Source: Paucibacter sp. KBW04 (GTDB lineage: Bacteria; Pseudomonadota; Gammaproteobacteria; Burkholderiales; Burkholderiaceae_C). From it: a stretch of 64,000 nt of DNA. The stretch spans positions 571,987-635,986 of the forward strand of contig NZ_QAJN01000001.1 in assembly GCF_003852425.1 (NCBI RefSeq), in the 5' to 3' direction. The notes under the pieces are model-generated. The model did not search any database and had not been told where the DNA came from. It was given only the letters and a program-made list of their open reading frames with translations. This document shows positions 1 to 64,000 of this stretch, piece after piece (the stretch's first letter is position 1; each line of letters begins with the position of its first letter). The position numbers were made by a program, and so were the translations under genes.

Positions 1-319
1 CCGCTTGCAACTCGGCGCTGGCTTGTTGAAGGAGCAGGGGCGCGATCAGCCCCGCCTGGGCATAGGGTTCCATCACCAGGCCGCGGCCAAGCTCTTCCAT
101 CACCACCATGGCGTCGACGGCGCCAAAGCCGAGGCCACCTTGTTCTTCCGGCACCAGCAGGCCGCCCAGGCCCAGGCCTAGCAAACCGTCCCAGGCCTCG
201 CGGCTGAAGCCGCCGCTGCGCACAATGGCCTGGCGGCGCTCAAACGTGTAGTCTTTTTCAACCCAGCGGCGCACGGCCTCGCGCAGGGATTCTTGGTCTT
301 CGCTGAAATCAAAATCCAT
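1..319 (-). CDS. Acyl-CoA dehydrogenase, small-subunit-like (partial, runs off left edge)
   Basis: Only the first 106 codons are visible, starting MDFDFSEDQESLREAVRRW, which is the N-terminal helical domain of the acyl-CoA dehydrogenase family (flavoenzymes making the alpha-beta double bond of acyl-CoA). It lies 17 bases downstream of a second, complete acyl-CoA dehydrogenase gene on the same strand, so the two are almost surely co-transcribed. Side-by-side pairs of this kind occur as the large and small subunits of pimeloyl-CoA-type dehydrogenases, where the two chains form a heteromer. That substrate is an inference; the active-site and FAD-binding part of this chain is outside the window. 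Confidence 0.85.
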   Translation of the reverse strand, partial: MDFDFSEDQESLREAVRRWVEKDYTFERRQAIVRSGGFSREAWDGLLGLGLGGLLVPEEQGGLGFGAVDAMVVMEELGRGLVMEPYAQAGLIAPLLLQQASAELQA

Positions 320-336
320 GATCTTGTCTCCTGGCC

Positions 337-1515
337 TCAGCCGAGCACCGTCTGCGCGACGATATTGCGTTGAACTTCGTTGGAGCCGCCGTAAATGGTG
401 GTCTTGCGGTAGTTGAAATAGTGGCTGGCCAGGGGCGCGCAATGGGCGGCACCGACATGGTCGCCCTGCCAGCCCGCTTCCATGGCTTCATGGATGAAGG
501 GCAGGCTGAAGGGGCCGCCGGCCTGCATCAGCAATTCGGTGTAGCGCTGCTGGATCTCGCTGCCGCGTATCTTCAAGAGGCCCGCTACATCCAGCGATTG
601 CTTGCCGCTCTTCTCGGCGGACAGCACCCGCAACACCATCATCTCCAGCGCCACGATGTCCACCTCCAGCAGGGCGATTTGGTCGCGGAAGCGTGTGTCT
701 TCCCACAGGCCTTCGAGCTTGGCAATGCGCTTGAGCCGCTCCAACTCGCGCTTGGCGCGGTTCACATCGGCGATGTTTGTGCGCTCATGAGCCAGCAGGT
801 ATTTGGCATAGGTCCAGCCCTTGTTTTCCTCGCCCACCAGGTTCTCGACGGGCACCTCGACATTGTCGAAAAACACCTCGTTCACCTCATGCTCGCCGTC
901 CAGCATGATGATGGGCCGCACCGTCACCCCGGGCGACTTCATATCGATCAGCAGAAAGGAAATGCCGGTTTGCGGCTTGCCCGTGCTGTCGGTGCGTACC
1001 AGGCAGAAGATCCAGTCGCCGTACTGGCCCAGAGTGGTCCAGGTCTTCTGGCCGTTGACGATGAATTTGTCGCCCTGGCGTTCGGCGCGGGTTTTGACCG
1101 AGGCCAGGTCCGAGCCCGAACTCGGTTCGCTATAGCCCTGGCTCCACCAGACCTCGCCGCTCATGATGCCGGGCAGATGGCGCTCTTGCTGCTCGCGCGA
1201 GCCAAAAGCCATGATGACGGGGGCCACCATCACCGGGCCAAAAGGCACGATGCGGGGCGCGCCGGCCATGGCGCATTCTTCTTCAAACAGATGGCGCTGG
1301 ATCGCGTTCCAGCCCGGGCCGCCAAACTGCTTGGGCCAAGCCCAGCCATGCCAGCCCTTGGCGCCCAGTATCTTGGCCCAGCGCTGCAGATCGTCCTTGT
1401 TCAGGCGCAGGGCGTTGTGAACCTTGTGGCTGATGTCTGCCGGCAGATGGGCGGCGACCCAGGCGCGGATCTCGGCGCGAAAGGCCTGCTCCTCGGGCGT
1501 GAAGTTCAAATCCAT
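337..1515 (-). CDS. Acyl-CoA dehydrogenase, large-subunit-like
   Basis: A 392-residue flavin-dependent acyl-CoA dehydrogenase, the usual family length. The start MDLNFTPEEQAFRAEIRAW at 1515 is preceded by GGAG and matches where the family begins; the longer open frame upstream has no family similarity. The middle domain carries the typical flavin-site stretch (WWSQGYSEPSSGSDLASV, about residues 125-145) and the C-terminus has TTIYGGSNEVQRNIVA, the family's closing FAD/dimer motif. It catalyses alpha-beta oxidation of an acyl-CoA, passing electrons to ETF. It resembles pimeloyl-CoA dehydrogenase large subunits (PimC-like) and precedes the partner gene by 17 bases; the true acyl chain is not determinable here. 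Confidence 0.9.
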   Translation of the reverse strand: MDLNFTPEEQAFRAEIRAWVAAHLPADISHKVHNALRLNKDDLQRWAKILGAKGWHGWAWPKQFGGPGWNAIQRHLFEEECAMAGAPRIVPFGPVMVAPVIMAFGSREQQERHLPGIMSGEVWWSQGYSEPSSGSDLASVKTRAERQGDKFIVNGQKTWTTLGQYGDWIFCLVRTDSTGKPQTGISFLLIDMKSPGVTVRPIIMLDGEHEVNEVFFDNVEVPVENLVGEENKGWTYAKYLLAHERTNIADVNRAKRELERLKRIAKLEGLWEDTRFRDQIALLEVDIVALEMMVLRVLSAEKSGKQSLDVAGLLKIRGSEIQQRYTELLMQAGGPFSLPFIHEAMEAGWQGDHVGAAHCAPLASHYFNYRKTTIYGGSNEVQRNIVAQTVLG

Positions 1516-1624
1516 GACGAGTCTCCGAAAAGTGTGCTGGCGGTCTTGGCTTTGATTTTTAGCACGCACGTGCTTTTTTATCTGTCTCGGCAGAGACAAG
1601 CAGTGGCTTTGCTTGGCCAGGGCG

Positions 1625-1654
1625 AAAAAAAACGGCCCCCGTATGAGGGCCGTC
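1625..1654 (-). terminator. Rho-independent terminator of the PEP-CTERM gene
   Basis: Read on the minus strand, ACGGCCCTC and GGGGGCCGT form a stem with a short loop, followed at once by a run of eight T. It lies about 55 bases beyond the stop of the PEP-CTERM gene and ends that transcript ahead of the acyl-CoA dehydrogenases. Confidence 0.85.
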
Positions 1655-1707
1655 TTTTAAGAGCCGCGAGGCTGAACGCAGGGGCAAGCCCTGCCTTGGC
1701 GACTGCT

Positions 1708-2529
1708 TTACTTGCTGGACTTGGGGCGGCGGGTGTAAGCCACGCCGAACAAAGCCAGGCTGACCAGGGCGATGGAGCCTGGCTCCGGCACGGTGGCGCC
1801 GGGGCTCACACGCAGAAAGCTTTGCGAACCACCCAGGGGGTTGGAGGCATAAGCGGTGTAGGTGTAGTTGGTGACGGTGCTGAGGTTCAGGCCACCGACC
1901 GAGGCCCAGTTATTGGTGGTCAGAGCGGTCAGATAGGCATCGACTTGGGTCTTGAAGGCGCCGGTGGTGGCAGTCTTCAGGCCACCCGCGGTGCTGGAGT
2001 AGCTGGCGTCGCCCTCGATTTCCCAAATGGCGTACTGAAAGGCGGCCGACTTGGTGCTGCTGGTCAGGCTGTCTGCGTAAGCGTGGGAGTACAGCGAGGT
2101 CAGCTTATTCAGCACTGTGGTGGTGTTCTGCGCCGTGTAGGCATTGGCGGCACCCACATGCGCTGCGTTCACATTCACATAAGCCGTCTTGGTGAACAGC
2201 TGGTTGTAGCTGCTGTTGGTGCCACCCAGGGTCATGAAGTCGCTCAGCGATGCCGTCGAGTAGGTGGCGGAGGACTGGTAGACGGTGAGGGGGTCCAGGC
2301 AATAAACCCAGAAAGCGGTGTTGGTGTTGTCCACCACCTGGAAGGCACCGGCCGTCGTGTTTGCCGCGGTGGCGGTAGAGCCGCCGAACTCGGTGTTCAC
2401 TGCGGTGGACTGCTTGACGTTGTTGGTGGTCAAGCTGGTGTTGGCTGCATGAGCGCTGCCCACAGCGGCCAGCGCGGCAAGAACCGTCAGTTGACCGACT
2501 TTGCTGGAAATCCGTGCGCTGATGTTCAT
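1708..2529 (-). CDS. PEP-CTERM sorting domain surface protein (273 aa)
   Basis: A secreted protein with a signal peptide (residues 1-29, cleavage near AHA/ANT), a Ser/Thr/Asn/Ala-rich body, and a C-terminal sorting signal: VPEPGSIALVSLALF, then a hydrophobic span and a basic tail RRPKSSK. This tripartite tail is the substrate recognised by exosortase (XrtA-type) for envelope anchoring or export. The body contains FWVYCLDP and AAFQYAIWEIEGD, as in PEP-CTERM proteins with a thioester-like fold, but a specific function cannot be assigned. The start at MNISARISS is chosen because the signal peptide begins there; upstream in-frame residues are not secretion-like. It lies directly after prsT on the same strand, separated by a 160-base gap containing a long inverted repeat. 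Confidence 0.88.
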   Translation of the reverse strand: MNISARISSKVGQLTVLAALAAVGSAHAANTSLTTNNVKQSTAVNTEFGGSTATAANTTAGAFQVVDNTNTAFWVYCLDPLTVYQSSATYSTASLSDFMTLGGTNSSYNQLFTKTAYVNVNAAHVGAANAYTAQNTTTVLNKLTSLYSHAYADSLTSSTKSAAFQYAIWEIEGDASYSSTAGGLKTATTGAFKTQVDAYLTALTTNNWASVGGLNLSTVTNYTYTAYASNPLGGSQSFLRVSPGATVPEPGSIALVSLALFGVAYTRRPKSSK

Positions 2530-2602
2530 ATTGAATCTTGTCCTGTGTTGCTGACCGTTGAACGTCGCTTTTAAAGCTGGAACTGAGGTTAACAGTGGGG
2601 TG

Positions 2603-2653
2603 GTTTGCAACAACCCCGCGACCCGGGGGGGCAGATGCCGGCTTGTTGCAAAC
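2603..2653. repeat. 11-bp perfect inverted repeat between prsT and the PEP-CTERM gene
   Basis: GTTTGCAACAA at 2603-2613 is repeated in perfect inverted form as TTGTTGCAAAC at 2643-2653, with a 29-base GC-rich spacer. No T-run follows on either strand, so it is not a plain terminator. It sits about 75-125 bases upstream of the PEP-CTERM start. It could be a two-site operator, or an RNA hairpin separating prsT from the downstream gene. Confidence 0.5.
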
Positions 2654-2692
2654 GGCGCAAGCCTGTGCCGACCTGTCCCCTGGATCGGGGGC

Positions 2693-5518
2693 TCAAACCC
2701 CCAGCTCGGCTTTGAGCTGCGCCAACTCGGGGCTGGCTGGAACCCGGTTGCTGGCATTCAGGGCGGCACTCAATTCCTCTTTGGCTTCGGCCTTGCGGCC
2801 GGACTTGGCCAGGGCATAGGCCAGGTGGAAGCGAATCTCGCCATTGCCGGGGCTGCGCAGCCTGGCCTCGCGCAGATGGCGCAGGCCCGCATCCAGATTG
2901 CCGGACTTGACCAGGATCCAGCCCAGCAAATCGGTCAGATCCGGGTTGCCAGGGGCCAGCTTGAGGGCTTTTTCTGCCATGGCCGCAGCGCCTGGGTCTC
3001 CAAGGCGCTGCAGCAAGGACGCGTAGCCGCTCAGGATGCTGGGATCGTCGGGCTCCAGACTCAGGAGCTTGGTGTAGCTCTTGCGCGCGGCCTCGTTCTT
3101 GCCGGCCTGCAACTGCACCTCGGCCAAGGCCTTGAGCAGGAGCCGATCGTCCGGTTGTTTCTTGGCCCAGTCTTCCAAAAAGACCAGGGCTTTGTCGGTG
3201 TCGCCAGCGGCGATCTGGGCGCGCACCAGCAAGATGGCCGTGCCGGTATTGGGCGATTTGTCCATGGCCGCGCGGTAATTGCTCTGCGCCAGGGGCAGTT
3301 GGCCGCGCAGCATGGCGACATTGGCCACCGTCATCAGCGTGGCCTGGCTGCCGGGGTATTTGCTGCTGAGGGTTTTGAGTGCGGCGTCCAGCTTGGCGTT
3401 GTCGCTCCGGCGTGCCTCCACCTCGACCTGCAGGACCAGGGCAGCCTGATCGTCCGGCCGGGCTTGCAAGGCTTTTTGCACGTTGTAGGCGGCGCCATCC
3501 GGGTTGCCGGCCTGCAATTGCATGCGGCCGATCAGGATTTGCTTCTCGGGATCGAACTCGGCCAGCTTGGTCGCGTCCTGGAAAGACAGGCGCGCATTGG
3601 TAGCGTCTCCCACGGCCAGATAGGCGCGGCCCAGGGCCAGTTGCACCGGCAGCTTGCCCGGGTGCTTGCCCGCCAGCAGCTTGGCGGCTTCCAAGGCCTT
3701 GTCAAATTGCTTCTGGCTGGACAGCAGATCGATGATGGACAGACCGGGGCGCGGGTCGGCGCGCTGCACCTCGTCGGCGCGCTGCCAGTTCAGCATGGCC
3801 TCGGCATTGCGGCCGGCGCGCAGCTCCAGAATGCCCAGCTCGAACAAGACGTCTGGGTCGTCCTTGACCCGGCCCAGCATCTGCTTGAGGCGCACACGGG
3901 CTTCGTCGAAGCGCTTTTCCTCGATGTCCAGCCAGCTCAGATTGATGCCGGCGGGTCGGAAGGCGGGGTCCTTGGCCAGGACCTGGGTGAAGGCCTCGCG
4001 GGCGCCAAGCTTGTCGCCGGAGCGGCCCTTGATATTGCCCAGAAAGTTGAGCATGGTCAGATTGTTCGGGTCCAGCTTGACGATGGCCTGGGCGGTTTGC
4101 AAGGCACGGGCACTTTGGCCCTGGCGGGCGTAAATCATCGCCAGCTGCACGCCGGCGCGGGCATCGCCGGGGTTGGCGGCAAAGGCTTTTTCAAGATTGC
4201 CCTGGCCCAGCTTGTCCTGTCCCATGCCTAGCTGGCTGAAGCCAAGCTCACGCAAGGCGTCGCTGGCGTTGGCGCCCGAACGCTGGGCGGCGCGCTCGAA
4301 CATCTCGGTGGCCTGCTGGTAATGCTTGCGGGCCAGATGGACCGAACCCAGCAAATACATCACCTGGGTGTCCTCGGGATTGGCGCGCTGCAGGTTCTCC
4401 AGCATGGGCTGGGCTTTGCCGTAGTCGCGGGTATCCAGCAGGATGGAGGCCATCAAGACCTGGGCGGCGTAGTGGCGGGGGTTCTGGCCGATCAGCGTTT
4501 CCAGATAGCCGCGCGCCTTCTCGCGGTTGCCCAGGGCGTTGTTGGACAGGGCGCCGGCCATCAGCAGGGGCTCGTTGGCGATCAGCAGGCCGGGCGGCAT
4601 CGGATCGATCATATTGACCGTCTCGGCATAGGACTTTTTCGCCGCCGCTTCGTCGCCGCGTTTGGCGGCCAAAATTGCCCGCATATAGGAGGCACGCGGG
4701 TCGGCCTGCTTGGCCGCGGCCAGCAAGGCCAAATCGTCTTCTGCCTCTTTTTGTCGCCCCAGGCTCAGCAGCAGGGCCGCGTGGGAGACGCGGGCGTCGA
4801 CTTGCTTGGGGTTGATGGCCAGTGCTTTCTCCTGGGCCGCCAGCGCACCCTTGATGTCTTGCGTGGCCTGCAAGATGGTGGCCAGGGTGTACCAGGTCAG
4901 GCCGTTGTCGGGCGCCAACTCGGTGGCGCGCTGGGCGGTCGCGCGCGCCTTGTCGCGTTCACCGGCGCGCAAGAGCATTTGCGCCTCCGCCATCAGCGGG
5001 GCGGCGGAGCGCGGGTCGATCGCCTTGGCATCGGCAAAGCTCTTGGCGGCCAGGGTGTTGTTGCCACTCAGGGCATAGGCGGTGCCGCGCAGGGTCAGCA
5101 CCTCGGCCTGTTGGGCGGGGCCTAAGCCGGTGGTGTTGATCTGGTCCAGCAGCTTTTTGCGGTCGCCCAGTTGCAGATAGAGCTGGGCCATTGGGATGGC
5201 CAACTCGCTGCGGCTGACGCCTTGGCGAATCGCTTCCTCGAAGGCAGCCTCCGCGCCCTTGAGTTCGCCGTTCTTGAACAAGACCTTGCCCAGCAGCAAA
5301 TGGGCCGCCAGCATCTTGTTGTCTTCCTGAATGCTGTTTTTCAGCTGGATGCTGGCGCCACTGAGGTCGCCTTTCTCAAAGCGCTGCTGGGCGTCTTCGT
5401 AGAACTTGGCGGCCTTCTCGGGGCTGGCTTGGGCGGCGCTCAAGCCAAGGCATAACAGGGTGGCCAGGGCCAGAGGCCGCAGGGCAGGAGTGAGGGTGGG
5501 CGAGGTCGAGGCTGTCAT
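2693..5518 (-). CDS. prsT: XrtA/PEP-CTERM system TPR-repeat protein PrsT
   Basis: A 941-residue protein made almost wholly of tetratricopeptide repeats after an N-terminal export signal (residues 1-32, LALATLLCLGLSAAQA). The opening (SPEKAAKFYEDAQQRFEKGD, then LKNSIQEDNKMLAAHLLLGK) and the length of about 900 residues match PrsT, the TPR protein that accompanies exosortase A/PEP-CTERM exopolysaccharide loci. Its exact job is not established; a scaffold role in surface polymer or protein export is proposed. The exosortase and the prsK/prsR two-component genes usually nearby are not in this window, though a PEP-CTERM substrate is the next gene downstream. No lipobox Cys follows the signal, only the Cys in the hydrophobic part, so lipidation is uncertain. 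Confidence 0.88.
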   Translation of the reverse strand: MTASTSPTLTPALRPLALATLLCLGLSAAQASPEKAAKFYEDAQQRFEKGDLSGASIQLKNSIQEDNKMLAAHLLLGKVLFKNGELKGAEAAFEEAIRQGVSRSELAIPMAQLYLQLGDRKKLLDQINTTGLGPAQQAEVLTLRGTAYALSGNNTLAAKSFADAKAIDPRSAAPLMAEAQMLLRAGERDKARATAQRATELAPDNGLTWYTLATILQATQDIKGALAAQEKALAINPKQVDARVSHAALLLSLGRQKEAEDDLALLAAAKQADPRASYMRAILAAKRGDEAAAKKSYAETVNMIDPMPPGLLIANEPLLMAGALSNNALGNREKARGYLETLIGQNPRHYAAQVLMASILLDTRDYGKAQPMLENLQRANPEDTQVMYLLGSVHLARKHYQQATEMFERAAQRSGANASDALRELGFSQLGMGQDKLGQGNLEKAFAANPGDARAGVQLAMIYARQGQSARALQTAQAIVKLDPNNLTMLNFLGNIKGRSGDKLGAREAFTQVLAKDPAFRPAGINLSWLDIEEKRFDEARVRLKQMLGRVKDDPDVLFELGILELRAGRNAEAMLNWQRADEVQRADPRPGLSIIDLLSSQKQFDKALEAAKLLAGKHPGKLPVQLALGRAYLAVGDATNARLSFQDATKLAEFDPEKQILIGRMQLQAGNPDGAAYNVQKALQARPDDQAALVLQVEVEARRSDNAKLDAALKTLSSKYPGSQATLMTVANVAMLRGQLPLAQSNYRAAMDKSPNTGTAILLVRAQIAAGDTDKALVFLEDWAKKQPDDRLLLKALAEVQLQAGKNEAARKSYTKLLSLEPDDPSILSGYASLLQRLGDPGAAAMAEKALKLAPGNPDLTDLLGWILVKSGNLDAGLRHLREARLRSPGNGEIRFHLAYALAKSGRKAEAKEELSAALNASNRVPASPELAQLKAELGV

Positions 5519-5640
5519 TCCCGCAGTATCGACAAGTCTTTACAACTTGCCACGGGCAAAGCCCCAAGCCGGGTGATTTTGTTCATGCACTTGTTGCAAG
5601 CTCCCCTCAAGCGAGGGGGCTGCCGTCACCGCTTTGGGGC

Positions 5641-6354
5641 TCAGTAACGCAGATCCAGGGTCAGCACCTCGTTGTCCCGTTTCATCTGAAAGCGCGACAG
5701 AAAGCTATTGCCCAGCAGGACATAGTTCATCTGGCCGGGGGTGACGATGGCTTCCACATTGCGCACCTCCACATCGGCGATGCGCACGCTGTTCAGCGAC
5801 ACCAGATGGGCGGGCACCACGCCGTTGGCGGTTTGCGTCAGGATGCGCCGCCCCTCCAGGTACTTGAGACTCATGCGTTCAGCCTCGATCTGGCTGATGG
5901 AGATGACGGTGGCACCGGTGTCTACCATGAACTGGGTGCTCTTGCCATTGATGGAGCCCAGGGTGACGAAATGCCCACCGGGGCCGGAGCTGAGTACGAT
6001 TTGCCGGCCGCTATTGCTGGCCGCGGCGCCGTCACCGACCCGGCCGGGAGATGCGCCCAAAACCAGGGTCTGGCGGCGCCCGCCGCTCTCAATCACGGCT
6101 CGATCTTCGCTGAGTGAGAGCAGGCGCACGCCCTTGACGCTCTCGCCTACCGGCACGGTCTTGGCCTCGCCGTCGATCAGCAGCAGGGCGGCCTTGGAGC
6201 CCAGGCTGCCGTTGAAGCTGATCACCGGGCCGCCACTGGGCGCAGGCTGGGCCTGGGATGGGCATTGGCCGCCCAGCAAGGCTGTCAGCCCCAGGGCCCA
6301 TCCAAGTGCTCGAACCCTGTTGTGCTGAGTCTTGGGGCGGGCCGCAGGCTGCAT
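5641..6354 (-). CDS. Retropepsin-like aspartic protease, secreted (clan AA)
   Basis: A 237-residue protein with a signal peptide (about residues 1-36, ending PSQAQ). The C-terminal half carries the single-domain aspartic protease signature FMVDTGATVISISQIEAERM (catalytic Asp in DTGAT) and the second conserved patch NYVLLGNSFLSRF, as in proteobacterial TIGR02281-type clan AA proteases. Such proteins would act as dimers in the periplasm; substrates are unknown. It starts only 3 bases after the yajQ stop on the same strand, so the two are co-transcribed and probably translationally coupled. The N-terminal half (residues 40-110) has no recognised domain. Confidence 0.82.
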   Translation of the reverse strand: MQPAARPKTQHNRVRALGWALGLTALLGGQCPSQAQPAPSGGPVISFNGSLGSKAALLLIDGEAKTVPVGESVKGVRLLSLSEDRAVIESGGRRQTLVLGASPGRVGDGAAASNSGRQIVLSSGPGGHFVTLGSINGKSTQFMVDTGATVISISQIEAERMSLKYLEGRRILTQTANGVVPAHLVSLNSVRIADVEVRNVEAIVTPGQMNYVLLGNSFLSRFQMKRDNEVLTLDLRY

Positions 6355-6357
6355 GGT

Positions 6358-6852
6358 TTAGTCCCGGAAGTTGCCGTAGCTCAGCGGAGTATCCGCGAAG
6401 TCTTTCTTCAAGGCATTGATGGCGACTTGCAAATCGTCGCGATTCTTGCCGGTGCAACGCACGGTGTCGCCCTGGATGGAGGCCTGCACCTTGAGCTTGC
6501 TTTCCTTCACCGCGGCCACGATCTTCTTGGCCAGGGGTGCTTCGATGCCGTTCTTGATCTTGTAGACCTGGCGCACCTTGTCGCCCCCCATCTTCTCGAC
6601 CTTTTCTTGCTTGTCCAGGAAGCTGATCACCACGCTTTGCTTGGTCAGCTTGCCGTAGACCACGGCCTCGATCTGCTCCAGCTGGAAGTCGCTGTCGCCG
6701 ATGGCATGGATTTCTTTCTCTTTTTCCTTCAGCTCCACGCTGGCGCTGGTGCCTTTGAAGTCAAAACGGGTGCCGATCTCCTTGGCGCTGGTGTCGACGC
6801 CGTTCTTGATCTTGACCATATCGGGTTCGAGGCTGATGTCAAAGCTAGGCAT
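6358..6852 (-). CDS. yajQ: YajQ family nucleotide-binding protein
   Basis: A 164-residue protein starting MPSFDISLEPDMVKIKNGVD and ending LSYGNFRD, the full usual length of the YajQ family. YajQ proteins bind nucleotides; homologues in Xanthomonas bind cyclic di-GMP and act as co-regulators of virulence genes. The start at 6852 is fixed by alignment of the conserved MPSFDI opening. The gene is divergent from murB (63 bases between starts), and the retropepsin gene follows immediately downstream. Confidence 0.93.
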   Translation of the reverse strand: MPSFDISLEPDMVKIKNGVDTSAKEIGTRFDFKGTSASVELKEKEKEIHAIGDSDFQLEQIEAVVYGKLTKQSVVISFLDKQEKVEKMGGDKVRQVYKIKNGIEAPLAKKIVAAVKESKLKVQASIQGDTVRCTGKNRDDLQVAINALKKDFADTPLSYGNFRD

Positions 6853-6915
6853 GTTTATTACGTCTTGTGTTGAGTTGAGAGGCAGAACCGCCCCTTGATC
6901 TGGGAAAATTCTGCC

Positions 6916-8013
6916 ATGGATGAAACAGCGCGTACCCCTGAAAAGACCTCTTCGTCGCCAGCACTGCCGACGCCGGCCGTGGGCCTGAGCATCGAGCGAG
7001 ACGTCAATCTGAAGCCTTTTAACACCTTCGGCCTGCCGGCAACAGCCCGCCGCCTGGTGCGCATCCGCGAAGTCGCCGATGTACGTCGGGTGGTGGACCA
7101 TCCCGAACTTGGGCGTGCGCCCAAATTCGTGCTCGGCGGGGGCAGCAATATCGTGCTGACCCAGGATGTCGAGGCGGTGGTGCTGAAGATGGAGATCCCC
7201 GGCATCCGCCTGCTGGAGGAACGCGCCAATGCATGGATTATCGAGGCAGGCGCGGGCGTGGCTTGGCACGATCTGGTGCAGTGGACGGTGGAGCAGGGTT
7301 TTGGCGGCCTGGAGAACCTGGCCCTGATCCCTGGCACCGTGGGTGCCGCGCCGGTGCAGAACATCGGTGCCTACGGCCTGGAGGTGCAGGACCGGGTGGA
7401 CAGCGTGGAGGTGGTGGACCTGGTGAGCGGCCGCGCGGTCGTGCTGCCTGCTGGCGTGTGCAAGTTCGGCTACCGCGACAGCGTGTTCAAACACACGGGC
7501 TTTGGGGGTTTGGCGGGCAAGAGCGTGATCACCCGGGTGCGCTTTGCGCTGCCCAAAGTGTGGAAACCGGTGCTGGGATATCTGGAGCTGGAACGCAAGA
7601 TGGCCGAGACCGGCATCACGGCGCCGAGCTCCCGGCAGATCTTCGACTGGGTTTGTGCGATCCGCCGCGCCAAGCTGCCCGATCCCCTGGTGATCGGCAA
7701 TGCCGGCAGCTTCTTCAAGAACCCGGTGGTGAGCCCCGAGCAATGCCGGGACATCATCGGCCGCGACCCCGCCATCGTGCACTATCTGATGGATGACGGT
7801 CAGATCAAACTGGCGGCGGGTTGGATGATCGACGCCTGCGGCTGGAAGGGCAAGGCGGTGGGCGGTGCGGCCGTCTACGAAAAGCAGGCCTTGGTGCTGG
7901 TCAATCGCGGCGAAGCCCGCGGTGCCGAGGTGGTGACCCTGGCGCGCGCCATTCAAGAAAGCGTCTACGGCCGCTTCGGTATCCGCCTGGAGCCGGAGCC
8001 CGTTCTGCTCTGA
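6916..8013 (+). CDS. murB: UDP-N-acetylmuramate dehydrogenase (MurB)
   Basis: A 365-residue cytoplasmic FAD enzyme that reduces UDP-GlcNAc-enolpyruvate to UDP-MurNAc in peptidoglycan precursor synthesis. Visible landmarks are the FAD-binding loop VLGGGSNIVLT, NIGAYGLEVQDRVDSVEVVD, CKFGYRDSVFK, and NAGSFFKNP with the catalytic Ser. The length and the insert between the FAD and substrate domains match the E. coli-type (class I) enzyme. The first 25 residues (TARTPEKTSSSPALP) are a variable extension before the conserved LKPFNTFGLPA. Its stop lies 4 bases from the stop of the convergent histidine kinase gene. Confidence 0.95.
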   Translation: MDETARTPEKTSSSPALPTPAVGLSIERDVNLKPFNTFGLPATARRLVRIREVADVRRVVDHPELGRAPKFVLGGGSNIVLTQDVEAVVLKMEIPGIRLLEERANAWIIEAGAGVAWHDLVQWTVEQGFGGLENLALIPGTVGAAPVQNIGAYGLEVQDRVDSVEVVDLVSGRAVVLPAGVCKFGYRDSVFKHTGFGGLAGKSVITRVRFALPKVWKPVLGYLELERKMAETGITAPSSRQIFDWVCAIRRAKLPDPLVIGNAGSFFKNPVVSPEQCRDIIGRDPAIVHYLMDDGQIKLAAGWMIDACGWKGKAVGGAAVYEKQALVLVNRGEARGAEVVTLARAIQESVYGRFGIRLEPEPVLL

Positions 8014-8017
8014 CTGC

Positions 8018-10279
8018 TCAGCTCAGCAGGCCGCGCTCGCGACATTGCCGCAAGGCTTGATCCATGGCGTCCAGCAGGGCGGCGGTATGGCTTTCGCACC
8101 AGGCCCAATCGGGCGGGGTGGAGGCTTGACCGGCGCGTTGGCGCAGGCCTTGCTCTAGGAACTTGGCGCGCTCGGCCAGGGCCAAGACGCCTAAATTAGC
8201 CGCCGCACCCTTGATGCTGTGCGCCTCGCTGCGCAAGGCTTCGGCCTCATGTCGGCTCAGGGCCAGCGCCAGCCGTGGCCTGGCCTCTTGCAGGCTTTGC
8301 GCAAAACTGCGGTAGAGCTGGGCCAGGGCCGGCGCGGGCAGCAATTGCTGCAGGTCTTGCAGCGTCTGCTCATTCCAGTCGCTCTGGGTCGGTTCGGTTT
8401 GGGCCTGCGCGCTGGCGGGCTGCCCCTCGCCGGGCAACTGGGCCGCAAAGGCTTGCAGGCGCTGGCTGAGCATGTCCACGCTGACCGGTTTGGCCAGAAA
8501 GTCGTTCATGCCCAGGTCCAGGGCGCGTTGGCGCGAGTCTTCAAACGCATCGGCCGAGAGTGCGAAGATGGGCGTGGCGGACTTGGGTGCGGGCAGGGCG
8601 CGTATGGCCTGGGTGGCTTGAAAGCCGTCCATCACCGGCGTGTGCAAGTCCATCAGCACCAGATCAAAGTCCTGGGCCTTGAGGGCTTGCAAGGCCTCGA
8701 AGCCGTTCTCACAGAAGCGGGCTTGATGGCCCAGCTTGTCTAGCACCGCCTGCAAAAACGCGCGGTTGGTGGCGTGATCTTCGGAGACAAGAATCCGCAG
8801 CGGCCGGGCTTGCTTGGGCAAGCCCGCAGGGCCGGGCGGGAAGGCCTCGTCGGCACTGGCCGGGGCTGGCAAGCGCTCCTCCAGCGGCAGCTCCAGGGTG
8901 AAGGTGGAGCCCAGGCCGGGTTCGCTGCAAACGGTGATGTCGCCCCCCATCAGACGGGCCAAATTGCGCGAGATCTCCAGCCCCAGTCCGGCCCCGCCAA
9001 AGCGGCGCGAGCTGCTGGCATCACCCTGGCTGAAGCGCTGGAACAGCTTGGCCTGGGTGGCGGCGTCCATGCCCAGACCGGTGTCGCTGACCTCGCAGCG
9101 CAGCAGGGCGCGACCCTGGCCATCCGCTTGGCGACTCAGGCGCAGGCTGATTCGGCCGCGCTCCGAGAACTTGATCGCATTGCTGAGCAGATTGAGCAGG
9201 ATCTGGCGCAGCCGGGTGGGGTCGGCCGCGATCCAGTCGGGCAGGCCGGGCTCGCGGTCCACGCGCAGGTCCAGGCCCTTGGCCTGGGCGGCCGGCCAGC
9301 TCAGCTCTTGCAGCTCGGCCAGCAGTCGGCTGAGCTGCACCGGCTCCAGCTGCACGGTGATGGCGCCGGCCTCCATCTTGGAGACATCCAGAATGTCGTT
9401 GAGCACCGTCAGCAGGTGGCGGCCGGAGTCCTCCGCGGCGCGCAGCTGGTCTTGCTGGCTCGGGCTCAGCGGGGTGTCCTTGAGCAGGCTCAACATGCCC
9501 AGCAGGCCATGCATGGGGGTGCGCAACTCATGGCTCATATTGGCCAAGAACACGCTTTTGGCGCGGCTGCCGGCCTCGGCCTCGTGGCGGGCTTGGCGTA
9601 GCACCTCGGCCTGTTCTTCCTGGGCCTGGCCGTAGCGGGTCAGGCGGCCGAACTGGCGCATCACGACCAGGCCCAGGCCTAGCGTCAGCGTGCATTGCAG
9701 CAGGGTCAGGGCGATGCTGAGCCGGGCCTGGCGACGCACCAACTCATTGCGTTCCACCGTCTGCGCCGCGACATGATGCGAGACGGTCACCGAGAGGCTG
9801 CGTATGGCCTCGGCCATGCCGTCCATACGCTCGATGGCGGCGCGCATTTTCTCGGGGTGTTCGCGCACGGTCTGGGCCGTCAGCGGCAGGGCATCGGCCC
9901 ATTGCACAAACTGCTTGCTGCGCGCCAGCGTGCTGAGGTAGTCGGGGCTGGCCTGCAGAATCTTGGCCGCATGTTCGCTCTCGATCAGATTGACCCGGCT
10001 GACGAAAATCTCGAAGCGCTGTTCGACCTGCTCGGCATCCACCGTGCTCTTAGGGTCCACGGCCTGCTGCAGCGACAGGCGCAGCTTCAGATACTCGGCC
10101 TCCAGCTGGAACAAGCTCCAGGCCAGGTAGTCGTCCTCGTAGCGATTGGTGGCGTTGAGCAGCTCGGTCTGGCGATGCTGCAGCATCGCCACGCCGCCAA
10201 AGGTGATGATCAGGGCCAGGGTGATGGCGCTCAGCGGCAGGGTCCAGCTGCGGCGCCTGAGGAAGGAGGCGGAAACCAT
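8018..10279 (-). CDS. Hybrid sensor histidine kinase with receiver and HPt domains
   Basis: A 753-residue membrane kinase. It has two transmembrane segments (about 13-33 and 188-210) enclosing a helical periplasmic sensor region, and a cytoplasmic HisKA domain with phospho-acceptor His250 in NMSHELRTPMHGL. A HATPase domain follows (N box LLNLLSNAIKFSERG; G boxes VSDTGLGMD and GAGLGLEIS). The receiver has its phosphorylatable Asp544 in LVLMDLHTP, and a C-terminal HPt domain has His687 in EAHSIKGAAANLG. It is an ArcB/BarA-style phosphorelay protein; no output regulator is adjacent. It lies 31 bases downstream of a periplasmic molybdopterin-fold protein that may be its sensory partner. Confidence 0.92.
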   Translation of the reverse strand: MVSASFLRRRSWTLPLSAITLALIITFGGVAMLQHRQTELLNATNRYEDDYLAWSLFQLEAEYLKLRLSLQQAVDPKSTVDAEQVEQRFEIFVSRVNLIESEHAAKILQASPDYLSTLARSKQFVQWADALPLTAQTVREHPEKMRAAIERMDGMAEAIRSLSVTVSHHVAAQTVERNELVRRQARLSIALTLLQCTLTLGLGLVVMRQFGRLTRYGQAQEEQAEVLRQARHEAEAGSRAKSVFLANMSHELRTPMHGLLGMLSLLKDTPLSPSQQDQLRAAEDSGRHLLTVLNDILDVSKMEAGAITVQLEPVQLSRLLAELQELSWPAAQAKGLDLRVDREPGLPDWIAADPTRLRQILLNLLSNAIKFSERGRISLRLSRQADGQGRALLRCEVSDTGLGMDAATQAKLFQRFSQGDASSSRRFGGAGLGLEISRNLARLMGGDITVCSEPGLGSTFTLELPLEERLPAPASADEAFPPGPAGLPKQARPLRILVSEDHATNRAFLQAVLDKLGHQARFCENGFEALQALKAQDFDLVLMDLHTPVMDGFQATQAIRALPAPKSATPIFALSADAFEDSRQRALDLGMNDFLAKPVSVDMLSQRLQAFAAQLPGEGQPASAQAQTEPTQSDWNEQTLQDLQQLLPAPALAQLYRSFAQSLQEARPRLALALSRHEAEALRSEAHSIKGAAANLGVLALAERAKFLEQGLRQRAGQASTPPDWAWCESHTAALLDAMDQALRQCRERGLLS

Positions 10280-10310
10280 GGTCTGAAAAGGCGGGCGCGA
10301 TCCCTGGGGC

Positions 10311-10882
10311 CTATTTGACGATCAGGGCTTTGAGCTGCCAGACGGAGCGGCTGTAGTACAGCGCGGAACGAAAGCTGGGGTCGGCATCAAAGGGGTAGAG
10401 CACGAAGAGCGGGCCTTTGTCGCGCACCGGCATGGGCTGATCGTCCATCAGACGCGCCAGCAGCACCGGATGCTTGGCGATGTCTTCCATGGGGATGCTG
10501 ACCTTGTAGTCGTTCAGGGCCAGGGCCTCCACCGTCTCGCCCTGGGCGCCCACGGCGGCCAACACATCACGCAGCAAGGGGCCGGTGAATTTGTGCGGCT
10601 TGGGGTACCAAGGGGTTTTGGTGACGAAGCTGTGTTGGGGCAGGGCCGCGAGCTGGTCTTGGTCCAGCAGGGCGGGGCCGCCGGGCAGGCCGTTTTGCAG
10701 CAGACGGCCGCTGATGCTCAGGACCACGCGGCGCGCAGGCATGGGGCTGGCGGCAGCCCGGGCCGGGTCCGATGCAGCGGCCTGGGAGGCCGGCGTCGAT
10801 CCCGGCTGCGCCTGCGCGAGCTGGGCCAGGCCGAGCAGGCTCAGGCAGGCCAGCGAGTGCAGGCCCGGCGCTGCCCGTGGCA

Positions 10883-10883
<1 letters not shown>
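10311..10883 (-). CDS. Small periplasmic molybdopterin-oxidoreductase-fold protein, cysteine-free
   Basis: A 190-residue exported protein (signal peptide about 1-25, ending LAQAQ). The body matches the short stand-alone version of the sulfite-oxidase-type molybdopterin domain: TKTPWYPKPHKFTGPLLRDVLAAVGA, then ALNDYKVSIPMED, then VRDKGPLFVLYPFD and YSRSVWQLKAL. The mature part contains no Cys at all, so the Mo-ligating Cys of true sulfite oxidases is absent and catalysis is unlikely. Homologues are often encoded beside membrane signalling proteins, and here a hybrid histidine kinase follows. Its start overlaps the argG stop by one base (TGATG), implying coupled translation. A role as a ligand or redox sensor is inference. 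Confidence 0.75.
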
Positions 10884-14247
<3,364 letters not shown>

Positions 14248-14251
<4 letters not shown>

Positions 14252-15120
14252 AAGCTCGAATTCGGCCCGGCGAGAAAGGCTTCTTCCTCGGCCGTGGAGG
14301 GCCGGCCGAGGATGGCGTTGCGATGCGGGAAGCGGCCAAAGCGCTCGACCACGACCTGGTGCTTGCGGGCATAGTCCAGCGCGCCTTCCAGGCGGGGGTC
14401 AAGTCTTGCCAGGGCCTCGAACTCCTGCACGCAACGTGCTTGCAGCGCGGGGTTTTCGGCATGCTCCAGGGGCATCAAGGCAAACCACTGTTGCAAGGGC
14501 TGCAGGCCGGCAAATGCGGCGCTGTCGTCCAAGAGTGCCAGGGCTTCGCTGAGGGCCTGTGGGTCGCCGGCAAAGCTCCGCGCCTGGCCACGGAAGTGGT
14601 TGCGGGTGAATTGGTCTAGCACCACGATGCGGGCCAGGCGTCCAAGGGCGCTGGCTCGCCAGTCCTGCAAGCCGCCGCTCAGGGCGCTGTCGATCAAATC
14701 ACCGAAGCGCTGGCCAATCTCGGCATCGGTGCTCTCGCTCTTGGTGAACCAGAGGGCGCGAATCTGGCCTTCCTCGGCGCTGCCCATGGCGCCAAACCAG
14801 TAGTTGAGTACCTGCTGGGCCGGGCGCGGCAGTGTCAAACGCTGCCAGCGTGGCTGGCGCTTCAGATAGGCCGCCACATAGCTGCAACTGGGCCGCAGCT
14901 GCCAGCCGTCCTGGCCGGCCAGCCATTGCAAGCCGTGCTCGACCAGCTTGGCGGCCAAGCCGCGGCCTTGCAAGGCCGGATCTACACCGGTGTGGTGGAA
15001 GTCGATCTGATCGCCGCGCTGGAGATAGTCCAGCTCGATGGGGTGGCCATCCACCAAGGCGTGGAAACGGCCGCGCCCCTCGGCGCTGCGGCTGTGCTGA
15101 ATCTGCGGCTCGTCGTTCAT
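14248..15120 (-). CDS. Fusion of a small GNAT-type acetyltransferase domain and DUF924
   Basis: A 290-residue two-domain protein. Residues about 15-98 match the short NATD1/YjdJ-like GNAT fold: HHTGVDPALQGRGLAAKLVE is the acetyl-CoA loop, followed by LRPSCSYVAAYLKRQPRW. Residues about 105-285 are a complete DUF924 domain (VLNYWFGAMG, RIVVLDQFTRNHFRG, WFALMPLEHAEN, GRFPHRNAILGRPSTAEEEAFL). DUF924 normally occurs alone at about 180-190 residues, so the join is notable. No reading-frame break separates the halves. Function unknown; the DUF924 His/Asp/Asn-rich core suggests a small-molecule or TPR-like binding role only by inference. Confidence 0.82.
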
Positions 15121-15138
15121 GCGGGGCTTTCTACTTGA

Positions 15139-17313
15139 TCAGCGTTTCAGCTGCTGCCACAGATAGGCATATTCCATGGCCTGCAAGGTGGCGCGCTGCT
15201 CGTTATCGGCCGCGCCGCCATGGCCGCCTTCGATGTTCTCGTAATAGAGCAGATCATGACCTTGCGACTGCATCAGGGCCGCCATTTTGCGGGCGTGCGC
15301 TGGGTGGACGCGGTCATCACGGGTCGAGGTGGTGAACAGCACCTTGGGATATTTCACGCTTTTCTTGACGTTCTGGTAGGGGCTGTATTTGCGGATGAAG
15401 TCCCATTCCTCGGCCTTGTCCGGGTCGCCGTACTCGGCCATCCAGGAGGCACCCGCCAGGAGCTTGTGATAGCGGCTCATGTCCAGCAAGGGCACCTGGC
15501 AGACCACGGCGTTGAAGAGATCGGGGCGCTGCACAAAAGTGGCGCCGACCAGCAGGCCGCCATTGCTGCCGCCCATGATGCCCAGATGCTTGGGCGAGCT
15601 GATTTTCCGCTTGACCAGGTCCTCGGCCACGGCGATGAAGTCCTCGTAGCTGCGCTGCTTGTTTTCCTTCACCGCCGCCTGGTGCCAGTTGGGGCCGAAC
15701 TCGCCGCCGCCACGGATATTGGCCAGCACGAAAACGCCGCCGCGTCCATACCAGGCACGACCGAAGCCGCCCGAGTACCAGGGCCGCATCGAGGCCTCGA
15801 AGCCGCCATAGCCGTAGAGCAGGGTGGGGTTCTTGCCGTCCAGCTTGACGCCCGGGGGCGAGACCACGAAATAGGGCACGCGGGTGCCGTCCTTGCTGGT
15901 CGCGAAGAACTGCTCGGCCTTCATGCCGCCGGCATTGAACTTGGGTTCGCGGGCCTTGAGCACTTGGCGCTCATCATTGCCGGCCTGGGCCAGATACAAG
16001 GTGTCGGGCGTCAGAAAGTCGGCGTAGTTGACGATGTAGCGGTCTGCCAGTTCGTCCTTGGGCAGCTCGCTGTCGTAGAGGCTGGCCACGCTCAGAGCGC
16101 CGGGGAAGGGCGCCTGGATCTTGCGGTGGCTGGGTTTGTCCCCGCTGAAGTTCCATTCCTCCAGCCGGCTGGCGACCTGGTCGCTGATGTTCAGGATCAG
16201 ATGCTGGCGCGTCACCGTGTAGCCGGCCAGGGAGCGGGTGGCCGTGGGGCTGAACAAGGTGTCGAACTTGCGTTCACCCTTCAAGAAGGCGGCCGTGTCG
16301 ACCAGCAGCAGGGCGCCGGCTGGATAGCTTTGCCCGCCGGCCTGCCAATCCTTGCGCGGCTGCAAGAGCAGGCGCGAACCCCAGAAATTGGCCTGCACAT
16401 CGCTGGGCAGGTCCAGCTTCACAAGCTTGCCGTCTTGCAAGAGGAAGGCGGCCTGGTTGTAAAAGTCCAGGGCGCGGCTGAACAGGGTGTGCTCATGGCC
16501 GGGTGTGCGATCGACGTAGACGCTGGCCGCCACGTCCTGGGCCTCACCCTCGAACACGATCTTGGCCTCGCCAAGCGGCGTGCCGCGCTGCCAGCGCTTG
16601 ATGACGCGGGGGTAGCCCGAGTCGGTCAGCGAGCCGGGGCCGAAATCGGTGCCCACATAGACCGTGTTCTCGTCCGCCCACACCACTTCCGACTTGGCCT
16701 CTGGCAAGCTGAAGCCCTCAGGCACAAACTGTTTGCTCTGGGTGTCGAATTCGCGCACCACCGTGGCATCGGCGCCGCCGCGCGAGAGCGAAACCAGGCA
16801 GCGCCGGTAGTCGGGGGCCAGGCATTGGGCGCCGCCAAACACCCAGTTTTCCTTCTCGGCCGCGCCCAGGGCGTCCAGATCTAGCACCGTCTCCCACTGG
16901 GGTTCGGCTCTTTGGTATTCGGCCAGGCTGGCGCGGCGCCACAGGCCGCGTTTGTGCTGCTCGTCCTGCCAGAGGTTGTAGAGCCAGGGCCCCATGCGGC
17001 GCACCTGGGGGATGCGATCCTTGGCGTTCAAGATCTCGACCAAGTCCTTGCGCAAGCCCTTGTACTCGGGGCGTGATTGCAGCAGCTTGGTGCTCTGGGC
17101 ATTGCGTTCTCGCACCCAGGCCAGGGCGCGCTCGCCCTGTACCTCTTCCAGCCAACGGAAAGGGTCTTCCGTTGCGATGGTGCTGGCACTGGTGCTGTTG
17201 CCGATTTTGGCCTGGGCCATGAGGGTCTCCGTGGGCAGCATTTGCAGGCACAGGGTGGCCAGACTGGCCAGGCCCAGACGGCCGATGGTTTGGGTGCGAG
17301 AGGGGGTGGTCAT
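15139..17313 (-). CDS. Prolyl oligopeptidase family serine peptidase (S9A), exported
   Basis: A 724-residue S9 peptidase with an N-terminal beta-propeller and a C-terminal alpha/beta-hydrolase. Catalytic residues are visible: Ser583 in MGGSNGGLLVGA, Asp in STRDDRVHPAHA, and His698 in EGGHGGAADN. The propeller start DPFRWLEEVQGERALAWVRE is typical. Residues 1-35 look like a signal peptide (LGLASLATLCLQMLP...AQA), so it probably works in the periplasm on peptides under 30 residues. A start at the internal Met32 (MAQAKIG) would remove that signal. The start overlaps the yaeQ stop by 4 bases (ATGA), indicating translational coupling. Confidence 0.92.
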   Translation of the reverse strand: MTTPSRTQTIGRLGLASLATLCLQMLPTETLMAQAKIGNSTSASTIATEDPFRWLEEVQGERALAWVRERNAQSTKLLQSRPEYKGLRKDLVEILNAKDRIPQVRRMGPWLYNLWQDEQHKRGLWRRASLAEYQRAEPQWETVLDLDALGAAEKENWVFGGAQCLAPDYRRCLVSLSRGGADATVVREFDTQSKQFVPEGFSLPEAKSEVVWADENTVYVGTDFGPGSLTDSGYPRVIKRWQRGTPLGEAKIVFEGEAQDVAASVYVDRTPGHEHTLFSRALDFYNQAAFLLQDGKLVKLDLPSDVQANFWGSRLLLQPRKDWQAGGQSYPAGALLLVDTAAFLKGERKFDTLFSPTATRSLAGYTVTRQHLILNISDQVASRLEEWNFSGDKPSHRKIQAPFPGALSVASLYDSELPKDELADRYIVNYADFLTPDTLYLAQAGNDERQVLKAREPKFNAGGMKAEQFFATSKDGTRVPYFVVSPPGVKLDGKNPTLLYGYGGFEASMRPWYSGGFGRAWYGRGGVFVLANIRGGGEFGPNWHQAAVKENKQRSYEDFIAVAEDLVKRKISSPKHLGIMGGSNGGLLVGATFVQRPDLFNAVVCQVPLLDMSRYHKLLAGASWMAEYGDPDKAEEWDFIRKYSPYQNVKKSVKYPKVLFTTSTRDDRVHPAHARKMAALMQSQGHDLLYYENIEGGHGGAADNEQRATLQAMEYAYLWQQLKR

Positions 17314-17870
17314 TCCTGGGAGCGTTTGAGCGCGATCGGGTTGATTTCCAGCGAATCCTCGGCAGTCGACACATAGATGCCGCCGTCCTGCACGGTCACC
17401 TGCAACTGCATGCTGCGCTGGGCCAATTTCGCCAGCGATTGTGATTGCTCGGCCGGGATCTGCCAGACGGACAAACGCGGAGCGCGCGTCAGCTTGGATT
17501 CGATATTCGCCCACCAGATCGGCGTGCTGTAGGCATAGCCGTAGACGCTGACCCGCTCCGAGCGGCCGTGGGCCTTGAGCAGGCGGCGCTCGTCGGGCTG
17601 GCCCAGGTCGATCCAGTGCAGGATGTCGCCGGTCAGGTCGCGCTGCCACAGCTCGGGCTCATCGGCATCGGCCAGGCCCTTGCTCAGCTCCAGGCGGCCG
17701 CGCAAATCGTCGGCGGGCACATTGAGGGCGAAGGCCAGGATGCGAATCATCATGCGCTCGTCGGTCTCGGAAGGCTGGCGGGCGATGGTCAGATTGTGTT
17801 CGCCGTAGACATTGCGGTCCATGTCGGCGATCTGGATTTGGGCTTTGTGTATGGTGGCTTTGATGGCCAT
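17310..17870 (-). CDS. yaeQ: YaeQ family protein
   Basis: A 186-residue protein of the YaeQ family, beginning MAIKATIHKAQIQIADMDR and containing RMMIRILAFAL, ELWQRDLTGDILHWIDLGQP and VYGYAYSTPIWW, which correspond to the conserved core of the PD-(D/E)XK-fold YaeQ proteins. Biochemical function is not established; early reports of an RfaH-suppressing effect on transcription elongation have not given a mechanism. Its stop overlaps the start of the prolyl oligopeptidase gene. The start at 17870 is the conserved one. Confidence 0.9.
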   Translation of the reverse strand: MAIKATIHKAQIQIADMDRNVYGEHNLTIARQPSETDERMMIRILAFALNVPADDLRGRLELSKGLADADEPELWQRDLTGDILHWIDLGQPDERRLLKAHGRSERVSVYGYAYSTPIWWANIESKLTRAPRLSVWQIPAEQSQSLAKLAQRSMQLQVTVQDGGIYVSTAEDSLEINPIALKRSQE

Positions 17871-18012
17871 GGGGCTGAGCTCGTCTTTGTTCTGTTCGCC
17901 ACCCGGGCGGGGCGGAAGTGGCGGGATTATCGGCGCAGCCTGCATTCGTCCGGCCCGGGCTGAGGGACAATCCAGCGCTTCCAACCCAAAGCAGCCGCAG
18001 GCGTCCCTCCCC

Positions 18013-18285
18013 ATGAGCATGAAGAAAACCGATCTCGACCGCCTCGCCGGCCTCAAACTCGACACGCAGATGCGTGGCGCCCCCATCCCCGGCCGCTTTG
18101 GCCAGGGCGCGGCCCAGCTGCCCGATCGCAAGGAGCAGCGCCGCCTGGACAGTGCCGCCGGCCTGGTGCCCTTTGCCTGCAAGCTGCCGGCTGCGCTGGC
18201 GCAAAGCCTGCGCGAGCAAGCCGCCACGCACGAAGGCGGCATCAACGGCCTGGTGGCCGAACTGCTGCGCAAGGGCCAGTCCTGA
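18013..18285 (+). CDS. Conserved hypothetical protein (90 aa)
   Basis: A small basic protein starting MSMKKTDLDRLAGLKLDTQM with RKEQRRLDSAAGLVPFACKL in the middle and a helical, amphipathic C-terminal half (LAQSLREQAATHEGGINGLVAELL). I recognise it as resembling conserved small proteins of Burkholderiales but know of no function. No signal peptide, membrane segment or metal motif is seen. The GLVPFACKLP...L..QA pattern is vaguely like ribbon-helix-helix or antitoxin-style proteins, but there is no partner toxin gene. It is divergent from yaeQ, 142 bases away. Confidence 0.7.
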   Translation: MSMKKTDLDRLAGLKLDTQMRGAPIPGRFGQGAAQLPDRKEQRRLDSAAGLVPFACKLPAALAQSLREQAATHEGGINGLVAELLRKGQS

Positions 18286-18393
18286 TCCCAGGCTTTCCTC
18301 ATGCCGGCCAACGCGTGGCATGATGGGCGCCTCTTTTTCTGTCAGCGCTTGCTGGGCCCCCGGGGCCCGAGCGCATTCAGCCGAGTCTTTGCC

Positions 18394-19062
18394 ATGAAAC
18401 GTATCCTTCTCTCCCTCGCTTTGGCCGCTGCCTTGCCCGTTTTTGCCCAGTCCGGCTCCACGGTCAATCCCAATGCCAAGGTGGACCCCAAGAACAACAA
18501 GGTCGGCAAGCCCGTCGTTGAGAAGCCCAAGGTCAAGCTGATGACGCGCGACGAGCTGCGCCATTGCCTGGACTTGAACGACGCCAATGTCAAGGAAGCC
18601 CAGGCCATCAAGGACGGCCAGGCGGCTTACAAGCAGGAAAGCACCGACCTGCGCAACGAAAAAGATGCGCTGACCAAGGAAGAAGAGGCCTACACGGCCA
18701 ATGTGGCCGAGTTGAAGAAAGAGCGCGAAGCCATTCTGAAAATGAATGAGGACATCAAGGCCGCCGCGCCCAAGATGAGCAAGGAAGAGCTGGACGCCAA
18801 GCGCAAGGAATACGAAGCGCGTGCCGCCAAGTTCGACGCCAGCGCCGGCCCCGTGATCGAGAGCGGCAAGGCCCTGGAAGGCAAGCGCAAGGTCTTCAGC
18901 GACAAGGTCGACAAGTTCAACGCCAGCTTCAAGGTGCTGGAAGACCGCACCGAAGCCCATCTGGACAAGATGGACGCCTGGAAGGCCGAATGCAGCAACA
19001 AGTCCTATGACGAGGCGGACGAAGCCGCCGTCAAGAAGGAGCGCGCGGCCGCCGGCAAGTAA
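18394..19062 (+). CDS. Exported coiled-coil protein (222 aa), function unknown
   Basis: A signal peptide (residues 1-19, MKRILLSLALAAALPVFAQ) is followed by a Lys/Pro-rich linker and then a long charged helical region (about 50-205) rich in Glu, Lys and Ala with heptad-like spacing, predicted coiled coil. Two Cys (in RHCLDLND and KAECSNKSYDE) flank the helical region and could form a disulfide closing a helical hairpin. It is followed by a good terminator, so it is probably monocistronic. I recognise no family function; a periplasmic structural or chaperone role is only a guess. Confidence 0.75.
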   Translation: MKRILLSLALAAALPVFAQSGSTVNPNAKVDPKNNKVGKPVVEKPKVKLMTRDELRHCLDLNDANVKEAQAIKDGQAAYKQESTDLRNEKDALTKEEEAYTANVAELKKEREAILKMNEDIKAAAPKMSKEELDAKRKEYEARAAKFDASAGPVIESGKALEGKRKVFSDKVDKFNASFKVLEDRTEAHLDKMDAWKAECSNKSYDEADEAAVKKERAAAGK

Positions 19063-19084
19063 AGCCTGCCCGCCAGACTCCCCG

Positions 19085-19123
19085 GGGCGCCACGCTGTGA
19101 AAGGCTGGCGCCCTTTGTTTTTT
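19085..19123 (+). terminator. Rho-independent terminator after the coiled-coil gene
   Basis: GGGCGCCA (19085-19092) pairs with TGGCGCCC (19106-19113) and is followed by TTTGTTTTTT. It lies 22 bases past the stop of the exported coiled-coil gene. Confidence 0.88.
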
Positions 19124-19173
19124 CGGGATCGTTTTCTCTGCCCCTTTTTTTCTGAACTGAAAGCAGCTACCCC

Positions 19174-21234
19174 ATGAGCTCGGTGACTTCTCTGAACCCC
19201 TTGTTGCAGGACTGGACCGGTCCTTACGGCTTGCCGCCTTTTGCCGAGATCACGGCCGCCCATTTCCTGCCGGCTTTTGAGCAGGCGATTGCCCAGCACC
19301 GCGCCGAGTTGGACGCCATCGCGGCCCAGACCGATGCCCCCAGCTTCGCCAACACCCTGGCCAGCTTCGACCGCAGCGGCCGCCTGCTGACGCGCCTGGA
19401 GTCGCTGTTCTACAGCCTGGCCGCTTCAGCGACCTCGCCCGAATTGCAAGCCACCCAGCGCGCCTTGGCGGGCCCCTTGGCCGCGCACAATAGCTGGACC
19501 TATATGCATGAGGGTCTGTTCAAACGGGTGGATGCCTTGTTTCAGCAGCGCCAGGCGCTCGGCCTGGACTCGCAAGCCCTGCGTTTGCTGGAGCGGGTGC
19601 ATCTGGACTTTGTGCGCGCCGGGGCCAAATTGGCTGCTGCCGAACAAAAGCGTTATGCCCAGGTGATGGAGCGTCTGGCCGAGCTGAACACCCAGTTCGC
19701 TCAAAACGTGTTGGCCGATGAAACCGGCTACCAGCTCTTGCTGCAGGGCGAGGCCGACATCGCCGGCCTGCCGGACTTTCTGCTGGCCGCCGCCGCCCAG
19801 GCGGCCAGCGATCGCGGTCTGCCTGCAGGCAGTCGGGTGATCACCTTGTCGCGCTCCCTGATCGTGCCCTTTCTGACCTTTAGCGAGCGCCGTGATCTGC
19901 GCGAGCAGGCCTGGCGCGCCTGGGTGGGCCGGGGTGAGAACGCGGGTGCTACCGACAACCGCGCCGTGGCCCAGGAGATCCTGACGCTGCGCAATGAGCA
20001 GGCCCGCCTGCATGGCCATGCTTGCTATGCCGACTACGCCTTGGCCGACACCATGGCCGGCAGCCGCGCGGCCGTCGCCGGCCTGCTCTCGCAGGTCTGG
20101 GAGCCCGCCAAGACCGCCGCCGCTGCCGAGCAAGCGGCGCTGGAGGCCATGATGCAAAGCCTGGGTCATGCCCTGCCTCTGCAGGCCTGGGACTGGCGCT
20201 TCTACGCCGAGAAAGTCCGCAAGGCCCAGTACGATCTGGACGAGGCCGAGGTCAAGCCCTACTTCCCTCTGGACGCCATGGTGCAGGCCTTGTTCGACTG
20301 CGCCGGTCGTCTGTTTGGCCTGCGTTTCGAGGCGAGACCTGAGGTGGCGGCCTACCACCCCGATGTGCTGGTCTACGAGGTGCAGGACGCCGACGGCCGC
20401 TTGCGCGGCATCTTTTTGCACGACAACTTCGCGCGCAGCATCAAGCGCAGCGGTGCCTGGATGAATGCCCTGCGCCTGCAGGCCCGCAACGGACTGGACT
20501 GCCTGCCCATCATCCTGAACAACAACAATTTCGCCAAAGGCGCGGCCGGCCAGCCCACGCTCCTGAGCTTTGACGACACCCGCACCCTGTTCCATGAATT
20601 CGGCCATGGTTTGCACGGCCTGCTGTCTGACGTCGAATTTGAGCGGCTCTCGGGCACTCAGGTGCTGCGCGATTTTGTGGAGCTGCCCTCGCAGCTGTTC
20701 GAGCACTGGATGGCCGACCCAGCGGTGCTCAAGAAACACGCCCGCCACTACCAGACCGGCGAAGCGATTCCCGATGCCTTGCTGGCCAAGCTCAAGGCCG
20801 CGGCGCTGTTCAACCAGGGCTATGAAACGGTGCGTTACACCGCCAGCGCCCTGGTGGACCTGGCCGCTCACTCGCTGACCGAGGCCGAGGGCCCCGCGGT
20901 GGTGGACTTCGAGGCCAAGACCATGGCGGCCTACGGCCTGCCGGCAGCGGTGGGCATGAACCATCGCATGACGCATTTCCAGCATCTGTTCTCGGGCAGT
21001 TCTTACGCTGCGGGTTACTACGTGTACCTGTGGGCCGAGGTGCTGGAGGCCGATGGCTTTGAGGCCTTTGTGGAAGCGGGCGATATCTTCGATGCGGGCG
21101 TGGCCAAGCGTCTGCGCGACTGTATCTACTCGACCGGCAATAGCCGCGAGCCGGGGGAAGCGTTTCGGGCCTTCCGTGGCCGCGACGCGGTGGTGGGCCC
21201 CATGCTCAAGAGCCGAGGTCTGCTGCCCGCTTGA
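19174..21234 (+). CDS. M3 family zinc metallopeptidase, Dcp-like (peptidyl-dipeptidase/oligopeptidase A)
   Basis: A 686-residue cytoplasmic peptidase that degrades oligopeptides. The zinc motif is HEFGH (His474, Glu475, His478) in TLFHEFGHGLHGLLSD, with the third ligand Glu in the ERLSG region about 25 residues on. Family landmarks QAWDWRFYAEKVRKAQYDLDE, AAYHPDVLVYEV, FVELPSQLFEHWM and YAAGYYVYLWAEVLEADGF are nearly in step with E. coli Dcp, so a dipeptidyl carboxypeptidase activity is plausible; PrlC/OpdA is the alternative. Length matches both. The start at 19174 gives the family N-terminus. Confidence 0.92.
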   Translation: MSSVTSLNPLLQDWTGPYGLPPFAEITAAHFLPAFEQAIAQHRAELDAIAAQTDAPSFANTLASFDRSGRLLTRLESLFYSLAASATSPELQATQRALAGPLAAHNSWTYMHEGLFKRVDALFQQRQALGLDSQALRLLERVHLDFVRAGAKLAAAEQKRYAQVMERLAELNTQFAQNVLADETGYQLLLQGEADIAGLPDFLLAAAAQAASDRGLPAGSRVITLSRSLIVPFLTFSERRDLREQAWRAWVGRGENAGATDNRAVAQEILTLRNEQARLHGHACYADYALADTMAGSRAAVAGLLSQVWEPAKTAAAAEQAALEAMMQSLGHALPLQAWDWRFYAEKVRKAQYDLDEAEVKPYFPLDAMVQALFDCAGRLFGLRFEARPEVAAYHPDVLVYEVQDADGRLRGIFLHDNFARSIKRSGAWMNALRLQARNGLDCLPIILNNNNFAKGAAGQPTLLSFDDTRTLFHEFGHGLHGLLSDVEFERLSGTQVLRDFVELPSQLFEHWMADPAVLKKHARHYQTGEAIPDALLAKLKAAALFNQGYETVRYTASALVDLAAHSLTEAEGPAVVDFEAKTMAAYGLPAAVGMNHRMTHFQHLFSGSSYAAGYYVYLWAEVLEADGFEAFVEAGDIFDAGVAKRLRDCIYSTGNSREPGEAFRAFRGRDAVVGPMLKSRGLLPA

Positions 21235-21261
21235 GCGGGTTTAACCGATAGGAGTAGGGTG

Positions 21262-22035
21262 ATGGAGAAGCAAACGGGCAGGGGCAAATTTGCCCTGGTC
21301 ACCGGCGCCGGATCCGGCATTGGCCGGGCGACGGCGCTGGGCTTGGCGGGGGCGGGTTACCGGCTCGCGCTGGTGGGGCGACGCGCCGAGGCCTTGCAGG
21401 AGACGGCCGAGCTGATCGAGCGTGCCCATGGCCTGGGCTTGAGCCTGGTTCAGGTCTGCGACGTCAGCCTTGCTGCCGAGGTGGCGCAGCTCTTTGAGCG
21501 CATCGCCCGCGAGTTCGGCCGCCTTGACTTGCTCTTCAATAACGCGGGCCTCGCCGCCCCCGCCATTCCCATCGATGAGCTGAGTTTTGAGCAGTGGCAG
21601 GCGGTGATCAACGTCAATCTGAGCGGCAGTTTTTTGTGCGCCCAGGCGGCCTTCAAGCTGATGAAGACGCAGACGCCGCGCGGTGGCCGCATCATCAACA
21701 ACGGCTCCATCTCCGCTCATGCGCCGCGCCCCAATTCCGCGCCTTACACGGCCAGCAAACACGCGATCACCGGCTTGACCAAGAGCTTGTCGCTCGATGG
21801 CCGGGCTTTCGATATCGCCTGCGGTCAATTGGATCTGGGCAATGCCCTGACCGAGATGGCCCAGCCCATGACCCGCGGCGTGCGCCAGGCCAATGGGGAA
21901 ATTGCGGTGGAGGCCACCATGGACCTGGCCCATGCGGTCAGTGCCGTGCTCTATATGGCCAGCCTGCCCCTGAGCGCCAATGTGCAGACCATGACGGTCA
22001 TGGCCACCACCATGCCTTTTGTAGGGCGGGGTTGA
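21262..22035 (+). CDS. Short-chain dehydrogenase/reductase (SDR)
   Basis: A 257-residue classical SDR with a Rossmann cofactor motif [20 protein letters not shown], the structural motif NNAG, a Ser in INNGSISAH, and the catalytic pair in [12 protein letters not shown] (Tyr and Lys). The Arg-containing VGRRAEAL after beta-2 favours NADP(H). The ATG at 21262 has GGAG seven bases upstream; a GTG directly before it is a less likely start. It lies 27 bases after the M3 peptidase and upstream of a small membrane protein, and could be in one transcript with both. Substrate unknown. Confidence 0.9.
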
Positions 22036-22106
22036 AAACTCGGGCTTCGCCCTCAATCTATGGCGATCCGGGCTTGCGCGGGCTTTGATTTGAGAAGGGA
22101 TTGTTG

Positions 22107-22382
22107 ATGATTTCTGCGTTTTTCTCCCTGCTGTCCCGCCTGGTGCTGACCGTGGCCTCGGTACTGCTGGTGTTGGCGCTGCTGGTGCTGGCCCTGTTTA
22201 CCATGATTGGCCTCTTGCTGTGGAGCTTGGTGCGCGGGCGCAAGCCGGTGCTGGACCTGTCCGGCTTCAAGCGTGCCCAGCAATTCCGCGCGGGACGACC
22301 CATGGGTGAGCGCGCCCGCCACACCGCGGTGAGCGATGTCGTCGATGTGGAAGCCCGCGAAGTCCCCGACGCCAAGTCTTGA
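22107..22382 (+). CDS. Small membrane protein (91 aa), function unknown
   Basis: Residues about 3-44 form a long hydrophobic stretch (SRLVLTVASVLLVLALLVLA then TMIGLLLWSLV), enough for one long or two short transmembrane helices, followed by a basic cytoplasmic tail (RGRKPVLDLSGFKRAQQFRAG). The start at 22107 is preceded by GAAGGGA. It resembles small inner-membrane proteins with no assigned function found in Burkholderiales. It follows the SDR gene by 71 bases on the same strand. Confidence 0.72.
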   Translation: MISAFFSLLSRLVLTVASVLLVLALLVLALFTMIGLLLWSLVRGRKPVLDLSGFKRAQQFRAGRPMGERARHTAVSDVVDVEAREVPDAKS

Positions 22383-22463
22383 TTTGGGGTGCATGGTGTT
22401 GAAAGCTGCCGCTTTTCCCCTTGGTTGAGGGGGGGCTAGTGCACGCCGGCTTTGAAACGCCAA

Positions 22464-22503
22464 CTAGTACCGCGACTCGCCGCAGCCGCTCCCTACACTG
22501 AAC
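22464..22503 (+). promoter_or_regulatory. CTAGTACC element and -10-like box upstream of PEP-CTERM gene 2
   Basis: CTAGTACC (22464-22471) and, 29 bases further, CTACACTGAAC (22493-22503, containing TACACT) occur 109-148 bases ahead of a PEP-CTERM gene. A similar pair, CTAGTGCC with CTACTCTGAAC, precedes the third PEP-CTERM gene at 56527-56554. CTAG is uncommon in GC-rich proteobacterial DNA. A shared activator site plus promoter is inferred; spacing differs between the two copies. Confidence 0.35.
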
Positions 22504-22611
22504 CCGTCCTATCCACCCGGCCAGGGGCCGACACAGGCCCAGCCTCGCAGCGCGGCCTGGGGTGATTGGAGTGTTAGGGAGTTGCGCTTTTTTTTGAAAC
22601 GGCTTGTCGCG

Positions 22612-23373
22612 ATGAAATCAAAGTCTTTGTTCGGGTCGCCCTTGAGCGTTCTGGCCTTGGCCCTAGCCGCCTTGGCTTCGGCTTCCGCAGGCGCTGCCAA
22701 TCTGGTCAGCAACGGTAATTTCGAAGCCGGTTACGGCGGCTATATGCGCCCGGCGGACTGGAATTTGACGCCGCTGTCATTGGGCAGCATGGCCGGTGGC
22801 CTGGCCTCTTCGGCCGCCACAAGTGCCAGCAATTCGACGCTGTCCTTTGGCGGCGGTTGGGTCTTGGCGACCGACCCCGGCCCTAGCCCGGATGGTGGCA
22901 AATTCTTTTGGCTGGACTCGGACCCGCATTACAGCGGCACCATCTGGCAGAACATCACGGGCTTGCAAGTGGGCAAGTCCTACGAGGTCAGCTTCTTCCA
23001 AGCAGCCGGCATCAGCCAGGGCTACTTCCCCAGCATCGGCCATGCTTTCGATCAGACTTGGACGGTGAGCTTTGGCTCGGCCTCCAAGACCTCGGACGCC
23101 ATGACCGTGGGCGCCAACAACTTCCAGGGCTATAACGCGCCCTCGACCGCCTGGCAAAAACAGACCATGGTCTTCACCGCCTCGGCCACCAGCCAGGTCT
23201 TGGGTTTCCTGGCGAACGGCCCCGCAGGCCTGCCTCCGATTGCCATGCTGGACGGCATCTCGGTCAACGCCGTCACCGCCGTGCCCGAACCCGCCAGTCT
23301 GGGCCTGATGGGCTTGGGCTTGGGCTTGGGCGTCGTCCTGCTGGCGCGCCGCCGCGTGAAGGCCAAGGCCTAA
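22612..23373 (+). CDS. PEP-CTERM sorting domain surface protein (253 aa)
   Basis: Signal peptide (residues 1-28, LALALAALASASAGA), then a DUF642/CBM-like beta-sandwich opening NLVSNGNFEAGYGGYMRP, ending with VPEPASLGLMGLGLG, a hydrophobic span and RRRVKAKA. The N-terminal VSNGNFE pattern and the WQNITGLQVGKSYEVSFFQA repeat are typical of extracellular carbohydrate-binding-like PEP-CTERM proteins. The start at 22612 gives a clean signal peptide; an in-frame TTG 30 bases upstream would add only ten residues. It is followed by a strong terminator. Confidence 0.88.
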   Translation: MKSKSLFGSPLSVLALALAALASASAGAANLVSNGNFEAGYGGYMRPADWNLTPLSLGSMAGGLASSAATSASNSTLSFGGGWVLATDPGPSPDGGKFFWLDSDPHYSGTIWQNITGLQVGKSYEVSFFQAAGISQGYFPSIGHAFDQTWTVSFGSASKTSDAMTVGANNFQGYNAPSTAWQKQTMVFTASATSQVLGFLANGPAGLPPIAMLDGISVNAVTAVPEPASLGLMGLGLGLGVVLLARRRVKAKA

Positions 23374-23403
23374 GTCGGCTGGCTTGCACAGCTTTTACAA
23401 AGT

Positions 23404-23433
23404 CAAAGGGCCCTGCGGGGCCCTTTGTTGTTT
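23404..23433 (+). terminator. Rho-independent terminator after PEP-CTERM gene 2
   Basis: CAAAGGGCCC and GGGCCCTTTG form a 10-bp stem with a 4-base loop, then TTGTTT. It lies 31 bases past the stop. Confidence 0.85.
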
Positions 23434-24116
23434 CTGTTGGTGTGGGCCGCCAAACTCAACGCAGCTGGCGCCAAAGTTTTTCGACTGGCGAGAGTTAGTC
23501 ATCGCGACTTGCTCGAGTGCCACAAAAGGCGTGCCGAAGTCGGGAAACGCTTTCTAGGCGGTCAATTAGCCTTGGGAGTTGGAGTTTTTGATCCTTGGGA
23601 GGGGGCATTTCTTTAGTCAGCGGTGACAGCTCTGTGCCCATTGCGGGTTTTGGCCCGAGTTCACTCAACTCACGCAGTCGGCCAGGACCCGGCATCGAGA
23701 TATGCCTGCTTCAAGGTTGCCGAGACAGATCGAATACAACGGGCATGTGATCGCTGTACGTCAACCAATGATCTGATGCTCCTACCTCGACGCGTTCGAC
23801 CTGCCAGGACGGGCCGGTGAATCCGTAGTCGATGTGATATGGCTTGGACAGATGTCGATGCTGAAAATACGTCGGACGGGTCTCCAGTCCCTGTTCTTCA
23901 TTTTGATGGCGGTGATAGCAACTTTGGAGTCCCATCCCAGCGAGTTCGCGGACCACATCAGAGTGATTCCACCAACGATCCCACTCATCCCAGATTTTGT
24001 TGGCGTTGAAGTCACCGACCGCCATGGCGCCAGCGCCCGCTTTGGGCACATAGCTGCCGCTAAGGCTTGGATCTGCTTAGCAAGCCAAGGCAACTATTTT
24101 GCTGCCCTACGGTTGC
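23434..24116. other. Low-GC interval with a gene remnant
   Basis: About 680 bases with visibly lower GC and different word use than either flank. It holds no intact gene; the only recognisable content is the 3' part of an endonuclease/exonuclease/phosphatase gene on the minus strand (23711-24076). The portion 23434-23710 shows nothing I can identify. No transposase, terminal repeats or tRNA mark its edges. It is probably the residue of a horizontally acquired segment. Confidence 0.6.
23711..24076 (-). pseudogene. Remnant of an endonuclease/exonuclease/phosphatase-family gene (C-terminal half)
   Basis: The frame reads from just after an in-frame TAA and ends at the TGA at 23711. It encodes MAVGDFNANKIWDEWDRWWN, then KPYHIDYGFTG, then SDHWLTYSDHMPVVFDL. 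These are the GDFN, HIDY and SDH catalytic landmarks of the EEP (DNase I/exonuclease III) fold in the correct order. The N-terminal half, which carries the metal-binding Glu, is missing, and the upstream sequence is interrupted by stops. Base composition is lower in GC than in neighbours. It is best read as a decayed, probably transferred gene. Confidence 0.7.
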
Positions 24117-24956
24117 CTACTCTCTGATGCCGCTTGCAGCGGAGTCCTTCGTCAACCCCAGGGGCTGCAGCCATTGCCCGATCAAGTGCTCTGGGACCGG
24201 GGTATCGGTGCCGTAGTGCTGGGGCAGTTGGGCTGGCAGATAAAAGCTGCCGAAGATGCGGTCCACCCAGGGCAGCAGGGCGGCGTAGTTTTTGTTGAGC
24301 GTGGCCGGCCCGTCATTGGCGTGGTGCCAGTGGTGGAATGCGGGTGTGGCCACCAATTGCTCCAGCGGCCCAAAGCGCCAGCGCACATTGGCGTGCACGA
24401 AAAAGCCCCAGACCACGCCTAGCAAGAGCACGGCGATGGAGACCGCATCGCCACCCGCCGCCAGTGGATGCGCAAGACCGCTGATGTAGAGCGGCACATA
24501 GCCGCACAGGCGTTGGAACACCATATCAAAAGGATGGGCGCGGGTGTTGACCAGCCAGTCCATATCGGTGGCGCTGTGGTGCACGGCATGGAAGGGCCAG
24601 AGCCAGGGCACGGTGTGCATCAGGCGGTGGCCCCAGTAGAAGCCGATCTCACCCACCACCAAGGCCGCGGCGATCCGGGCGCCCAGCGGCAACTCGGCCA
24701 CCCAGGCGTGCAGGCCGGTCGGCACCAGGCCGTGCAAGGCCAGGGCGAGCAAGCTCAGCAGGGGCGCCAGCACCAGGGCGGGCAGCAGGCCGTTGACGAA
24801 GTAGTGGCCTAGATCGGTGAGCCAGCCCTGGCGCAGCAGAGGCTGCTTGTGCGCGGCCCAAAGGCGTTCCAGAGGCAGGAAGACGAGGGCCAGCAAGAGC
24901 AGCCAGAGGCTGAGGCGAAGCAGGTCGGTGACCAGGGCTGGCAGGTTGGCGAGCAT
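24117..24956 (-). CDS. Sterol desaturase/fatty acid hydroxylase family membrane protein
   Basis: A 279-residue multi-pass membrane protein with the three His boxes of the di-iron hydroxylase superfamily: HRLMH, HAVHHS and HHWHH, in the expected order, with hydrophobic segments at about 10-30, 50-72, 88-106 and 160-185. Members hydroxylate or desaturate sterols or fatty acyl chains at the membrane surface; bacterial substrates are mostly unknown. Its last codons lie at the edge of the low-GC scar, so the C-terminus (after about residue 270) may have been changed by the rearrangement. Confidence 0.87.
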   Translation of the reverse strand: MLANLPALVTDLLRLSLWLLLLALVFLPLERLWAAHKQPLLRQGWLTDLGHYFVNGLLPALVLAPLLSLLALALHGLVPTGLHAWVAELPLGARIAAALVVGEIGFYWGHRLMHTVPWLWPFHAVHHSATDMDWLVNTRAHPFDMVFQRLCGYVPLYISGLAHPLAAGGDAVSIAVLLLGVVWGFFVHANVRWRFGPLEQLVATPAFHHWHHANDGPATLNKNYAALLPWVDRIFGSFYLPAQLPQHYGTDTPVPEHLIGQWLQPLGLTKDSAASGIRE

Positions 24957-25064
24957 GGGCAGGAGTTCGGAGCGTGACTGAACTTCAGTATCTCGCCTGC
25001 ACAGCCCAAACCGCCCCCCTCAATCAGGGCAAGCGAGACTTATGCCCGAGCAAGGCCAGCAAGG

Positions 25065-25973
25065 CTACCAACGCTTGGCCGTCAGCTCGGCCAGGATCTC
25101 GCCGTAGATGCGGTAACGGTTGGCACTGATCAGGCCGGCGTCCACCGCCTCGCGCACGCCGCAGCCCGGTTCGTGCTGGTGGGTGCAGTTGTAGAAGCGG
25201 CAATGGTCGGCATGGGCGTGCAGATCGGGCATCAAATGCGCCAGCTGGCTCGCTTCGACCTGGCGCACGCCAAACTCCTGGAAGCCGGGCGAGTCGATCA
25301 GGGCCGATTGGCGCTCGGCATCCACCCAGTACCACTGCGTCGTGGTGGTGGTGTGGCGGCCGGAGTTCAGGGCCACCGAGATATCGCCCACCTGGGCCTT
25401 GGCATCGGGGATCAAGAGATTGATCAGCGTGCTTTTGCCGGTGCCGCTGGGGCCCATCACAAAGCTGCGTTTGCCGGTCAGCCAGGGGGTGAGCTTGGCA
25501 ATGGATTCCTCGGGCTGCGCTTTGAGGGCGATCTCCATCATGTTCAGGCCCATGGCCTGGTAGGGCTTCAGGCGCTCGCGGGCCGATTCGGTGCCGGGTA
25601 GATCGGTTTTGTTCAGGGCGATGGTGGTGTGGATGCCGGCGGCCTCGGCCGCGATCAGGGCGCGGCAGAGCTGGCTTTCGCTGAAGACTGGCTCCACGGC
25701 GACCAGGATCAGCAACTGATCCACATTGGCGGCAAAGCTCTTGGTCTTCCATTCGTCCTGGCGGAAGAGCAGATTGCGGCGCGGCTCCACCGCCTCGATC
25801 ACACCCTCGTCCGAACCGCTGGGCGCCCAGCGCACCTCGTCGCCCACCACGCAATCGCTCTTCTTGCCGCGCGGATGGCAGACCCGGCGCTGGCCATCGC
25901 TGTCTTCCACGATGTAGTGGCGGCCGTGGCCGCGCACCACCAGGCCCAGATCGAGTTCGCCAAAGCGACTCAT
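25065..25973 (-). CDS. rsgA: Ribosome small subunit-dependent GTPase A
   Basis: A 302-residue circularly permuted GTPase that acts late in 30S subunit maturation. It has an N-terminal OB fold (GLVVRGHGRHYIVE), G4 ALNKTDLPG before G1 MGPSGTGKSTLINLL, G3 DSPGFQEFG, and a C-terminal zinc knuckle CRFYNCTHQHEPGCGVREAV. The permuted order of G motifs is diagnostic. The start overlaps the pterin dehydratase stop by 4 bases (ATGA); together with the M48 protease this is a tight three-gene operon. Confidence 0.95.
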   Translation of the reverse strand: MSRFGELDLGLVVRGHGRHYIVEDSDGQRRVCHPRGKKSDCVVGDEVRWAPSGSDEGVIEAVEPRRNLLFRQDEWKTKSFAANVDQLLILVAVEPVFSESQLCRALIAAEAAGIHTTIALNKTDLPGTESARERLKPYQAMGLNMMEIALKAQPEESIAKLTPWLTGKRSFVMGPSGTGKSTLINLLIPDAKAQVGDISVALNSGRHTTTTTQWYWVDAERQSALIDSPGFQEFGVRQVEASQLAHLMPDLHAHADHCRFYNCTHQHEPGCGVREAVDAGLISANRYRIYGEILAELTAKRW

Positions 25974-26320
25974 GCGGCCGTGGCCTCAGGCAGGGCTGAC
26001 ACCTGGGCGGCGCAGATGAAGTCGTTGGGCGTCAAGCCCCCGGCCGAATGCGTGCTGTAGCGCAGGGTGCAGGCGCCGAAGCTGACGATCAGATCGGGGT
26101 GATGGTCCTGGCCATGGGCGATCTCGGCCACAGCGTTGACGAAGGCCATGGTTTGGTAGAAGTTGTCGAAAGCAAAGCTCGACTCGATGGCCGGTGGTAG
26201 ATCGTCATACTTCACCGGCTTCCAGCCCGGCACCAGGGCCAGCCAGGTGGGCAGCTCGGTGTCGGTCAGGGCCGTGGTCTGCGGCTGGCATTGGGCGGTC
26301 AAAAGGTTCAGGGAAGACAT
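25970..26320 (-). CDS. 4a-hydroxytetrahydrobiopterin dehydratase (pterin carbinolamine dehydratase)
   Basis: A 116-residue PCD/DCoH-family protein that dehydrates 4a-carbinolamine pterins and so recycles pterin cofactor. The active-site motif is EIAHGQDHHPDLIVSFG, followed by THSAGGLTPND. The start MSSLNLLTAQCQ at 26320 is chosen because the family begins about there; upstream in-frame sequence overlaps the neighbour gene. No phenylalanine hydroxylase gene is adjacent. It is sandwiched between the M48 protease (10 bases upstream) and rsgA (4-base overlap). Confidence 0.92.
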   Translation of the reverse strand: MSSLNLLTAQCQPQTTALTDTELPTWLALVPGWKPVKYDDLPPAIESSFAFDNFYQTMAFVNAVAEIAHGQDHHPDLIVSFGACTLRYSTHSAGGLTPNDFICAAQVSALPEATAA

Positions 26321-26330
26321 GGTGTCGAAT

Positions 26331-27638
26331 TCAGTTGTTCGAGGTTTGCAAAGCCGCCAGCCGCTCACTGGCCGGCGGGTGCGAATAGTAGAAGCGGGCG
26401 TACACCGGATCGGGGGTCAGCGTCCCCGCATTGTCCTCGTGCAGCTTGAGCAGGGCCGAGGCCAGATCGGCGCCGCTGGCCTGGGCGCAGGCATAGGCGT
26501 CGGCCTGGAACTCGTCGCGGCGTGAGAAATAGCTGGCCAGCGGGGTGAAGAAAAAGCTGAACACCGGCAGCACCAGCAAGAAGAGCAAGAGCGCCAGGGC
26601 ATCGTTGGGCGCCGCCATATTGGGCTCCACATTGAAGGCCAGATAGAAGGACGCCTGGCGCGACAGCCAGCCCAGCAGGGCAAAGGCCGCGAGGCTCAAG
26701 CCAAACATCACGATCATGCGCTTGGTGACATGCTTGTGCTTGAAGTGGCCCAGCTCATGGGCCAGCACGGCCTCCACCTCGGGGCCGTTGAGGCGGGCCA
26801 GCAAGGTGTCAAAAAACACCACCCGCTTGGCCGGGCCAAAGCCGGTGAAGTAGGCGTTGCCGTGGGAAGAGCGGCGGCTGCCGTCCATCACGAACAAGCC
26901 CTTGGCCGCGAAGCCGCAGCGCTGCATCAGTGCTTCAACGCGGGCGCGCAGGCCCTCATGGCTGTCGTCAGACAGGGGCTCGAACTTGTTGAAGAGCGGG
27001 GCAATCACCGTGGGGTAGAGCACCAGGATCAAGACATTGAAGCCCATCCAAGCGCCCCAGGCCCACAGCCACCAATAGGCGCCGGCCGCGCCCATCAGCC
27101 AAAGAATCAGGGCGGCGATGGGCAGGCCGATCAGCGCGCCGACCAGGGCGCCCTTGAGTGCGTCGGCGATATACATCTTCCAGGTGATGCGGTTGAAGCC
27201 GAAGCGCTGCTCCAGACAGAAAGTGTTGTAGAGCTCCCAAGGCAGGTCCAGCAGGGCACCGATCAAGGTGAAGGCCACCAGCAGGCTCAGCTGGTAAGTC
27301 ATGCCGCCGAAGTGCGAGGCACCCGATTCAAGCAGGCCTTGGTTGAGCAGCTGGAGCCCGCCCAGCAAGGTCCAGCCCAGCAAGACCACCGTGCCAAAAG
27401 CCAGACTCAGCAAGCCAAAGCGGCTGCGGGCAATCGTGTAGTCGGCCGCTTTTTGATGGGCGCTGAGCGGCACCACCTTGGCAAAGGGCTCGGGCACCTG
27501 GTCACGGTGCTGGGCCACATAGCGAACCTGGCGGTTGTTGAGCCAGAACTTGGTGGCTAGGCTGACCACAATGGCCAGGGCAAAGGCCACGGCCAAAATC
27601 TGCGGGTTCAAAGAAAAGGTAGAAAGGCTTGAGAGCAT
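26331..27638 (-). CDS. M48 family metallopeptidase, Ste24/CAAX-protease-like
   Basis: A 435-residue integral membrane zinc protease. The zinc motif is [15 protein letters not shown] (His294, Glu295, His298) and the third ligand Glu lies in [12 protein letters not shown]. At least six hydrophobic segments are present, and [20 protein letters not shown] precedes the active site, as in Ste24/CAAX prenyl protease 1. Bacteria lack prenylated CAAX proteins, so the likely job is membrane protein quality control, as for HtpX. First gene of the M48 / pterin dehydratase / rsgA operon and divergent from orn (60 bases between starts). Confidence 0.93.
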
Positions 27639-27698
27639 GGGCTGAAGTGTAGGGCTGCGACAATAGCGCCCATTCAAAGTCCATTGATTCACGCACAC

Positions 27699-28286
27699 AT
27701 GAGCACGACCTCCGAAACCTTGCCTGTCTCCACGCCCACCCTGGCCCTGCACGAGCAGAACCTGATCTGGATCGATCTGGAAATGACCGGCCTCTACCCG
27801 GACCGTGATCGCATCATCGAGATCGCTGTGGTCGTGACCGATGCGCAGCTCAATGTGCGGGTGGAAGGCCCCGTCTTCGCCATCCACCAGAGCGACGAAA
27901 CCCTGGACAAGATGGATGCCTGGAACAAGGGCACCCATGGCAAGAGCGGCCTGATTGACCGCGTCAAGGCCTCGACCATCACCGAGGACGAGGCCGTGGC
28001 CCAGACCATCGCCTTCCTCAAGCAATATGTGCCAGCCGGCAAGTCGCCCATGTGCGGCAACAGCATCTGCCAGGACCGCCGCTTCCTGGCCAACTACATG
28101 CCCAAGCTGGAAGAGTTCTTCCACTACCGCAATCTGGACGTGTCCACCTTGAAGGAGTTGGCACGCCGCTGGAAGCCGGAGATTCTGGACGGCTTTAAAA
28201 AAGCGCAGGCCCACACGGCCCTGGCCGACATCACCGAGTCCATCGACGAGCTGGCCTACTACCGCGAGCATTTCCTGAGCCTCTGA
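27699..28286 (+). CDS. orn: Oligoribonuclease
   Basis: A 195-residue DEDDh 3'-5' exonuclease that degrades 2-5 nt RNAs and the c-di-GMP product pGpG. Exo motifs are [11 protein letters not shown] (Asp, Glu), [13 protein letters not shown] (second Asp region) and [14 protein letters not shown] (His and Asp). The first 18 residues are a variable extension before the conserved core. The start ATG at 27699 is the first good one; an upstream in-frame alternative (27684) is not ATG. Confidence 0.95.
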
Positions 28287-28304
28287 TTCTTTTCTTCTGT
28301 TTCC

Positions 28305-30137
28305 GTGCCTGATGTGAACAAGAAGGTCTCAAGCCTGCAAGCGGCCTTCGATTTCCCGCGCCACCCCCTGGCGCGCGAAGACGGTGAGCGCGTGCGGGGT
28401 GCCTTCTATCAGCCACCCAGCCGGGTCTTGCGGGCCCAGCAGGCCAGCGAGGTGGCGGCCGTGCTGGACGCGGCCCACCAAGCCGCCCGCGCCGGTGCCT
28501 GGGTGTTGGGGGGCTTGCGTTACGAGGCCGCCTCAGCCTTTGACCCGGCCTTGCAAAGCCATGCCTGCCAAGGTCCGCTGGCCGAATTCGCCGTCTTCGA
28601 GTGCGAGCCTGAGCCCTGGCCGGATTTGACCGAGCCCGAGGGCGGCGGCTTGCTGAGTGGCGCTTGGTCCGACAGCCAGCTTGAGTTGCATGAGTGTGCG
28701 CAAATCGAACGCATCCGTGAGTGGATTCGCGCCGGCGATTGCTACCAGGTCAATCTGACCACCCGGCTGCAGGCCGAGAGCGCTGGCGTCGATCTGGCGG
28801 ATTATTTCCTGGCCCTGCATCGCGGCCAACCGGGCGGGTTCTCTTTGTTCCTGCGCGAGCAAGGCGTGGCCAGTGTCTCGCCCGAGTTGTTCTTCGATTG
28901 GCGGCCGGTGCCCGATGCCGCCACGGCCTGGCTGCTGGCGGCCCAGCCCATGAAGGGCACGGCCGCGCGTGGCCGCGATGTGGTGGAAGATGAGGCGGCC
29001 CAAGCCCATCTGCGCACCAGCGAAAAAGAGCGGGCCGAGAACCTGATGATCGTGGACCTGCTGCGCAACGATATGAGCCGGGTCGCCCAGCTGGGCACTG
29101 TGCGGGTGCCGCGCTTGTTTGAGCTGCATGCCTTGCCCACGGTCTGGCAGATGACCTCGACGGTGACGGCGGTGAGCGCGCCGCGCCTGACGCTGTCGGC
29201 GATCTTTAAAGCCCTGTTTCCCTGCGGCTCGGTCACCGGCGCGCCCAAGATTCGCGCCATGCAAATCATCCGTGAGCTGGAGCCGCAGGCGCGCGGCTGG
29301 TATTGCGGTGCCTTGGGGCTTTTGCAGCCTGGCGGCGTTGCGAGCTTCAATGTGCCGATACGTACGGTGGAGCAGCGCGGCCCCGAGTGCTTGCAAGTGG
29401 GCGTGGGCAGCGCCATCACCTTGGACTCCGAAGCCACTGCCGAGGTGGCCGAATGGCGGGCCAAGGCGCGCTTTTTGCTGCGTGCGCAAGCCCCCATCTC
29501 GGCGCTGGAAACCCTGCGCCTGGAAGACGGGCGCTATCTCAGACTGGCTCGCCATCTGGCTCGCCTGCAGCGCACGACGCAACACTTTGGCATCAAATTC
29601 TCCAGTGCTGATTTGCGCCAACAACTTGAAGGACTGGCGCAGAGCCAGGGGCCGGGCAGCTGGCGCGTCCGCATCACCGTGAGCCCGCAAGGCGCTGTGC
29701 AATTGCAGTGTTTCTCGCTGCCGGCCACCCCAATGTGCGTGATACTTGCGCTCGCGCCCAGCCCTATCGACACGCAGGGGCCAGGCGCCGAGTTCATTCA
29801 ACACAAAACGACACGGCGCGAAGCCTATGAATTTTTTTCCAGCACGAAGCCGGCGCAAGCCTTCGACGTGCTGCTCTGGAATGCCGCTGAGGAGCTGACC
29901 GAATGCTCGTTCGGCAATGTGGCGCTGAAGATAGACGGCCGCTGGCTCACGCCCCGGCTGGAAGCAGGCCTGCTGCCCGGCGTCTACCGCGAGGAACTTC
30001 TGCAGCTTGGGACCCTGAGCGAGGCGCGCTTGCTGAAAAGCGATCTGGCCCGGGCCCAAGACCTTGCCTTTTTCAATAGCCTGCGCGGCTGGTGCCAAGC
30101 CAGCTTGCTCGCAGCGACGGATGGCGCGAGCGCTTGA
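28305..30137 (+). CDS. pabB: Aminodeoxychorismate synthase component I fused to aminodeoxychorismate lyase (PabB-PabC)
   Basis: A 610-residue bifunctional folate-pathway enzyme. Residues about 1-395 are PabB: CYQVNLTTRL, QPMKGTAARGRD, SEKERAENLMIVDLLRND and CGSVTGAPKIRAMQIIRELE, which turns chorismate plus ammonia into aminodeoxychorismate. Residues about 400-610 are a class IV PLP lyase (PabC): QHKTTRREAYEF carries the PLP Lys, then ELTECSFGNVALKIDG and LLPGVYREELL; this gives p-aminobenzoate. The start is GTG at 28305. The glutamine amidotransferase PabA is not encoded nearby. It lies 18 bases after orn. Confidence 0.93.
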   Translation: MPDVNKKVSSLQAAFDFPRHPLAREDGERVRGAFYQPPSRVLRAQQASEVAAVLDAAHQAARAGAWVLGGLRYEAASAFDPALQSHACQGPLAEFAVFECEPEPWPDLTEPEGGGLLSGAWSDSQLELHECAQIERIREWIRAGDCYQVNLTTRLQAESAGVDLADYFLALHRGQPGGFSLFLREQGVASVSPELFFDWRPVPDAATAWLLAAQPMKGTAARGRDVVEDEAAQAHLRTSEKERAENLMIVDLLRNDMSRVAQLGTVRVPRLFELHALPTVWQMTSTVTAVSAPRLTLSAIFKALFPCGSVTGAPKIRAMQIIRELEPQARGWYCGALGLLQPGGVASFNVPIRTVEQRGPECLQVGVGSAITLDSEATAEVAEWRAKARFLLRAQAPISALETLRLEDGRYLRLARHLARLQRTTQHFGIKFSSADLRQQLEGLAQSQGPGSWRVRITVSPQGAVQLQCFSLPATPMCVILALAPSPIDTQGPGAEFIQHKTTRREAYEFFSSTKPAQAFDVLLWNAAEELTECSFGNVALKIDGRWLTPRLEAGLLPGVYREELLQLGTLSEARLLKSDLARAQDLAFFNSLRGWCQASLLAATDGASA

Positions 30138-30182
30138 ACAGCGGCGCCGCTCGCCTCCCTAACCGAATCCTGATTGCATCCC

Positions 30183-33110
30183 ATGGCTACAGCCTCAAAG
30201 AAGACCAGCGCGACACCCAAGGCCGCGCCCAAGAAAGTTGCCGCAAAAAAAGCGGCCTCTGTGAAGAGCAGCAAGCCCGAGGCTGTGCTTGAAGCGCAGC
30301 CCGTCAAGCCTGCGGCAAAAGCTACGGTGAAGGCTGCGGTGAAGGCTGCGGCCAAGAAGGTCGCCGCCAAGGCAGAGCACAAGGCTCAACCCAAAGCGCC
30401 TGCGGCCAAAAAGGCCAAGGTCGAGAAGCCCGCTGCTGCCGTCGAGGTCAAGGCGACTCCCGCAAAGAAGGCGAAAGCGGCGGCCAAGCCCGTCGTTCAG
30501 CCTGCTGAAGTGATTCAGCCAGTGGCCGCAGCCAAGCCGGCCAAGGCAGCGTCCAAGGCAGCGCCCAAGGCTAAGGCTGCCGCCAAAGCAGAGGCAAAGC
30601 CCGAGGCCAAGCCAAAGAAGGCGGCGGCCAAAGCCGTGGCTGAACCTGCGCCCCAGCCTGTCGCGAAGTCCGCCGCGAAGCCGGTTGCGAAACCCGTGGC
30701 AAAGACTGCCGCGAAGACGTCGACAAAGAGCGCTGGCGCGGCCAAGAAAGCCCTGGAAGAAGCCTCCAAGCGCGCGTTGACGTCGAGCGAGCGCGTGGTG
30801 GAAGCAGCGCCCAAAGTTGCGCCCAAAGCTGCAGCGAAAGCCCTAGCCAAAGCCGAGCCTGCCAAGCCTGCAAAAAAGCCCAAGGTCAGCAAAGCCGTTG
30901 AAGCGGCACAGCCTGTTGTGCCGCCGCCGACTCAAGTCGAAGCGAAGCCTGCCAAGCCGACTCAAGCAAAGGTTAAGGCCTCGCCCGCGCCGAGCAAGCC
31001 GGCTAAGGCTGCAGCCCCTGCACCCGCCGCCGCTGTTCAGGCAAAGCCAGCCCCGGCCCCGGCGTCCGTGCTTGCGGCCGAACCGCCTCGTTTCCGTTTG
31101 CAAGCGCAGACTGCCGGCGCGGTGCTGGGCGAGTACCGGGTGAGCGAGATTGATGAAGCCGGTGCGAGCTGGCGCGTGCAGGTGCTGGGCGCCCAGGCCA
31201 TCGATTGCCGTTGCAACTGCGCGGCCTTTCCGCTCAGCGACCGTGGCAGCTGCGAGCACATCGCCTTCGCCCTGGCTCAGCTGCTGAGCCAGCCGAGTGC
31301 GGCCGAGGCCTTGCGCCGTGGCCCGCAGTTTGATTACAGCGAAGTCTTGCTGCGCTTTGGCGCTCGCCGCCAACTGCGCTGGCGCCAAGGCCATGGCTGC
31401 CCTTCGGTCGTGGCCGAGGCTGCCCAGGCCCTGACCGACGAGTCCGGCCGCTTGCGCGCCGAGGCGCCGGGTGCCCTGGCTCATCTGCTGCAAGTGGCGG
31501 CCGCGGCCGGCCATGAGCTGCGGGTAGAGGAGGGCGTGTGGCCGCTGCTGGCTCACAAGCGCGATGCCGGCCAGCGCGTGCTGCGTCTGGAGCAAAACTA
31601 TCCGCAAGGCCTGGAAACGCCGGCGCTGCGCAATCTGCTCAAGCTGCCCCTGCCCATGTTCCAGCTGGAGGCGGCCTTGTTCGCCGTCAGCGCCGGCCGC
31701 AGCCTGCTGGCCGATGATCTGGGCCTGGGTTTGTATGCCCAAGCCCTGGGTGCCAGCGAGCTCTTCATGCGCCATTTCGGCGTCGAGCGGGTCTTGCTGC
31801 TGTGCGCCGAGTCGGCCCAGAGTCGTTGGCTGGCCGAGGCTCAGACCTTGAGTGGGCGCGCGGCGCAGATGGTCTGGGGCGATGCGCAAGCTCGTGCCGA
31901 GCAACTGGCCGATGGCCAGGCGCAGATCAAGATCTGCGCCAGCTCGGCCCTTGCTCAGGACTTGAGCCAGCTGCAGTCTTTTGCGCCCGAGCTGATCATC
32001 GTGGACGAGGCCGGTCGTTTGGACGCGCAGGCCCTGGCTGCCTTGAAGGTCTTGGAAGCCGCTCGTCCCGAACAAGGCTTTTTGCTGCTGCTGAGCGGCC
32101 AGATCTTGAGCGGCCAGCCCAAGGTCTTGCTGCCCTTGGTGGAGTTGCTGGATCAGCAGCGCAGCGGCCCTTACGCGCGCTTCCTGAGCTATCACGCCAG
32201 GCGCGATGCCGCCGGTCAGATCCAGGGCTTTGTGGGCCTGGATGCCTTGGACCAAACCCTGGAGCGACTGATGTTCAGCCGCAGCAAGGCCGAGTTGAGC
32301 CCTGTGCTGCCGCCCGCCCTGGTGCAGCTGCGCAGCGTGAGCCTGAGCCAGACGCAGCAAACGCTGCAGGCGAGGGCGCTGGCTGATCTGCGCCGTGGGG
32401 TGCAGCGCTGGGAGCGCAGCGACTATGTGTCGGACGCCGAGCAGCTGGCCTTGGCCCGCGCCGTGCAAAGCCTGCGCCGCCTGGCCATCAGCCCGCAGCT
32501 GATGGCGGCAGCGAGCGATGCGCCAGGCGATGCGGCAGGCGAGGTGCAGGCCGATGCGCCCAAGCTGGCGGCGGTGGCGGCAGTGTCGCGCGAGCTGCTG
32601 GGCTCGGCCGTGCAACGCCTGGTGGTGTTCTGCCAGTGGGACGACGCGCTGAGCCTGTTGGCCGCCCGCCTGCAGTCCCAGGGCTTCAAGTTCATGCAGC
32701 TGAGTGCTAACCAAGGTCTGGCCGAACGCCAGGCGCTGGCTCGCCGTTGGCGCGAAGACGAGCGGGTGCAGCTGCTGCTGATCAGCGATGCCGCTGCCGC
32801 CGGCCTGCAGCTCATCAATGAAGGCTCGGAGGCCAACCTGGGCCTGATCAATCTGGAGCTGCCTTGGAGCGAAGAGCTGCTGGGTCGTCGCCTGTCCGCC
32901 TTATGTGAGGAGAGCACGCGTGGTCTGCCGCTGATTCAGCTGCAAGCCCAACAAGGCCTGGAGCAGGCCATGTTGCAGGCCATGGATGTTTTGCCCGAGC
33001 TGCCCAAGTCCTGCCTGGATGGTGATGCCAGCCTGCAACTGCTGCAGGGCGAGGACCTGAGCGCCTGGATGCGGGCCCTGGCCCTGCTGTGCAGCCTGCT
33101 GCCGAAGTAA
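30183..33110 (+). CDS. Lysine/alanine-rich protein with SWIM finger and degenerate SNF2 helicase core
   Basis: A 975-residue protein in three parts. Residues 1-305 are an Ala/Lys/Pro-rich, histone H1-like disordered tail. Residues about 340-362 form a SWIM zinc finger (DCRCNCAAFPLSDRGSCEHI: CxC...CxH). The rest follows the SNF2/SWI2 layout, but its ATPase motifs are broken. The Walker A region reads SLLADDLGLGLYAQAL (about 505-521), where active enzymes have GLGKT. Motif II reads IIVDEAGRLD (about 603-612) instead of DEAH/DEAQ. Motif III has lost TGTP, and motif VI has lost its Arg pair. The C-terminal RecA-like lobe (LVVFCQWDDALSLLAARLQSQ to about 930) is otherwise intact. Likely a DNA- or chromatin-binding protein without ATPase activity. 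It follows pabBC by 45 bases. Confidence 0.78.
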   Translation: MATASKKTSATPKAAPKKVAAKKAASVKSSKPEAVLEAQPVKPAAKATVKAAVKAAAKKVAAKAEHKAQPKAPAAKKAKVEKPAAAVEVKATPAKKAKAAAKPVVQPAEVIQPVAAAKPAKAASKAAPKAKAAAKAEAKPEAKPKKAAAKAVAEPAPQPVAKSAAKPVAKPVAKTAAKTSTKSAGAAKKALEEASKRALTSSERVVEAAPKVAPKAAAKALAKAEPAKPAKKPKVSKAVEAAQPVVPPPTQVEAKPAKPTQAKVKASPAPSKPAKAAAPAPAAAVQAKPAPAPASVLAAEPPRFRLQAQTAGAVLGEYRVSEIDEAGASWRVQVLGAQAIDCRCNCAAFPLSDRGSCEHIAFALAQLLSQPSAAEALRRGPQFDYSEVLLRFGARRQLRWRQGHGCPSVVAEAAQALTDESGRLRAEAPGALAHLLQVAAAAGHELRVEEGVWPLLAHKRDAGQRVLRLEQNYPQGLETPALRNLLKLPLPMFQLEAALFAVSAGRSLLADDLGLGLYAQALGASELFMRHFGVERVLLLCAESAQSRWLAEAQTLSGRAAQMVWGDAQARAEQLADGQAQIKICASSALAQDLSQLQSFAPELIIVDEAGRLDAQALAALKVLEAARPEQGFLLLLSGQILSGQPKVLLPLVELLDQQRSGPYARFLSYHARRDAAGQIQGFVGLDALDQTLERLMFSRSKAELSPVLPPALVQLRSVSLSQTQQTLQARALADLRRGVQRWERSDYVSDAEQLALARAVQSLRRLAISPQLMAAASDAPGDAAGEVQADAPKLAAVAAVSRELLGSAVQRLVVFCQWDDALSLLAARLQSQGFKFMQLSANQGLAERQALARRWREDERVQLLLISDAAAAGLQLINEGSEANLGLINLELPWSEELLGRRLSALCEESTRGLPLIQLQAQQGLEQAMLQAMDVLPELPKSCLDGDASLQLLQGEDLSAWMRALALLCSLLPK

Positions 33111-33702
33111 TCACAGAGGCCGTCCCAAACGCTTTGAGCCTGGGTGCAAGACCGTCAGTCTGTGATGAGAATCACGCCCTGGCGGCCTGCTTGCATTTCG
33201 GCGCAAAGAAAAAGCTTTCCGTGAAAACCCTAGTGTGCTATAGTCATGGTCTTGCTTGGAGTGCAGTGTTCGTTTTCTAAACAGCTGTTGCTCTTGCATT
33301 TCGTACGTCTCCTCTGACCTCTGTTCAGGCCGCTGCCCAAGCGCTTCAAATTTGAAGCTTTGCGCGCAGTGACAAGATGAACGCACGGTGCTTGGTACCT
33401 GATCCATTCGGGCTGCATCCGTCGTGACTCTGACCACCCACTTCGGGTGATGCGCTGAACGCCCCTCGGGTTCGGTCGGCGGCGATGCCGTCGCTTTGAC
33501 TGTTCCCCCGGCGCCGCCCCAGGCACCCTCGGCAAACACTTGCCGACTTACCAAGACCTGGCGCACGACGCGAGCTTTCTCCCAGCGACCTTACTGGCTT
33601 GACGCGCTTTTCTTTGCTAGCGCGGTCAAGCGTGTGCGTTCGTCTGCATCTGCGCTTCTTTTGAGGCACGGCAGGCGGGGCACAGCTTTGTTGAAAGAAG
33701 AT
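33111..33702 (+). promoter_or_regulatory. Long 5' leader and promoter of the DEAD-box helicase gene
   Basis: A 592-base interval without a credible gene. An extended -10 promoter, TGCTATAGT (33236-33244), would start transcription near 33250 and give a leader of about 450 nt before the helicase ATG at 33703. Long structured leaders are known for cold-induced DEAD-box helicase genes (for example E. coli csdA/deaD). The in-frame extension upstream of the ATG encodes no conserved sequence. A clear ribosome-binding site (GAAAGAAG) sits just before the ATG. Confidence 0.5.
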
Positions 33703-35403
33703 ATGACTTTTGAAAATCTAGGCCTGCACGAATCCATCCTGCGTGCCGTTAAAGATTCCGGTTACGAAACCGCCACCGAAGTTCAAACCCTGGCCATCCC
33801 TGCCGGCATCGCTGGCAAGGACTTGATGGTTTCCGCCCGTACCGGCAGTGGCAAGACCGCCGCCTTCATCTTGCCCGCGCTGAGCAAGATTCTGGCCGGC
33901 CGTGCGACCCAGCAAGAGCGTGTCCGTGGCAAGAACTACGGCCCCAAGGTGCTGGTGCTGTGCCCCACCCGTGAGTTGGCCATGCAAGTGGCCAAGGCCG
34001 CTCAGACCTACGGCCGCCATGTGCCCGGCCTGAAGATCGCCACCGTCCTGGGCGGCATGCCTTACGCCCTGCAGATCCGCCAACTGAGCGGCCCGCTGGA
34101 CATTCTGATCGCTACCCCTGGCCGTCTGCTGGACCACCTGCAATCGGGCAAGTGCGTGCTGGATAACGTCGAAATTCTGGTGTTGGACGAAGCCGACCGC
34201 ATGCTGGACATGGGCTTCATCGACGACATCAAGTTCGTTGCCGATCGCATCCCCGCCGAGCGTCAAACCGTGATGTTCAGCGCCACCTTCGCCGGCCATG
34301 TGGGCCGCCTGGCCAATGACTTGATGCGCGATCCCCAGCGTATCGACGTGGCTTCGCACACCGACACCCACGAGAACATCACCCAGCGTCTGCACTGGGC
34401 TGATAACAACAACCACAAGGATCAGTTGTTGGAGCATCTGCTGGCCGACAAGGATCTGGACCAAGCCGTCGTCTTCACCAGCACCCAGCGTGACGCTGAC
34501 TGGCTGGCCGAGCGCCTGCAAGAGCTGGGCCACGCCGTGGCGCCTCTGCACGGTGGCATGCCGCAAGGCCGTCGCAACCGCGTCTTGCAAGCCCTGCGTC
34601 GCCATGAAGTGCGCGTGCTGGTGGCGACCGATGTGGCCGCTCGCGGTATCGACGTGCCCACCATCACCCACGTGATCAACTACGGCCTGCCCATGAAGGC
34701 TGAGGACTATGTGCACCGCATCGGTCGTACCGGCCGCGCCGGTCGCGAAGGCCTGGCCGTGACCCTGGCCACGCGTGATGATGTGTCCATGATCCGCCGC
34801 ATCCAGCAGTTCACCACCCAGACCATTCCTTCGGCTCAGATCGAAGGTCTGGAGCCTAAGACGCAAGAACCCCGCATCTTCCCGCCTCGGCCCGCTGGCG
34901 CCGGTGGTTTTGAAGACCGTGGTGCCCGTCCAGGCTGGGGCGCCAAGCCCGGCTTCGGTGGCGGCAACAAGTTCGGTGGCAATAAGTTTGGCGGCAAGCC
35001 CTCCTTCCATCGCGACGGCGGCAAGCCTTTCGTTCGTGAAGGTGGCCGTCCCGAAGGTTTCGCCCCCCGTGGCGACTTCCGTCAGGATGCCCGTCCCTCC
35101 TTCGACCGCGCATCGTCCTTCGACCGTGGCAATGACCGTCCTGCCTTCGGCAACGATCGTCCTTCCTTCGGCAATGACCGCCCCTCTTTCGACCGGGGTG
35201 GCGACAACCGTGGTTTCGCACCGCGTGGCGACAAGCCCGCGTTTGCCCCCCGTGGTGACCGTCCTGCCTTCGGCGACAAGCCGGCCTTCGCTGGCAAGCC
35301 CAGCTTCGGTGGCGATCGTCGCCCGGGTGGTTTCGACTCCCGCGGCCCCAAGCGCGCCGGCCCCGCCGGTGGCGCGCCGCGTCGCAGCGGTTTCGGCCGC
35401 TAA
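33703..35403 (+). CDS. DEAD-box ATP-dependent RNA helicase with Arg/Gly/Phe-rich tail
   Basis: A 566-residue RhlE/CsdA-like helicase. It starts MTFENLGLHESILRAVKDSG (Q motif with F and Q), then motif I SARTGSGKTAAF, Ia PTRELAMQV, Ib ATPGRLLD, II VLDEADRMLD, III FSATFAG, and VI HRIGRTGRAGREG. From about residue 390 the protein becomes a disordered tail rich in Gly, Arg, Phe, Asp and Pro, with three exact-phase GNDRP(A/S)F repeats. Such tails bind RNA and can drive condensation. The family unwinds structured RNA in ribosome assembly and decay, often under cold stress; the adjacent cold-shock-domain gene fits this. Two terminators follow. Confidence 0.93.
   Translation: MTFENLGLHESILRAVKDSGYETATEVQTLAIPAGIAGKDLMVSARTGSGKTAAFILPALSKILAGRATQQERVRGKNYGPKVLVLCPTRELAMQVAKAAQTYGRHVPGLKIATVLGGMPYALQIRQLSGPLDILIATPGRLLDHLQSGKCVLDNVEILVLDEADRMLDMGFIDDIKFVADRIPAERQTVMFSATFAGHVGRLANDLMRDPQRIDVASHTDTHENITQRLHWADNNNHKDQLLEHLLADKDLDQAVVFTSTQRDADWLAERLQELGHAVAPLHGGMPQGRRNRVLQALRRHEVRVLVATDVAARGIDVPTITHVINYGLPMKAEDYVHRIGRTGRAGREGLAVTLATRDDVSMIRRIQQFTTQTIPSAQIEGLEPKTQEPRIFPPRPAGAGGFEDRGARPGWGAKPGFGGGNKFGGNKFGGKPSFHRDGGKPFVREGGRPEGFAPRGDFRQDARPSFDRASSFDRGNDRPAFGNDRPSFGNDRPSFDRGGDNRGFAPRGDKPAFAPRGDRPAFGDKPAFAGKPSFGGDRRPGGFDSRGPKRAGPAGGAPRRSGFGR
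35128..35190 (+). repeat. Three tandem 21-bp repeats inside the helicase tail
   Basis: Consecutive in-frame units at 35128-35148, 35149-35169 and 35170-35190 each encode GNDRPAF or GNDRPSF. The copies differ at a few third positions. They extend the RNA-binding-like low-complexity tail without breaking the frame. Confidence 0.75.
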
Positions 35404-35455
35404 AGCCAAAGGCAGGCTTGGCGCTTGCTAAGATCTGAGCCAAGCAATGCCCATC

Positions 35456-35485
35456 AAAGGCCCGCTGCAAAGCGGGCCTTTTTCG
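35456..35485 (+). terminator. First of two tandem terminators after the helicase gene
   Basis: AAGGCCCGCT pairs with AGCGGGCCTT across a GCAA tetraloop, followed by TTT. It lies 53 bases after the helicase stop. Confidence 0.88.
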
Positions 35486-35492
35486 TTTGGGC

Positions 35493-35517
35493 GCCCGCAG
35501 TGAAGCGGGCTTTTTTC
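35493..35517 (+). terminator. Second tandem terminator after the helicase gene
   Basis: GCCCGC (35493-35498) pairs with GCGGGC (35505-35510) and is followed by six T. Placed right after the first hairpin, it makes a double stop ahead of the cold-shock-DUF1294 gene. Confidence 0.82.
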
Positions 35518-35551
35518 GTTGTGGGCGCCCCGAGCAAAGAAGCAGGTTTTG

Positions 35552-36172
35552 ATGGCAAGAGAACAAGGTCAGCTCAGTCAGTGGGACGACACCAAGGGCT
35601 ACGGCTTCATCAGCCCTCAAAAAGGCGGTAGCCGCGTGTTTGTGCACATCAAGGCCTTTGCCCTGCAGGCCGAGCGGCCCAGGCTGGGCCAGAGCCTGAG
35701 CTATGAAATGGCGCAGGACGCGCAAGGCAAATGGCGGGCGATCAATGTCAAGCCCTTGAAGCCTGTCGCGCAATCTCGGCCCGCCGCAGCTGGCGCCGAT
35801 CGCGCCGCCGCCAGCGCCCGCAGCCTTTGGCTGGTGCCCTTGTTTGCTGCTTTCTATTTGATTTGCCACCTGGCCTGGGATCTGAAACCTGCCGTCTGGG
35901 GCCTGTACATGGCCCTGAGCCTGGCCAGCTTCATCGTCTATGCGGGCGACAAGCGGGCCGCCCGGCGCGGCGACTGGCGGGTCTCGGAAAATACTTTGCA
36001 TCTGCTGGCCTTGGCCGGTGGCTGGCCGGGCGCCTTGCTGGCCCAGCAGCTGCTGCGGCACAAGTCCAGCAAGACTTCGTTCCGGCGCTGGTTCTGGGCC
36101 AGCGTCGTGGGCAATGTGCTGCTCTTCCTGCTGATCTGCTCGCCCTGGCTCAAGCCGCTCTTGCGCCTTTAA
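35552..36172 (+). CDS. Cold-shock domain fused to DUF1294 membrane protein
   Basis: A 206-residue protein. Residues 1-68 form a CspA-like OB fold with the RNA-binding RNP1-type motif KGYGFISPQKGG and RVFVHIKAF. After a linker of about 20 residues come three to four transmembrane helices of DUF1294, containing FIVYAGDKRAARRGDWRVSE, LLALAGGWPGALLAQQLLRHK and SFRRWFW. This fusion is known in proteobacteria; it would tether a nucleic-acid-binding domain to the inner membrane. Function not established. The ATG at 35552 gives the usual CSD start. It directly follows the DEAD-box helicase gene, suggesting a shared theme of RNA handling or cold response. Confidence 0.88.
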   Translation: MAREQGQLSQWDDTKGYGFISPQKGGSRVFVHIKAFALQAERPRLGQSLSYEMAQDAQGKWRAINVKPLKPVAQSRPAAAGADRAAASARSLWLVPLFAAFYLICHLAWDLKPAVWGLYMALSLASFIVYAGDKRAARRGDWRVSENTLHLLALAGGWPGALLAQQLLRHKSSKTSFRRWFWASVVGNVLLFLLICSPWLKPLLRL

Positions 36173-36241
36173 CCGACTTGACAGCGCCGCCCGGCCTGGA
36201 CCAAGCTCAAGCCCAAACAAGGACAGAGGGACTGAAGCGTT

Positions 36242-36625
36242 ATGGAGTACAACTTCGATTCGCAGATGAGCCAGATCCACGCCCTGATGGGCTGGTTCAG
36301 CTTGGGCCTGTTTCTGGCGCGCGGCTTGGCTTTCCAGTTTCAGCAGGCTTGGCCCATGGATGCCCGGGTGCGGGTGCTAGTTTTTGGCAATGATTTGTTG
36401 ATGACCGTCACCGGTCTGAGCCTGTGGGCACTGCGCCATCACAACCCCTTGTATGACGGCTGGCTGGCGGGCAAGTTGATCGCGCTGCTGGCCTACACGC
36501 TTTGCGCGCACTGGGCCATGGGGCGGGGTGAGTTCCGCAGCCTGGGCTATGTGCTGTCCCTGATGTTTCTGGCCTACATGATTGGCGCGTCGGTCACCCG
36601 AAGTGCGGCCTTGGGCTTGTTCTAG
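36242..36625 (+). CDS. SirB-like small integral membrane protein
   Basis: A 127-residue protein with four predicted transmembrane helices (about 10-32, 43-62, 74-91, 97-119). The pattern IHALMGWFSLGLFLARG, RVLVFGNDLLMTVTGLSLW and GWLAGKLIALLAYTLCAHWAM resembles the SirB2 family, named from a Salmonella gene linked to invasion gene expression but without a defined biochemical role. It lies 69 bases after the cold-shock-DUF1294 gene and 31 bases ahead of the condensin-like operon, so it may be on either transcript. Confidence 0.75.
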   Translation: MEYNFDSQMSQIHALMGWFSLGLFLARGLAFQFQQAWPMDARVRVLVFGNDLLMTVTGLSLWALRHHNPLYDGWLAGKLIALLAYTLCAHWAMGRGEFRSLGYVLSLMFLAYMIGASVTRSAALGLF

Positions 36626-36656
36626 GTGCGACGCTGCGGGCAGAGATAATGCCCCC

Positions 36657-38093
36657 ATGACAGAACAAGAGCTAGGTGCAGACTCGCTGGAGTCCGAGCT
36701 GCGCTTTGAAGACTATTTCCGCGAAGGATCCGCCCCCACCGAGGCCTTGCTGTGGTGGCAGTTGGAGCGCAACGAGGCCTTGCTGAACGCCATGCGGGCT
36801 CTGTGCCACGGGCCGGCGGCCCTGGTGCGCCTGCGGGTCTGGATCTTTATGGAAGTGATGGCCATGCCGGCCTCGCGCATCAGCCGCGAGACCCTGAACC
36901 AGCATTTCCACATCCTGCGCGACGAGGCCCTGGAACTGGTGCTCAAGCGCCTGCGCGAGGCCGAGCTGCTGGCCTGGGACGGCTCCAACCAGCAATACGG
37001 CGTCACGCCCCTGGCCCAACAGCTGCTGGGCGTCTTGCAGCCCCTGGTGACCAGCACGGTGCAGGATGCCGACCTGAGCGCCTTGCTGGCCAATGTGGCC
37101 GGCGCCCATCAGCTGGGCACCCTGGACCCGGCCCAGCTGCAACATCTGCAAGCCCAGCTCTCGCGCCTGTACGACGAGTTTGCCGATGCAATCGCCAGCG
37201 GCTCGGAGTTTCACTTGCGCCGTGCCCGCCAGCGTTTTGGCCGCGCCCTGAGCCTGGTGGAAAAAGCCAGCGAGGCCCTGTCGGCCATCATGGTGCAGGC
37301 CCAGGAGCAGGGCAATGCCAAGCTGGAGCGCCTGGCCCGCGAGCTTGGCCTGGCCCAGGCTCGTTTGCTGGCCATGGCCAGCCAGTTCAACCGCGCCCTG
37401 CAGCAGGCCGATCGCCAGCGCGTCACCCTGGGCTCGACAGGCATCACCACCACCGATGTGCGGCGCTGGCTGCAGAACGTGCCGTTCTTGGAGAACCTCA
37501 GCCTGGGCGCTTTGTCCCGACCCATTCATCCGATTTTTGTGGCCCAGCATGAGTTGCTGGACACCACCGAGGCCGAGTTCGAGCGTGACCGTCCGGCGCC
37601 CAAGGAAGCCGAGGCCCTGCCTTCCGCCAAGGCCGCCGCACCGGGCGAGCTGGCCGTCATGAGCTTGCCGCCCGAGATGGGGCTGATGCAGGCCTTGCTG
37701 GCCCGCTGGACCGAGGCCGGCGAGATCGAGCAAGACCTGGCACCCGCCGTGTTGGGCGGCAGCTATGCCCGCGCCTCTTACCGCGCCCAGCTGCTGCCTC
37801 TGCTGGGCGACGCCCAAGCTCAACATTTGAGCGGGGCCACCGGCGATATGGCCCGCCAGCCCTGGCGGGTGCAGTGGTCGGCCGAGCAGGGCGAGGTCGA
37901 TGATGAACACATCGCCTGGATGAGCAAGGGCGTTTTGCGCAGCACCGATGCGCCGCCCAGGGAGCCTGAGGGCGATCCCTTCTCAGCCGAGGTGAGGATG
38001 TCGGAGCCCGACGAAGCACCCAAGCCCGAACGAGTCAAGAAAACAAGAACGCCCAAGCCCAAAGAAGTCGAAGCTAAGGAAGTCAAAGAATGA
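36657..38093 (+). CDS. Kleisin-like subunit of a condensin-type complex (MukF/MksF/JetA-like)
   Basis: A 478-residue, mainly helical protein. The N-terminal 110 residues look like a winged-helix domain (SRISRETLNQHFHILRDEAL, then LREAELLAWDGSNQQYGVT). A long helical middle follows (about 130-290, with heptad-like SEALSAIMVQAQEQGNAKLE), then a possible second winged helix (about 335-400), and a charged Lys/Glu tail. Length, domain layout and gene order before a KITE-like and an SMC-like gene match MksF/JetA kleisins. No direct motif proves this, so the call rests mostly on context. Its stop overlaps the next start by 4 bases (ATGA). Confidence 0.65.
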   Translation: MTEQELGADSLESELRFEDYFREGSAPTEALLWWQLERNEALLNAMRALCHGPAALVRLRVWIFMEVMAMPASRISRETLNQHFHILRDEALELVLKRLREAELLAWDGSNQQYGVTPLAQQLLGVLQPLVTSTVQDADLSALLANVAGAHQLGTLDPAQLQHLQAQLSRLYDEFADAIASGSEFHLRRARQRFGRALSLVEKASEALSAIMVQAQEQGNAKLERLARELGLAQARLLAMASQFNRALQQADRQRVTLGSTGITTTDVRRWLQNVPFLENLSLGALSRPIHPIFVAQHELLDTTEAEFERDRPAPKEAEALPSAKAAAPGELAVMSLPPEMGLMQALLARWTEAGEIEQDLAPAVLGGSYARASYRAQLLPLLGDAQAQHLSGATGDMARQPWRVQWSAEQGEVDDEHIAWMSKGVLRSTDAPPREPEGDPFSAEVRMSEPDEAPKPERVKKTRTPKPKEVEAKEVKE

Positions 38094-38860
38094 GCGCTGC
38101 TCTGGACGATGCCGCCGCACTGGCGGCGCAATTGTTGGCGCGCCGCTGGCTGCCCCGCAACCACCCCCTGGTGCGCCGCGCCCTGATCGATACCGATGTC
38201 TGGACGGCCTTGGGCGAGCGCCTCTCGGCCGTGGGCCTGCGGGTCATCGACAACCTCTACGCCGACCACATCAGCCTGGCCATGTTGCGCCCGGCTGAGG
38301 CCGCCGTGTTTGGCGAGACCGGCCTGGCCGCCAATAACAATCTGGACCTGCCGCGCGACGGCGTGGCCTTGCTGGTGGTGCTGTGGTCCCTGATCGTTTT
38401 ACCCAAGCGCCAGCGCCAGGTGGCGCGGGCCGAGGCCAAGGAAGAAGGCCAGGGTGAGTTCTTCGCCACCGACAAACCCGTGCCCCTGGCCAGCAGCGTC
38501 AGCCCCACCATCTCTTACCGCAGCCTCTTGGCCGACTTTGGCAATCAGCTGGGCAAGAAGATGCGTCTGGACTCCAACCTCAAGCTCTTGGAGCGCAACG
38601 GCTTCATCACCCGGCGTGGTGAAGACATTGCCGAAGGCCCTTTGCTGGACCTGCTGCTGGACTACGACACCCTGGCCCCACGCATCTTGGACGGTGCCCT
38701 GGGCGATGTGCTGGAGCGCAGCAGCGACCCGCAGGCTGCGCCCCTGATCGCCAAGATGCGCCAGCCCGAGCTGCTGCCGCCCGAGGAGGAAGAAGAAGAG
38801 CCGCTGCCCAGCCTGGCCCCCGCCATCCAAAAGCAACAACAAGACGACAGCCCCATCTGA
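38090..38860 (+). CDS. KITE-like accessory subunit of a condensin-type complex (MukE/MksE/JetB-like)
   Basis: A 256-residue protein with two probable winged-helix units: residues about 15-100 (NHPLVRRALIDTDVWTALGE, then VALLVVLWSLIVL) and about 150-215 (SYRSLLADFGNQLGKKMRLD, then LLERNGFITRRGEDIAEGPL). An acidic run (PPEEEEEEPLPS) lies near the end. Tandem winged helices of about 230-260 residues encoded between a kleisin and an SMC gene are characteristic of MksE/JetB. It is coupled to the gene before by a 4-base overlap and to the SMC gene by a 3-base gap. Confidence 0.65.
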   Translation: MSAALDDAAALAAQLLARRWLPRNHPLVRRALIDTDVWTALGERLSAVGLRVIDNLYADHISLAMLRPAEAAVFGETGLAANNNLDLPRDGVALLVVLWSLIVLPKRQRQVARAEAKEEGQGEFFATDKPVPLASSVSPTISYRSLLADFGNQLGKKMRLDSNLKLLERNGFITRRGEDIAEGPLLDLLLDYDTLAPRILDGALGDVLERSSDPQAAPLIAKMRQPELLPPEEEEEEPLPSLAPAIQKQQQDDSPI

Positions 38861-38863
38861 GCC

Positions 38864-41683
38864 ATGTTCCATCTTCAATCTCTAGAACTGCTGCATTGGG
38901 ACTACTGCCAGCGCGTCACCATGCCGCTGGACGGCGCCATCATCACCATCGCCGGCCCCAATGGCTCGGGCAAGACCACCTTGCTGGACGCGATGCGCAC
39001 CTTGCTGGGCCTGGAATGCTCGGGCGGCCGCACCTACAAGACCTATGCCCGCCACGCCAATGCCGAGACCGCCTGGCTGCGCGCCTTGGTGGACAACCGC
39101 CCGCGCGGCCGGCAGAACAGCTCGCGGCCTTTTGCCAGCTCCCTGCTTTATGCCGATCAGGTGACCCTGGTCTGCCGCATCGAGCGCCATGGCGGGGACT
39201 GGCAGCGCCGCTATCTGATGCTGGATGGCGTGCACGAGGTCGAGGCCATCGCCGCCCGTGGCGAGAAGGACTGGATGGGCATTGAGGCCTGGCGCCGCCG
39301 CCTGGAGGCGGCGGGACTGACCCGCGCCATTGGCCGCGTGCTAGCGCTTGAGCAGGGCCAGACCGACCGCCTGTGCGAGCTCTCACCGCGCGAGTTGCTG
39401 CGCCTCGTGTTTGAAGTGTTTGGCGACCAGGAGGTGCTGGACCGTTACGACCAGGCCCGCAGCCATCAGCAGCATCTGCTCAAAGAAGTGGAGCAGGCCG
39501 CGCACGAGCTCTCGCACACCCAGGCTCAGCTCTCCGACCTGGCCAACCGCGTCACCAGCTACCAGCAATACCAGCTGCGCCTGCGCGAGCGCGAGCGCCT
39601 GGCCACCGAGGTGGTGCCGGTGCTGCAATGGAGCGAGTCGCGCGCCCGCACGGCGCAGGGCCTGCGCGATCTGCACAGGCAGCGCCTGTTTGCGCGGGCC
39701 GACGAGCGCAGCTTGAGCGAGCGCCGTGCCGCGCTGCACAAGCTGTTTGAAAGCTCGGAGCAGGCCAAGAAGCGCCTAGCCGAGATCGAGCAAGAGCGCA
39801 AGCAGACCCGCGCCGCCTTCGACGCCGCCCGCGAGGCCGAGCGGCCCATGGAACTGCTGGCCAAGCGCGAGGAAGAGCTGCGCGCCCTGGCCGCTGTGGA
39901 GGCCGATGCCCAGGAGCTGGCCCAGCGCATGGAGGACCTGAGCGGCCGTCAGCACGCCTTGCGCGAAAGCTTTACCCGCGCCAATGACCAGAGCAAAAAG
40001 GCTCAGACCGCGCTGGAGGGTTTGAGTGGCCAACGCTTGCCGCCGCCCCCCGTCGAGGTGACGCGCTTCCGCCGCGCTCTGGACGACGCGGGCATTCATC
40101 ACCATGTCTTGGCCGATTGCATAGACATTGCCGATGAGAGCTGGCGCGCTGCCGCCGAAGGCATGTTGCGCCCCTCGCGCTGGGTGGTGGTGCTGGAGCA
40201 TGCCAAGGACGAAGCCCATGCCTTTGCCCTGGCCTCGCGCGAGCGCTACCGCCACTATGTGGTGGCCGAGGGTGAGCAGGCGCCCGCGCAGGTGCCGCAG
40301 GATTCTTTGCTGGCCGCGCTCAAGATCAATGCCAAGCTGCCCGCTTGGCTCTTACGCCAGCTGGGTGGCATACGCCGGGTCAAGGACACCGAGGCCGGGG
40401 CCAAGGCGGGGGGCGAGTGGATCACCCCCGACGCCTACTACCGCGATGCTCGCGGCGGCCGCAGCCTGTGGGTGGAGCCGCGTGACTTCCAATTTGGTGT
40501 GTCGGCGCTCGAATCGCGCCGCAAGGCCTTGGAGAGCGAGCTGGCCCGTTACGACGGCGAGCTGACCCGCTTGGCCAAGGAGCAGGCCGAGGTCGAGCGC
40601 CAGCTCAAGGACGCACAACGTGCCGCCCAAGGCCATAAGGCCGCGCAAGAGCTGGGGGAGAGGGCGGACGAATTCGCCGCCTGCCGCCAGCGCCTGCCCG
40701 CGCTCAAGCAAGCGCGTATCGAGGCCTCCAGTCGCATGACAGCGCTGGAAGGCGAGCATGACCGTGCGCTCACCCAGCACACCCGCAGCGAGCGCGATTA
40801 CGAGGCGGCCCAAGCCTCACTCAAGGCCAGCGAAGACAATGTCTCGCGCACCCAGCGCGAGCATGGCAGCCGTTATGCCGATCTGGTGCAGGCTGCAAAA
40901 GCATCCCGTGAGGCGCGTGCCGCCTTCCCGGCGAATTGGGTGTTAGCCAGCACGCTGCAAGCCTTGCGCGATGAGTTTGAAAACGCCAAACAGGCCGAGA
41001 TCGCCAGCCGTCATGTGCAGGCCGAGCTGGACAACGGCGTATGGGAAACCGACCCGCAAGTGCAGGATCGCCATGCCCGCATGAGCGTGGCCGTGCTGGA
41101 GCAAAGCGCCCAGCTGGAAGACCGCCGCGCCAGCAATGAGATGGCCCGCATAGCAGCATTCAATGCCCGCGAGCGTTACATCGACGTGCTGCGTGCCACC
41201 GTGCGCCGCTACAAAAAGAATGTGCAGGAGCTGGGCGAGCTGGCCGGGGTGATCGCCGTGGCCGAGCTGCCCCATCTGGACAACGACGATATGGTCTTGG
41301 CCCAGGCGGGCCTGCAGGTCAAGTTCAACTTCGACGGCAAGGGCGAGGTGGGCCTGAACGACGGCGAGGCCTCGGGCGGCCAGCAGGTCTTGAAGAGCCT
41401 GATCCTCTTGGTGGGCTTGATGAAGGACGACGACAGCGCCGGCGGCTTCGTCTTCATCGACGAGCCTTTTGCCCATTTGGACGTGCGCAATATTCAGCTG
41501 GTGGGCCATTTCCTGCGCTCCACCCGCGCCCAGTATTTGCTGACCACGCCCATCACCCATAACGTCGAGGTGTTTGAGCCTTCCGAGATCACCTTGGTCA
41601 CCAGCAAGAAGGCGCGTGGTGAGCGCTGGGCGCCGCCCATTGCGGTGTTGGCGCGTCGGGCCGAGAAGTCGGTTTACGACTAA
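38864..41683 (+). CDS. SMC-type chromosome condensation ATPase (MukB/MksB/JetC-like)
   Basis: A 939-residue SMC protein. N-terminal head: FHLQSLELLHWDYCQRVTMP then Walker A GPNGSGKTT (31-39, Lys37). Two long coiled-coil arms flank a hinge-like globular region (about 395-520, VLADCIDIADESWRAAAEGM, RPSRWVVVLEHAKDEAHAF). C-terminal head: signature EASGGQQVLKSL (Ser837-Gly838-Gly839) and Walker B FVFIDEPFAHLD (Asp866, Glu867). It is shorter than canonical Smc (about 1150) and MukB (about 1480), but in the range of MksB. With the two genes before it, it should form a loop-extruding complex for chromosome organisation or plasmid exclusion. No JetD/MksG nuclease gene is adjacent. Confidence 0.88.
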   Translation: MFHLQSLELLHWDYCQRVTMPLDGAIITIAGPNGSGKTTLLDAMRTLLGLECSGGRTYKTYARHANAETAWLRALVDNRPRGRQNSSRPFASSLLYADQVTLVCRIERHGGDWQRRYLMLDGVHEVEAIAARGEKDWMGIEAWRRRLEAAGLTRAIGRVLALEQGQTDRLCELSPRELLRLVFEVFGDQEVLDRYDQARSHQQHLLKEVEQAAHELSHTQAQLSDLANRVTSYQQYQLRLRERERLATEVVPVLQWSESRARTAQGLRDLHRQRLFARADERSLSERRAALHKLFESSEQAKKRLAEIEQERKQTRAAFDAAREAERPMELLAKREEELRALAAVEADAQELAQRMEDLSGRQHALRESFTRANDQSKKAQTALEGLSGQRLPPPPVEVTRFRRALDDAGIHHHVLADCIDIADESWRAAAEGMLRPSRWVVVLEHAKDEAHAFALASRERYRHYVVAEGEQAPAQVPQDSLLAALKINAKLPAWLLRQLGGIRRVKDTEAGAKAGGEWITPDAYYRDARGGRSLWVEPRDFQFGVSALESRRKALESELARYDGELTRLAKEQAEVERQLKDAQRAAQGHKAAQELGERADEFAACRQRLPALKQARIEASSRMTALEGEHDRALTQHTRSERDYEAAQASLKASEDNVSRTQREHGSRYADLVQAAKASREARAAFPANWVLASTLQALRDEFENAKQAEIASRHVQAELDNGVWETDPQVQDRHARMSVAVLEQSAQLEDRRASNEMARIAAFNARERYIDVLRATVRRYKKNVQELGELAGVIAVAELPHLDNDDMVLAQAGLQVKFNFDGKGEVGLNDGEASGGQQVLKSLILLVGLMKDDDSAGGFVFIDEPFAHLDVRNIQLVGHFLRSTRAQYLLTTPITHNVEVFEPSEITLVTSKKARGERWAPPIAVLARRAEKSVYD

Positions 41684-41692
41684 TTCCTAACG

Positions 41693-42388
41693 ATGTCCCG
41701 CGCTGCCCGCCTGCTGGAGCTTCTGCAAGTGCTGCGGCGCCACCGCCAGCCGGTGGCCGGTGCGGCGCTGGCCCAGCAGCTGGGCATCAGCCTGCGCACG
41801 CTGTACCGCGACATCGCCAGTCTGCAAGCGCAAGGCGCAGCCATCGAGGGCGAGGCCGGCCTGGGCTATGTGCTCAAGCCCGGCTTTGTGCTGCCGCCGC
41901 TGATGTTCACGGCGGAGGAGCTGGAGGCCTTGGTTTTGGGTTCGCGCTGGGTGATCAAGCGCGGCAAGGACGCCCGCCTGGCCGAGGCCGCAGGCCGCGC
42001 GCTGGACAAGATCTCCGCCGTGCTGCCCGCCGAAGCCAGGCATCAGCTGGAAAGCCATGCCCTGCTGGTTGGGCCGGCCAAGGAGGTGGCGGAAAGCCCA
42101 TGGCTGGCCCGCCTGCGGGCGGCCATACGCGATGAGCAGATCCTTCAGCTCACTTACCTCGACCTCAAGGGCCAGCTCAGCCAGCGCCGCATCTGGCCCT
42201 TTGCCCTGGGTTATTTTGACCAGGTGGAGTTGGTGGTGGCCTGGTGCGAGCAGCGCCAGGCAGTGCGCAACTTCCGCGTCGATCACATCCAGGGCTTGCT
42301 CGATACCGGCCAGCGCTACCCGCGGCCACGCCAGGCTTTGCTGAAAGAATGGAAGGCGCAAGAGAAGATCGCTGCTGCCAGAAATTGA
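41693..42388 (+). CDS. YafY-type HTH/WYL transcriptional regulator
   Basis: A 231-residue DeoR-like regulator. Residues about 5-60 form a helix-turn-helix (RAARLLELLQVLRRHRQPVA, then LAQQLGISLRTLYRDIASLQ), followed by GLGYVLKPGFVLPPLMFTAEELEALVLG. A WYL ligand-binding domain spans about 135-205. The canonical WYL tripeptide is not preserved as such (LTYLDLKGQ at its place). It starts 9 bases after the SMC stop, so it is at least partly co-transcribed with the condensin-like genes, but YafY regulators are also often paired with VOC proteins like the next gene. Confidence 0.88.
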   Translation: MSRAARLLELLQVLRRHRQPVAGAALAQQLGISLRTLYRDIASLQAQGAAIEGEAGLGYVLKPGFVLPPLMFTAEELEALVLGSRWVIKRGKDARLAEAAGRALDKISAVLPAEARHQLESHALLVGPAKEVAESPWLARLRAAIRDEQILQLTYLDLKGQLSQRRIWPFALGYFDQVELVVAWCEQRQAVRNFRVDHIQGLLDTGQRYPRPRQALLKEWKAQEKIAAARN

Positions 42389-42440
42389 CACTGCCCCTGT
42401 TTACGCTGAAGGCCTTCTCCAAACGAAAGGACTTCACACC

Positions 42441-42827
42441 ATGAAGACAGCACTGCAGCCCAATTTCATGCTCTTTTACGTGGCTAGCCCCAGCGAGAGC
42501 GCTGCTTTCTACGCCCGCATCCTGGGACGCGAGCCAGTCGAGGCCTCACCCGGCTTCGCCTTGTTTGTCTTGGACTCCGGCCTCAAGCTGGGCCTGTGGG
42601 CGCGCGGCGGTGTCGAACCCGCCGTCGAAGGCCTGCCTCAGCATGCCAGTGGCGAGCTGGCTTTTGCCGTCCCCGATGTGGCGGCGGTGCAGGCCGCGCA
42701 TCAGGCCTGGTTGGGCCTGGGAATTCCCATGCTGCAAGCGCCCACGCAGATGGACTTTGGCTTCACCTTCACCGCGAGTGACCCGGACGGCCATCGCCTG
42801 CGGGTCTTCACGCCGCAGGGCGATTGA
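42441..42827 (+). CDS. VOC superfamily (glyoxalase/bleomycin-resistance fold) protein
   Basis: A 128-residue two-module VOC protein: [20 protein letters not shown] in the first beta-alpha-beta unit and [20 protein letters not shown] in the second. The DPDGHRLRV ending is the usual metal-side motif, with His and an acidic residue as potential ligands; substrate unknown. A ribosome-binding site (GAAAGGA) precedes the ATG. It follows a YafY-type regulator, a common pairing that suggests induction by the compound it handles. Confidence 0.87.
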
Positions 42828-42880
42828 GCGCGAGTCCTCCGTACTCGGGGATTGTCTTGGTCACAAGGAGGGAGCGAGCC

Positions 42881-43435
42881 ATGACTCTATTGAACAGCCG
42901 GGCGGCTCAGCCAGAGCCCACGTGGATGGGCAATGAATGCCTGCCGGGCTTTGAACCCGGCGAGGCCGATCTGAATGCAGCGAGCATAGGCAGCAAGGTG
43001 ACGGCCACCAGACATTGGTTGGCCGTGGCCTGCGCCGAGCATGTGCGGCGAGGTCGTTCAGAGGGCTTTATGCAGGTCTGCCACGGCAAGGCAGCCCCCT
43101 TGCGGCGCCTGCGGCCTGGGGATCGCGTGGTCTATTACTCGCCCAGCCTGCGCATGGGGGGCAGCGATGGTCTCAAGGCCTTCACGGCCTTGGGCGTGGT
43201 CTTGGCGCGTCCGCCCTATGTTTTCGATATGGGAGGGGGATTCACCCCCTTCCGTCGGGACGTGGCTTGGTGTTCGACGCGCGAGACCCCCATCACACCG
43301 CTTTTGCAGGCATTGGAGTTAAGCGCTGGTAAAAAGAATTGGGGCTATCCGCTGCGACTGGGTCTGCTTGAAATCAGTGCGCACGATATGGCTGTGATCG
43401 CTCAAGCCATGGAAGTGAGCTTGGCAAAAGACTAA
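42881..43435 (+). CDS. EVE domain-containing protein
   Basis: A 184-residue protein with a PUA-like EVE domain: [35 protein letters not shown], and [23 protein letters not shown] domains bind modified nucleic acid bases and are found in modification-dependent restriction and RNA-related proteins, as well as alone. The start at 42881 has a strong AGGAGGGAG just upstream; an in-frame TTG at 42824 overlapping the VOC stop is less likely. Function of stand-alone proteins of this subgroup is unknown. Confidence 0.85.
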
Positions 43436-43450
43436 AGAGTGCCGCCAGCT

Positions 43451-44209
43451 TCAGTTCCGCGCATGGGTGACCCGGTACTCGGCAACGCCGGGGATTTCGG
43501 TCACCCGGCTGGCGAAGCGGGTCAGAGTCTCGCCGCCGAAATTGCGGCGGGCGGTGCAGACAAAACGCCATTCCTCGCAGCCGTCCTGCAGTTGAATGCT
43601 CAGCGAACCCGGGGCGAAGCGAAAGCCCAGGTCGTGGGTGAACTTGGCCAACTCGGCCTGCCTGAAGTGCCGCTGCGGCTGGCCGCGCAGCATCACGGCG
43701 ATGGCGGGGTGAGAGGGCAGGTGGGCCTCTAGCTTGGCGCCCCACATCATCAGGCTGGCGCACAACAGGGTCAGCATGATGGCGGCGAAGTAAAAGCCCA
43801 TGCCCAAGAGGATGCCGATGGAGGAGGCGGCCCAGAGTGAGGCGGCGGTGGTCAGGCCGCTGATATTCATGCCCTCCTTCATGATCACGCCGGCGCACAA
43901 AAAGCCGATGCCGGTGACCACGCCCTGGATCACCCGTGTGGGGTCGGAGACGGCCAGGGGCAGATTGCCAGGATTGATGCCGCCGTACCACTGGTGGGGG
44001 TAGGCCAGCAAGATGATGACGCCGGTGGAGGCCATGCAGACCAGGGCATAGGTGCGCATGCCGGCGGCGCGGCCGTGGTAGGCCCGCTCATAGCCCAGCA
44101 CCAGGCCCAGGATCATGGCGCCCAGCAGATGGAAGAGCATCAGGATATTAGTCTGCCATTGCTCGGCGCTCCAGTAACGCAGCAGGTGGTCGAGGTCGAG
44201 CAGATTCAT
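43451..44209 (-). CDS. MgtC/SapB family membrane protein
   Basis: A 252-residue protein with four to five N-terminal transmembrane helices bearing the family core LGLVLGYERAYHGRAAGMRTYALV and VVTGIGFLCAGVIMKEG...LTTAASLWAASSIGILLGMG, broken here to keep short. A cytoplasmic ACT-like C-terminal domain of about 90 residues follows (LSIQLQDGCEEWRFVCTARR). MgtC proteins are implicated in growth at low magnesium, in acid and in host cells, by inhibiting the F-type ATPase in Salmonella. No Mg transporter or regulator is adjacent. It is convergent with the EVE gene (15 bases between stops). Confidence 0.9.
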   Translation of the reverse strand: MNLLDLDHLLRYWSAEQWQTNILMLFHLLGAMILGLVLGYERAYHGRAAGMRTYALVCMASTGVIILLAYPHQWYGGINPGNLPLAVSDPTRVIQGVVTGIGFLCAGVIMKEGMNISGLTTAASLWAASSIGILLGMGFYFAAIMLTLLCASLMMWGAKLEAHLPSHPAIAVMLRGQPQRHFRQAELAKFTHDLGFRFAPGSLSIQLQDGCEEWRFVCTARRNFGGETLTRFASRVTEIPGVAEYRVTHARN

Positions 44210-44265
44210 GAGCGGCTCCGGCAGGCAATGCGCTCATGCTAAGCGTCAGTGCAGGCGCAGCAGAC

Positions 44266-44294
44266 GAAAAAAATGGCTCCAAAAGGAGCCATTT
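44266..44294 (-). terminator. Rho-independent terminator of the FKBP gene
   Basis: Read on the minus strand, AAATGGCTCC and GGAGCCATTT form a 10-bp stem with a 4-base loop and run into eight T. It lies 18 bases past the FKBP stop. Confidence 0.9.
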
Positions 44295-44311
44295 ATCGCT
44301 CAAGCTGAGGC

Positions 44312-45034
44312 TTAAACGGCCAGCAGATCCACCTCAAACAAAAGCGTGGCATTGGGCGGGATCACGCCGCCCGCGCCGCGGGCGCCATAGCCCAGCTCGG
44401 CCGGGATGACCAGCATGCGGGTGCCGCCGACCTTCATGCCTTGCACGCCCAGGTCCCAGCCCTGGATCACTTCGCCTTCGCCCAGGCCGAAGCGGAAGGG
44501 GTCGCCACGGTCCTTGCTGGAGTCGAACTTCTTGCCGCGTGCGCCGTCCTTGTAGAGCCAGCCGGTGTAGTGCACGGTGACGCGCTGGCCGGCCTTGGCC
44601 TCGGCGCCTTCGCCCAGCTTGGTGTCTTCCAGCTGCAGGCCGCTGTCCAGCGTCGTCAGGTTCAGGGTGATGGGCTCATTGCCGCCGCTCACGCCCAGCA
44701 GTTCCACTTCAAAAATCAAGGTGGCATTGGGCGGGATGACGCCACCGGCGCCGCGCGCGCCATAGCCCAGCTCGGGCGGGATCACCAGGGTGCGCGAGCC
44801 GCCGATCTTCATGCCTTGCACGCCTTCGTCCCAGCCGCGGATGACCATGCCGCCGTCCAGCTCGAAGTTGAAGGGCTGCTTGCGGTCCTTGCTGGAGTCG
44901 AATTTGGCGCCCTTGACACCGTCTTTATAGAGCCAGCCGGTGTAGTGCACGCTGACGTCATGGCCGGACTTGGCCTCTTTGCCGTCGCCGACCACGGTGT
45001 CTTCAAATTGCAGGCCGCTGGGGCTGGTGTTCAT
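44312..45034 (-). CDS. Peptidyl-prolyl cis-trans isomerase with two tandem FKBP domains
   Basis: A 240-residue cytoplasmic protein built from two FKBP domains joined by a linker of about 12 residues. Domain 1 (about 5-115) and domain 2 (about 128-240) share the same landmarks: SVHYTGWLYKDG / TVHYTGWLYKDG, FDSSKDR in both, VIRGWDEGVQGMKIGG / VIQGWDLGVQGMKVGG, and GYGARGAGGVIPPNATL identical in both. Related bacteria usually carry a single-domain FKBP of about 115 residues, so this is an internal duplication. Both active sites look complete. It has no signal peptide. The start at 45034 is the only Met giving a full first domain. Confidence 0.92.
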   Translation of the reverse strand: MNTSPSGLQFEDTVVGDGKEAKSGHDVSVHYTGWLYKDGVKGAKFDSSKDRKQPFNFELDGGMVIRGWDEGVQGMKIGGSRTLVIPPELGYGARGAGGVIPPNATLIFEVELLGVSGGNEPITLNLTTLDSGLQLEDTKLGEGAEAKAGQRVTVHYTGWLYKDGARGKKFDSSKDRGDPFRFGLGEGEVIQGWDLGVQGMKVGGTRMLVIPAELGYGARGAGGVIPPNATLLFEVDLLAV

Positions 45035-45328
45035 GCTTATTCCTTCAATGCGATGCCGCTGCCTGGCGCGTGCGGCGAGGCGGGCATCATAAATCCTAGC
45101 CCGGATGTTCCACGAGGTCGGCCCTGTCTGACCTACGACATCTATGCTTTTTGAGGTCTCTGCATTCGGCACGAGAGCCAATTTAGATACTGGGGCCTAC
45201 GCGGGTTTGCGCGGCGCAGGGCTCGCTGGCTGCCCCTCAACTCCTCGCCAATGCCTATGGGCATTGGCTGCGGCCGTCTCGGGTCATCCCGCCGCGCCCT
45301 GCACCCCGCAATTCCCGCGTCCCTCGTG
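45035..45328. other. Intergenic region with a perfect hairpin
   Basis: About 290 bases with no plausible gene. GCCAATGCC (45247-45255) pairs with GGCATTGGC (45259-45267) around a TAT loop, giving a 9-bp perfect stem in a GC-rich, partly palindromic surround. There is no T-run, so it is not a standard terminator for the minus-strand gluQRS gene ending at 45329. It may be a dispersed palindromic element. The FKBP promoter should lie at the other end of this interval. Confidence 0.4.
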
Positions 45329-46219
45329 CTACATCCGGGCTAGCCAAGCCTCGACGCCTTCGGCCAAAACTTCGCCCACGGTGGAGCCCGTCAATTGCAG
45401 GCCCAGGTGCAGGGCGGCGGCGCGCAAGGCGGCGGCCGGGTCGTCCAGATTCAGCGCCGCCGCACCATTTTGCTTGGATAGCTTTTCGCCGTTCTCACCC
45501 AGCACCAGGGGCGTGTGCAGATAGCGCGGGCGCGGCAGGCCCAGGAGTTCTTGCAGGCGCAGCTGGCGGGGGGTGTTGTCGGCGAGGTCTTGGCCGCGCA
45601 CCACATCGCTGATGCCTTGTGCGGCATCGTCCACCACGACCGCGAGTTGGTAAGCCCAAAGCCCATCGGCGCGCTTGAGCACGAAGTCACCGACGGCGCG
45701 GCTGAGGTTCTGTGTTTGTGGCCCCAGGCGGCGGTCTGTCCAGGCCAGGGTCAGGTCTTGCCTGGCCTCGCGGTCGGCCGTGCTGAGCAGGCGCCAGGCG
45801 CGGCCGGGCTTGCCGCCCAAGCCGTTGCGGCAGGTGCCGGGGTAGACCAGCTCGGCGTGTCGGCCGGGCAGGGCGTGTTGCGCCGCCAGGGCCTGCTGAA
45901 TATCGGCACGCGAGCAGGCGCAGGCATAGGCCCAGCCGCTGGCTTGTAGCTGTGCCAGAGCCTGGGCATAGAGCGCCCCACGCTGCGATTGCCAGACGGG
46001 TGCTTCATCGGGCACAAGGCCGCAACGCTCTAGCTGGGCCAGCACCAGCGCGTCCGCCCCCTTGGGGCAGCGCGGCTGGTCCACATCCTCGATGCGGACC
46101 AGCCAGCGCCCGCCCTGGGCGCGCGCATCCAGCCAACTGGCCAGGGCGGCGACCAAGGAGCCGGCATGCAAGGGGCCGGTGGGGGAGGGGGCAAAGCGGC
46201 CGATATAGCCGGGGCGCAT
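45329..46219 (-). CDS. gluQRS: tRNA glutamyl-Q(34) synthetase GluQRS
   Basis: A 296-residue truncated glutamyl-tRNA synthetase lacking the anticodon-binding domain; it attaches Glu to the queuosine of tRNA-Asp. Class I motifs are the HIGH-like [19 protein letters not shown] and KMSKS-like [10 protein letters not shown]. The zinc site is CACSRADIQ...YPGTC. The start overlaps the LysR gene stop by one base (TGATG). Confidence 0.93.
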
Positions 46220-47211
46220 CAGAGAATCAGCCCCTCATGTTGTTCCAGCAAGGCATGCTGGGTGGTGGGGCTGGCCAGCTGCTGCAACCACCAGCTCAGC
46301 GCCTTGCCGGGCGGCTGGCCGCCGCTGGCGCTGTTATTGCGCCAGGCATAGTGCAGGGGCACGATGCGGCGGCCGCGGTCGGTGCTCAGATGCACCAGGC
46401 GGCCTGCCTCCAGATGCCGGCGCACCATGGAAGCCGGCAAGTTGCCGCAGCCCATGCCGCGCAGCAAGGCCTCCAGCTTGGCGGCCATGGAGGGCATGGT
46501 CAACACATCCTGACCCGGCATCACGCCGATGGTGACAGGGGCGAGGCTGCGCGCCGTGTCGGCCACGGTGATGATGCGGTGGCCGGCAATGGTGCTGGCC
46601 TCCAGCGGCTGCTCCAGGCGCGCCAGCGGGTGGTGGGGCGCCACGCAGAACAGCATTTCCATCTGGCCCAGCAGGGCGCAGTGCACGCTGCCGTCGGGCG
46701 GTTGGGCCGAGGTGCCAATGGCCAGATCGGCCTGGCCGGAAATCAGCGCCTCCCAGGTGCCCGACAAGACCTCGGTGCGCAGCTTCAGGCGCGTGGGTGG
46801 GCCCTGGCGTTCGCCGCTTTTGCCGTCATCACCGGGCAGTTGGTAGAAGGCCTCCATCAGATCGAAGAGGGCGCGGCGGGCGATGGCGTCATCGATCGCG
46901 ATGGTCAGCTCGCTCTCCCAGCCGGTGGCGATGCGGCGCACCCGATTGGCCACGCCGTCCATCTCGCTGAGCAGGCGCCGGCCTTCGATGAGCAACTCCT
47001 GGCCCGCAGCGGTCAACACGGCCTGGCGTGAGCTGCGATCGAAGAGCAAGACGTCCAGGGCCTCTTCCAGCTGGCGCACGTTGTAGGTGAGGGCCGAGGG
47101 CACCTTGCCCATCTCGCGGGCGGCGGCGGCAAAGCTGCCACTGCGGGCGATGGCGTCCATCATGGCCAGGGCCTCGGGGGTGAGTGCGCGGCTTTTGGGG
47201 GTGGTTTGCAT
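46219..47211 (-). CDS. LysR family transcriptional regulator
   Basis: A 330-residue LysR-type regulator: N-terminal winged HTH ([20 protein letters not shown], then [20 protein letters not shown]) followed by a LysR substrate-binding domain. The divergent gene, 125 bases away, encodes a pirin and is followed by a flavodoxin-like protein; this LysR/pirin arrangement usually means the regulator controls the divergent genes in response to an electrophile or redox signal. Its own stop overlaps the gluQRS start. Confidence 0.92.
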
Positions 47212-47336
47212 GAGGGGAGGGGGCGGGCATGCGAATTCTTGAGCCCTTCATCTTATTTGAATGCTGGCTTCAAGCCGCCTCTCCCACAGCCCGGGCCTGG
47301 ACTTCTACAGTGAAGACATTCAAGGAGAGAAACATC

Positions 47337-48074
47337 ATGTTTGAACTGATCAAGTCTTGTGAGCGCGGTTATGCCGATCACGGCTGGTTGAAGTCCTTCC
47401 ACAGCTTTTCCTTTGCGGATTACTTTGATCCCAAGCGCATGGGCTTTGGCGCCCTGCGGGTGATCAATGAGGATCGCATCGCCCCTGGCACCGGCTTCGG
47501 CACCCATGGTCACAAGGACATGGAAATCATCAGTTATGTGCTGAGCGGCGAGCTGGCTCACAAGGACAGCATGGGCAATGGTCAGCCCGGCCAGAGCGGC
47601 CAGAGCGGCAAGGCCGCTGGCGTGATCTTGCCCGGCGATGTGCAGCGCATGAGCGCGGGCAAGGGCGTGATGCATAGCGAGTTCAACCATGCGCAGGACC
47701 GCGAGACGCATTTTCTGCAAATCTGGATCCAGCCCGATGAGCGCGGCATCTCGCCCAGCTACGAGCAGCGCAGCTTCGGGCTTGAGCAAAAGCGGGGTCA
47801 GCTGCGCCTGGTGGCCTCCAAGGACGGGGCGCAGGACTCGGTGCTGATTCATGCCGATGCCAAGCTTTATGCCGGCCTCTTCGATGGCTCTGAGCAGGCA
47901 CAGCTGAACCTGGCACCCGGCCGCCTGGCCTATGTGCATCTGATCCGCGGCGGCTTGACGGTCAACGGCCAGCGCCTGAGTGGCGGCGATGCCCTGGCTC
48001 TGCGTGAAGAGACGGCGATCGAGCTGAGTGCCGGGGCCGACGCCGAGGTCTTGGTGTTTGATCTGGCGCCCTGA
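47337..48074 (+). CDS. Pirin family protein
   Basis: A 245-residue bicupin with the N-terminal metal-binding motif GFGTHGHKDMEIISYVLSGE and HSEFNHAQDRETHFLQIWI (His/Glu ligands), and DPKRMGFGALRVINED before it. Pirins of this group (YhhW-like) can have quercetin 2,3-dioxygenase activity, but physiological substrates are uncertain. The start at 47337 follows a strong AAGGAGAG. It is divergent from a LysR gene and upstream of a flavodoxin-like gene, forming a likely stress module. Confidence 0.92.
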   Translation: MFELIKSCERGYADHGWLKSFHSFSFADYFDPKRMGFGALRVINEDRIAPGTGFGTHGHKDMEIISYVLSGELAHKDSMGNGQPGQSGQSGKAAGVILPGDVQRMSAGKGVMHSEFNHAQDRETHFLQIWIQPDERGISPSYEQRSFGLEQKRGQLRLVASKDGAQDSVLIHADAKLYAGLFDGSEQAQLNLAPGRLAYVHLIRGGLTVNGQRLSGGDALALREETAIELSAGADAEVLVFDLAP

Positions 48075-48154
48075 GCGTCGAGGTTTTTGTGTTCAAGAGC
48101 TGGGTTTCGCGGCCTTGAACGGATTTTTAGACAGATGTGTGAGAGGTTCTTCCC

Positions 48155-48709
48155 ATGAGCAAGATTGCGATTGTTTTTCATAGCGGCTACGGCCATACCC
48201 AAAAGGTGGCCGAGGCCGTCGCCGAGGGCAGCGGCGGGGCCTTGTTGGCCATCGACGCCGAGGGCCATCTGAGCGAGGCCGATTGGGCGCACTTGGCCGC
48301 GGCCGACGCCATCATCTTTGGCACGCCCACCTATATGGGCGGCCCGTCTTGGCAGTTCAAGAAGTTCGCCGATGCTTCCAGCAAGATCTGGTTCTCGCAG
48401 GGCTGGAAGGACAAGATCGCGGCCGGCTTCAGCAACTCCGCCTCGCTCAACGGCGACAAGTTCTCCACCCTGCAATATCTGTTCACCCTGTCCCAGCAGC
48501 ACGGCATGGTGTGGACCGGCCTGGGTCAGATGCCGGCCAATCGCAAGGCAGCGACCCGCGACGATCTGAACAATCTGGGCGCCAGCATTGGCTTGTTGAC
48601 CGCCACGCCTTCGGACGCTTCGGTGGATGAAATGGTGGCGGGTGACTTGGCCACGGCCAAGGCCTTCGGACAGCGCGTGGCAGCGGTGGCGGCTCGCTGG
48701 GCGGCCTGA
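48155..48709 (+). CDS. Flavodoxin-like NAD(P)H-dependent oxidoreductase
   Basis: A 184-residue flavodoxin-fold protein. The FMN phosphate loop is VFHSGYGHTQKVAEAVAEG; further contacts are FGTPTYMGGPSWQFKKFAD and SASLNGDKFSTLQ. It resembles WrbA-type and other small quinone reductases. It lies 80 bases after pirin on the same strand, matching a LysR-controlled response to quinones or similar electrophiles. Confidence 0.88.
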   Translation: MSKIAIVFHSGYGHTQKVAEAVAEGSGGALLAIDAEGHLSEADWAHLAAADAIIFGTPTYMGGPSWQFKKFADASSKIWFSQGWKDKIAAGFSNSASLNGDKFSTLQYLFTLSQQHGMVWTGLGQMPANRKAATRDDLNNLGASIGLLTATPSDASVDEMVAGDLATAKAFGQRVAAVAARWAA

Positions 48710-48774
48710 TGCTTTGAGGCCTTGAGCGGCGTCAGTTCACTCGGGCGGGGCCCGGGAGGTTTTACAGTTCGGGC

Positions 48775-49482
48775 ATGAAGAATCTTCTAGCCGTCCTCAA
48801 CTTCCTGCCCGCCACCGATTGGCTGGCGCTGCTGCTGTTCTTTGTTGGCTGGCTGGGCTATGCCGCTTTTGCCAAGCGGCAGTCACAGTTCGACGGCACG
48901 CTCTTGGCGGCCACCAACCGCGAGCGACGCCGCTGGATGCTGCAGACGACTTACCGCGATGTTCGGGTGATCGACGGGGTGGTGGTGCAAAACCTGTCCA
49001 CCAGCCCCTCGTTCTTCGCTTCCACCACGATTCTGATCATCGGCGGCTTGCTGGCCAGCCTGGGTGCCAGCGAGAAGGCGACGGAGTTGGTGCAGGAGTT
49101 GCCCTTCACCGCCCGCACCAGTGCCCTGGTGTTTGATCTGAAACTGGTCTTGCTGATCGGCATCTTTGTCTATGCCTTTTTCCGCTTCACCTGGAGCATG
49201 CGCCAATACACTTTTGGCGCCTTGCTGGTGGCGGCGGCCCCTTCGGCCGAGGCCTTTGTTGAGCAAGGCCTGTCGCGCGAAGCCTTTGCCGACCGCGCCG
49301 GTCGGGTGATGGGCATGGCCGCAGAAACCTTCAATGACGGGCTGCGTGCCTACTACCTGGCTTTCGCCGCCATTTGCTGGTTCTTCTCGCCCTGGGCGTT
49401 TATGGCGGGCACGCTGGGTGTGCTTTTTGTGCTTTACCAGCGTGAGTTCCGTTCGGACGTCTTGTCCGTGCTGCAGAGCTGA
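48775..49482 (+). CDS. DUF599 integral membrane protein
   Basis: A 235-residue protein with four to five transmembrane helices and the DUF599 core: WMLQTTYRDVRVIDGVVVQN, SFFASTTILIIGGLLASLGA, KLVLLIGIFVYAFFRFTWSM and FNDGLRAYYLAFAAICWFFS. DUF599 proteins are widespread in proteobacteria and plants without known function. An inverted repeat of 12 bp lies between its stop and that of the convergent lipoprotein gene. Confidence 0.88.
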   Translation: MKNLLAVLNFLPATDWLALLLFFVGWLGYAAFAKRQSQFDGTLLAATNRERRRWMLQTTYRDVRVIDGVVVQNLSTSPSFFASTTILIIGGLLASLGASEKATELVQELPFTARTSALVFDLKLVLLIGIFVYAFFRFTWSMRQYTFGALLVAAAPSAEAFVEQGLSREAFADRAGRVMGMAAETFNDGLRAYYLAFAAICWFFSPWAFMAGTLGVLFVLYQREFRSDVLSVLQS

Positions 49483-49488
49483 CACCGA

Positions 49489-49513
49489 AGCGGAGCTTGG
49501 GCCAAGCTCCGCT
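49489..49513. terminator. Inverted repeat between convergent genes (possible bidirectional terminator)
   Basis: AGCGGAGCTTGG and CCAAGCTCCGCT are perfect complements with almost no loop, lying between the DUF599 stop and the lipoprotein stop. Neither side has a clear T-run, so termination is likely but not certain. Confidence 0.55.
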
Positions 49514-49524
49514 CAAACCGGGGC

Positions 49525-49770
49525 TTACTTGATGCTGCCGGACATGATCGCGTTCTGCTCCCGCAGCGCGTCCTTGGCAAATTCCTTGTCAGCCTTGGCA
49601 ATGGGTTGAGCGCCCTTGTAAGGGATGCGCGAGCCGGTCACATAGGTGCGCTGCACATCGTCGTCGGCAGCGCTCTTGAGATTCGCCGGGCTGCTGCAGG
49701 CGCTAAGCGCGCCGACACCGATCAGCGTGGCCGTCAGACCGAGGCTGCGGAGTGAAAGAGATTTCTTCAT
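49525..49770 (-). CDS. Small putative lipoprotein (81 aa)
   Basis: A signal peptide with a lipobox (LIGVGALSACSSP, Cys25) followed by about 55 mostly polar residues (ADDDVQRTYVTGSRIPYKGA). The VTGSRIP motif recurs in small lipoproteins of Burkholderiales, but the role is unknown. The start at 49770 gives a proper Lys-rich signal peptide (MKKSLSLRSLG). Confidence 0.78.
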   Translation of the reverse strand: MKKSLSLRSLGLTATLIGVGALSACSSPANLKSAADDDVQRTYVTGSRIPYKGAQPIAKADKEFAKDALREQNAIMSGSIK

Positions 49771-49946
49771 GGCTAAGGTTCCCTGAACGTGTCGAGAAAT
49801 CGCCTGAGCCCATGTATCCAGACTTGCGGCGAGGAATGCCTGGACTGAATGTCCAAGCCACAGACCTTGTGTGCCGGGATTTTGGGCCGGAAGCCAAACC
49901 TGAGTCAGTACGGGCAAACCCAGCCCGACTCAGGGAGGGTTCTCGC

Positions 49947-50714
49947 CTACTTCAAACCACCACTCAAGAACTGCTGCAAGCGCTGGCTCTGCGGCTTGAG
50001 CAAGACCTCGCGCGGATTGCCTTCCTCCACGACCTTGCCCTGGTGCAGGAACAGGGTGTAGTTGGAGACCTCGCGGGCAAAGCCCATTTCGTGGGTCACC
50101 ACAATCATGGTGCGGCCTTCGGCGGCCAGGTCACGCATGACCTTGAGCACCTCGCCCACCAGCTCGGGGTCCAGGGCCGAGGTGGGCTCGTCAAACAGCA
50201 TCACCTCGGGCTCGACGGCCAGGGCACGGGCAATCGCCACGCGCTGCTGCTCGCCGCCCGAGAGTTGGGCGGGGTAGACGTCTTTGCGATGGCCCACGCC
50301 GACCCGGGCCAGCAAGGCCTCGGCCTTCTCGATCGCCTCGGCGCGGGGCACGCCCAGCACATAGATGGGCGCCTCGATGACGTTTTCCAGCACCGTGCGA
50401 TGGCCCCAGAGATTGAAGTTCTGGAACACCATGGCCAGGCGCGCGCGCCAGAGCTGCAACTGCTTGGCGTCGGCGGCCTTCAAGCTGCCGTCGCGGTCGC
50501 GCACCAGCTTGAGCTCCTCGCCCTTGAGCGAGAGCTTGCCTTCATAGGGTTGTTCCAGCAGATTCAGGCAGCGCAGAAAAGTGCTCTTGCCCGAGCCGCT
50601 GGAGCCGATCAGGGTGATCACATCGCCACGGTTTGCAGACAGGGACACGCCCTTGAGCACCTCGCGCTCGCCATAGCGCTTGTGCAGACCTTCGACTTTC
50701 AAACTGACTGTCAT
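49947..50714 (-). CDS. Polar amino acid ABC transporter ATP-binding protein (HisP/ArtP-like)
   Basis: A 255-residue ABC ATPase: Walker [22 protein letters not shown]-loop [17 protein letters not shown], signature [17 protein letters not shown], Walker [15 protein letters not shown] and switch His VVTHEMGFA. It closely follows the HisP pattern for histidine/arginine/lysine import. It is the last gene of an operon running binding protein, permease, permease, amidohydrolase, ATPase. A 12-base gap separates it from the amidohydrolase gene. Confidence 0.94.
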
Positions 50715-50726
50715 TTTGTTTTTCTC

Positions 50727-51851
50727 TCAAGCACCTAGCAGCTTGCCGGTGCGGATTGCTTCCTTGCCTGCGACCTTGGCCACGCGCATGCCGGCCGTGG
50801 CAAAGCGCAGGAAGTCGCGCGCAAAGAAGAGTCCGTCCACCGGGCTCTTCAGCTCGGTCACTTCGGCCGTGATGGGGTCGATCACATGGGCCAGCACATC
50901 ACCGGCAGCCACTTGTTCGCCGACCTGGCGGACAAAGGTCAGCACACCGGTCGTCGTCGATTTGATGGGCATGCTGCCGGCCAAGGGGCGGCCATCGCCG
51001 ATCGCGTCGGGCAGGGCGGGTTTGGGGCCGGCAATCAGGCCGCGGTAGCGCAGGAAGTCAACAATGTTCTGCGCATCCTGGCGCGCCAGCTCATGCTCGA
51101 CATCGGCGGCGCCGCGCAACTCCACCGTCACCGACATGCAGGCTTGCGGAATGGGGAAGCGATCGCCGAAACGGTCTTTCCATTTCCACCAGACCTGGGA
51201 GCAGGCCTCATCAAAGGGGCTGTCGCCCGATTCCTGGGCCAGCAAAGCCACACGCGAGCCGATGAAACGGCCCAGCACCTCGCACTCCGGCCAGCAGGGG
51301 ATCTCGGTATACATATGCATGACGGCCTGGGCATCGCAATGCAGGTCCAGCACGATGTCGGCATCGCAGCTCAGCGACATGAGCTTGCGGCGCAGCGACT
51401 GCAGCTCGGTGTCCACCTGGGACTCATCCACCGCTTTCTTCAGCTCGCGTCGCAGCACCCGCACATTGTGGGCGGGGTCCTGCGTCAGCTGCGCCTCGGC
51501 GGCCAGGGCCGCCGCCTCGGTCTGCTCGGGATAGTGGCGGTTGAAGTTCTCGCCTGTCATGGTTTCGAAGCGGCCCATATGCATGTACAGCAGATGCTGG
51601 GACAGGCCGATCGGGTTGGCCATGGGCACCAGAATGATCTCGCCCGTGATCTGGCCGGCGGCCTGCAGCGCGTTCAGCTGCTGGCGCAGATGGTGGGCGA
51701 CCAACATGCCCGGCAACTCATCGGCATGCAGGGACGCCTGGATATAGGCTTTCTGCGTTCCAGCACCGGCGGGCTGGCCGTAGTGCAGGGAGATCAGCTC
51801 GCGTTGGGTGCCCGGAGCGGGCGAGATCAGGGCGTGTTTTTGAATCTGCAT
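50727..51851 (-). CDS. Succinylglutamate desuccinylase/aspartoacylase family protein (M14-like)
   Basis: A 374-residue zinc amidohydrolase-like protein. The zinc residues are in QASLHADELPG (His42, Glu45) and DIVLDLHCDAQ (His about 172). A C-terminal lipoyl/beta-barrel-like extension (GVLTFVRQVGEQVAAGDVLA) is present as in this subgroup. It sits between permease and ATPase genes of an amino acid importer, so its substrate is probably an N-acylated amino acid or related amide brought in by that importer; this is inference. True AstE and AspA proteins are shorter. Confidence 0.87.
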   Translation of the reverse strand: MQIQKHALISPAPGTQRELISLHYGQPAGAGTQKAYIQASLHADELPGMLVAHHLRQQLNALQAAGQITGEIILVPMANPIGLSQHLLYMHMGRFETMTGENFNRHYPEQTEAAALAAEAQLTQDPAHNVRVLRRELKKAVDESQVDTELQSLRRKLMSLSCDADIVLDLHCDAQAVMHMYTEIPCWPECEVLGRFIGSRVALLAQESGDSPFDEACSQVWWKWKDRFGDRFPIPQACMSVTVELRGAADVEHELARQDAQNIVDFLRYRGLIAGPKPALPDAIGDGRPLAGSMPIKSTTTGVLTFVRQVGEQVAAGDVLAHVIDPITAEVTELKSPVDGLFFARDFLRFATAGMRVAKVAGKEAIRTGKLLGA

Positions 51852-51886
51852 GGGAGCTTTTGCGGTTTATCTCGGCCTAGCGAGGC

Positions 51887-52576
51887 TTATCTCGGCATCA
51901 GCGGCTTCAGCCATTTGGCCTCGGCCTTGTGGAACAAGGCCACCAAGGTCAGGGTCATCAGGAAGTAGAAGACGGCCGCGGTGATGAAGGCTTCAAACGG
52001 GATGTAGTGGGTGGCGTTGACGCGGCGTGCCGCGCCGGTGATGTCCAGAATGGTCACGATGCTGGCCAGGGCCGTGCCATGCAGCATGAAGATGGCTTCA
52101 TTGCTGTAAGCGGGCAGGGAGCGGCGCAGGGCCGAGGGCAGCACGATGCGGCGGAACATCACCCAGCGGCTCATGCCCAAGGCCTTGGCGGCCTCGATCT
52201 CGCCGGCCGGCAGGGCACGGATGCTGCCCGCAATGATCTCGGTGGTGTAGGCCGCCGTGTTGAGCACAAAACTCAGGCAGGCGCAGAACCAGGCCGAGCT
52301 GAAGTAAGGCCACAAGACGCTGTTGCGCACCGCTTCAAACTGGGCCAGGCCGTAATAGATCAGGAAGAGCTGGACCAGCATGGGCGTGCCGCGGAACACA
52401 TAGGTGTAGAGCCAGATCAGGCGCGAGATCCAGCTGCCCGTGAGGCTGCGCAGCACGGCCAGCGGGATGGCCAGGGTGAGGCCCAGGACGAGCGAGATCA
52501 GCAAGAGCTGAAACGTGGTCCAGGCGCCGCTCAGATAGAGCGGCAGATTCTCAAGAATGGTGTCGTAGGCAATCAC
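51887..52576 (-). CDS. Polar amino acid ABC transporter permease (HisM-like)
   Basis: A 229-residue inner membrane permease with five hydrophobic segments. The EAA loop is IEAAKALGMSRWVMFRRIVL, and the N-terminal YVFRGTPMLVQLFLIYYGL is diagnostic of HisMQ-type permeases. The start overlaps the stop of the other permease by 4 bases, so the pair is translated in step and should form the heterodimeric pore. Confidence 0.93.
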   Translation of the reverse strand: MIAYDTILENLPLYLSGAWTTFQLLLISLVLGLTLAIPLAVLRSLTGSWISRLIWLYTYVFRGTPMLVQLFLIYYGLAQFEAVRNSVLWPYFSSAWFCACLSFVLNTAAYTTEIIAGSIRALPAGEIEAAKALGMSRWVMFRRIVLPSALRRSLPAYSNEAIFMLHGTALASIVTILDITGAARRVNATHYIPFEAFITAAVFYFLMTLTLVALFHKAEAKWLKPLMPR

Positions 52577-53262
52577 AGCGAACCCCTCCGCACGCCGGTG
52601 GAGAAGCGCTTTTGCAGCCAGTCAAACAGCAGTTCTGAAACGCTGGTGAAGGCCAGATAGATCAGGGCCACGGCCAGATAGAACACAAAGGGCTCACGAG
52701 TGGATCCGGCTGCTTGCTGGCCGCGTGTCATCAAATCGTGCAGGCCGATCACCGAGACGATGGCCGTGCTCTTGATCAGCACCAGCCAGTTGTTAGACAA
52801 ACCCGGCAAGGCATGGCGGAACATCTGCGGAAAGGTGATGCGGCGGGCAATCTGCCAGGCCGACATGCCATAAGCCAGGCCGGCCTCGCGCTGCCCCGGC
52901 GGCACCGCCAGAAAAGCACCGCGGAAGGCCTCGGTCAGATAGGCACCGAAGATGAAACCGATGGTCAGCACACCCGCCACATAGGGGTTGATGTCGATGT
53001 ATTCCTCGTGGCCAAGCGAGAGGGCGATGCTGTTCACCGCCACCTGGCCGCCGTAGAAGATCAGCAGCATCAGCACCAGATCGGGCACGCCGCGGATCAA
53101 GGTGGTGTAGAGATGGGCCAGTCCTCGGGCGAAACGCCATTTGGACAATTTGGCCAGGGCGCCCAACAAGCCCAGAATCATCGCCATCGCCAAAGAGGCC
53201 AGGGCCACGCTCAGCGTGACCCCGGCGCCTTCGATCAGGCTGGGCAAAAAGCCGTGCAGCAT
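52573..53262 (-). CDS. Polar amino acid ABC transporter permease (HisQ-like)
   Basis: A 229-residue permease with five transmembrane helices, YTTLIRGVPDLVLMLLIFYGG near the N-terminus (split as IRGVPDLVLMLLIFYGG) and EAA loop REAGLAYGMSAWQIARRITF. I place the start at ATG 53262 (MLHGFLPSLIEG), giving the usual HisQ length; a TTG eight codons upstream is possible but has no good ribosome-binding site. It lies 72 bases after the binding protein gene and is 4-base-overlapped with HisM. Confidence 0.92.
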   Translation of the reverse strand: MLHGFLPSLIEGAGVTLSVALASLAMAMILGLLGALAKLSKWRFARGLAHLYTTLIRGVPDLVLMLLIFYGGQVAVNSIALSLGHEEYIDINPYVAGVLTIGFIFGAYLTEAFRGAFLAVPPGQREAGLAYGMSAWQIARRITFPQMFRHALPGLSNNWLVLIKSTAIVSVIGLHDLMTRGQQAAGSTREPFVFYLAVALIYLAFTSVSELLFDWLQKRFSTGVRRGSL

Positions 53263-53334
53263 TGAGTCTTTCGAAAGTTCATTCAAGCGGCGGCGGGCCG
53301 CAGCAGCCCACCGCCGAGGCCAACAGGCCCGGGT

Positions 53335-54144
53335 TTACTTCTTCTTGATCGAAATGTCGTAGTCGAAGTACTTGTCGTTGATCTTCTTGAAGGTGCCATT
53401 GGCCTGCACGGCGGCGATGGCGTCGTTGAACTTCTTGCCCAAGGTCTTCTCGTCGGCCTTGCGCAGCCCGACGCCAGAGCCGACGCCAAAGTACTTCACA
53501 TCATCGAAGTTGGGGCCGACAAAGGCGAAGCCCTTGCCCTCGGGCTTCTTCAGGAAGCCGAAGTCGGCGGCCGGCATATCGGCCAGGGTCAGGTCCACGC
53601 GGCCAGACTTCAGGTCCAGAAAGACCTGGTCTTGCGACTGGTAGCGCACGATATCGCTTTGCTTGAAGATGGCCGAGGCATAGGCCTCGTGGATGGTGGC
53701 GCTTTGCACGCCGATCTTCTTGCCCTTCAGACCGGCCGGGGTCAGATCAAACTTGACGCCGCTCTTGGCCACAAAGCGGGCCGGGGTGTTGTAGTAGGGG
53801 TTGGAGAAGGCGATGACCTTCTTGCGCTCGTCGGTGATGGAGACGGAGGCGATGATGGCATCGACCTTGCGGGCCTGCAGAGCGGGGATCAGGCCGTCAA
53901 AGTCTTGCTGCACCAGGGTGCACTCGGCCTTCATCTCGGCGCAATAGGCCAGGGCCAGATCGATCTCGAAGCCCTTGAGCTTGCCGTCGGCGCCCACTTC
54001 GGAGAAGGGTGGGTAAGCACCTTCCACGCCGATGCGGATCTTCTTCCATTCCGGGCCTTGGGCCTGGACGCTGAAACTGCTGCAAGCCAGGGCGGCAAGG
54101 GCCAAGGCGGTGGTGGTACGGGCGATCAGGGAACGGCGTTGCAT
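53335..54144 (-). CDS. Periplasmic amino acid-binding protein of an ABC importer (HisJ/ArgT-like)
   Basis: A 269-residue family 3 solute-binding protein. Signal peptide about 1-28 (ALALAALACSSFSVQA), then IRIGVEGAYPPFSEVGADGK, GFEIDLALAYCAEMKAECTL and IIASVSITDERKKVIAFSNP, typical of Lys/Arg/Orn/His binders. The start at 54144 (MQRRSLIART) is preceded by GGAGAG. First gene of the importer operon; with the two permeases and the ATPase the system is complete. Substrate class: basic or other polar amino acid, or an opine-like derivative. Confidence 0.93.
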   Translation of the reverse strand: MQRRSLIARTTTALALAALACSSFSVQAQGPEWKKIRIGVEGAYPPFSEVGADGKLKGFEIDLALAYCAEMKAECTLVQQDFDGLIPALQARKVDAIIASVSITDERKKVIAFSNPYYNTPARFVAKSGVKFDLTPAGLKGKKIGVQSATIHEAYASAIFKQSDIVRYQSQDQVFLDLKSGRVDLTLADMPAADFGFLKKPEGKGFAFVGPNFDDVKYFGVGSGVGLRKADEKTLGKKFNDAIAAVQANGTFKKINDKYFDYDISIKKK

Positions 54145-54249
54145 GAGCTCTCCTAGAAAAAGGATGGGGGCAGTAAAGAGGTACAAAGAAGAGTACGGGG
54201 GAGGAAATGTCCAAGCTTTGATCTTGCAATGCGAATCAAGACTTGGCTC

Positions 54250-55215
54250 TTAGGGTTTGAGCGTATGCAGAAAGTCCAGGACGGGCGCCAAGGAGGCGGC
54301 GGGGTCCTCTTCCTGGGGAACATGGCCCAGGCCCGGCAGCATCACCAGGCGGCTGCCGACGATGTCGCGGGCAAAGTTCTGCGCGAAGCTGGGAGGGATC
54401 AGGCGGTCCTTCTCGCCCCAGAGAATCAGGGTGGGCAGGCGCAATTGGCGCAGTTTGTCCGCATGGGCGCCGGGCTGCATCTGCGCGAAGCGCTCGCGCA
54501 AGGCGGGCCGATTGCCGCTGCGCAGGGTCAGCTCAAAATAGCGATCGACCAGTTCCGCGCTCACCCGGCTGGGCTCACCGTAGACGGATTGCAAGCTGCG
54601 CTCCACCAGGAAGCGCGGCAAGACATAGTCGGCAATATGAGCGAGCACGGGCAGGCGCGCCAATCTAAAGCCCATGGGCATGGATTCGGGGGCCAGGGCA
54701 TAGCCGGCAGCATCCACCAGGATCAAGGCCTTGACGCTGCTTGGGTGCGCCGCCGCGTACTCCCAAGCCAGCTCGCCACCCAGGGAATTGCCGCCCAGCA
54801 CGACTTGTTGCAGTCCCAAATGCTTCAGCAAGGCCTCGATCAGGCGTAGGTAAGCCGCGTTGCTGTAATCGCCCTCGGCCTGTGGGCCGGTCAGGCCAAA
54901 ACCCGGCAGGTCCAGGGTGATGATGCGGCGCGCCTCGCCGGTTTTTTGCAGGCCGTCGATCCAGCCCTGCCAGGTGTGCAGGCTGCTGGAGGTGCCGTGC
55001 AGCAAGAGCAGGGGGGCGGGGTCCTCGCGCGGGCCCACATCGCGGATATGCAGCAGCTGGCCGTTCAGGTCCAGGAACTCCGAGGGCGGCAGGGCCCAGC
55101 GGCCCACCAGGCTTTCCAGCGGGCGGTCGGGGGCCTTGGTGGCGGCAAAGCCCAGGGCGGCCAGCAGCAAGGCCACGCCAATCAGGCGCGGCAGGATCTC
55201 GGAGAGCTTTTGCAC
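54250..55215 (-). CDS. Alpha/beta hydrolase
   Basis: A 321-residue hydrolase anchored by one N-terminal hydrophobic segment (about 10-25, LIGVALLLAALGFAAT). Oxyanion region LLLLHGTSSSLHTWQGW, nucleophile Ser in VLGGNSLGGELAW, acid in LILWGEKDRLIP, His in LPGLGHVPQEEDP. It resembles lipases/esterases or meta-cleavage hydrolases; substrate unknown. It is transcribed alone, between the importer operon and trhO. Confidence 0.88.
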   Translation of the reverse strand: MQKLSEILPRLIGVALLLAALGFAATKAPDRPLESLVGRWALPPSEFLDLNGQLLHIRDVGPREDPAPLLLLHGTSSSLHTWQGWIDGLQKTGEARRIITLDLPGFGLTGPQAEGDYSNAAYLRLIEALLKHLGLQQVVLGGNSLGGELAWEYAAAHPSSVKALILVDAAGYALAPESMPMGFRLARLPVLAHIADYVLPRFLVERSLQSVYGEPSRVSAELVDRYFELTLRSGNRPALRERFAQMQPGAHADKLRQLRLPTLILWGEKDRLIPPSFAQNFARDIVGSRLVMLPGLGHVPQEEDPAASLAPVLDFLHTLKP

Positions 55216-55251
55216 CGGGAAAGTCTAGCGCTTGTCGGCGAGGGTGTTGAT

Positions 55252-56073
55252 CTAAGCGACTTTGGCGCGCAGCGCCTGAGCCGAGGCTTCGCGATGCGCC
55301 TCAGAGGCGGGGCGGACGATCTCGGTGGACGGCGCCAGGCCGGCGTCCAGCGCTTCGCGCTGGTCAAACACAAAGCAAGCGCCTTGGTAATGCGGGCCCC
55401 CGGTTTCCTCGAAGTACTTCAGGATGCCGCCTTCCAGCTGGTAGACCGGGCCATCTAAATTTTGTTGCTGCAGGTAAATCGCCGCCTTTTCACAACGGAT
55501 GCCGCCGGTGCAAAAGCTCACCACCGTCTTGCCCAGCAGCTCTTCGCGGTGGGCTTGCACGGCCTCGGGGAATTCGCTGAACTTGGCGATACGCCAATCG
55601 ATCGCGCCCTCAAAAGTGCCGTAATCCACCTCGAAGGCATTGCGGGTGTCCAGGGTGACCACGGGCCGGCCCTCGTCGTCATGGCCTTGGGCCAACCAGC
55701 GCGCCAGCGTGGTGGCCGGCAGGGCGGGGGCGCGGGGCAGGGCGTCCGGTCGAATGGCCGGATGGTTCATGCGGATGATCTCCGGCTTGACCTTGACCAG
55801 CAGCTTGCGAAAGGGCACGCCCTCGCTCCAACTCTCCTTGGGCGCGAGGTCGGCAAAGCGGGCATCTTCTTGCAAGGCCTTGACCCAGGCGCGCACGCCC
55901 TCGGCCGAGCCGGCCAAAAACAGATTGATGCCTTCCTCGGCCAGCAGCACGGTGCCCTTGAGCGCCAGCGCTTGGGCGCGCTCGAACAAGTGCTCGCGCA
56001 GGGCCAGGCAGTCCGGCAAGCCCACAAATTTGTAGGCGGAAATATTGAGAATGGGCAAGGCGTTGTTTGGCAT
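55252..56073 (-). CDS. trhO: tRNA uridine(34) hydroxylase TrhO (rhodanese-like, UPF0176)
   Basis: A 273-residue protein: an N-terminal acylphosphatase-like domain (ILNISAYKFVGLPDCLALRE, then GTVLLAEEGINLFLAGS) and a C-terminal rhodanese domain with active Cys in VSFCTGGIRCEKAAIYL. TrhO (YceA) makes 5-hydroxyuridine at tRNA position 34 using prephenate-independent O2 chemistry. DVDYGTF-like FEVDYGTFEGAIDWRI and YFEETGGPHYQGACFVFD are conserved. Start at 56073. Confidence 0.92.
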   Translation of the reverse strand: MPNNALPILNISAYKFVGLPDCLALREHLFERAQALALKGTVLLAEEGINLFLAGSAEGVRAWVKALQEDARFADLAPKESWSEGVPFRKLLVKVKPEIIRMNHPAIRPDALPRAPALPATTLARWLAQGHDDEGRPVVTLDTRNAFEVDYGTFEGAIDWRIAKFSEFPEAVQAHREELLGKTVVSFCTGGIRCEKAAIYLQQQNLDGPVYQLEGGILKYFEETGGPHYQGACFVFDQREALDAGLAPSTEIVRPASEAHREASAQALRAKVA

Positions 56074-56177
56074 GGTGAGCTAGGGATTGTAGGCAAGCCG
56101 AGGCACTGCTCAGGTCAAGTGTCTTTTTGCACCCCCAGCCCAGGCCGGGCCCGGCGCGGATGGGGTCCAATACGGCC

Positions 56178-56399
56178 ATGGATCAACACAACATCACCGA
56201 GCAACGCCTGACCGAGCTGGAGATCAAGGCCAGCTTCACCGAGGACCTGGTCGAGCAGCTCAATCAAGTCATCGTGCGTCAGCAGCAGCAGATCGACGCC
56301 CTCGGGCGCGAGTTCGCCCGCCTGCAATCGCAGCAGCTGGAGCAGGGTAGCGGCCCGGGCTTTCGCAGCCTGCGCGATGAGTTGCCGCCGCATTACTGA
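56178..56399 (+). CDS. slyX: SlyX family protein
   Basis: A 73-residue coiled-coil protein: RLTELEIKASFTEDLVEQLN, then VIVRQQQQIDALGREFARLQ and the C-terminal SLRDELPPHY, all typical of SlyX. Function unknown in bacteria. In many proteobacteria slyX is near slyD/FKBP genes, but here it stands alone, divergent from trhO. Confidence 0.9.
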   Translation: MDQHNITEQRLTELEIKASFTEDLVEQLNQVIVRQQQQIDALGREFARLQSQQLEQGSGPGFRSLRDELPPHY

Positions 56400-56509
56400 G
56401 GAGCGCGGCCGCCTGGCGCGCAGGGTTCACCTATCGCCCCGGCCTGCACTGCCGGCCTCATTCGGGCAAACCCGTGGCATCAATTGATGAATTTCGGAGC
56501 CTGAATCCC

Positions 56510-56554
56510 CTAGCTCAAAGGATGCGCTAGTGCCCTAGGCGGACTACTCTGAAC
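56510..56554 (+). promoter_or_regulatory. CTAG elements and -10-like box upstream of PEP-CTERM gene 3
   Basis: CTAG occurs at 56510, in CTAGTGCC at 56527-56534, and again overlapping it at about 56535 (CCTAGG), followed by CTACTCTGAAC (56544-56554). The same two words, CTAGTACC and CTACACTGAAC, precede the PEP-CTERM gene at 22612. The rest of 56400-56598 shows no gene. A shared promoter/activator arrangement is inferred. Confidence 0.4.
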
Positions 56555-56598
56555 AGGCCTTCCCAGTGCTTGTTCAACCCCATAGAAAGAGAGCTCCC

Positions 56599-57282
56599 AT
56601 GCGTCATACCGCCTCACTTCGCCTCCTCGTGGCCGCCAGCGCCTTGTCGGTGTCGGGCCTCAGCTTCGCCGGTTTCAGCAACGCCACCTTTGCCTACTCC
56701 GGTGGCAGCACGACCAACTATCTGCAGCTCAATGGCAGCAACCAGGTGATCGAGTTTTCGCGCGGCTGGGTCGACCAGACCGGCTCCAACAACGGTGGCG
56801 GCAGCGGCGCCAACTACATCGCCGGTGTCTGCGGCAGCTCCGATGGTTGTTTCGGTAACGATGCCGAGTACCACAACTACTTTGCCTTCAATTTCAACAA
56901 TCTCTTCAGCGGCACGGTCAATACCGCCAGCCTGGTTTTGAATCAACCGAGCAATGGCTACATCACGCCAGCCAGCACCATCACCTACACCTTGTTCGAT
57001 GTGAGCAGCAACCCTTCCCTGGGATCGGGCGTGGCGCTTTACAACGATCTTGGCTCGGGCATCAGCTATGGCACGGTGGTGGTGGATGCCAGCAGCGCGG
57101 GTGGCTTGGTCACGGTCAACTTCAATGCGGCCGGCCTGGCGGCTTTGAATGCGGCAGTCAGCAATAACACCAACTTCTATGTCGGCGGTGCTGTGGCTGC
57201 GGTGCCCGAGCCTGCCACCTGGGCATTGAGCGCCGCGGGCTTGCTCCTGCTGGCCCTGCGTCGGCGCGCCGCCCAGGCTTGA
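56599..57282 (+). CDS. PEP-CTERM sorting domain surface protein (227 aa)
   Basis: Signal peptide (about 1-24, LLVAASALSVSGLSFA), an Asn/Gly/Ser-rich beta-type body with two Cys in IAGVCGSSDGCFGNDAEYHN, and the C-terminal exosortase signal VPEPATWALSAAGLLLLAL followed by RRRAAQA. It is the third PEP-CTERM protein in the window. A ribosome-binding site (AGAAAGAGAG) precedes the ATG. Specific function unknown. It is convergent with the beta-propeller gene 16 bases away. Confidence 0.88.
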   Translation: MRHTASLRLLVAASALSVSGLSFAGFSNATFAYSGGSTTNYLQLNGSNQVIEFSRGWVDQTGSNNGGGSGANYIAGVCGSSDGCFGNDAEYHNYFAFNFNNLFSGTVNTASLVLNQPSNGYITPASTITYTLFDVSSNPSLGSGVALYNDLGSGISYGTVVVDASSAGGLVTVNFNAAGLAALNAAVSNNTNFYVGGAVAAVPEPATWALSAAGLLLLALRRRAAQA

Positions 57283-57298
57283 GAAAAGCGCCCAAGCT

Positions 57299-58240
57299 TT
57301 AGCGAATCGCCACACCCCAAGGCAGCTTGCCCACGGCGATATCGCTGAGTTTGCGGCGGCTCTCGGTATCGATGACCGAGACCGTGCCCGCGCGGCCACA
57401 GGCCACGTAGAGCTTTTTGCCGTCGGGCGTCAGGGCCATATTCCAGGGCCGGGCGCCCACGGCAATCGTCGCCACGATTTGCAGCGAGGCGCTGTCCAGC
57501 ACCGAGACGCTGGCCGCCCCGCCATTCGAGATATAGACCTGGCGCCCATCTGGGCTGACGGCGATGCCATTGGCTCGCAGGCCGGCCGGAATCTTGGCGC
57601 TGATGCTCAGGCTGGCCCGGTCGATCACATAGAGCTCGCTGGCGTTCTCCGCCGCCACATAAGCCCGCCGTCCGTCGGGCGAGAAACCAATGCCGCGCGG
57701 CCTGGCGCCCACGGCGATCTGGCCGATCTGGCGGCGTGCGGCCACATCGATCACATCGACCGCCTCGCCTTCTTCGGCACTGACGAAGACCTGCAAGCCG
57801 TCCGGGCTGAAGACGGCGTGCTCGGGGTTCTTGCCTTTCAAGCTCACGCCAAAGGCCTTGCTCTGGGTTCGGGTGTCCACAAAGACCACCTCATTGCTTT
57901 CCTCAATGGCCGCCACCACCCAGCGCCCATCGGGCGAGATACCCACGCCCTCGGGTGATTCGCCCAGATCGATGCTGGCGATGGCCTTGCGTGCCTGTAG
58001 GTCCAGCAAGACCAGCTGGTTGCCCGCTTGATCGCTGACGTAGGCCAGCTTGCCGTCCAGGCTGATCACCGTGCCGCGCGGCTTCTTGCCTGCGGCGATC
58101 TCGGTCAGCACCTGATCGGTGGCGGTATCGATCACGCTGAGCGTGCCCGAGCCCTCGTTGGGCACATAGGCAAAGGGTGCGGCCCCCGCGCACAGAGGCA
58201 GGAGCAGGGCCAGAAAAGTCTTGAGTTGACGGGTCAGCAT
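57299..58240 (-). CDS. YVTN-family beta-propeller protein associated with PQQ-dependent catabolism
   Basis: A 313-residue exported protein (signal peptide about 1-20, LLLPLCAGA) made of seven YVTN repeats, each of the form GxLSVIDTATDQVLTEIAAGKKPRG ... ISLDGKLAYVSD (split). Such propellers accompany PQQ alcohol dehydrogenase clusters in Pseudomonas and others. It is the last gene of the cytochrome c-550 operon. The start at 58240 has GGAG nine bases upstream. Role: unknown, possibly holding or assembling the periplasmic dehydrogenase. Confidence 0.87.
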   Translation of the reverse strand: MLTRQLKTFLALLLPLCAGAAPFAYVPNEGSGTLSVIDTATDQVLTEIAAGKKPRGTVISLDGKLAYVSDQAGNQLVLLDLQARKAIASIDLGESPEGVGISPDGRWVVAAIEESNEVVFVDTRTQSKAFGVSLKGKNPEHAVFSPDGLQVFVSAEEGEAVDVIDVAARRQIGQIAVGARPRGIGFSPDGRRAYVAAENASELYVIDRASLSISAKIPAGLRANGIAVSPDGRQVYISNGGAASVSVLDSASLQIVATIAVGARPWNMALTPDGKKLYVACGRAGTVSVIDTESRRKLSDIAVGKLPWGVAIR

Positions 58241-58254
58241 GGGGTACTCCAAGC

Positions 58255-58785
58255 TCAGGGCCAGATTCTTTGCAAGAGGCCGTCGCGGTCCACAAAGTGG
58301 TGCTTCAAGGCCATGGCGATATGGCCCAGGATCAGCGCGCAGAAGACCCAGGCCAGACCTTTGTGAAAGCCATTCAAGGCGGCGTAGACGGCCGGCGATT
58401 CGGGCCCCCAGGGCGCGATGGCATGGCCAAAAAACTTGATGCCGTGCTTGCTGAAGTTGGAGGCCAGATAGGCGCTCAGCGGCATCAGCAGCATGCAGGC
58501 GTAGAGGGCGCGGTGGCCCCATAGCGCGGCCAGGGTCTGTGCCCGGCTCATGCGGGCAGGCCAGCCGGGTGAGGGCTGTCGCAGACGCCAGAACAGGCGC
58601 AGCAGCAACAGGCCCAGCAAGATCAAGCCCCAGGACTTGTGCAGATTGATGACTCCAGCGCGCGCCGGTGTGCCACGCGGGGCCAGTTCATCGAGCGCGA
58701 AGCCAAAGCCGATCTGGGCCAGCAAGGCCAGGCCCATCAAGGCATGCAGCCAGCGGGCAAAGCGGTCGTAGCGCGGCGCGCCCAT
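58255..58785 (-). CDS. Cytochrome b561 family protein
   Basis: A 176-residue protein with four transmembrane helices and His pairs for two b haems: RYDRFARWLHALMGLALLAQ, NLHKSWGLILLGLLLLRLFW, WGHRALYACMLLMPLSAYLA and FHKGLAWVFCALILGHIAMA. It transfers electrons between the quinone pool and a periplasmic partner. It lies between the TonB receptor and the beta-propeller genes of the operon (1-base gap to the receptor stop). Confidence 0.9.
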   Translation of the reverse strand: MGAPRYDRFARWLHALMGLALLAQIGFGFALDELAPRGTPARAGVINLHKSWGLILLGLLLLRLFWRLRQPSPGWPARMSRAQTLAALWGHRALYACMLLMPLSAYLASNFSKHGIKFFGHAIAPWGPESPAVYAALNGFHKGLAWVFCALILGHIAMALKHHFVDRDGLLQRIWP

Positions 58786-58786
58786 C

Positions 58787-60955
58787 TCAGAAGCTCAGGC
58801 CGGCCGAGATGCTGGCCAGCCAAATGCGGCCCGGCGCGGGCTCGAAGAAGCGGCTGTTGCCCTCGTTGACGATGACCGAGCCCGACACCTGGCGATCGAA
58901 AAGATTGTCGATGCGCACAAAGGCGTTCACATCCCAGGCCCCCAGCTTGAGCAGATAGCCCGCGTTGGCGCTTAGCAGGCCATGGCCGGGTGCGGCATCG
59001 CTATTGAGGTCGTTGACAAAGACCTGGCTCAGGGCGCGAGCCTCCAGCCCCGCGCGCCAGCCCTGTGGTGGCGCCCAGTTGAGCGCAGCGAAGAAGGCAT
59101 GCTTGGCGATGCCAGGAATCTTGCTGCCCGCGGCGATGGCTTGATTGGGCGAGGCACAGGGGCTGCTGGTGCAAGTCATGAAGCCGTCGCGATACTCGGC
59201 GTCCAGATAGGTGTAGGCCAGCTGGGCTTGCAGGTCGCGAGGCAAGGTCTTGCTCCAGGCCAGCTCTAAACCCAGGCGGCGGCTGCGGCCGGCGTTCTGG
59301 TAGCTGGCGCGGCCGCCCACATTGCTTTGCGTCACGATCTCCTGCGCCGTGTGGGTCTGGAACAGGGCTAGGCTGCCTTGCCCCCATTCGCTGCTTCTAG
59401 CCTTGAGGCCCAGTTCCAGGCTGTCGCTGCGGGCGGCTTGCAGGGCGAAGTTGAGGCCGGTCTGGCCGTTGGGCCGGTAGGACAGCTCATTCAGCGTGGG
59501 CGTCTCAAAGCCTCGCCCGGCCGAGGCGTAAACATGCAGGCCAGGGCTGAGGGCGTAGAGCAGACCCAGCACTGGCAGGGTGGCACGGTAGTCGGCGCTG
59601 CCACTATCGTCCGGGTTGCTGGCCGTGATGTAGGCGTCGTTGGACTTGAAATGCACTTGGGTGCGGCGCAGCCCGGCATTGAGGGTCCAGCGCGGCGCGG
59701 GCTGCCAGCTCAGCTGCAGATAGGGGTCCAGGCTGCTGACCTCGTTGTTTTCCTGGCGGCGCAAATCGCCCTGTACGCCCAGGCTGCTGCCCACATAGTT
59801 GAGGTAGCCGCGGCGCTCTTCTTTCAGCTGGTCATAGGCCAGACCCGCGACGGCCTGCAAGAGCCCGCCGGCCCACAGGGTCTTGAGGTTCCAGCGCAAA
59901 TCGGCTCCGCGGTAGTCCCGCGTTAGGTCGATCACGCCGCCCGGATGCAGCGGATTTTTTTGAGTGGCGACCGGGATGGACTGGAACTGCTCGGTGTTTC
60001 GGTGGCCGCCGTAGACCATGGCCGTCAAGGCATTGCTGCTGTCGAGCTGGCGTTCGTAGATCAGGCCCAGCTGGGTTTGATCCATGGTCTTGCGGGTGTT
60101 GAAGCTCAGGGCCGAGGGATCGACGCTGCGCGGGTCGGCCTGGAACTGGGCCCGTGTAAGGCCTAGCGGGTCTTGGGCGATGGGCAGGTCCACCCGATTG
60201 GCAACGAGGGTCAGCTTGCTAGCCTCATCCGGCCGCAGGCTCAGCTTGACGTTGCCCAGGCGGCGTTGGGCCTGGCTGTGCTCGCGATAGCCCTCGGTGT
60301 CGAACTGGCTGGCGCTGAGCATATAGCTGAATTGTTTGGGGCCTTCCACCGCGCCACTGAGCTGGCTGCTGATGCGGCGCAGGCCATCGGAGCCGGTGGC
60401 GACGCTCAGGCCCAAGCGAGGCGGCCCCGCGCCGTCCTCGCTGAAGACATTGATGACGCCGCCTGAGGAGTTGCCGTAGAGCGCCGAGAAGGGGCCGCGC
60501 AAAACCTCCATCCTGCCAACCGACCCTAGGTCCACATGGCTGATTTGGCCCTGCCCATCGGGCAAGGTGGCGGGGATGCCGTCCACATAGAGGCGCACAC
60601 CGCGGATGCCAAAACTGGCCCGCGCGCCAAAGCCCCGCACCGAAATCTGCACGTCTTGCGCATAGTTTTGGCGGTCCCGCGCCAGCAGGCCGGGCACGGC
60701 AAGCAAGCTCTCGGAGATATTGATCTGGGCGCGGCGGTCCCGGGCTTCGTCGCCGTCGATACGGCTGATGGAGGCCGGCACGTCAAAGCTCTGCGCCTCG
60801 CTGCGGGTGGCGCTAACGACCACGCGCTCCAGGCTGGCGCGTGCCTCCGTTTCTTGCGCCTGGGCCGTGGCGCAGAGCAGCAGGGCGACGCACACGGTCG
60901 GGCGCAGGCTCAGGCCTTGGCGAGGGCAGGGCCGCGGGAGTGGGCGGCGCTTCAT
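58787..60955 (-). CDS. TonB-dependent outer membrane receptor
   Basis: A 722-residue receptor. Signal peptide about 1-34 (PTVCVALLLCATAQAQ), a TonB-box-like VVVSATRSEAQSFD, plug domain (SISRIDGDEARDRRAQINIS, VRGFGARASFGIRGVRLYVD, MEVLRGPFSALYGNSSGGVI) and a 22-strand barrel ending ...LASISAGLSF with terminal Phe. Its ligand cannot be read from sequence. Being embedded in a PQQ-type alcohol oxidation operon, it could bring in a metal-chelate or lanthanophore for the dehydrogenase, as LutH does in methylotrophs. Its start overlaps the previous gene stop by 4 bases. Confidence 0.92.
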   Translation of the reverse strand: MKRRPLPRPCPRQGLSLRPTVCVALLLCATAQAQETEARASLERVVVSATRSEAQSFDVPASISRIDGDEARDRRAQINISESLLAVPGLLARDRQNYAQDVQISVRGFGARASFGIRGVRLYVDGIPATLPDGQGQISHVDLGSVGRMEVLRGPFSALYGNSSGGVINVFSEDGAGPPRLGLSVATGSDGLRRISSQLSGAVEGPKQFSYMLSASQFDTEGYREHSQAQRRLGNVKLSLRPDEASKLTLVANRVDLPIAQDPLGLTRAQFQADPRSVDPSALSFNTRKTMDQTQLGLIYERQLDSSNALTAMVYGGHRNTEQFQSIPVATQKNPLHPGGVIDLTRDYRGADLRWNLKTLWAGGLLQAVAGLAYDQLKEERRGYLNYVGSSLGVQGDLRRQENNEVSSLDPYLQLSWQPAPRWTLNAGLRRTQVHFKSNDAYITASNPDDSGSADYRATLPVLGLLYALSPGLHVYASAGRGFETPTLNELSYRPNGQTGLNFALQAARSDSLELGLKARSSEWGQGSLALFQTHTAQEIVTQSNVGGRASYQNAGRSRRLGLELAWSKTLPRDLQAQLAYTYLDAEYRDGFMTCTSSPCASPNQAIAAGSKIPGIAKHAFFAALNWAPPQGWRAGLEARALSQVFVNDLNSDAAPGHGLLSANAGYLLKLGAWDVNAFVRIDNLFDRQVSGSVIVNEGNSRFFEPAPGRIWLASISAGLSF

Positions 60956-61818
60956 GCTTTTTGCCAGCTCACATTGTGGGCCTCGAAGATGCGCTTCAAC
61001 TCGCCTCGGCTCGTCAAGGTATTGAGTGCCGCTTGCAGGGCTTGCGCCAGACCGACCGCGTCTTTCTTGACGGCCAGTCCGGTGGCCCAGCCATCGCGTG
61101 GCGCGCGGGCCAGGGGCAGGGCTTCGATGGCGAAGTCGGCGCGGCCACGCAAGACCGATTCCAGCTCCGAGGCCAGGCCCACGGCGGCCGCGAACTCGCC
61201 TCGCAGCAGGGCTTGGGCGCATTCGGCGCCATCCTTCCAATGGGTGTTCAGCTGGCCTTGGTAGGCCCCGCCATCGGCACCCAGCATCAACCAACCGGCC
61301 AAGGTCTGGCCCGGCACGGCCACCGTTTCGCGGCCCAGCTGGGCGAGTTGCTCCAGCTGCGGCAGGCGCGCCTTGTTGCGAGCCAGCACGATGTGCTCGC
61401 GGTAGTAGGGCGCAAAAATCAGGGCCTGGGGCGTGGCGTCCATCAGCGGCCGGTCCACCGGCACATGCATCAGCACATCGGCCGGGCCGTAGCCCAGGTA
61501 ATGCCCTTTCCAGACCATATTGCGCAGGTCGTCGTTCATGCTTTCGTCGGCGTTGAAAGGCATCAGCTCCAGCTTGAGGCCCAGGGCCTGTGCCAGGGCT
61601 TGGGCCAGATCCACATCAATGCCCCGGCCCCGCACATGAAAAGGCGGCATGTCTTGGTAGATGCCCACGCGCAGGCTGCCACGGGCGAGGATCTTGTCCA
61701 GGCTGCTGGCGGGCTGATCGACGCCGGCTGCCCAGGCCTCGCCCAGGCTCGTGCCCGCACAAGCCAGCCCGGCCAGCTGAGCCAGCTGAGTCAGCAAGCG
61801 GCGTCGGCCGGCCTTCAT
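60952..61818 (-). CDS. Periplasmic substrate-binding-fold protein of the PQQ alcohol dehydrogenase cluster
   Basis: A 288-residue family 3 binding protein fold: signal peptide (about 1-30, a Tat-like MKAGRRRLLTQLAQLAG), then SLRVGIYQDMPPFHVRGRGI, DVDLAQALAQALGLKLELMP and PYYREHIVLARNKA. No ABC permease or ATPase is adjacent. Proteins of this type (MoxJ/XoxJ, PedG-like) accompany quinoprotein dehydrogenases and help activate or connect them. It is coupled to the cytochrome c-550 gene before it and the TonB receptor after it by 4-base ATGA overlaps. Confidence 0.85.
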   Translation of the reverse strand: MKAGRRRLLTQLAQLAGLACAGTSLGEAWAAGVDQPASSLDKILARGSLRVGIYQDMPPFHVRGRGIDVDLAQALAQALGLKLELMPFNADESMNDDLRNMVWKGHYLGYGPADVLMHVPVDRPLMDATPQALIFAPYYREHIVLARNKARLPQLEQLAQLGRETVAVPGQTLAGWLMLGADGGAYQGQLNTHWKDGAECAQALLRGEFAAAVGLASELESVLRGRADFAIEALPLARAPRDGWATGLAVKKDAVGLAQALQAALNTLTSRGELKRIFEAHNVSWQKA

Positions 61819-62366
61819 TGCGACACCTGCAGAGGCTTCTCGCGACGACTTTCCAGATAGCTCTTGATGGCCCATATCGCCTCCTGATCGAAGACGCCCT
61901 CAAACGGCGGCATGTAAACCGCGCCGTTTCGACTGCGGCCATGGCGCACCGTGGTGAGGAAGTACTCGTCGTTGTCCTTGACGCAGGCCTCACGGCGCTT
62001 GAGCTCTTTGAGGCCGCTGCAGTCGTTGTCCAGCCGGCGCAGGTCGGGGGCGATGCCCCCGGAGATGGCTTCAAGCCCGTGGCAGCGGGCGCAGTTCTGG
62101 CCAAAGGCCGAGCTGCCGACCTTGATGGCGGCTTCGTTCTGGCGATAAGGGTTTTCGCTGCGCCAGCCCTCGCCCAGGCGGGGCAGGCTGGAGGTGTCCA
62201 CCGCCTGGGGAGTGACATCGCCATGACTCCAGACCAGGCCCGTGCCGCCCAGCAGCAGGGCCAGGGCAAGGGCCGAGGCGCGCCAATGCAAGGGCTTGCT
62301 CAGGCCCGGGCTGGGCGCTGGCAGGCCTTGCTTGCGGGTGTGGGAAGAGGGGCTTGGCTGGCGCAT
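61815..62366 (-). CDS. pedF: Cytochrome c-550 (PedF-like)
   Basis: A 183-residue monohaem periplasmic cytochrome. Signal/anchor about 30-47 (ALALALLLGGTGLVWSHG), then HGDVTPQAVDTSSLPRLGEG and WRSENPYR, which are conserved in PedF, then haem site CARCHGLEA and axial Met in NGAVYMPPFEG. PedF/ExaB accepts electrons from the PQQ ethanol dehydrogenases PedE/PedH. First gene of the operon, reading from a sigma-54 promoter. The first 28 residues before the hydrophobic core are unusually long for a signal peptide; a shorter start has no Met candidate. Confidence 0.88.
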   Translation of the reverse strand: MRQPSPSSHTRKQGLPAPSPGLSKPLHWRASALALALLLGGTGLVWSHGDVTPQAVDTSSLPRLGEGWRSENPYRQNEAAIKVGSSAFGQNCARCHGLEAISGGIAPDLRRLDNDCSGLKELKRREACVKDNDEYFLTTVRHGRSRNGAVYMPPFEGVFDQEAIWAIKSYLESRREKPLQVSQ

Positions 62367-62426
62367 GGTTTGTCTCCGCTTTGGGCTTTGGATTTGGGCT
62401 GGGTTGCTGTGGCTTTGCCAAGCTTG

Positions 62427-62442
62427 TGCAAAGTCCATGCCA
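62427..62442 (-). promoter_or_regulatory. Sigma-54 (-24/-12) promoter of the cytochrome c-550 operon
   Basis: On the minus strand TGGCATGGACTTTGCA matches the RpoN consensus (TGGCAYG, 4-base spacer, TTGCW) at every key base. Transcription would start near 62415, about 50 bases before the cytochrome ATG. A sigma-54 activator is encoded divergently next door, which strengthens the call. Confidence 0.85.
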
Positions 62443-62525
62443 CGCGGGCCTGTCCCAATCTGACACAGATCAAACTGGGGAATGTTCCATGGACAAGTTT
62501 TGCTCCGGCGCGCAGCATGGGCCTG

Positions 62526-62549
62526 GGTGTTCAAAAGAGCGTGAACACC
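62526..62549. promoter_or_regulatory. Candidate activator binding site (upstream activating sequence)
   Basis: GGTGTTC (62526-62532) and GAACACC (62543-62549) form a perfect inverted repeat with a 10-base spacer. Its centre is about 120 bases from the expected start of the cytochrome operon, the usual distance for a sigma-54 enhancer. A second, imperfect site (GGAATGTTCC, 62479-62488) lies nearer the promoter. The rest of 62367-62691 contains no gene. Confidence 0.6.
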
Positions 62550-62691
62550 GGTCCGGCTCGGCTTCAGAGCGAGCTTTCTGCCCATAGGCAGGGCCATGCG
62601 GGCGAGCGGCGAGCAGCCAAGCCATGGATCGATGACCGGTGCGCGCGATGAGAGACAAGCTGCTTTGGGCAGCGCAAAAAGGAAGACCTTG

Positions 62692-64000
62692 ATGTCCACG
62701 ACTTCCAATCCTGCGCTTGGCAACGCGTCTGCATTGCCGCGTGCCGAATTCATCGAGCGGTCCCATCAGCGCAGTGCGGGTCTGGGCCTGTCCCGGGCGG
62801 AGAAGCGCGAAGTCGAACCCATGGTGCGCAGCGACCTGACCCTGGCGCGTGAGCGCAATCAGCGTCTCTATCTGCATGCCGCGCCGGTGATGCATATGCT
62901 GTTTGAGCAAATCATCAATACCGAAAGCATGATCGTGATGACCGACGCGGCCGGCACCATTCTTCACTCGGTGGGCGACGATGATTTCCTGGCCCGCGCC
63001 GATAAGGTGGCCCTGGCGCCCGGCGCCAACTGGGCCGAGCATTCGCGCGGCACCAATGCGATTGGCACGGCCTTGTTCGAGGGTTCGCCCACGCTGATTC
63101 ATGGCCCCGAGCATTTCATGCACGCCAATAATTTCCTGACCTGCTCGGCCGCGCCCATCTTTGACCCCCGCGGCAATATGCTGGGCGTGCTCGATGTGAC
63201 CGGCGATCACCGCAGCTATCACCAGCACACCATGGGCTTGGTGCGCATGTCGGCCCGCATGATTGAGAACCACTGGCTCTCCGACGATTACAACAACCGC
63301 CTGCGCCTGCACTTCCACAGCCGGGCCGAGTTCATCGGCACGCTGCTGGAGGGCATTCTGGTGGTGGGGCCGGATGGCAAGCTCTTGGGTGCCAATCGCG
63401 GGGCGCTTGATCAGCTGGGCTTGAGCGGCGCGGCCTTGCGGGCGCAGACCCTCACCAGCTTGCTAGGCACGACCACGGCCGCCATTTACGACCATTTCCG
63501 CATGCCTTTGTCGGCGCCCATGCGTCTGAGCCTGGTCAATGGCCAGAGCTTTTATGTCAGCGCCCGCTTTGACTGGCCCTCGCGCCCGGTGGTGGCGGGC
63601 CTGGGTTTACTCAAACCCGATCAGCAAGAGGCGGGCGCCTTCGATGGCGCGGCTGCGGGCGGCCTGAACAGCGACAGCGGCCCGGTGCGCTCCTGGCTGC
63701 CCGGCGCTGAGGCTTGCGAGCCGGGCTCCGTTGAGCAAGGGGTGGGCATGGAGCGTTCGGCACGCAAGCTCGGGGCCCCGCCAGCGCTTGCGGCCCAGCC
63801 TGGCGAGCCCGGTCATAAACTTTCGGGGCTGCAATATCTGCGCACCGGTGACGCCCAGGTCGACACCTTGGTGCAGAAAATTCAACGCATTCTGGACCGC
63901 GACATCCCCTTGCTGATCCTGGGCGAAACCGGCACCGGCAAGGAGTTGCTGGCGCGTGCCGTGCATGTGGATTCCAAGCGGGCGCGCCAGCCCTTTGTGG
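62692..64000 (+). CDS. GAF-domain sigma-54-dependent activator, AcoR-like (partial, runs off right edge)
   Basis: The visible 436 residues start MSTTSNPALGNASALPRAEF after GGAAG. Residues about 75-200 are a GAF domain (MIVMTDAAGTILHSVGDDD, WAEHSRGTNAIGTALFEGSP) and about 225-310 a PAS-like domain. The sigma-54 AAA+ domain follows: LILGETGTGKELLARAVH is its Walker A. The layout matches AcoR, the activator of acetoin catabolism, and its relatives controlling alcohol oxidation. Divergent position and a sigma-54 promoter on the cytochrome operon make that operon the likely target. The GAFTGA loop and the Fis-type DNA-binding helix lie beyond the window. Confidence 0.92.
   Translation, partial: MSTTSNPALGNASALPRAEFIERSHQRSAGLGLSRAEKREVEPMVRSDLTLARERNQRLYLHAAPVMHMLFEQIINTESMIVMTDAAGTILHSVGDDDFLARADKVALAPGANWAEHSRGTNAIGTALFEGSPTLIHGPEHFMHANNFLTCSAAPIFDPRGNMLGVLDVTGDHRSYHQHTMGLVRMSARMIENHWLSDDYNNRLRLHFHSRAEFIGTLLEGILVVGPDGKLLGANRGALDQLGLSGAALRAQTLTSLLGTTTAAIYDHFRMPLSAPMRLSLVNGQSFYVSARFDWPSRPVVAGLGLLKPDQQEAGAFDGAAAGGLNSDSGPVRSWLPGAEACEPGSVEQGVGMERSARKLGAPPALAAQPGEPGHKLSGLQYLRTGDAQVDTLVQKIQRILDRDIPLLILGETGTGKELLARAVHVDSKRARQPFV

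Follow-up and report, generated by a model that had tools for sequence, protein, structure and literature searches.

A compact kleisin-KITE-SMC operon without jetD and its probable place in the Wadjet/MksBEF group

The window, which is the whole stretch of 64,000 nucleotides analysed here, encodes a compact three-gene operon that very probably belongs to the Wadjet/MksBEF group but has no JetD. The JetC-type hinge of its SMC protein, the predicted folds of its two accessory proteins and the order of the genes agree with the original prediction of a divergent branch of the MksBEF/Wadjet family. JetD, the Wadjet effector, was looked for and was absent; therefore, the operon itself is not classed as Wadjet. 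The accessory proteins are not significantly recognized by Pfam or PADLOC models, as befits a divergent, Burkholderiales-centred branch of the group. The operon probably represents a Wadjet motor that repeatedly lost its cutter and is kept for chromosome organization in the manner of MksBEF, and we infer the chromosomal role and loop extrusion. The analysis suggests a defence device turned chromosome organizer. It adds to the group a compact SMC branch (about 940 aa), whose kleisin and KITE proteins were missed by the defence-finding models tried.

Operon organization and affiliation of its proteins

The three genes are co-directional and tightly packed (Table 1). The kleisin and KITE genes share a 4-nt ATGA overlap, and 3 nt separate KITE from SMC; the ORF coordinates thus agree with the original prediction of three genes joined in this way. 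A species-level genome collection yielded 206 stretches encoding a relative, of which the best 80 were kept, corresponding to 78 distinct loci. Among these, 77 of 78 retain the kleisin-KITE-SMC order on one strand, and in the remaining one (L070) the contig stops within the locus. Because order and strand are kept so widely, the arrangement is not a matter of chance. The 4-nt kleisin/KITE overlap recurs in 61/77 related loci when starts are chosen mechanically, and the KITE-SMC spacing lies between −8 and +12 nt in 76/77; the L060 kleisin is truncated by a contig end. The closest named relative among the best 80 of the 206 loci is that of Roseateles oligotrophus (L048; SMC, 98%). In L106, L107 and L109, a gene for a GNAT acetyltransferase interrupts the operon between KITE and SMC (assigned by Pfam in L107), and in L104, where it was assigned by eye, it does so between kleisin and KITE; its overlaps or gaps with the adjoining genes are short.

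Table 1. Features of the operon and its downstream region in window coordinates.
Feature	Position	Strand	Details
Kleisin gene (JetA/MksF/MukF type)	36657..38093	+	478 aa; fold search MukF, JetA
KITE gene (JetB/MksE type)	38090..38860	+	256 aa; fold search JetB
SMC ATPase gene (JetC/MksB type)	38864..41683	+	939 aa; hhalign JetC profile, E 6e-32
Walker A GPNGSGKTT, SMC residues 31-39	38954..38980	+
SMC hinge region, JetC-like, residues about 386-576	40019..40591	+	hinge alignments
ABC signature ASGGQQ, SMC residues 836-841	41369..41386	+
Walker B FIDEPFAHLD, SMC residues 864-873	41453..41482	+	TTP farther on, at H-switch position
3 kb downstream, site of jetD in many relatives	41684..44683	+	no JetD, no detectable remnant
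HTH/WYL regulator	41693-42388		next gene after SMC

The complete SMC head that had been predicted is indeed present. Walker A, signature and Walker B motifs were found in the window protein and in all family SMCs of at least 900 aa (76/76, the window SMC counted), with P or Q permitted after the first G of GPNGSGKTT. In hhalign, where every E-value quoted is that of one pairwise comparison, 876 columns of the SMC profile could be aligned with a JetC profile (E 6e-32), and seven single JetCs matched the SMC profile at whole length with E 1.6e-6 to 5e-14. A single Smc reached E 7e-9 over 200 columns and thereby beat four of the seven single JetCs; therefore, whole-length scores alone are not decisive. 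MukB, SbcC and RecN (one sequence each) aligned with only 19-55 head columns (E 8e-6, 2e-6 and 0.0013, respectively).

The middle of the protein, which had been described as hinge-like, aligned at residues 386-576 with the hinge regions of three JetC profiles (E 4e-9, 7e-14 and 5e-13). The single MukB, Smc, SbcC and RecN sequences, the 924-aa Mks-like SMC of L190 and the Miltoncostaea protein gave no clear match to it (E 0.009 or worse; MukB 0.009, L190 0.06, RecN 0.37 and SbcC 0.45, one sequence each). Since profiles against single sequences make an unequal contest, hinges of 17 single JetCs were added as controls. Nine of these matched at E ≤ 2.5e-7, 11 at E ≤ 1e-4, and 15 were ahead of the best non-JetC; of the six that did not reach 1e-4, four lay at 0.0008-0.007 and two (0.04 and 0.06) fell behind MukB. 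The nine best-matching hinges come from the L180-L189 set, two kleisins of which are typed as DUF5716 JetA. The sequence comparisons therefore point to a JetC affinity of the hinge, strongest to the DUF5716-associated branch, rather than to the one MukB or to L190. At the H-switch position of the alignment the family has TTP; a proline is also found in Jet, Muk and Miltoncostaea proteins, whereas Smc, SbcC and RecN have SH/TH.

The head phylogeny envisaged at the outset groups the family but does not place it. In the head-segment tree the family forms one clade (97/96), and the order in which SbcC, L190 and a JetC-MukB group join this clade stays open. An AU test did not reject a single clade of the family with Jet, Muk, Mks and Miltoncostaea proteins (p 0.149), which establishes no clade. 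A RecN/Rad50/SbcC-type repair ATPase with unrelated neighbours, which the original prediction had named as the alternative, is scarcely credible: the head motifs are common to all coiled-coil ABC ATPases, the head tree leaves SbcC in a neighbouring fork and Rad50 is the best PDB sequence match (E 3e-5; with the profile 4.5e-6, JetC 3e-4), but at the hinge JetC gives a match whereas the single SbcC and RecN do not, the H-switch is of the Jet/Muk kind, and genes for predicted KITE and kleisin folds lie alongside, with JetD in relatives. Plain Smc-ScpAB was also rejected. It has the same SMC/kleisin/KITE composition, but the SMC protein scores 46 bits on TIGR02168 (SMC_prok_B) against a cut-off of 567, and the genome encodes a separate canonical Smc.

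The accessory proteins had been noted to carry almost no obvious family motifs, and no model of Pfam, NCBIfam or PADLOC matched them significantly. The kleisin gave no significant match, and the KITE protein gave sub-threshold matches only (Pfam DUF4194, E 0.0085; JetB, 0.012). AlphaFold2 models were calculated from 27-row alignments, with mean pLDDT values of 75 (kleisin) and 70 (KITE). The kleisin model consists of an N-terminal winged helix (residues about 54-116), a helical bundle (118-258), a low-confidence linker and a C-terminal winged-helix-like domain (339-429). The KITE model is predicted to contain tandem winged helices followed by a low-confidence C-terminal tail.

In Foldseek searches with the kleisin model, MukF ranked first and chains of JetABC entries, taken as JetA by their length, ranked second and fifth; these E-values were 0.009-0.03 (0.02-0.03 for the JetABC chains), none below 0.001. 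In VIA-align, chains of MukF/MukBEF entries filled the first eight places, with Z from 12.6 to 11.2 and an rmsd of 11-30 Å. The top MukF superimposed over 195 residues (Z 12.6, rmsd 11.4), and a 7nz2 chain over 279 residues across 48-431 (Z 11.2, rmsd 29.8). The margin is narrow, with a designed helical toroid at Z 10.5 against 12.6 for MukF. For the KITE model, JetB-sized chains of JetABC entries were the top matches (VIA, Z 10.5 and 10.4), the best of them with a Foldseek E of 1.9e-4 and 172 residues at an rmsd of 4.3 Å. MAGE/Nse1/Nse3, MukE and ScpB chains followed in the Foldseek list. Here too the margin is narrow, with MarR proteins, each matching with one winged helix, from Z 9.5 downward against 10.5 for JetB.

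Profile-profile comparison, which had been recommended for both accessory proteins, gave only weak matches (kleisin to JetA, E 0.007; KITE to JetB, E 0.002), and broader family profiles weakened them further (0.05-0.4 and 0.006-0.3, respectively). A PDB sequence search with the KITE profile found nothing, and a match of the kleisin profile to Cas1 (E 0.09) was dismissed as chance. Therefore, the putative kleisin and KITE proteins are identified by their predicted folds, whose confidence is middling, together with gene order and size; winged-helix and kleisin folds were found in both searches, in favour of MukF/JetA and JetB. Taken with the hinge result, the original prediction withstood the refuting condition set for it.

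Among known systems, Wadjet (JetABCD/MksBEFG/EptABCD) resembles the family in its kleisin-KITE-SMC(-nuclease) order, its JetB-like KITE fold, its JetC-type hinge, which is closest to DUF5716-associated JetC, and the JetD Toprim nuclease of many relatives. The family differs in that the window copy is without JetD, the family JetDs form their own clade, the SMC proteins have about 921-947 aa compared with about 1100-1230 aa in the JetCs compared, and JetA models give no match and JetB models only sub-threshold ones. MksBEF of Pseudomonas aeruginosa is a condensin without a nuclease, and it is likened to the operon by description: three genes, no nuclease, alongside Smc-ScpAB. In contrast, the hinge of the 924-aa protein of L190 does not match the family (E 0.06); we labelled this protein Mks-like from its size and operon. 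It is encoded at L190:5769-8543 downstream of KITE- and kleisin-sized ORFs, has an odd P-loop (GENNKGKTS) and ASNGT replacing the signature, and has no PADLOC match at E ≤ 1e-5. Escherichia coli MukBEF shares the MukF-like kleisin fold, the nuclease-free three-gene operon and the proline of the H-switch; E. coli is not known to have Smc-ScpAB, to which one genus of the family (g13, see below) provides a parallel. MukB, however, has 1486 aa, only 46 of its head columns align, and the hinge gives E 0.009 with the one MukB sequence used.

JetD-less members of the Wadjet group are already known as a kind. A wide survey counts MukBEF and several other group members among those without JetD and describes MksB proteins above 890 aa (PMC7617805), and that survey may already include this branch. 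PMC12153180 regards the resemblance between MukBEF/MksBEF and SMC as convergent, a view that we do not adopt. Further literature on the group includes PMC10512200, PMC10123090 and PMC7485682. A literature search, conducted mostly without subscription papers and including Wadjet in combination with Burkholderiales, found neither this branch nor jetD losses within a family.

Distribution of the family and of jetD

The KITE profile detected the family in 49/300 genomes from the order to which the window belongs, representing 27/140 genera with the window's genome counted; the nine other listed genomes of its own family were all negative (0/9). The class sample contained two positives in 370 (the window's genome and G615), and the phylum sample one in 100 (the window's genome). 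The suggestion that the branch is specific to Burkholderiales is therefore nearly right, but G615 lies outside the order, as does a distant actinobacterial relative. The SMC profile, for which at most three candidates were scored per genome, found no full relative in the class sample besides the window's genome, which is a weak negative. Matches to query residues 320-568 in three ORFs of 1225-1248 aa were rejected as JetC hinges, with DUF4194 in the same genomes and places. When 12 genomes were searched again with all candidates scored, only G164, already counted as positive, and the window's genome came up. Phage records contained no relative; in viral contigs, two short peptides gave 71 pattern matches, and no relative was among them.

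A compact distant relative is encoded on an 816-kb replicon of Miltoncostaea oceani (L168:5333-9151) by overlapping genes for proteins of 374, 182 and 718 aa. It matched the kleisin profile at E 1.6e-6, the SMC profile at 1e-13 and the KITE profile only at 0.003, with no JetC-type hinge match and no annotated nuclease adjoining.

The prediction of a three-gene operon holds for the window; many relatives have a fourth gene, jetD, which that prediction, made without relatives to compare, could not reveal. An ORF of about 390-425 aa follows SMC in 5 of the first 20 loci fetched from the G-numbered genomes, including that of G615 (L114), and carries the motifs VENRTSFE, DPDPAGI (DPHPAGI in L100) and GEQEG. 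JetD1 was the best PADLOC match in 6/6 of those tried (best E 3.9e-16, L103). Pfam matches exceeded the cut-off in two of three, namely DUF2399 in L111 and DUF2399 with JetD_C ('Wadjet protein JetD') in L219, and L103 gave nothing. The family profile matched the JetD profile at E 2.5e-10 (hhalign). Among 22 of these proteins, the Toprim Glu motif is present in 22/22, D-x-D in 21/22 (in L100 a His stands in place of the second Asp) and EQE in 21/22, L037 being cut by a contig end. On these sequence criteria, the fourth gene encodes a JetD-type Toprim nuclease.

By HMM search of the best 80 of the 206 loci, jetD lies directly 3′ of SMC in 17/75 assessable loci and is absent from 58; a call of absence needed at least 1.4 kb downstream, so that L006, L049 and L066 were not assessable. 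At the level of 50 KITE-positive genomes, JetD (E ≤ 1e-5) was detected in 11, in ten adjoining SMC (one contig-cut) and in one as a stump. The other 39, including the window's genome, gave no match at this threshold. In the window's genome, 37/58 candidates were scored for JetD at E ≤ 1e-5, and DUF3375 and DUF4194 gave no match at E ≤ 0.001. The 3 kb after its SMC gene contain neither JetD nor a remnant.

Selection, genomic setting and proposed function

Pairwise comparison of the window with five nuclease-less relatives gave dN/dS values of 0.034-0.108 for SMC, 0.113-0.166 for kleisin and 0.105-0.207 for KITE, and nuclease-less pairs overall ranged from 0.01 to 0.21. The nuclease-less operons are thus under strong purifying selection. 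The SMC values of three JetD-positive pairs (0.041-0.117) fall in the same range. Low dN/dS without jetD indicates that the motor has been retained for a reason independent of JetD.

Of 55 Roseateles-type loci, defined by an SMC identity of at least 68% and 5 kb available before kleisin, 34 also contain a homologue of the window's cold-shock/DUF1294 gene; it is a fairly stable chromosomal setting. Elsewhere in the window (30174-33110), a 978-aa protein has an SNF2-related domain (Pfam) fused to a long N-terminal part, which in our reading is Lys/Ala/Pro-rich and histone-H1-like.

Many relatives have housekeeping surroundings. Forty-nine loci were fetched for this count, which leaves out the window's genome and L211 (contig too short); ObgE, ProB-like, RlmL-like and GNAT domains were confirmed by Pfam. 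In 31/48 assessable G loci, a co-directional obgE gene precedes the operon at a distance of 26 to 5748 nt: in 29/37 loci without jetD compared with 2/11 with jetD or a stump. Fisher's p of 5e-4 for this association is overstated because the obgE loci sit in one 32-row SMC branch, 29 rows of which are without jetD, and the JetD and ObgE counts are phylogenetically non-independent. In the lineage to which the window itself belongs, the operon has a site other than obgE.

ScpA was found in 48/50 KITE-positive genomes and in 19/20 negatives. Genus g13 (G004 and G298) gave no ScpA match, and scoring 41 of the 61-62 candidates revealed no Smc at E ≤ 1e-15. Both genomes, G004 as one contig and G298 as about 50 contigs, were scored 100% complete, and both keep the complex in nuclease-less form at obgE (L107 and L225). 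In G053, of a sister genus, Smc scored 1003 bits.

By homology, the SMC protein would dimerize through its JetC-type hinge and bind ATP with its heads, which a MukF/JetA-like kleisin would bridge together with a JetB-like KITE protein. The complex would load onto DNA and extrude loops, driven by ATP. The lineage probably started as a four-gene plasmid-sensing nuclease system (JetABCD), and the branch of the window, which keeps the motor without jetD, would perform a nuclease-independent job. This job would most likely be chromosome organization or segregation beside Smc-ScpAB, as in P. aeruginosa MksBEF. We regard chromosome organization as most likely because the motor is conserved without the nuclease, the surroundings in many relatives are of the housekeeping kind, and g13 is without Smc-ScpAB matches. 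The patchy spread (49/300; 0/9 in the own family) argues against a chromosomal role, since it resembles the pattern of a defence system more than that of a core condensin.

The same patchiness would suit a nuclease-less complex that still acts on plasmids or other extrachromosomal DNA by compaction, silencing or a nuclease in trans. Smc5/6 acts in the first two ways on viral DNA. SMC is constrained to a similar degree in JetD-positive and nuclease-less pairs, so that its DNA target could have stayed as it was, and the Wadjet core is treated as a DNA-shape sensor in PMC10586767. We nevertheless consider this reading unlikely: no partner of the JetD, DUF3375 or DUF4194 kind was detected in the window's genome within the thresholds given above, obgE stands upstream of most jetD-less loci, and g13 keeps the complex without an Smc or ScpA match.

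Repeated change at the jetD site

The presence of jetD switches at least 10 times on the 125-row SMC tree by a quick method, and nine times on 99 rows; L073, whose SMC lies in two frames, and short rows were left out of the trees. No assessable row of the 38-row branch that contains the window has JetD. The change is visible inside a single protein family, whose sister loci can be nearly identical and yet differ in the possession of jetD; therefore, a chromosomal role of the bare motor can be tested between close relatives. In L022 and L023, both flanks are 95% identical, and the distance from the SMC end to the next common block is 1223 nt with jetD (L022) versus 22 nt (L023); at 1.9 kb farther on, the two loci differ once more, by about 1.3 kb that has nothing to do with jetD. 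The flanks of L071 and L060 are 94-95% identical, with junctions of 1354 versus 71 nt. In both pairs the junctions differ by jetD alone. Two further pairs are less clean: in L063/L058, other sequence replaces jetD in L058, and in the second of them L115 has a stump. This stump of jetD, of about 45-51 codons, immediately follows SMC in L115 (G164) and is the only convincing remnant in 77 downstream regions (the window counted twice); two other matches (E 0.04-0.08) were taken as noise.

A 100/100 branch sets the JetDs of the family apart from 11 JetDs of other Wadjet systems. The deep splits of their tree track the SMC tree, with small differences within Roseateles and one clear conflict in Herbaspirillum (L071/L075 against L065/L075). 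Because the family JetDs cohere and agree with the SMC tree in their deep splits, we favour, from these sequence comparisons, an ancestral four-gene system with repeated loss of jetD. Repeated change, clean sister loci and one stump are observed, and we infer loss as the general direction. In genus g83 (L219, L214 and L222), jetD lies about 190 nt after SMC, nested in the nuclease-less obgE branch; its JetDs are deep-branching within the family set, and this genus may have regained the gene.

The opposite course, in which a three-gene condensin acquired jetD as an add-on on many occasions, would also produce at least 10 changes, which may run in either direction, and could account for the Herbaspirillum conflict and the nested g83 genes. 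It appears quite improbable, since the JetDs group together with deep splits that follow the SMC tree, and the L115 stump marks a loss at that locus.

Starting from loss of jetD, one may go a step further and suppose that the Wadjet lineage was domesticated repeatedly to a housekeeping condensin, with jetD shed, one nuclease-less branch of Burkholderiales fixed beside obgE and Smc-ScpAB replaced in at least one genus. We put this forward tentatively, as possible but not the likelier course. MukBEF took over from Smc-ScpAB as the chromosomal condensin in enterobacteria.

Loss of jetD might instead have left a remainder on its way out, of which the L115 stump and partial copies on two Variovorax megaplasmids could be signs. 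Such decay is very improbable, given that the motifs are intact in 76/76 SMCs, dN/dS is low in the nuclease-less pairs and a whole branch around the window persists without JetD in its assessable rows. One of the partial copies, on plasmid 2 of Variovorax sp. WDL1 (L169), is situated between IS66 and IS1071 elements, and the second is carried by NZ_LR594663.
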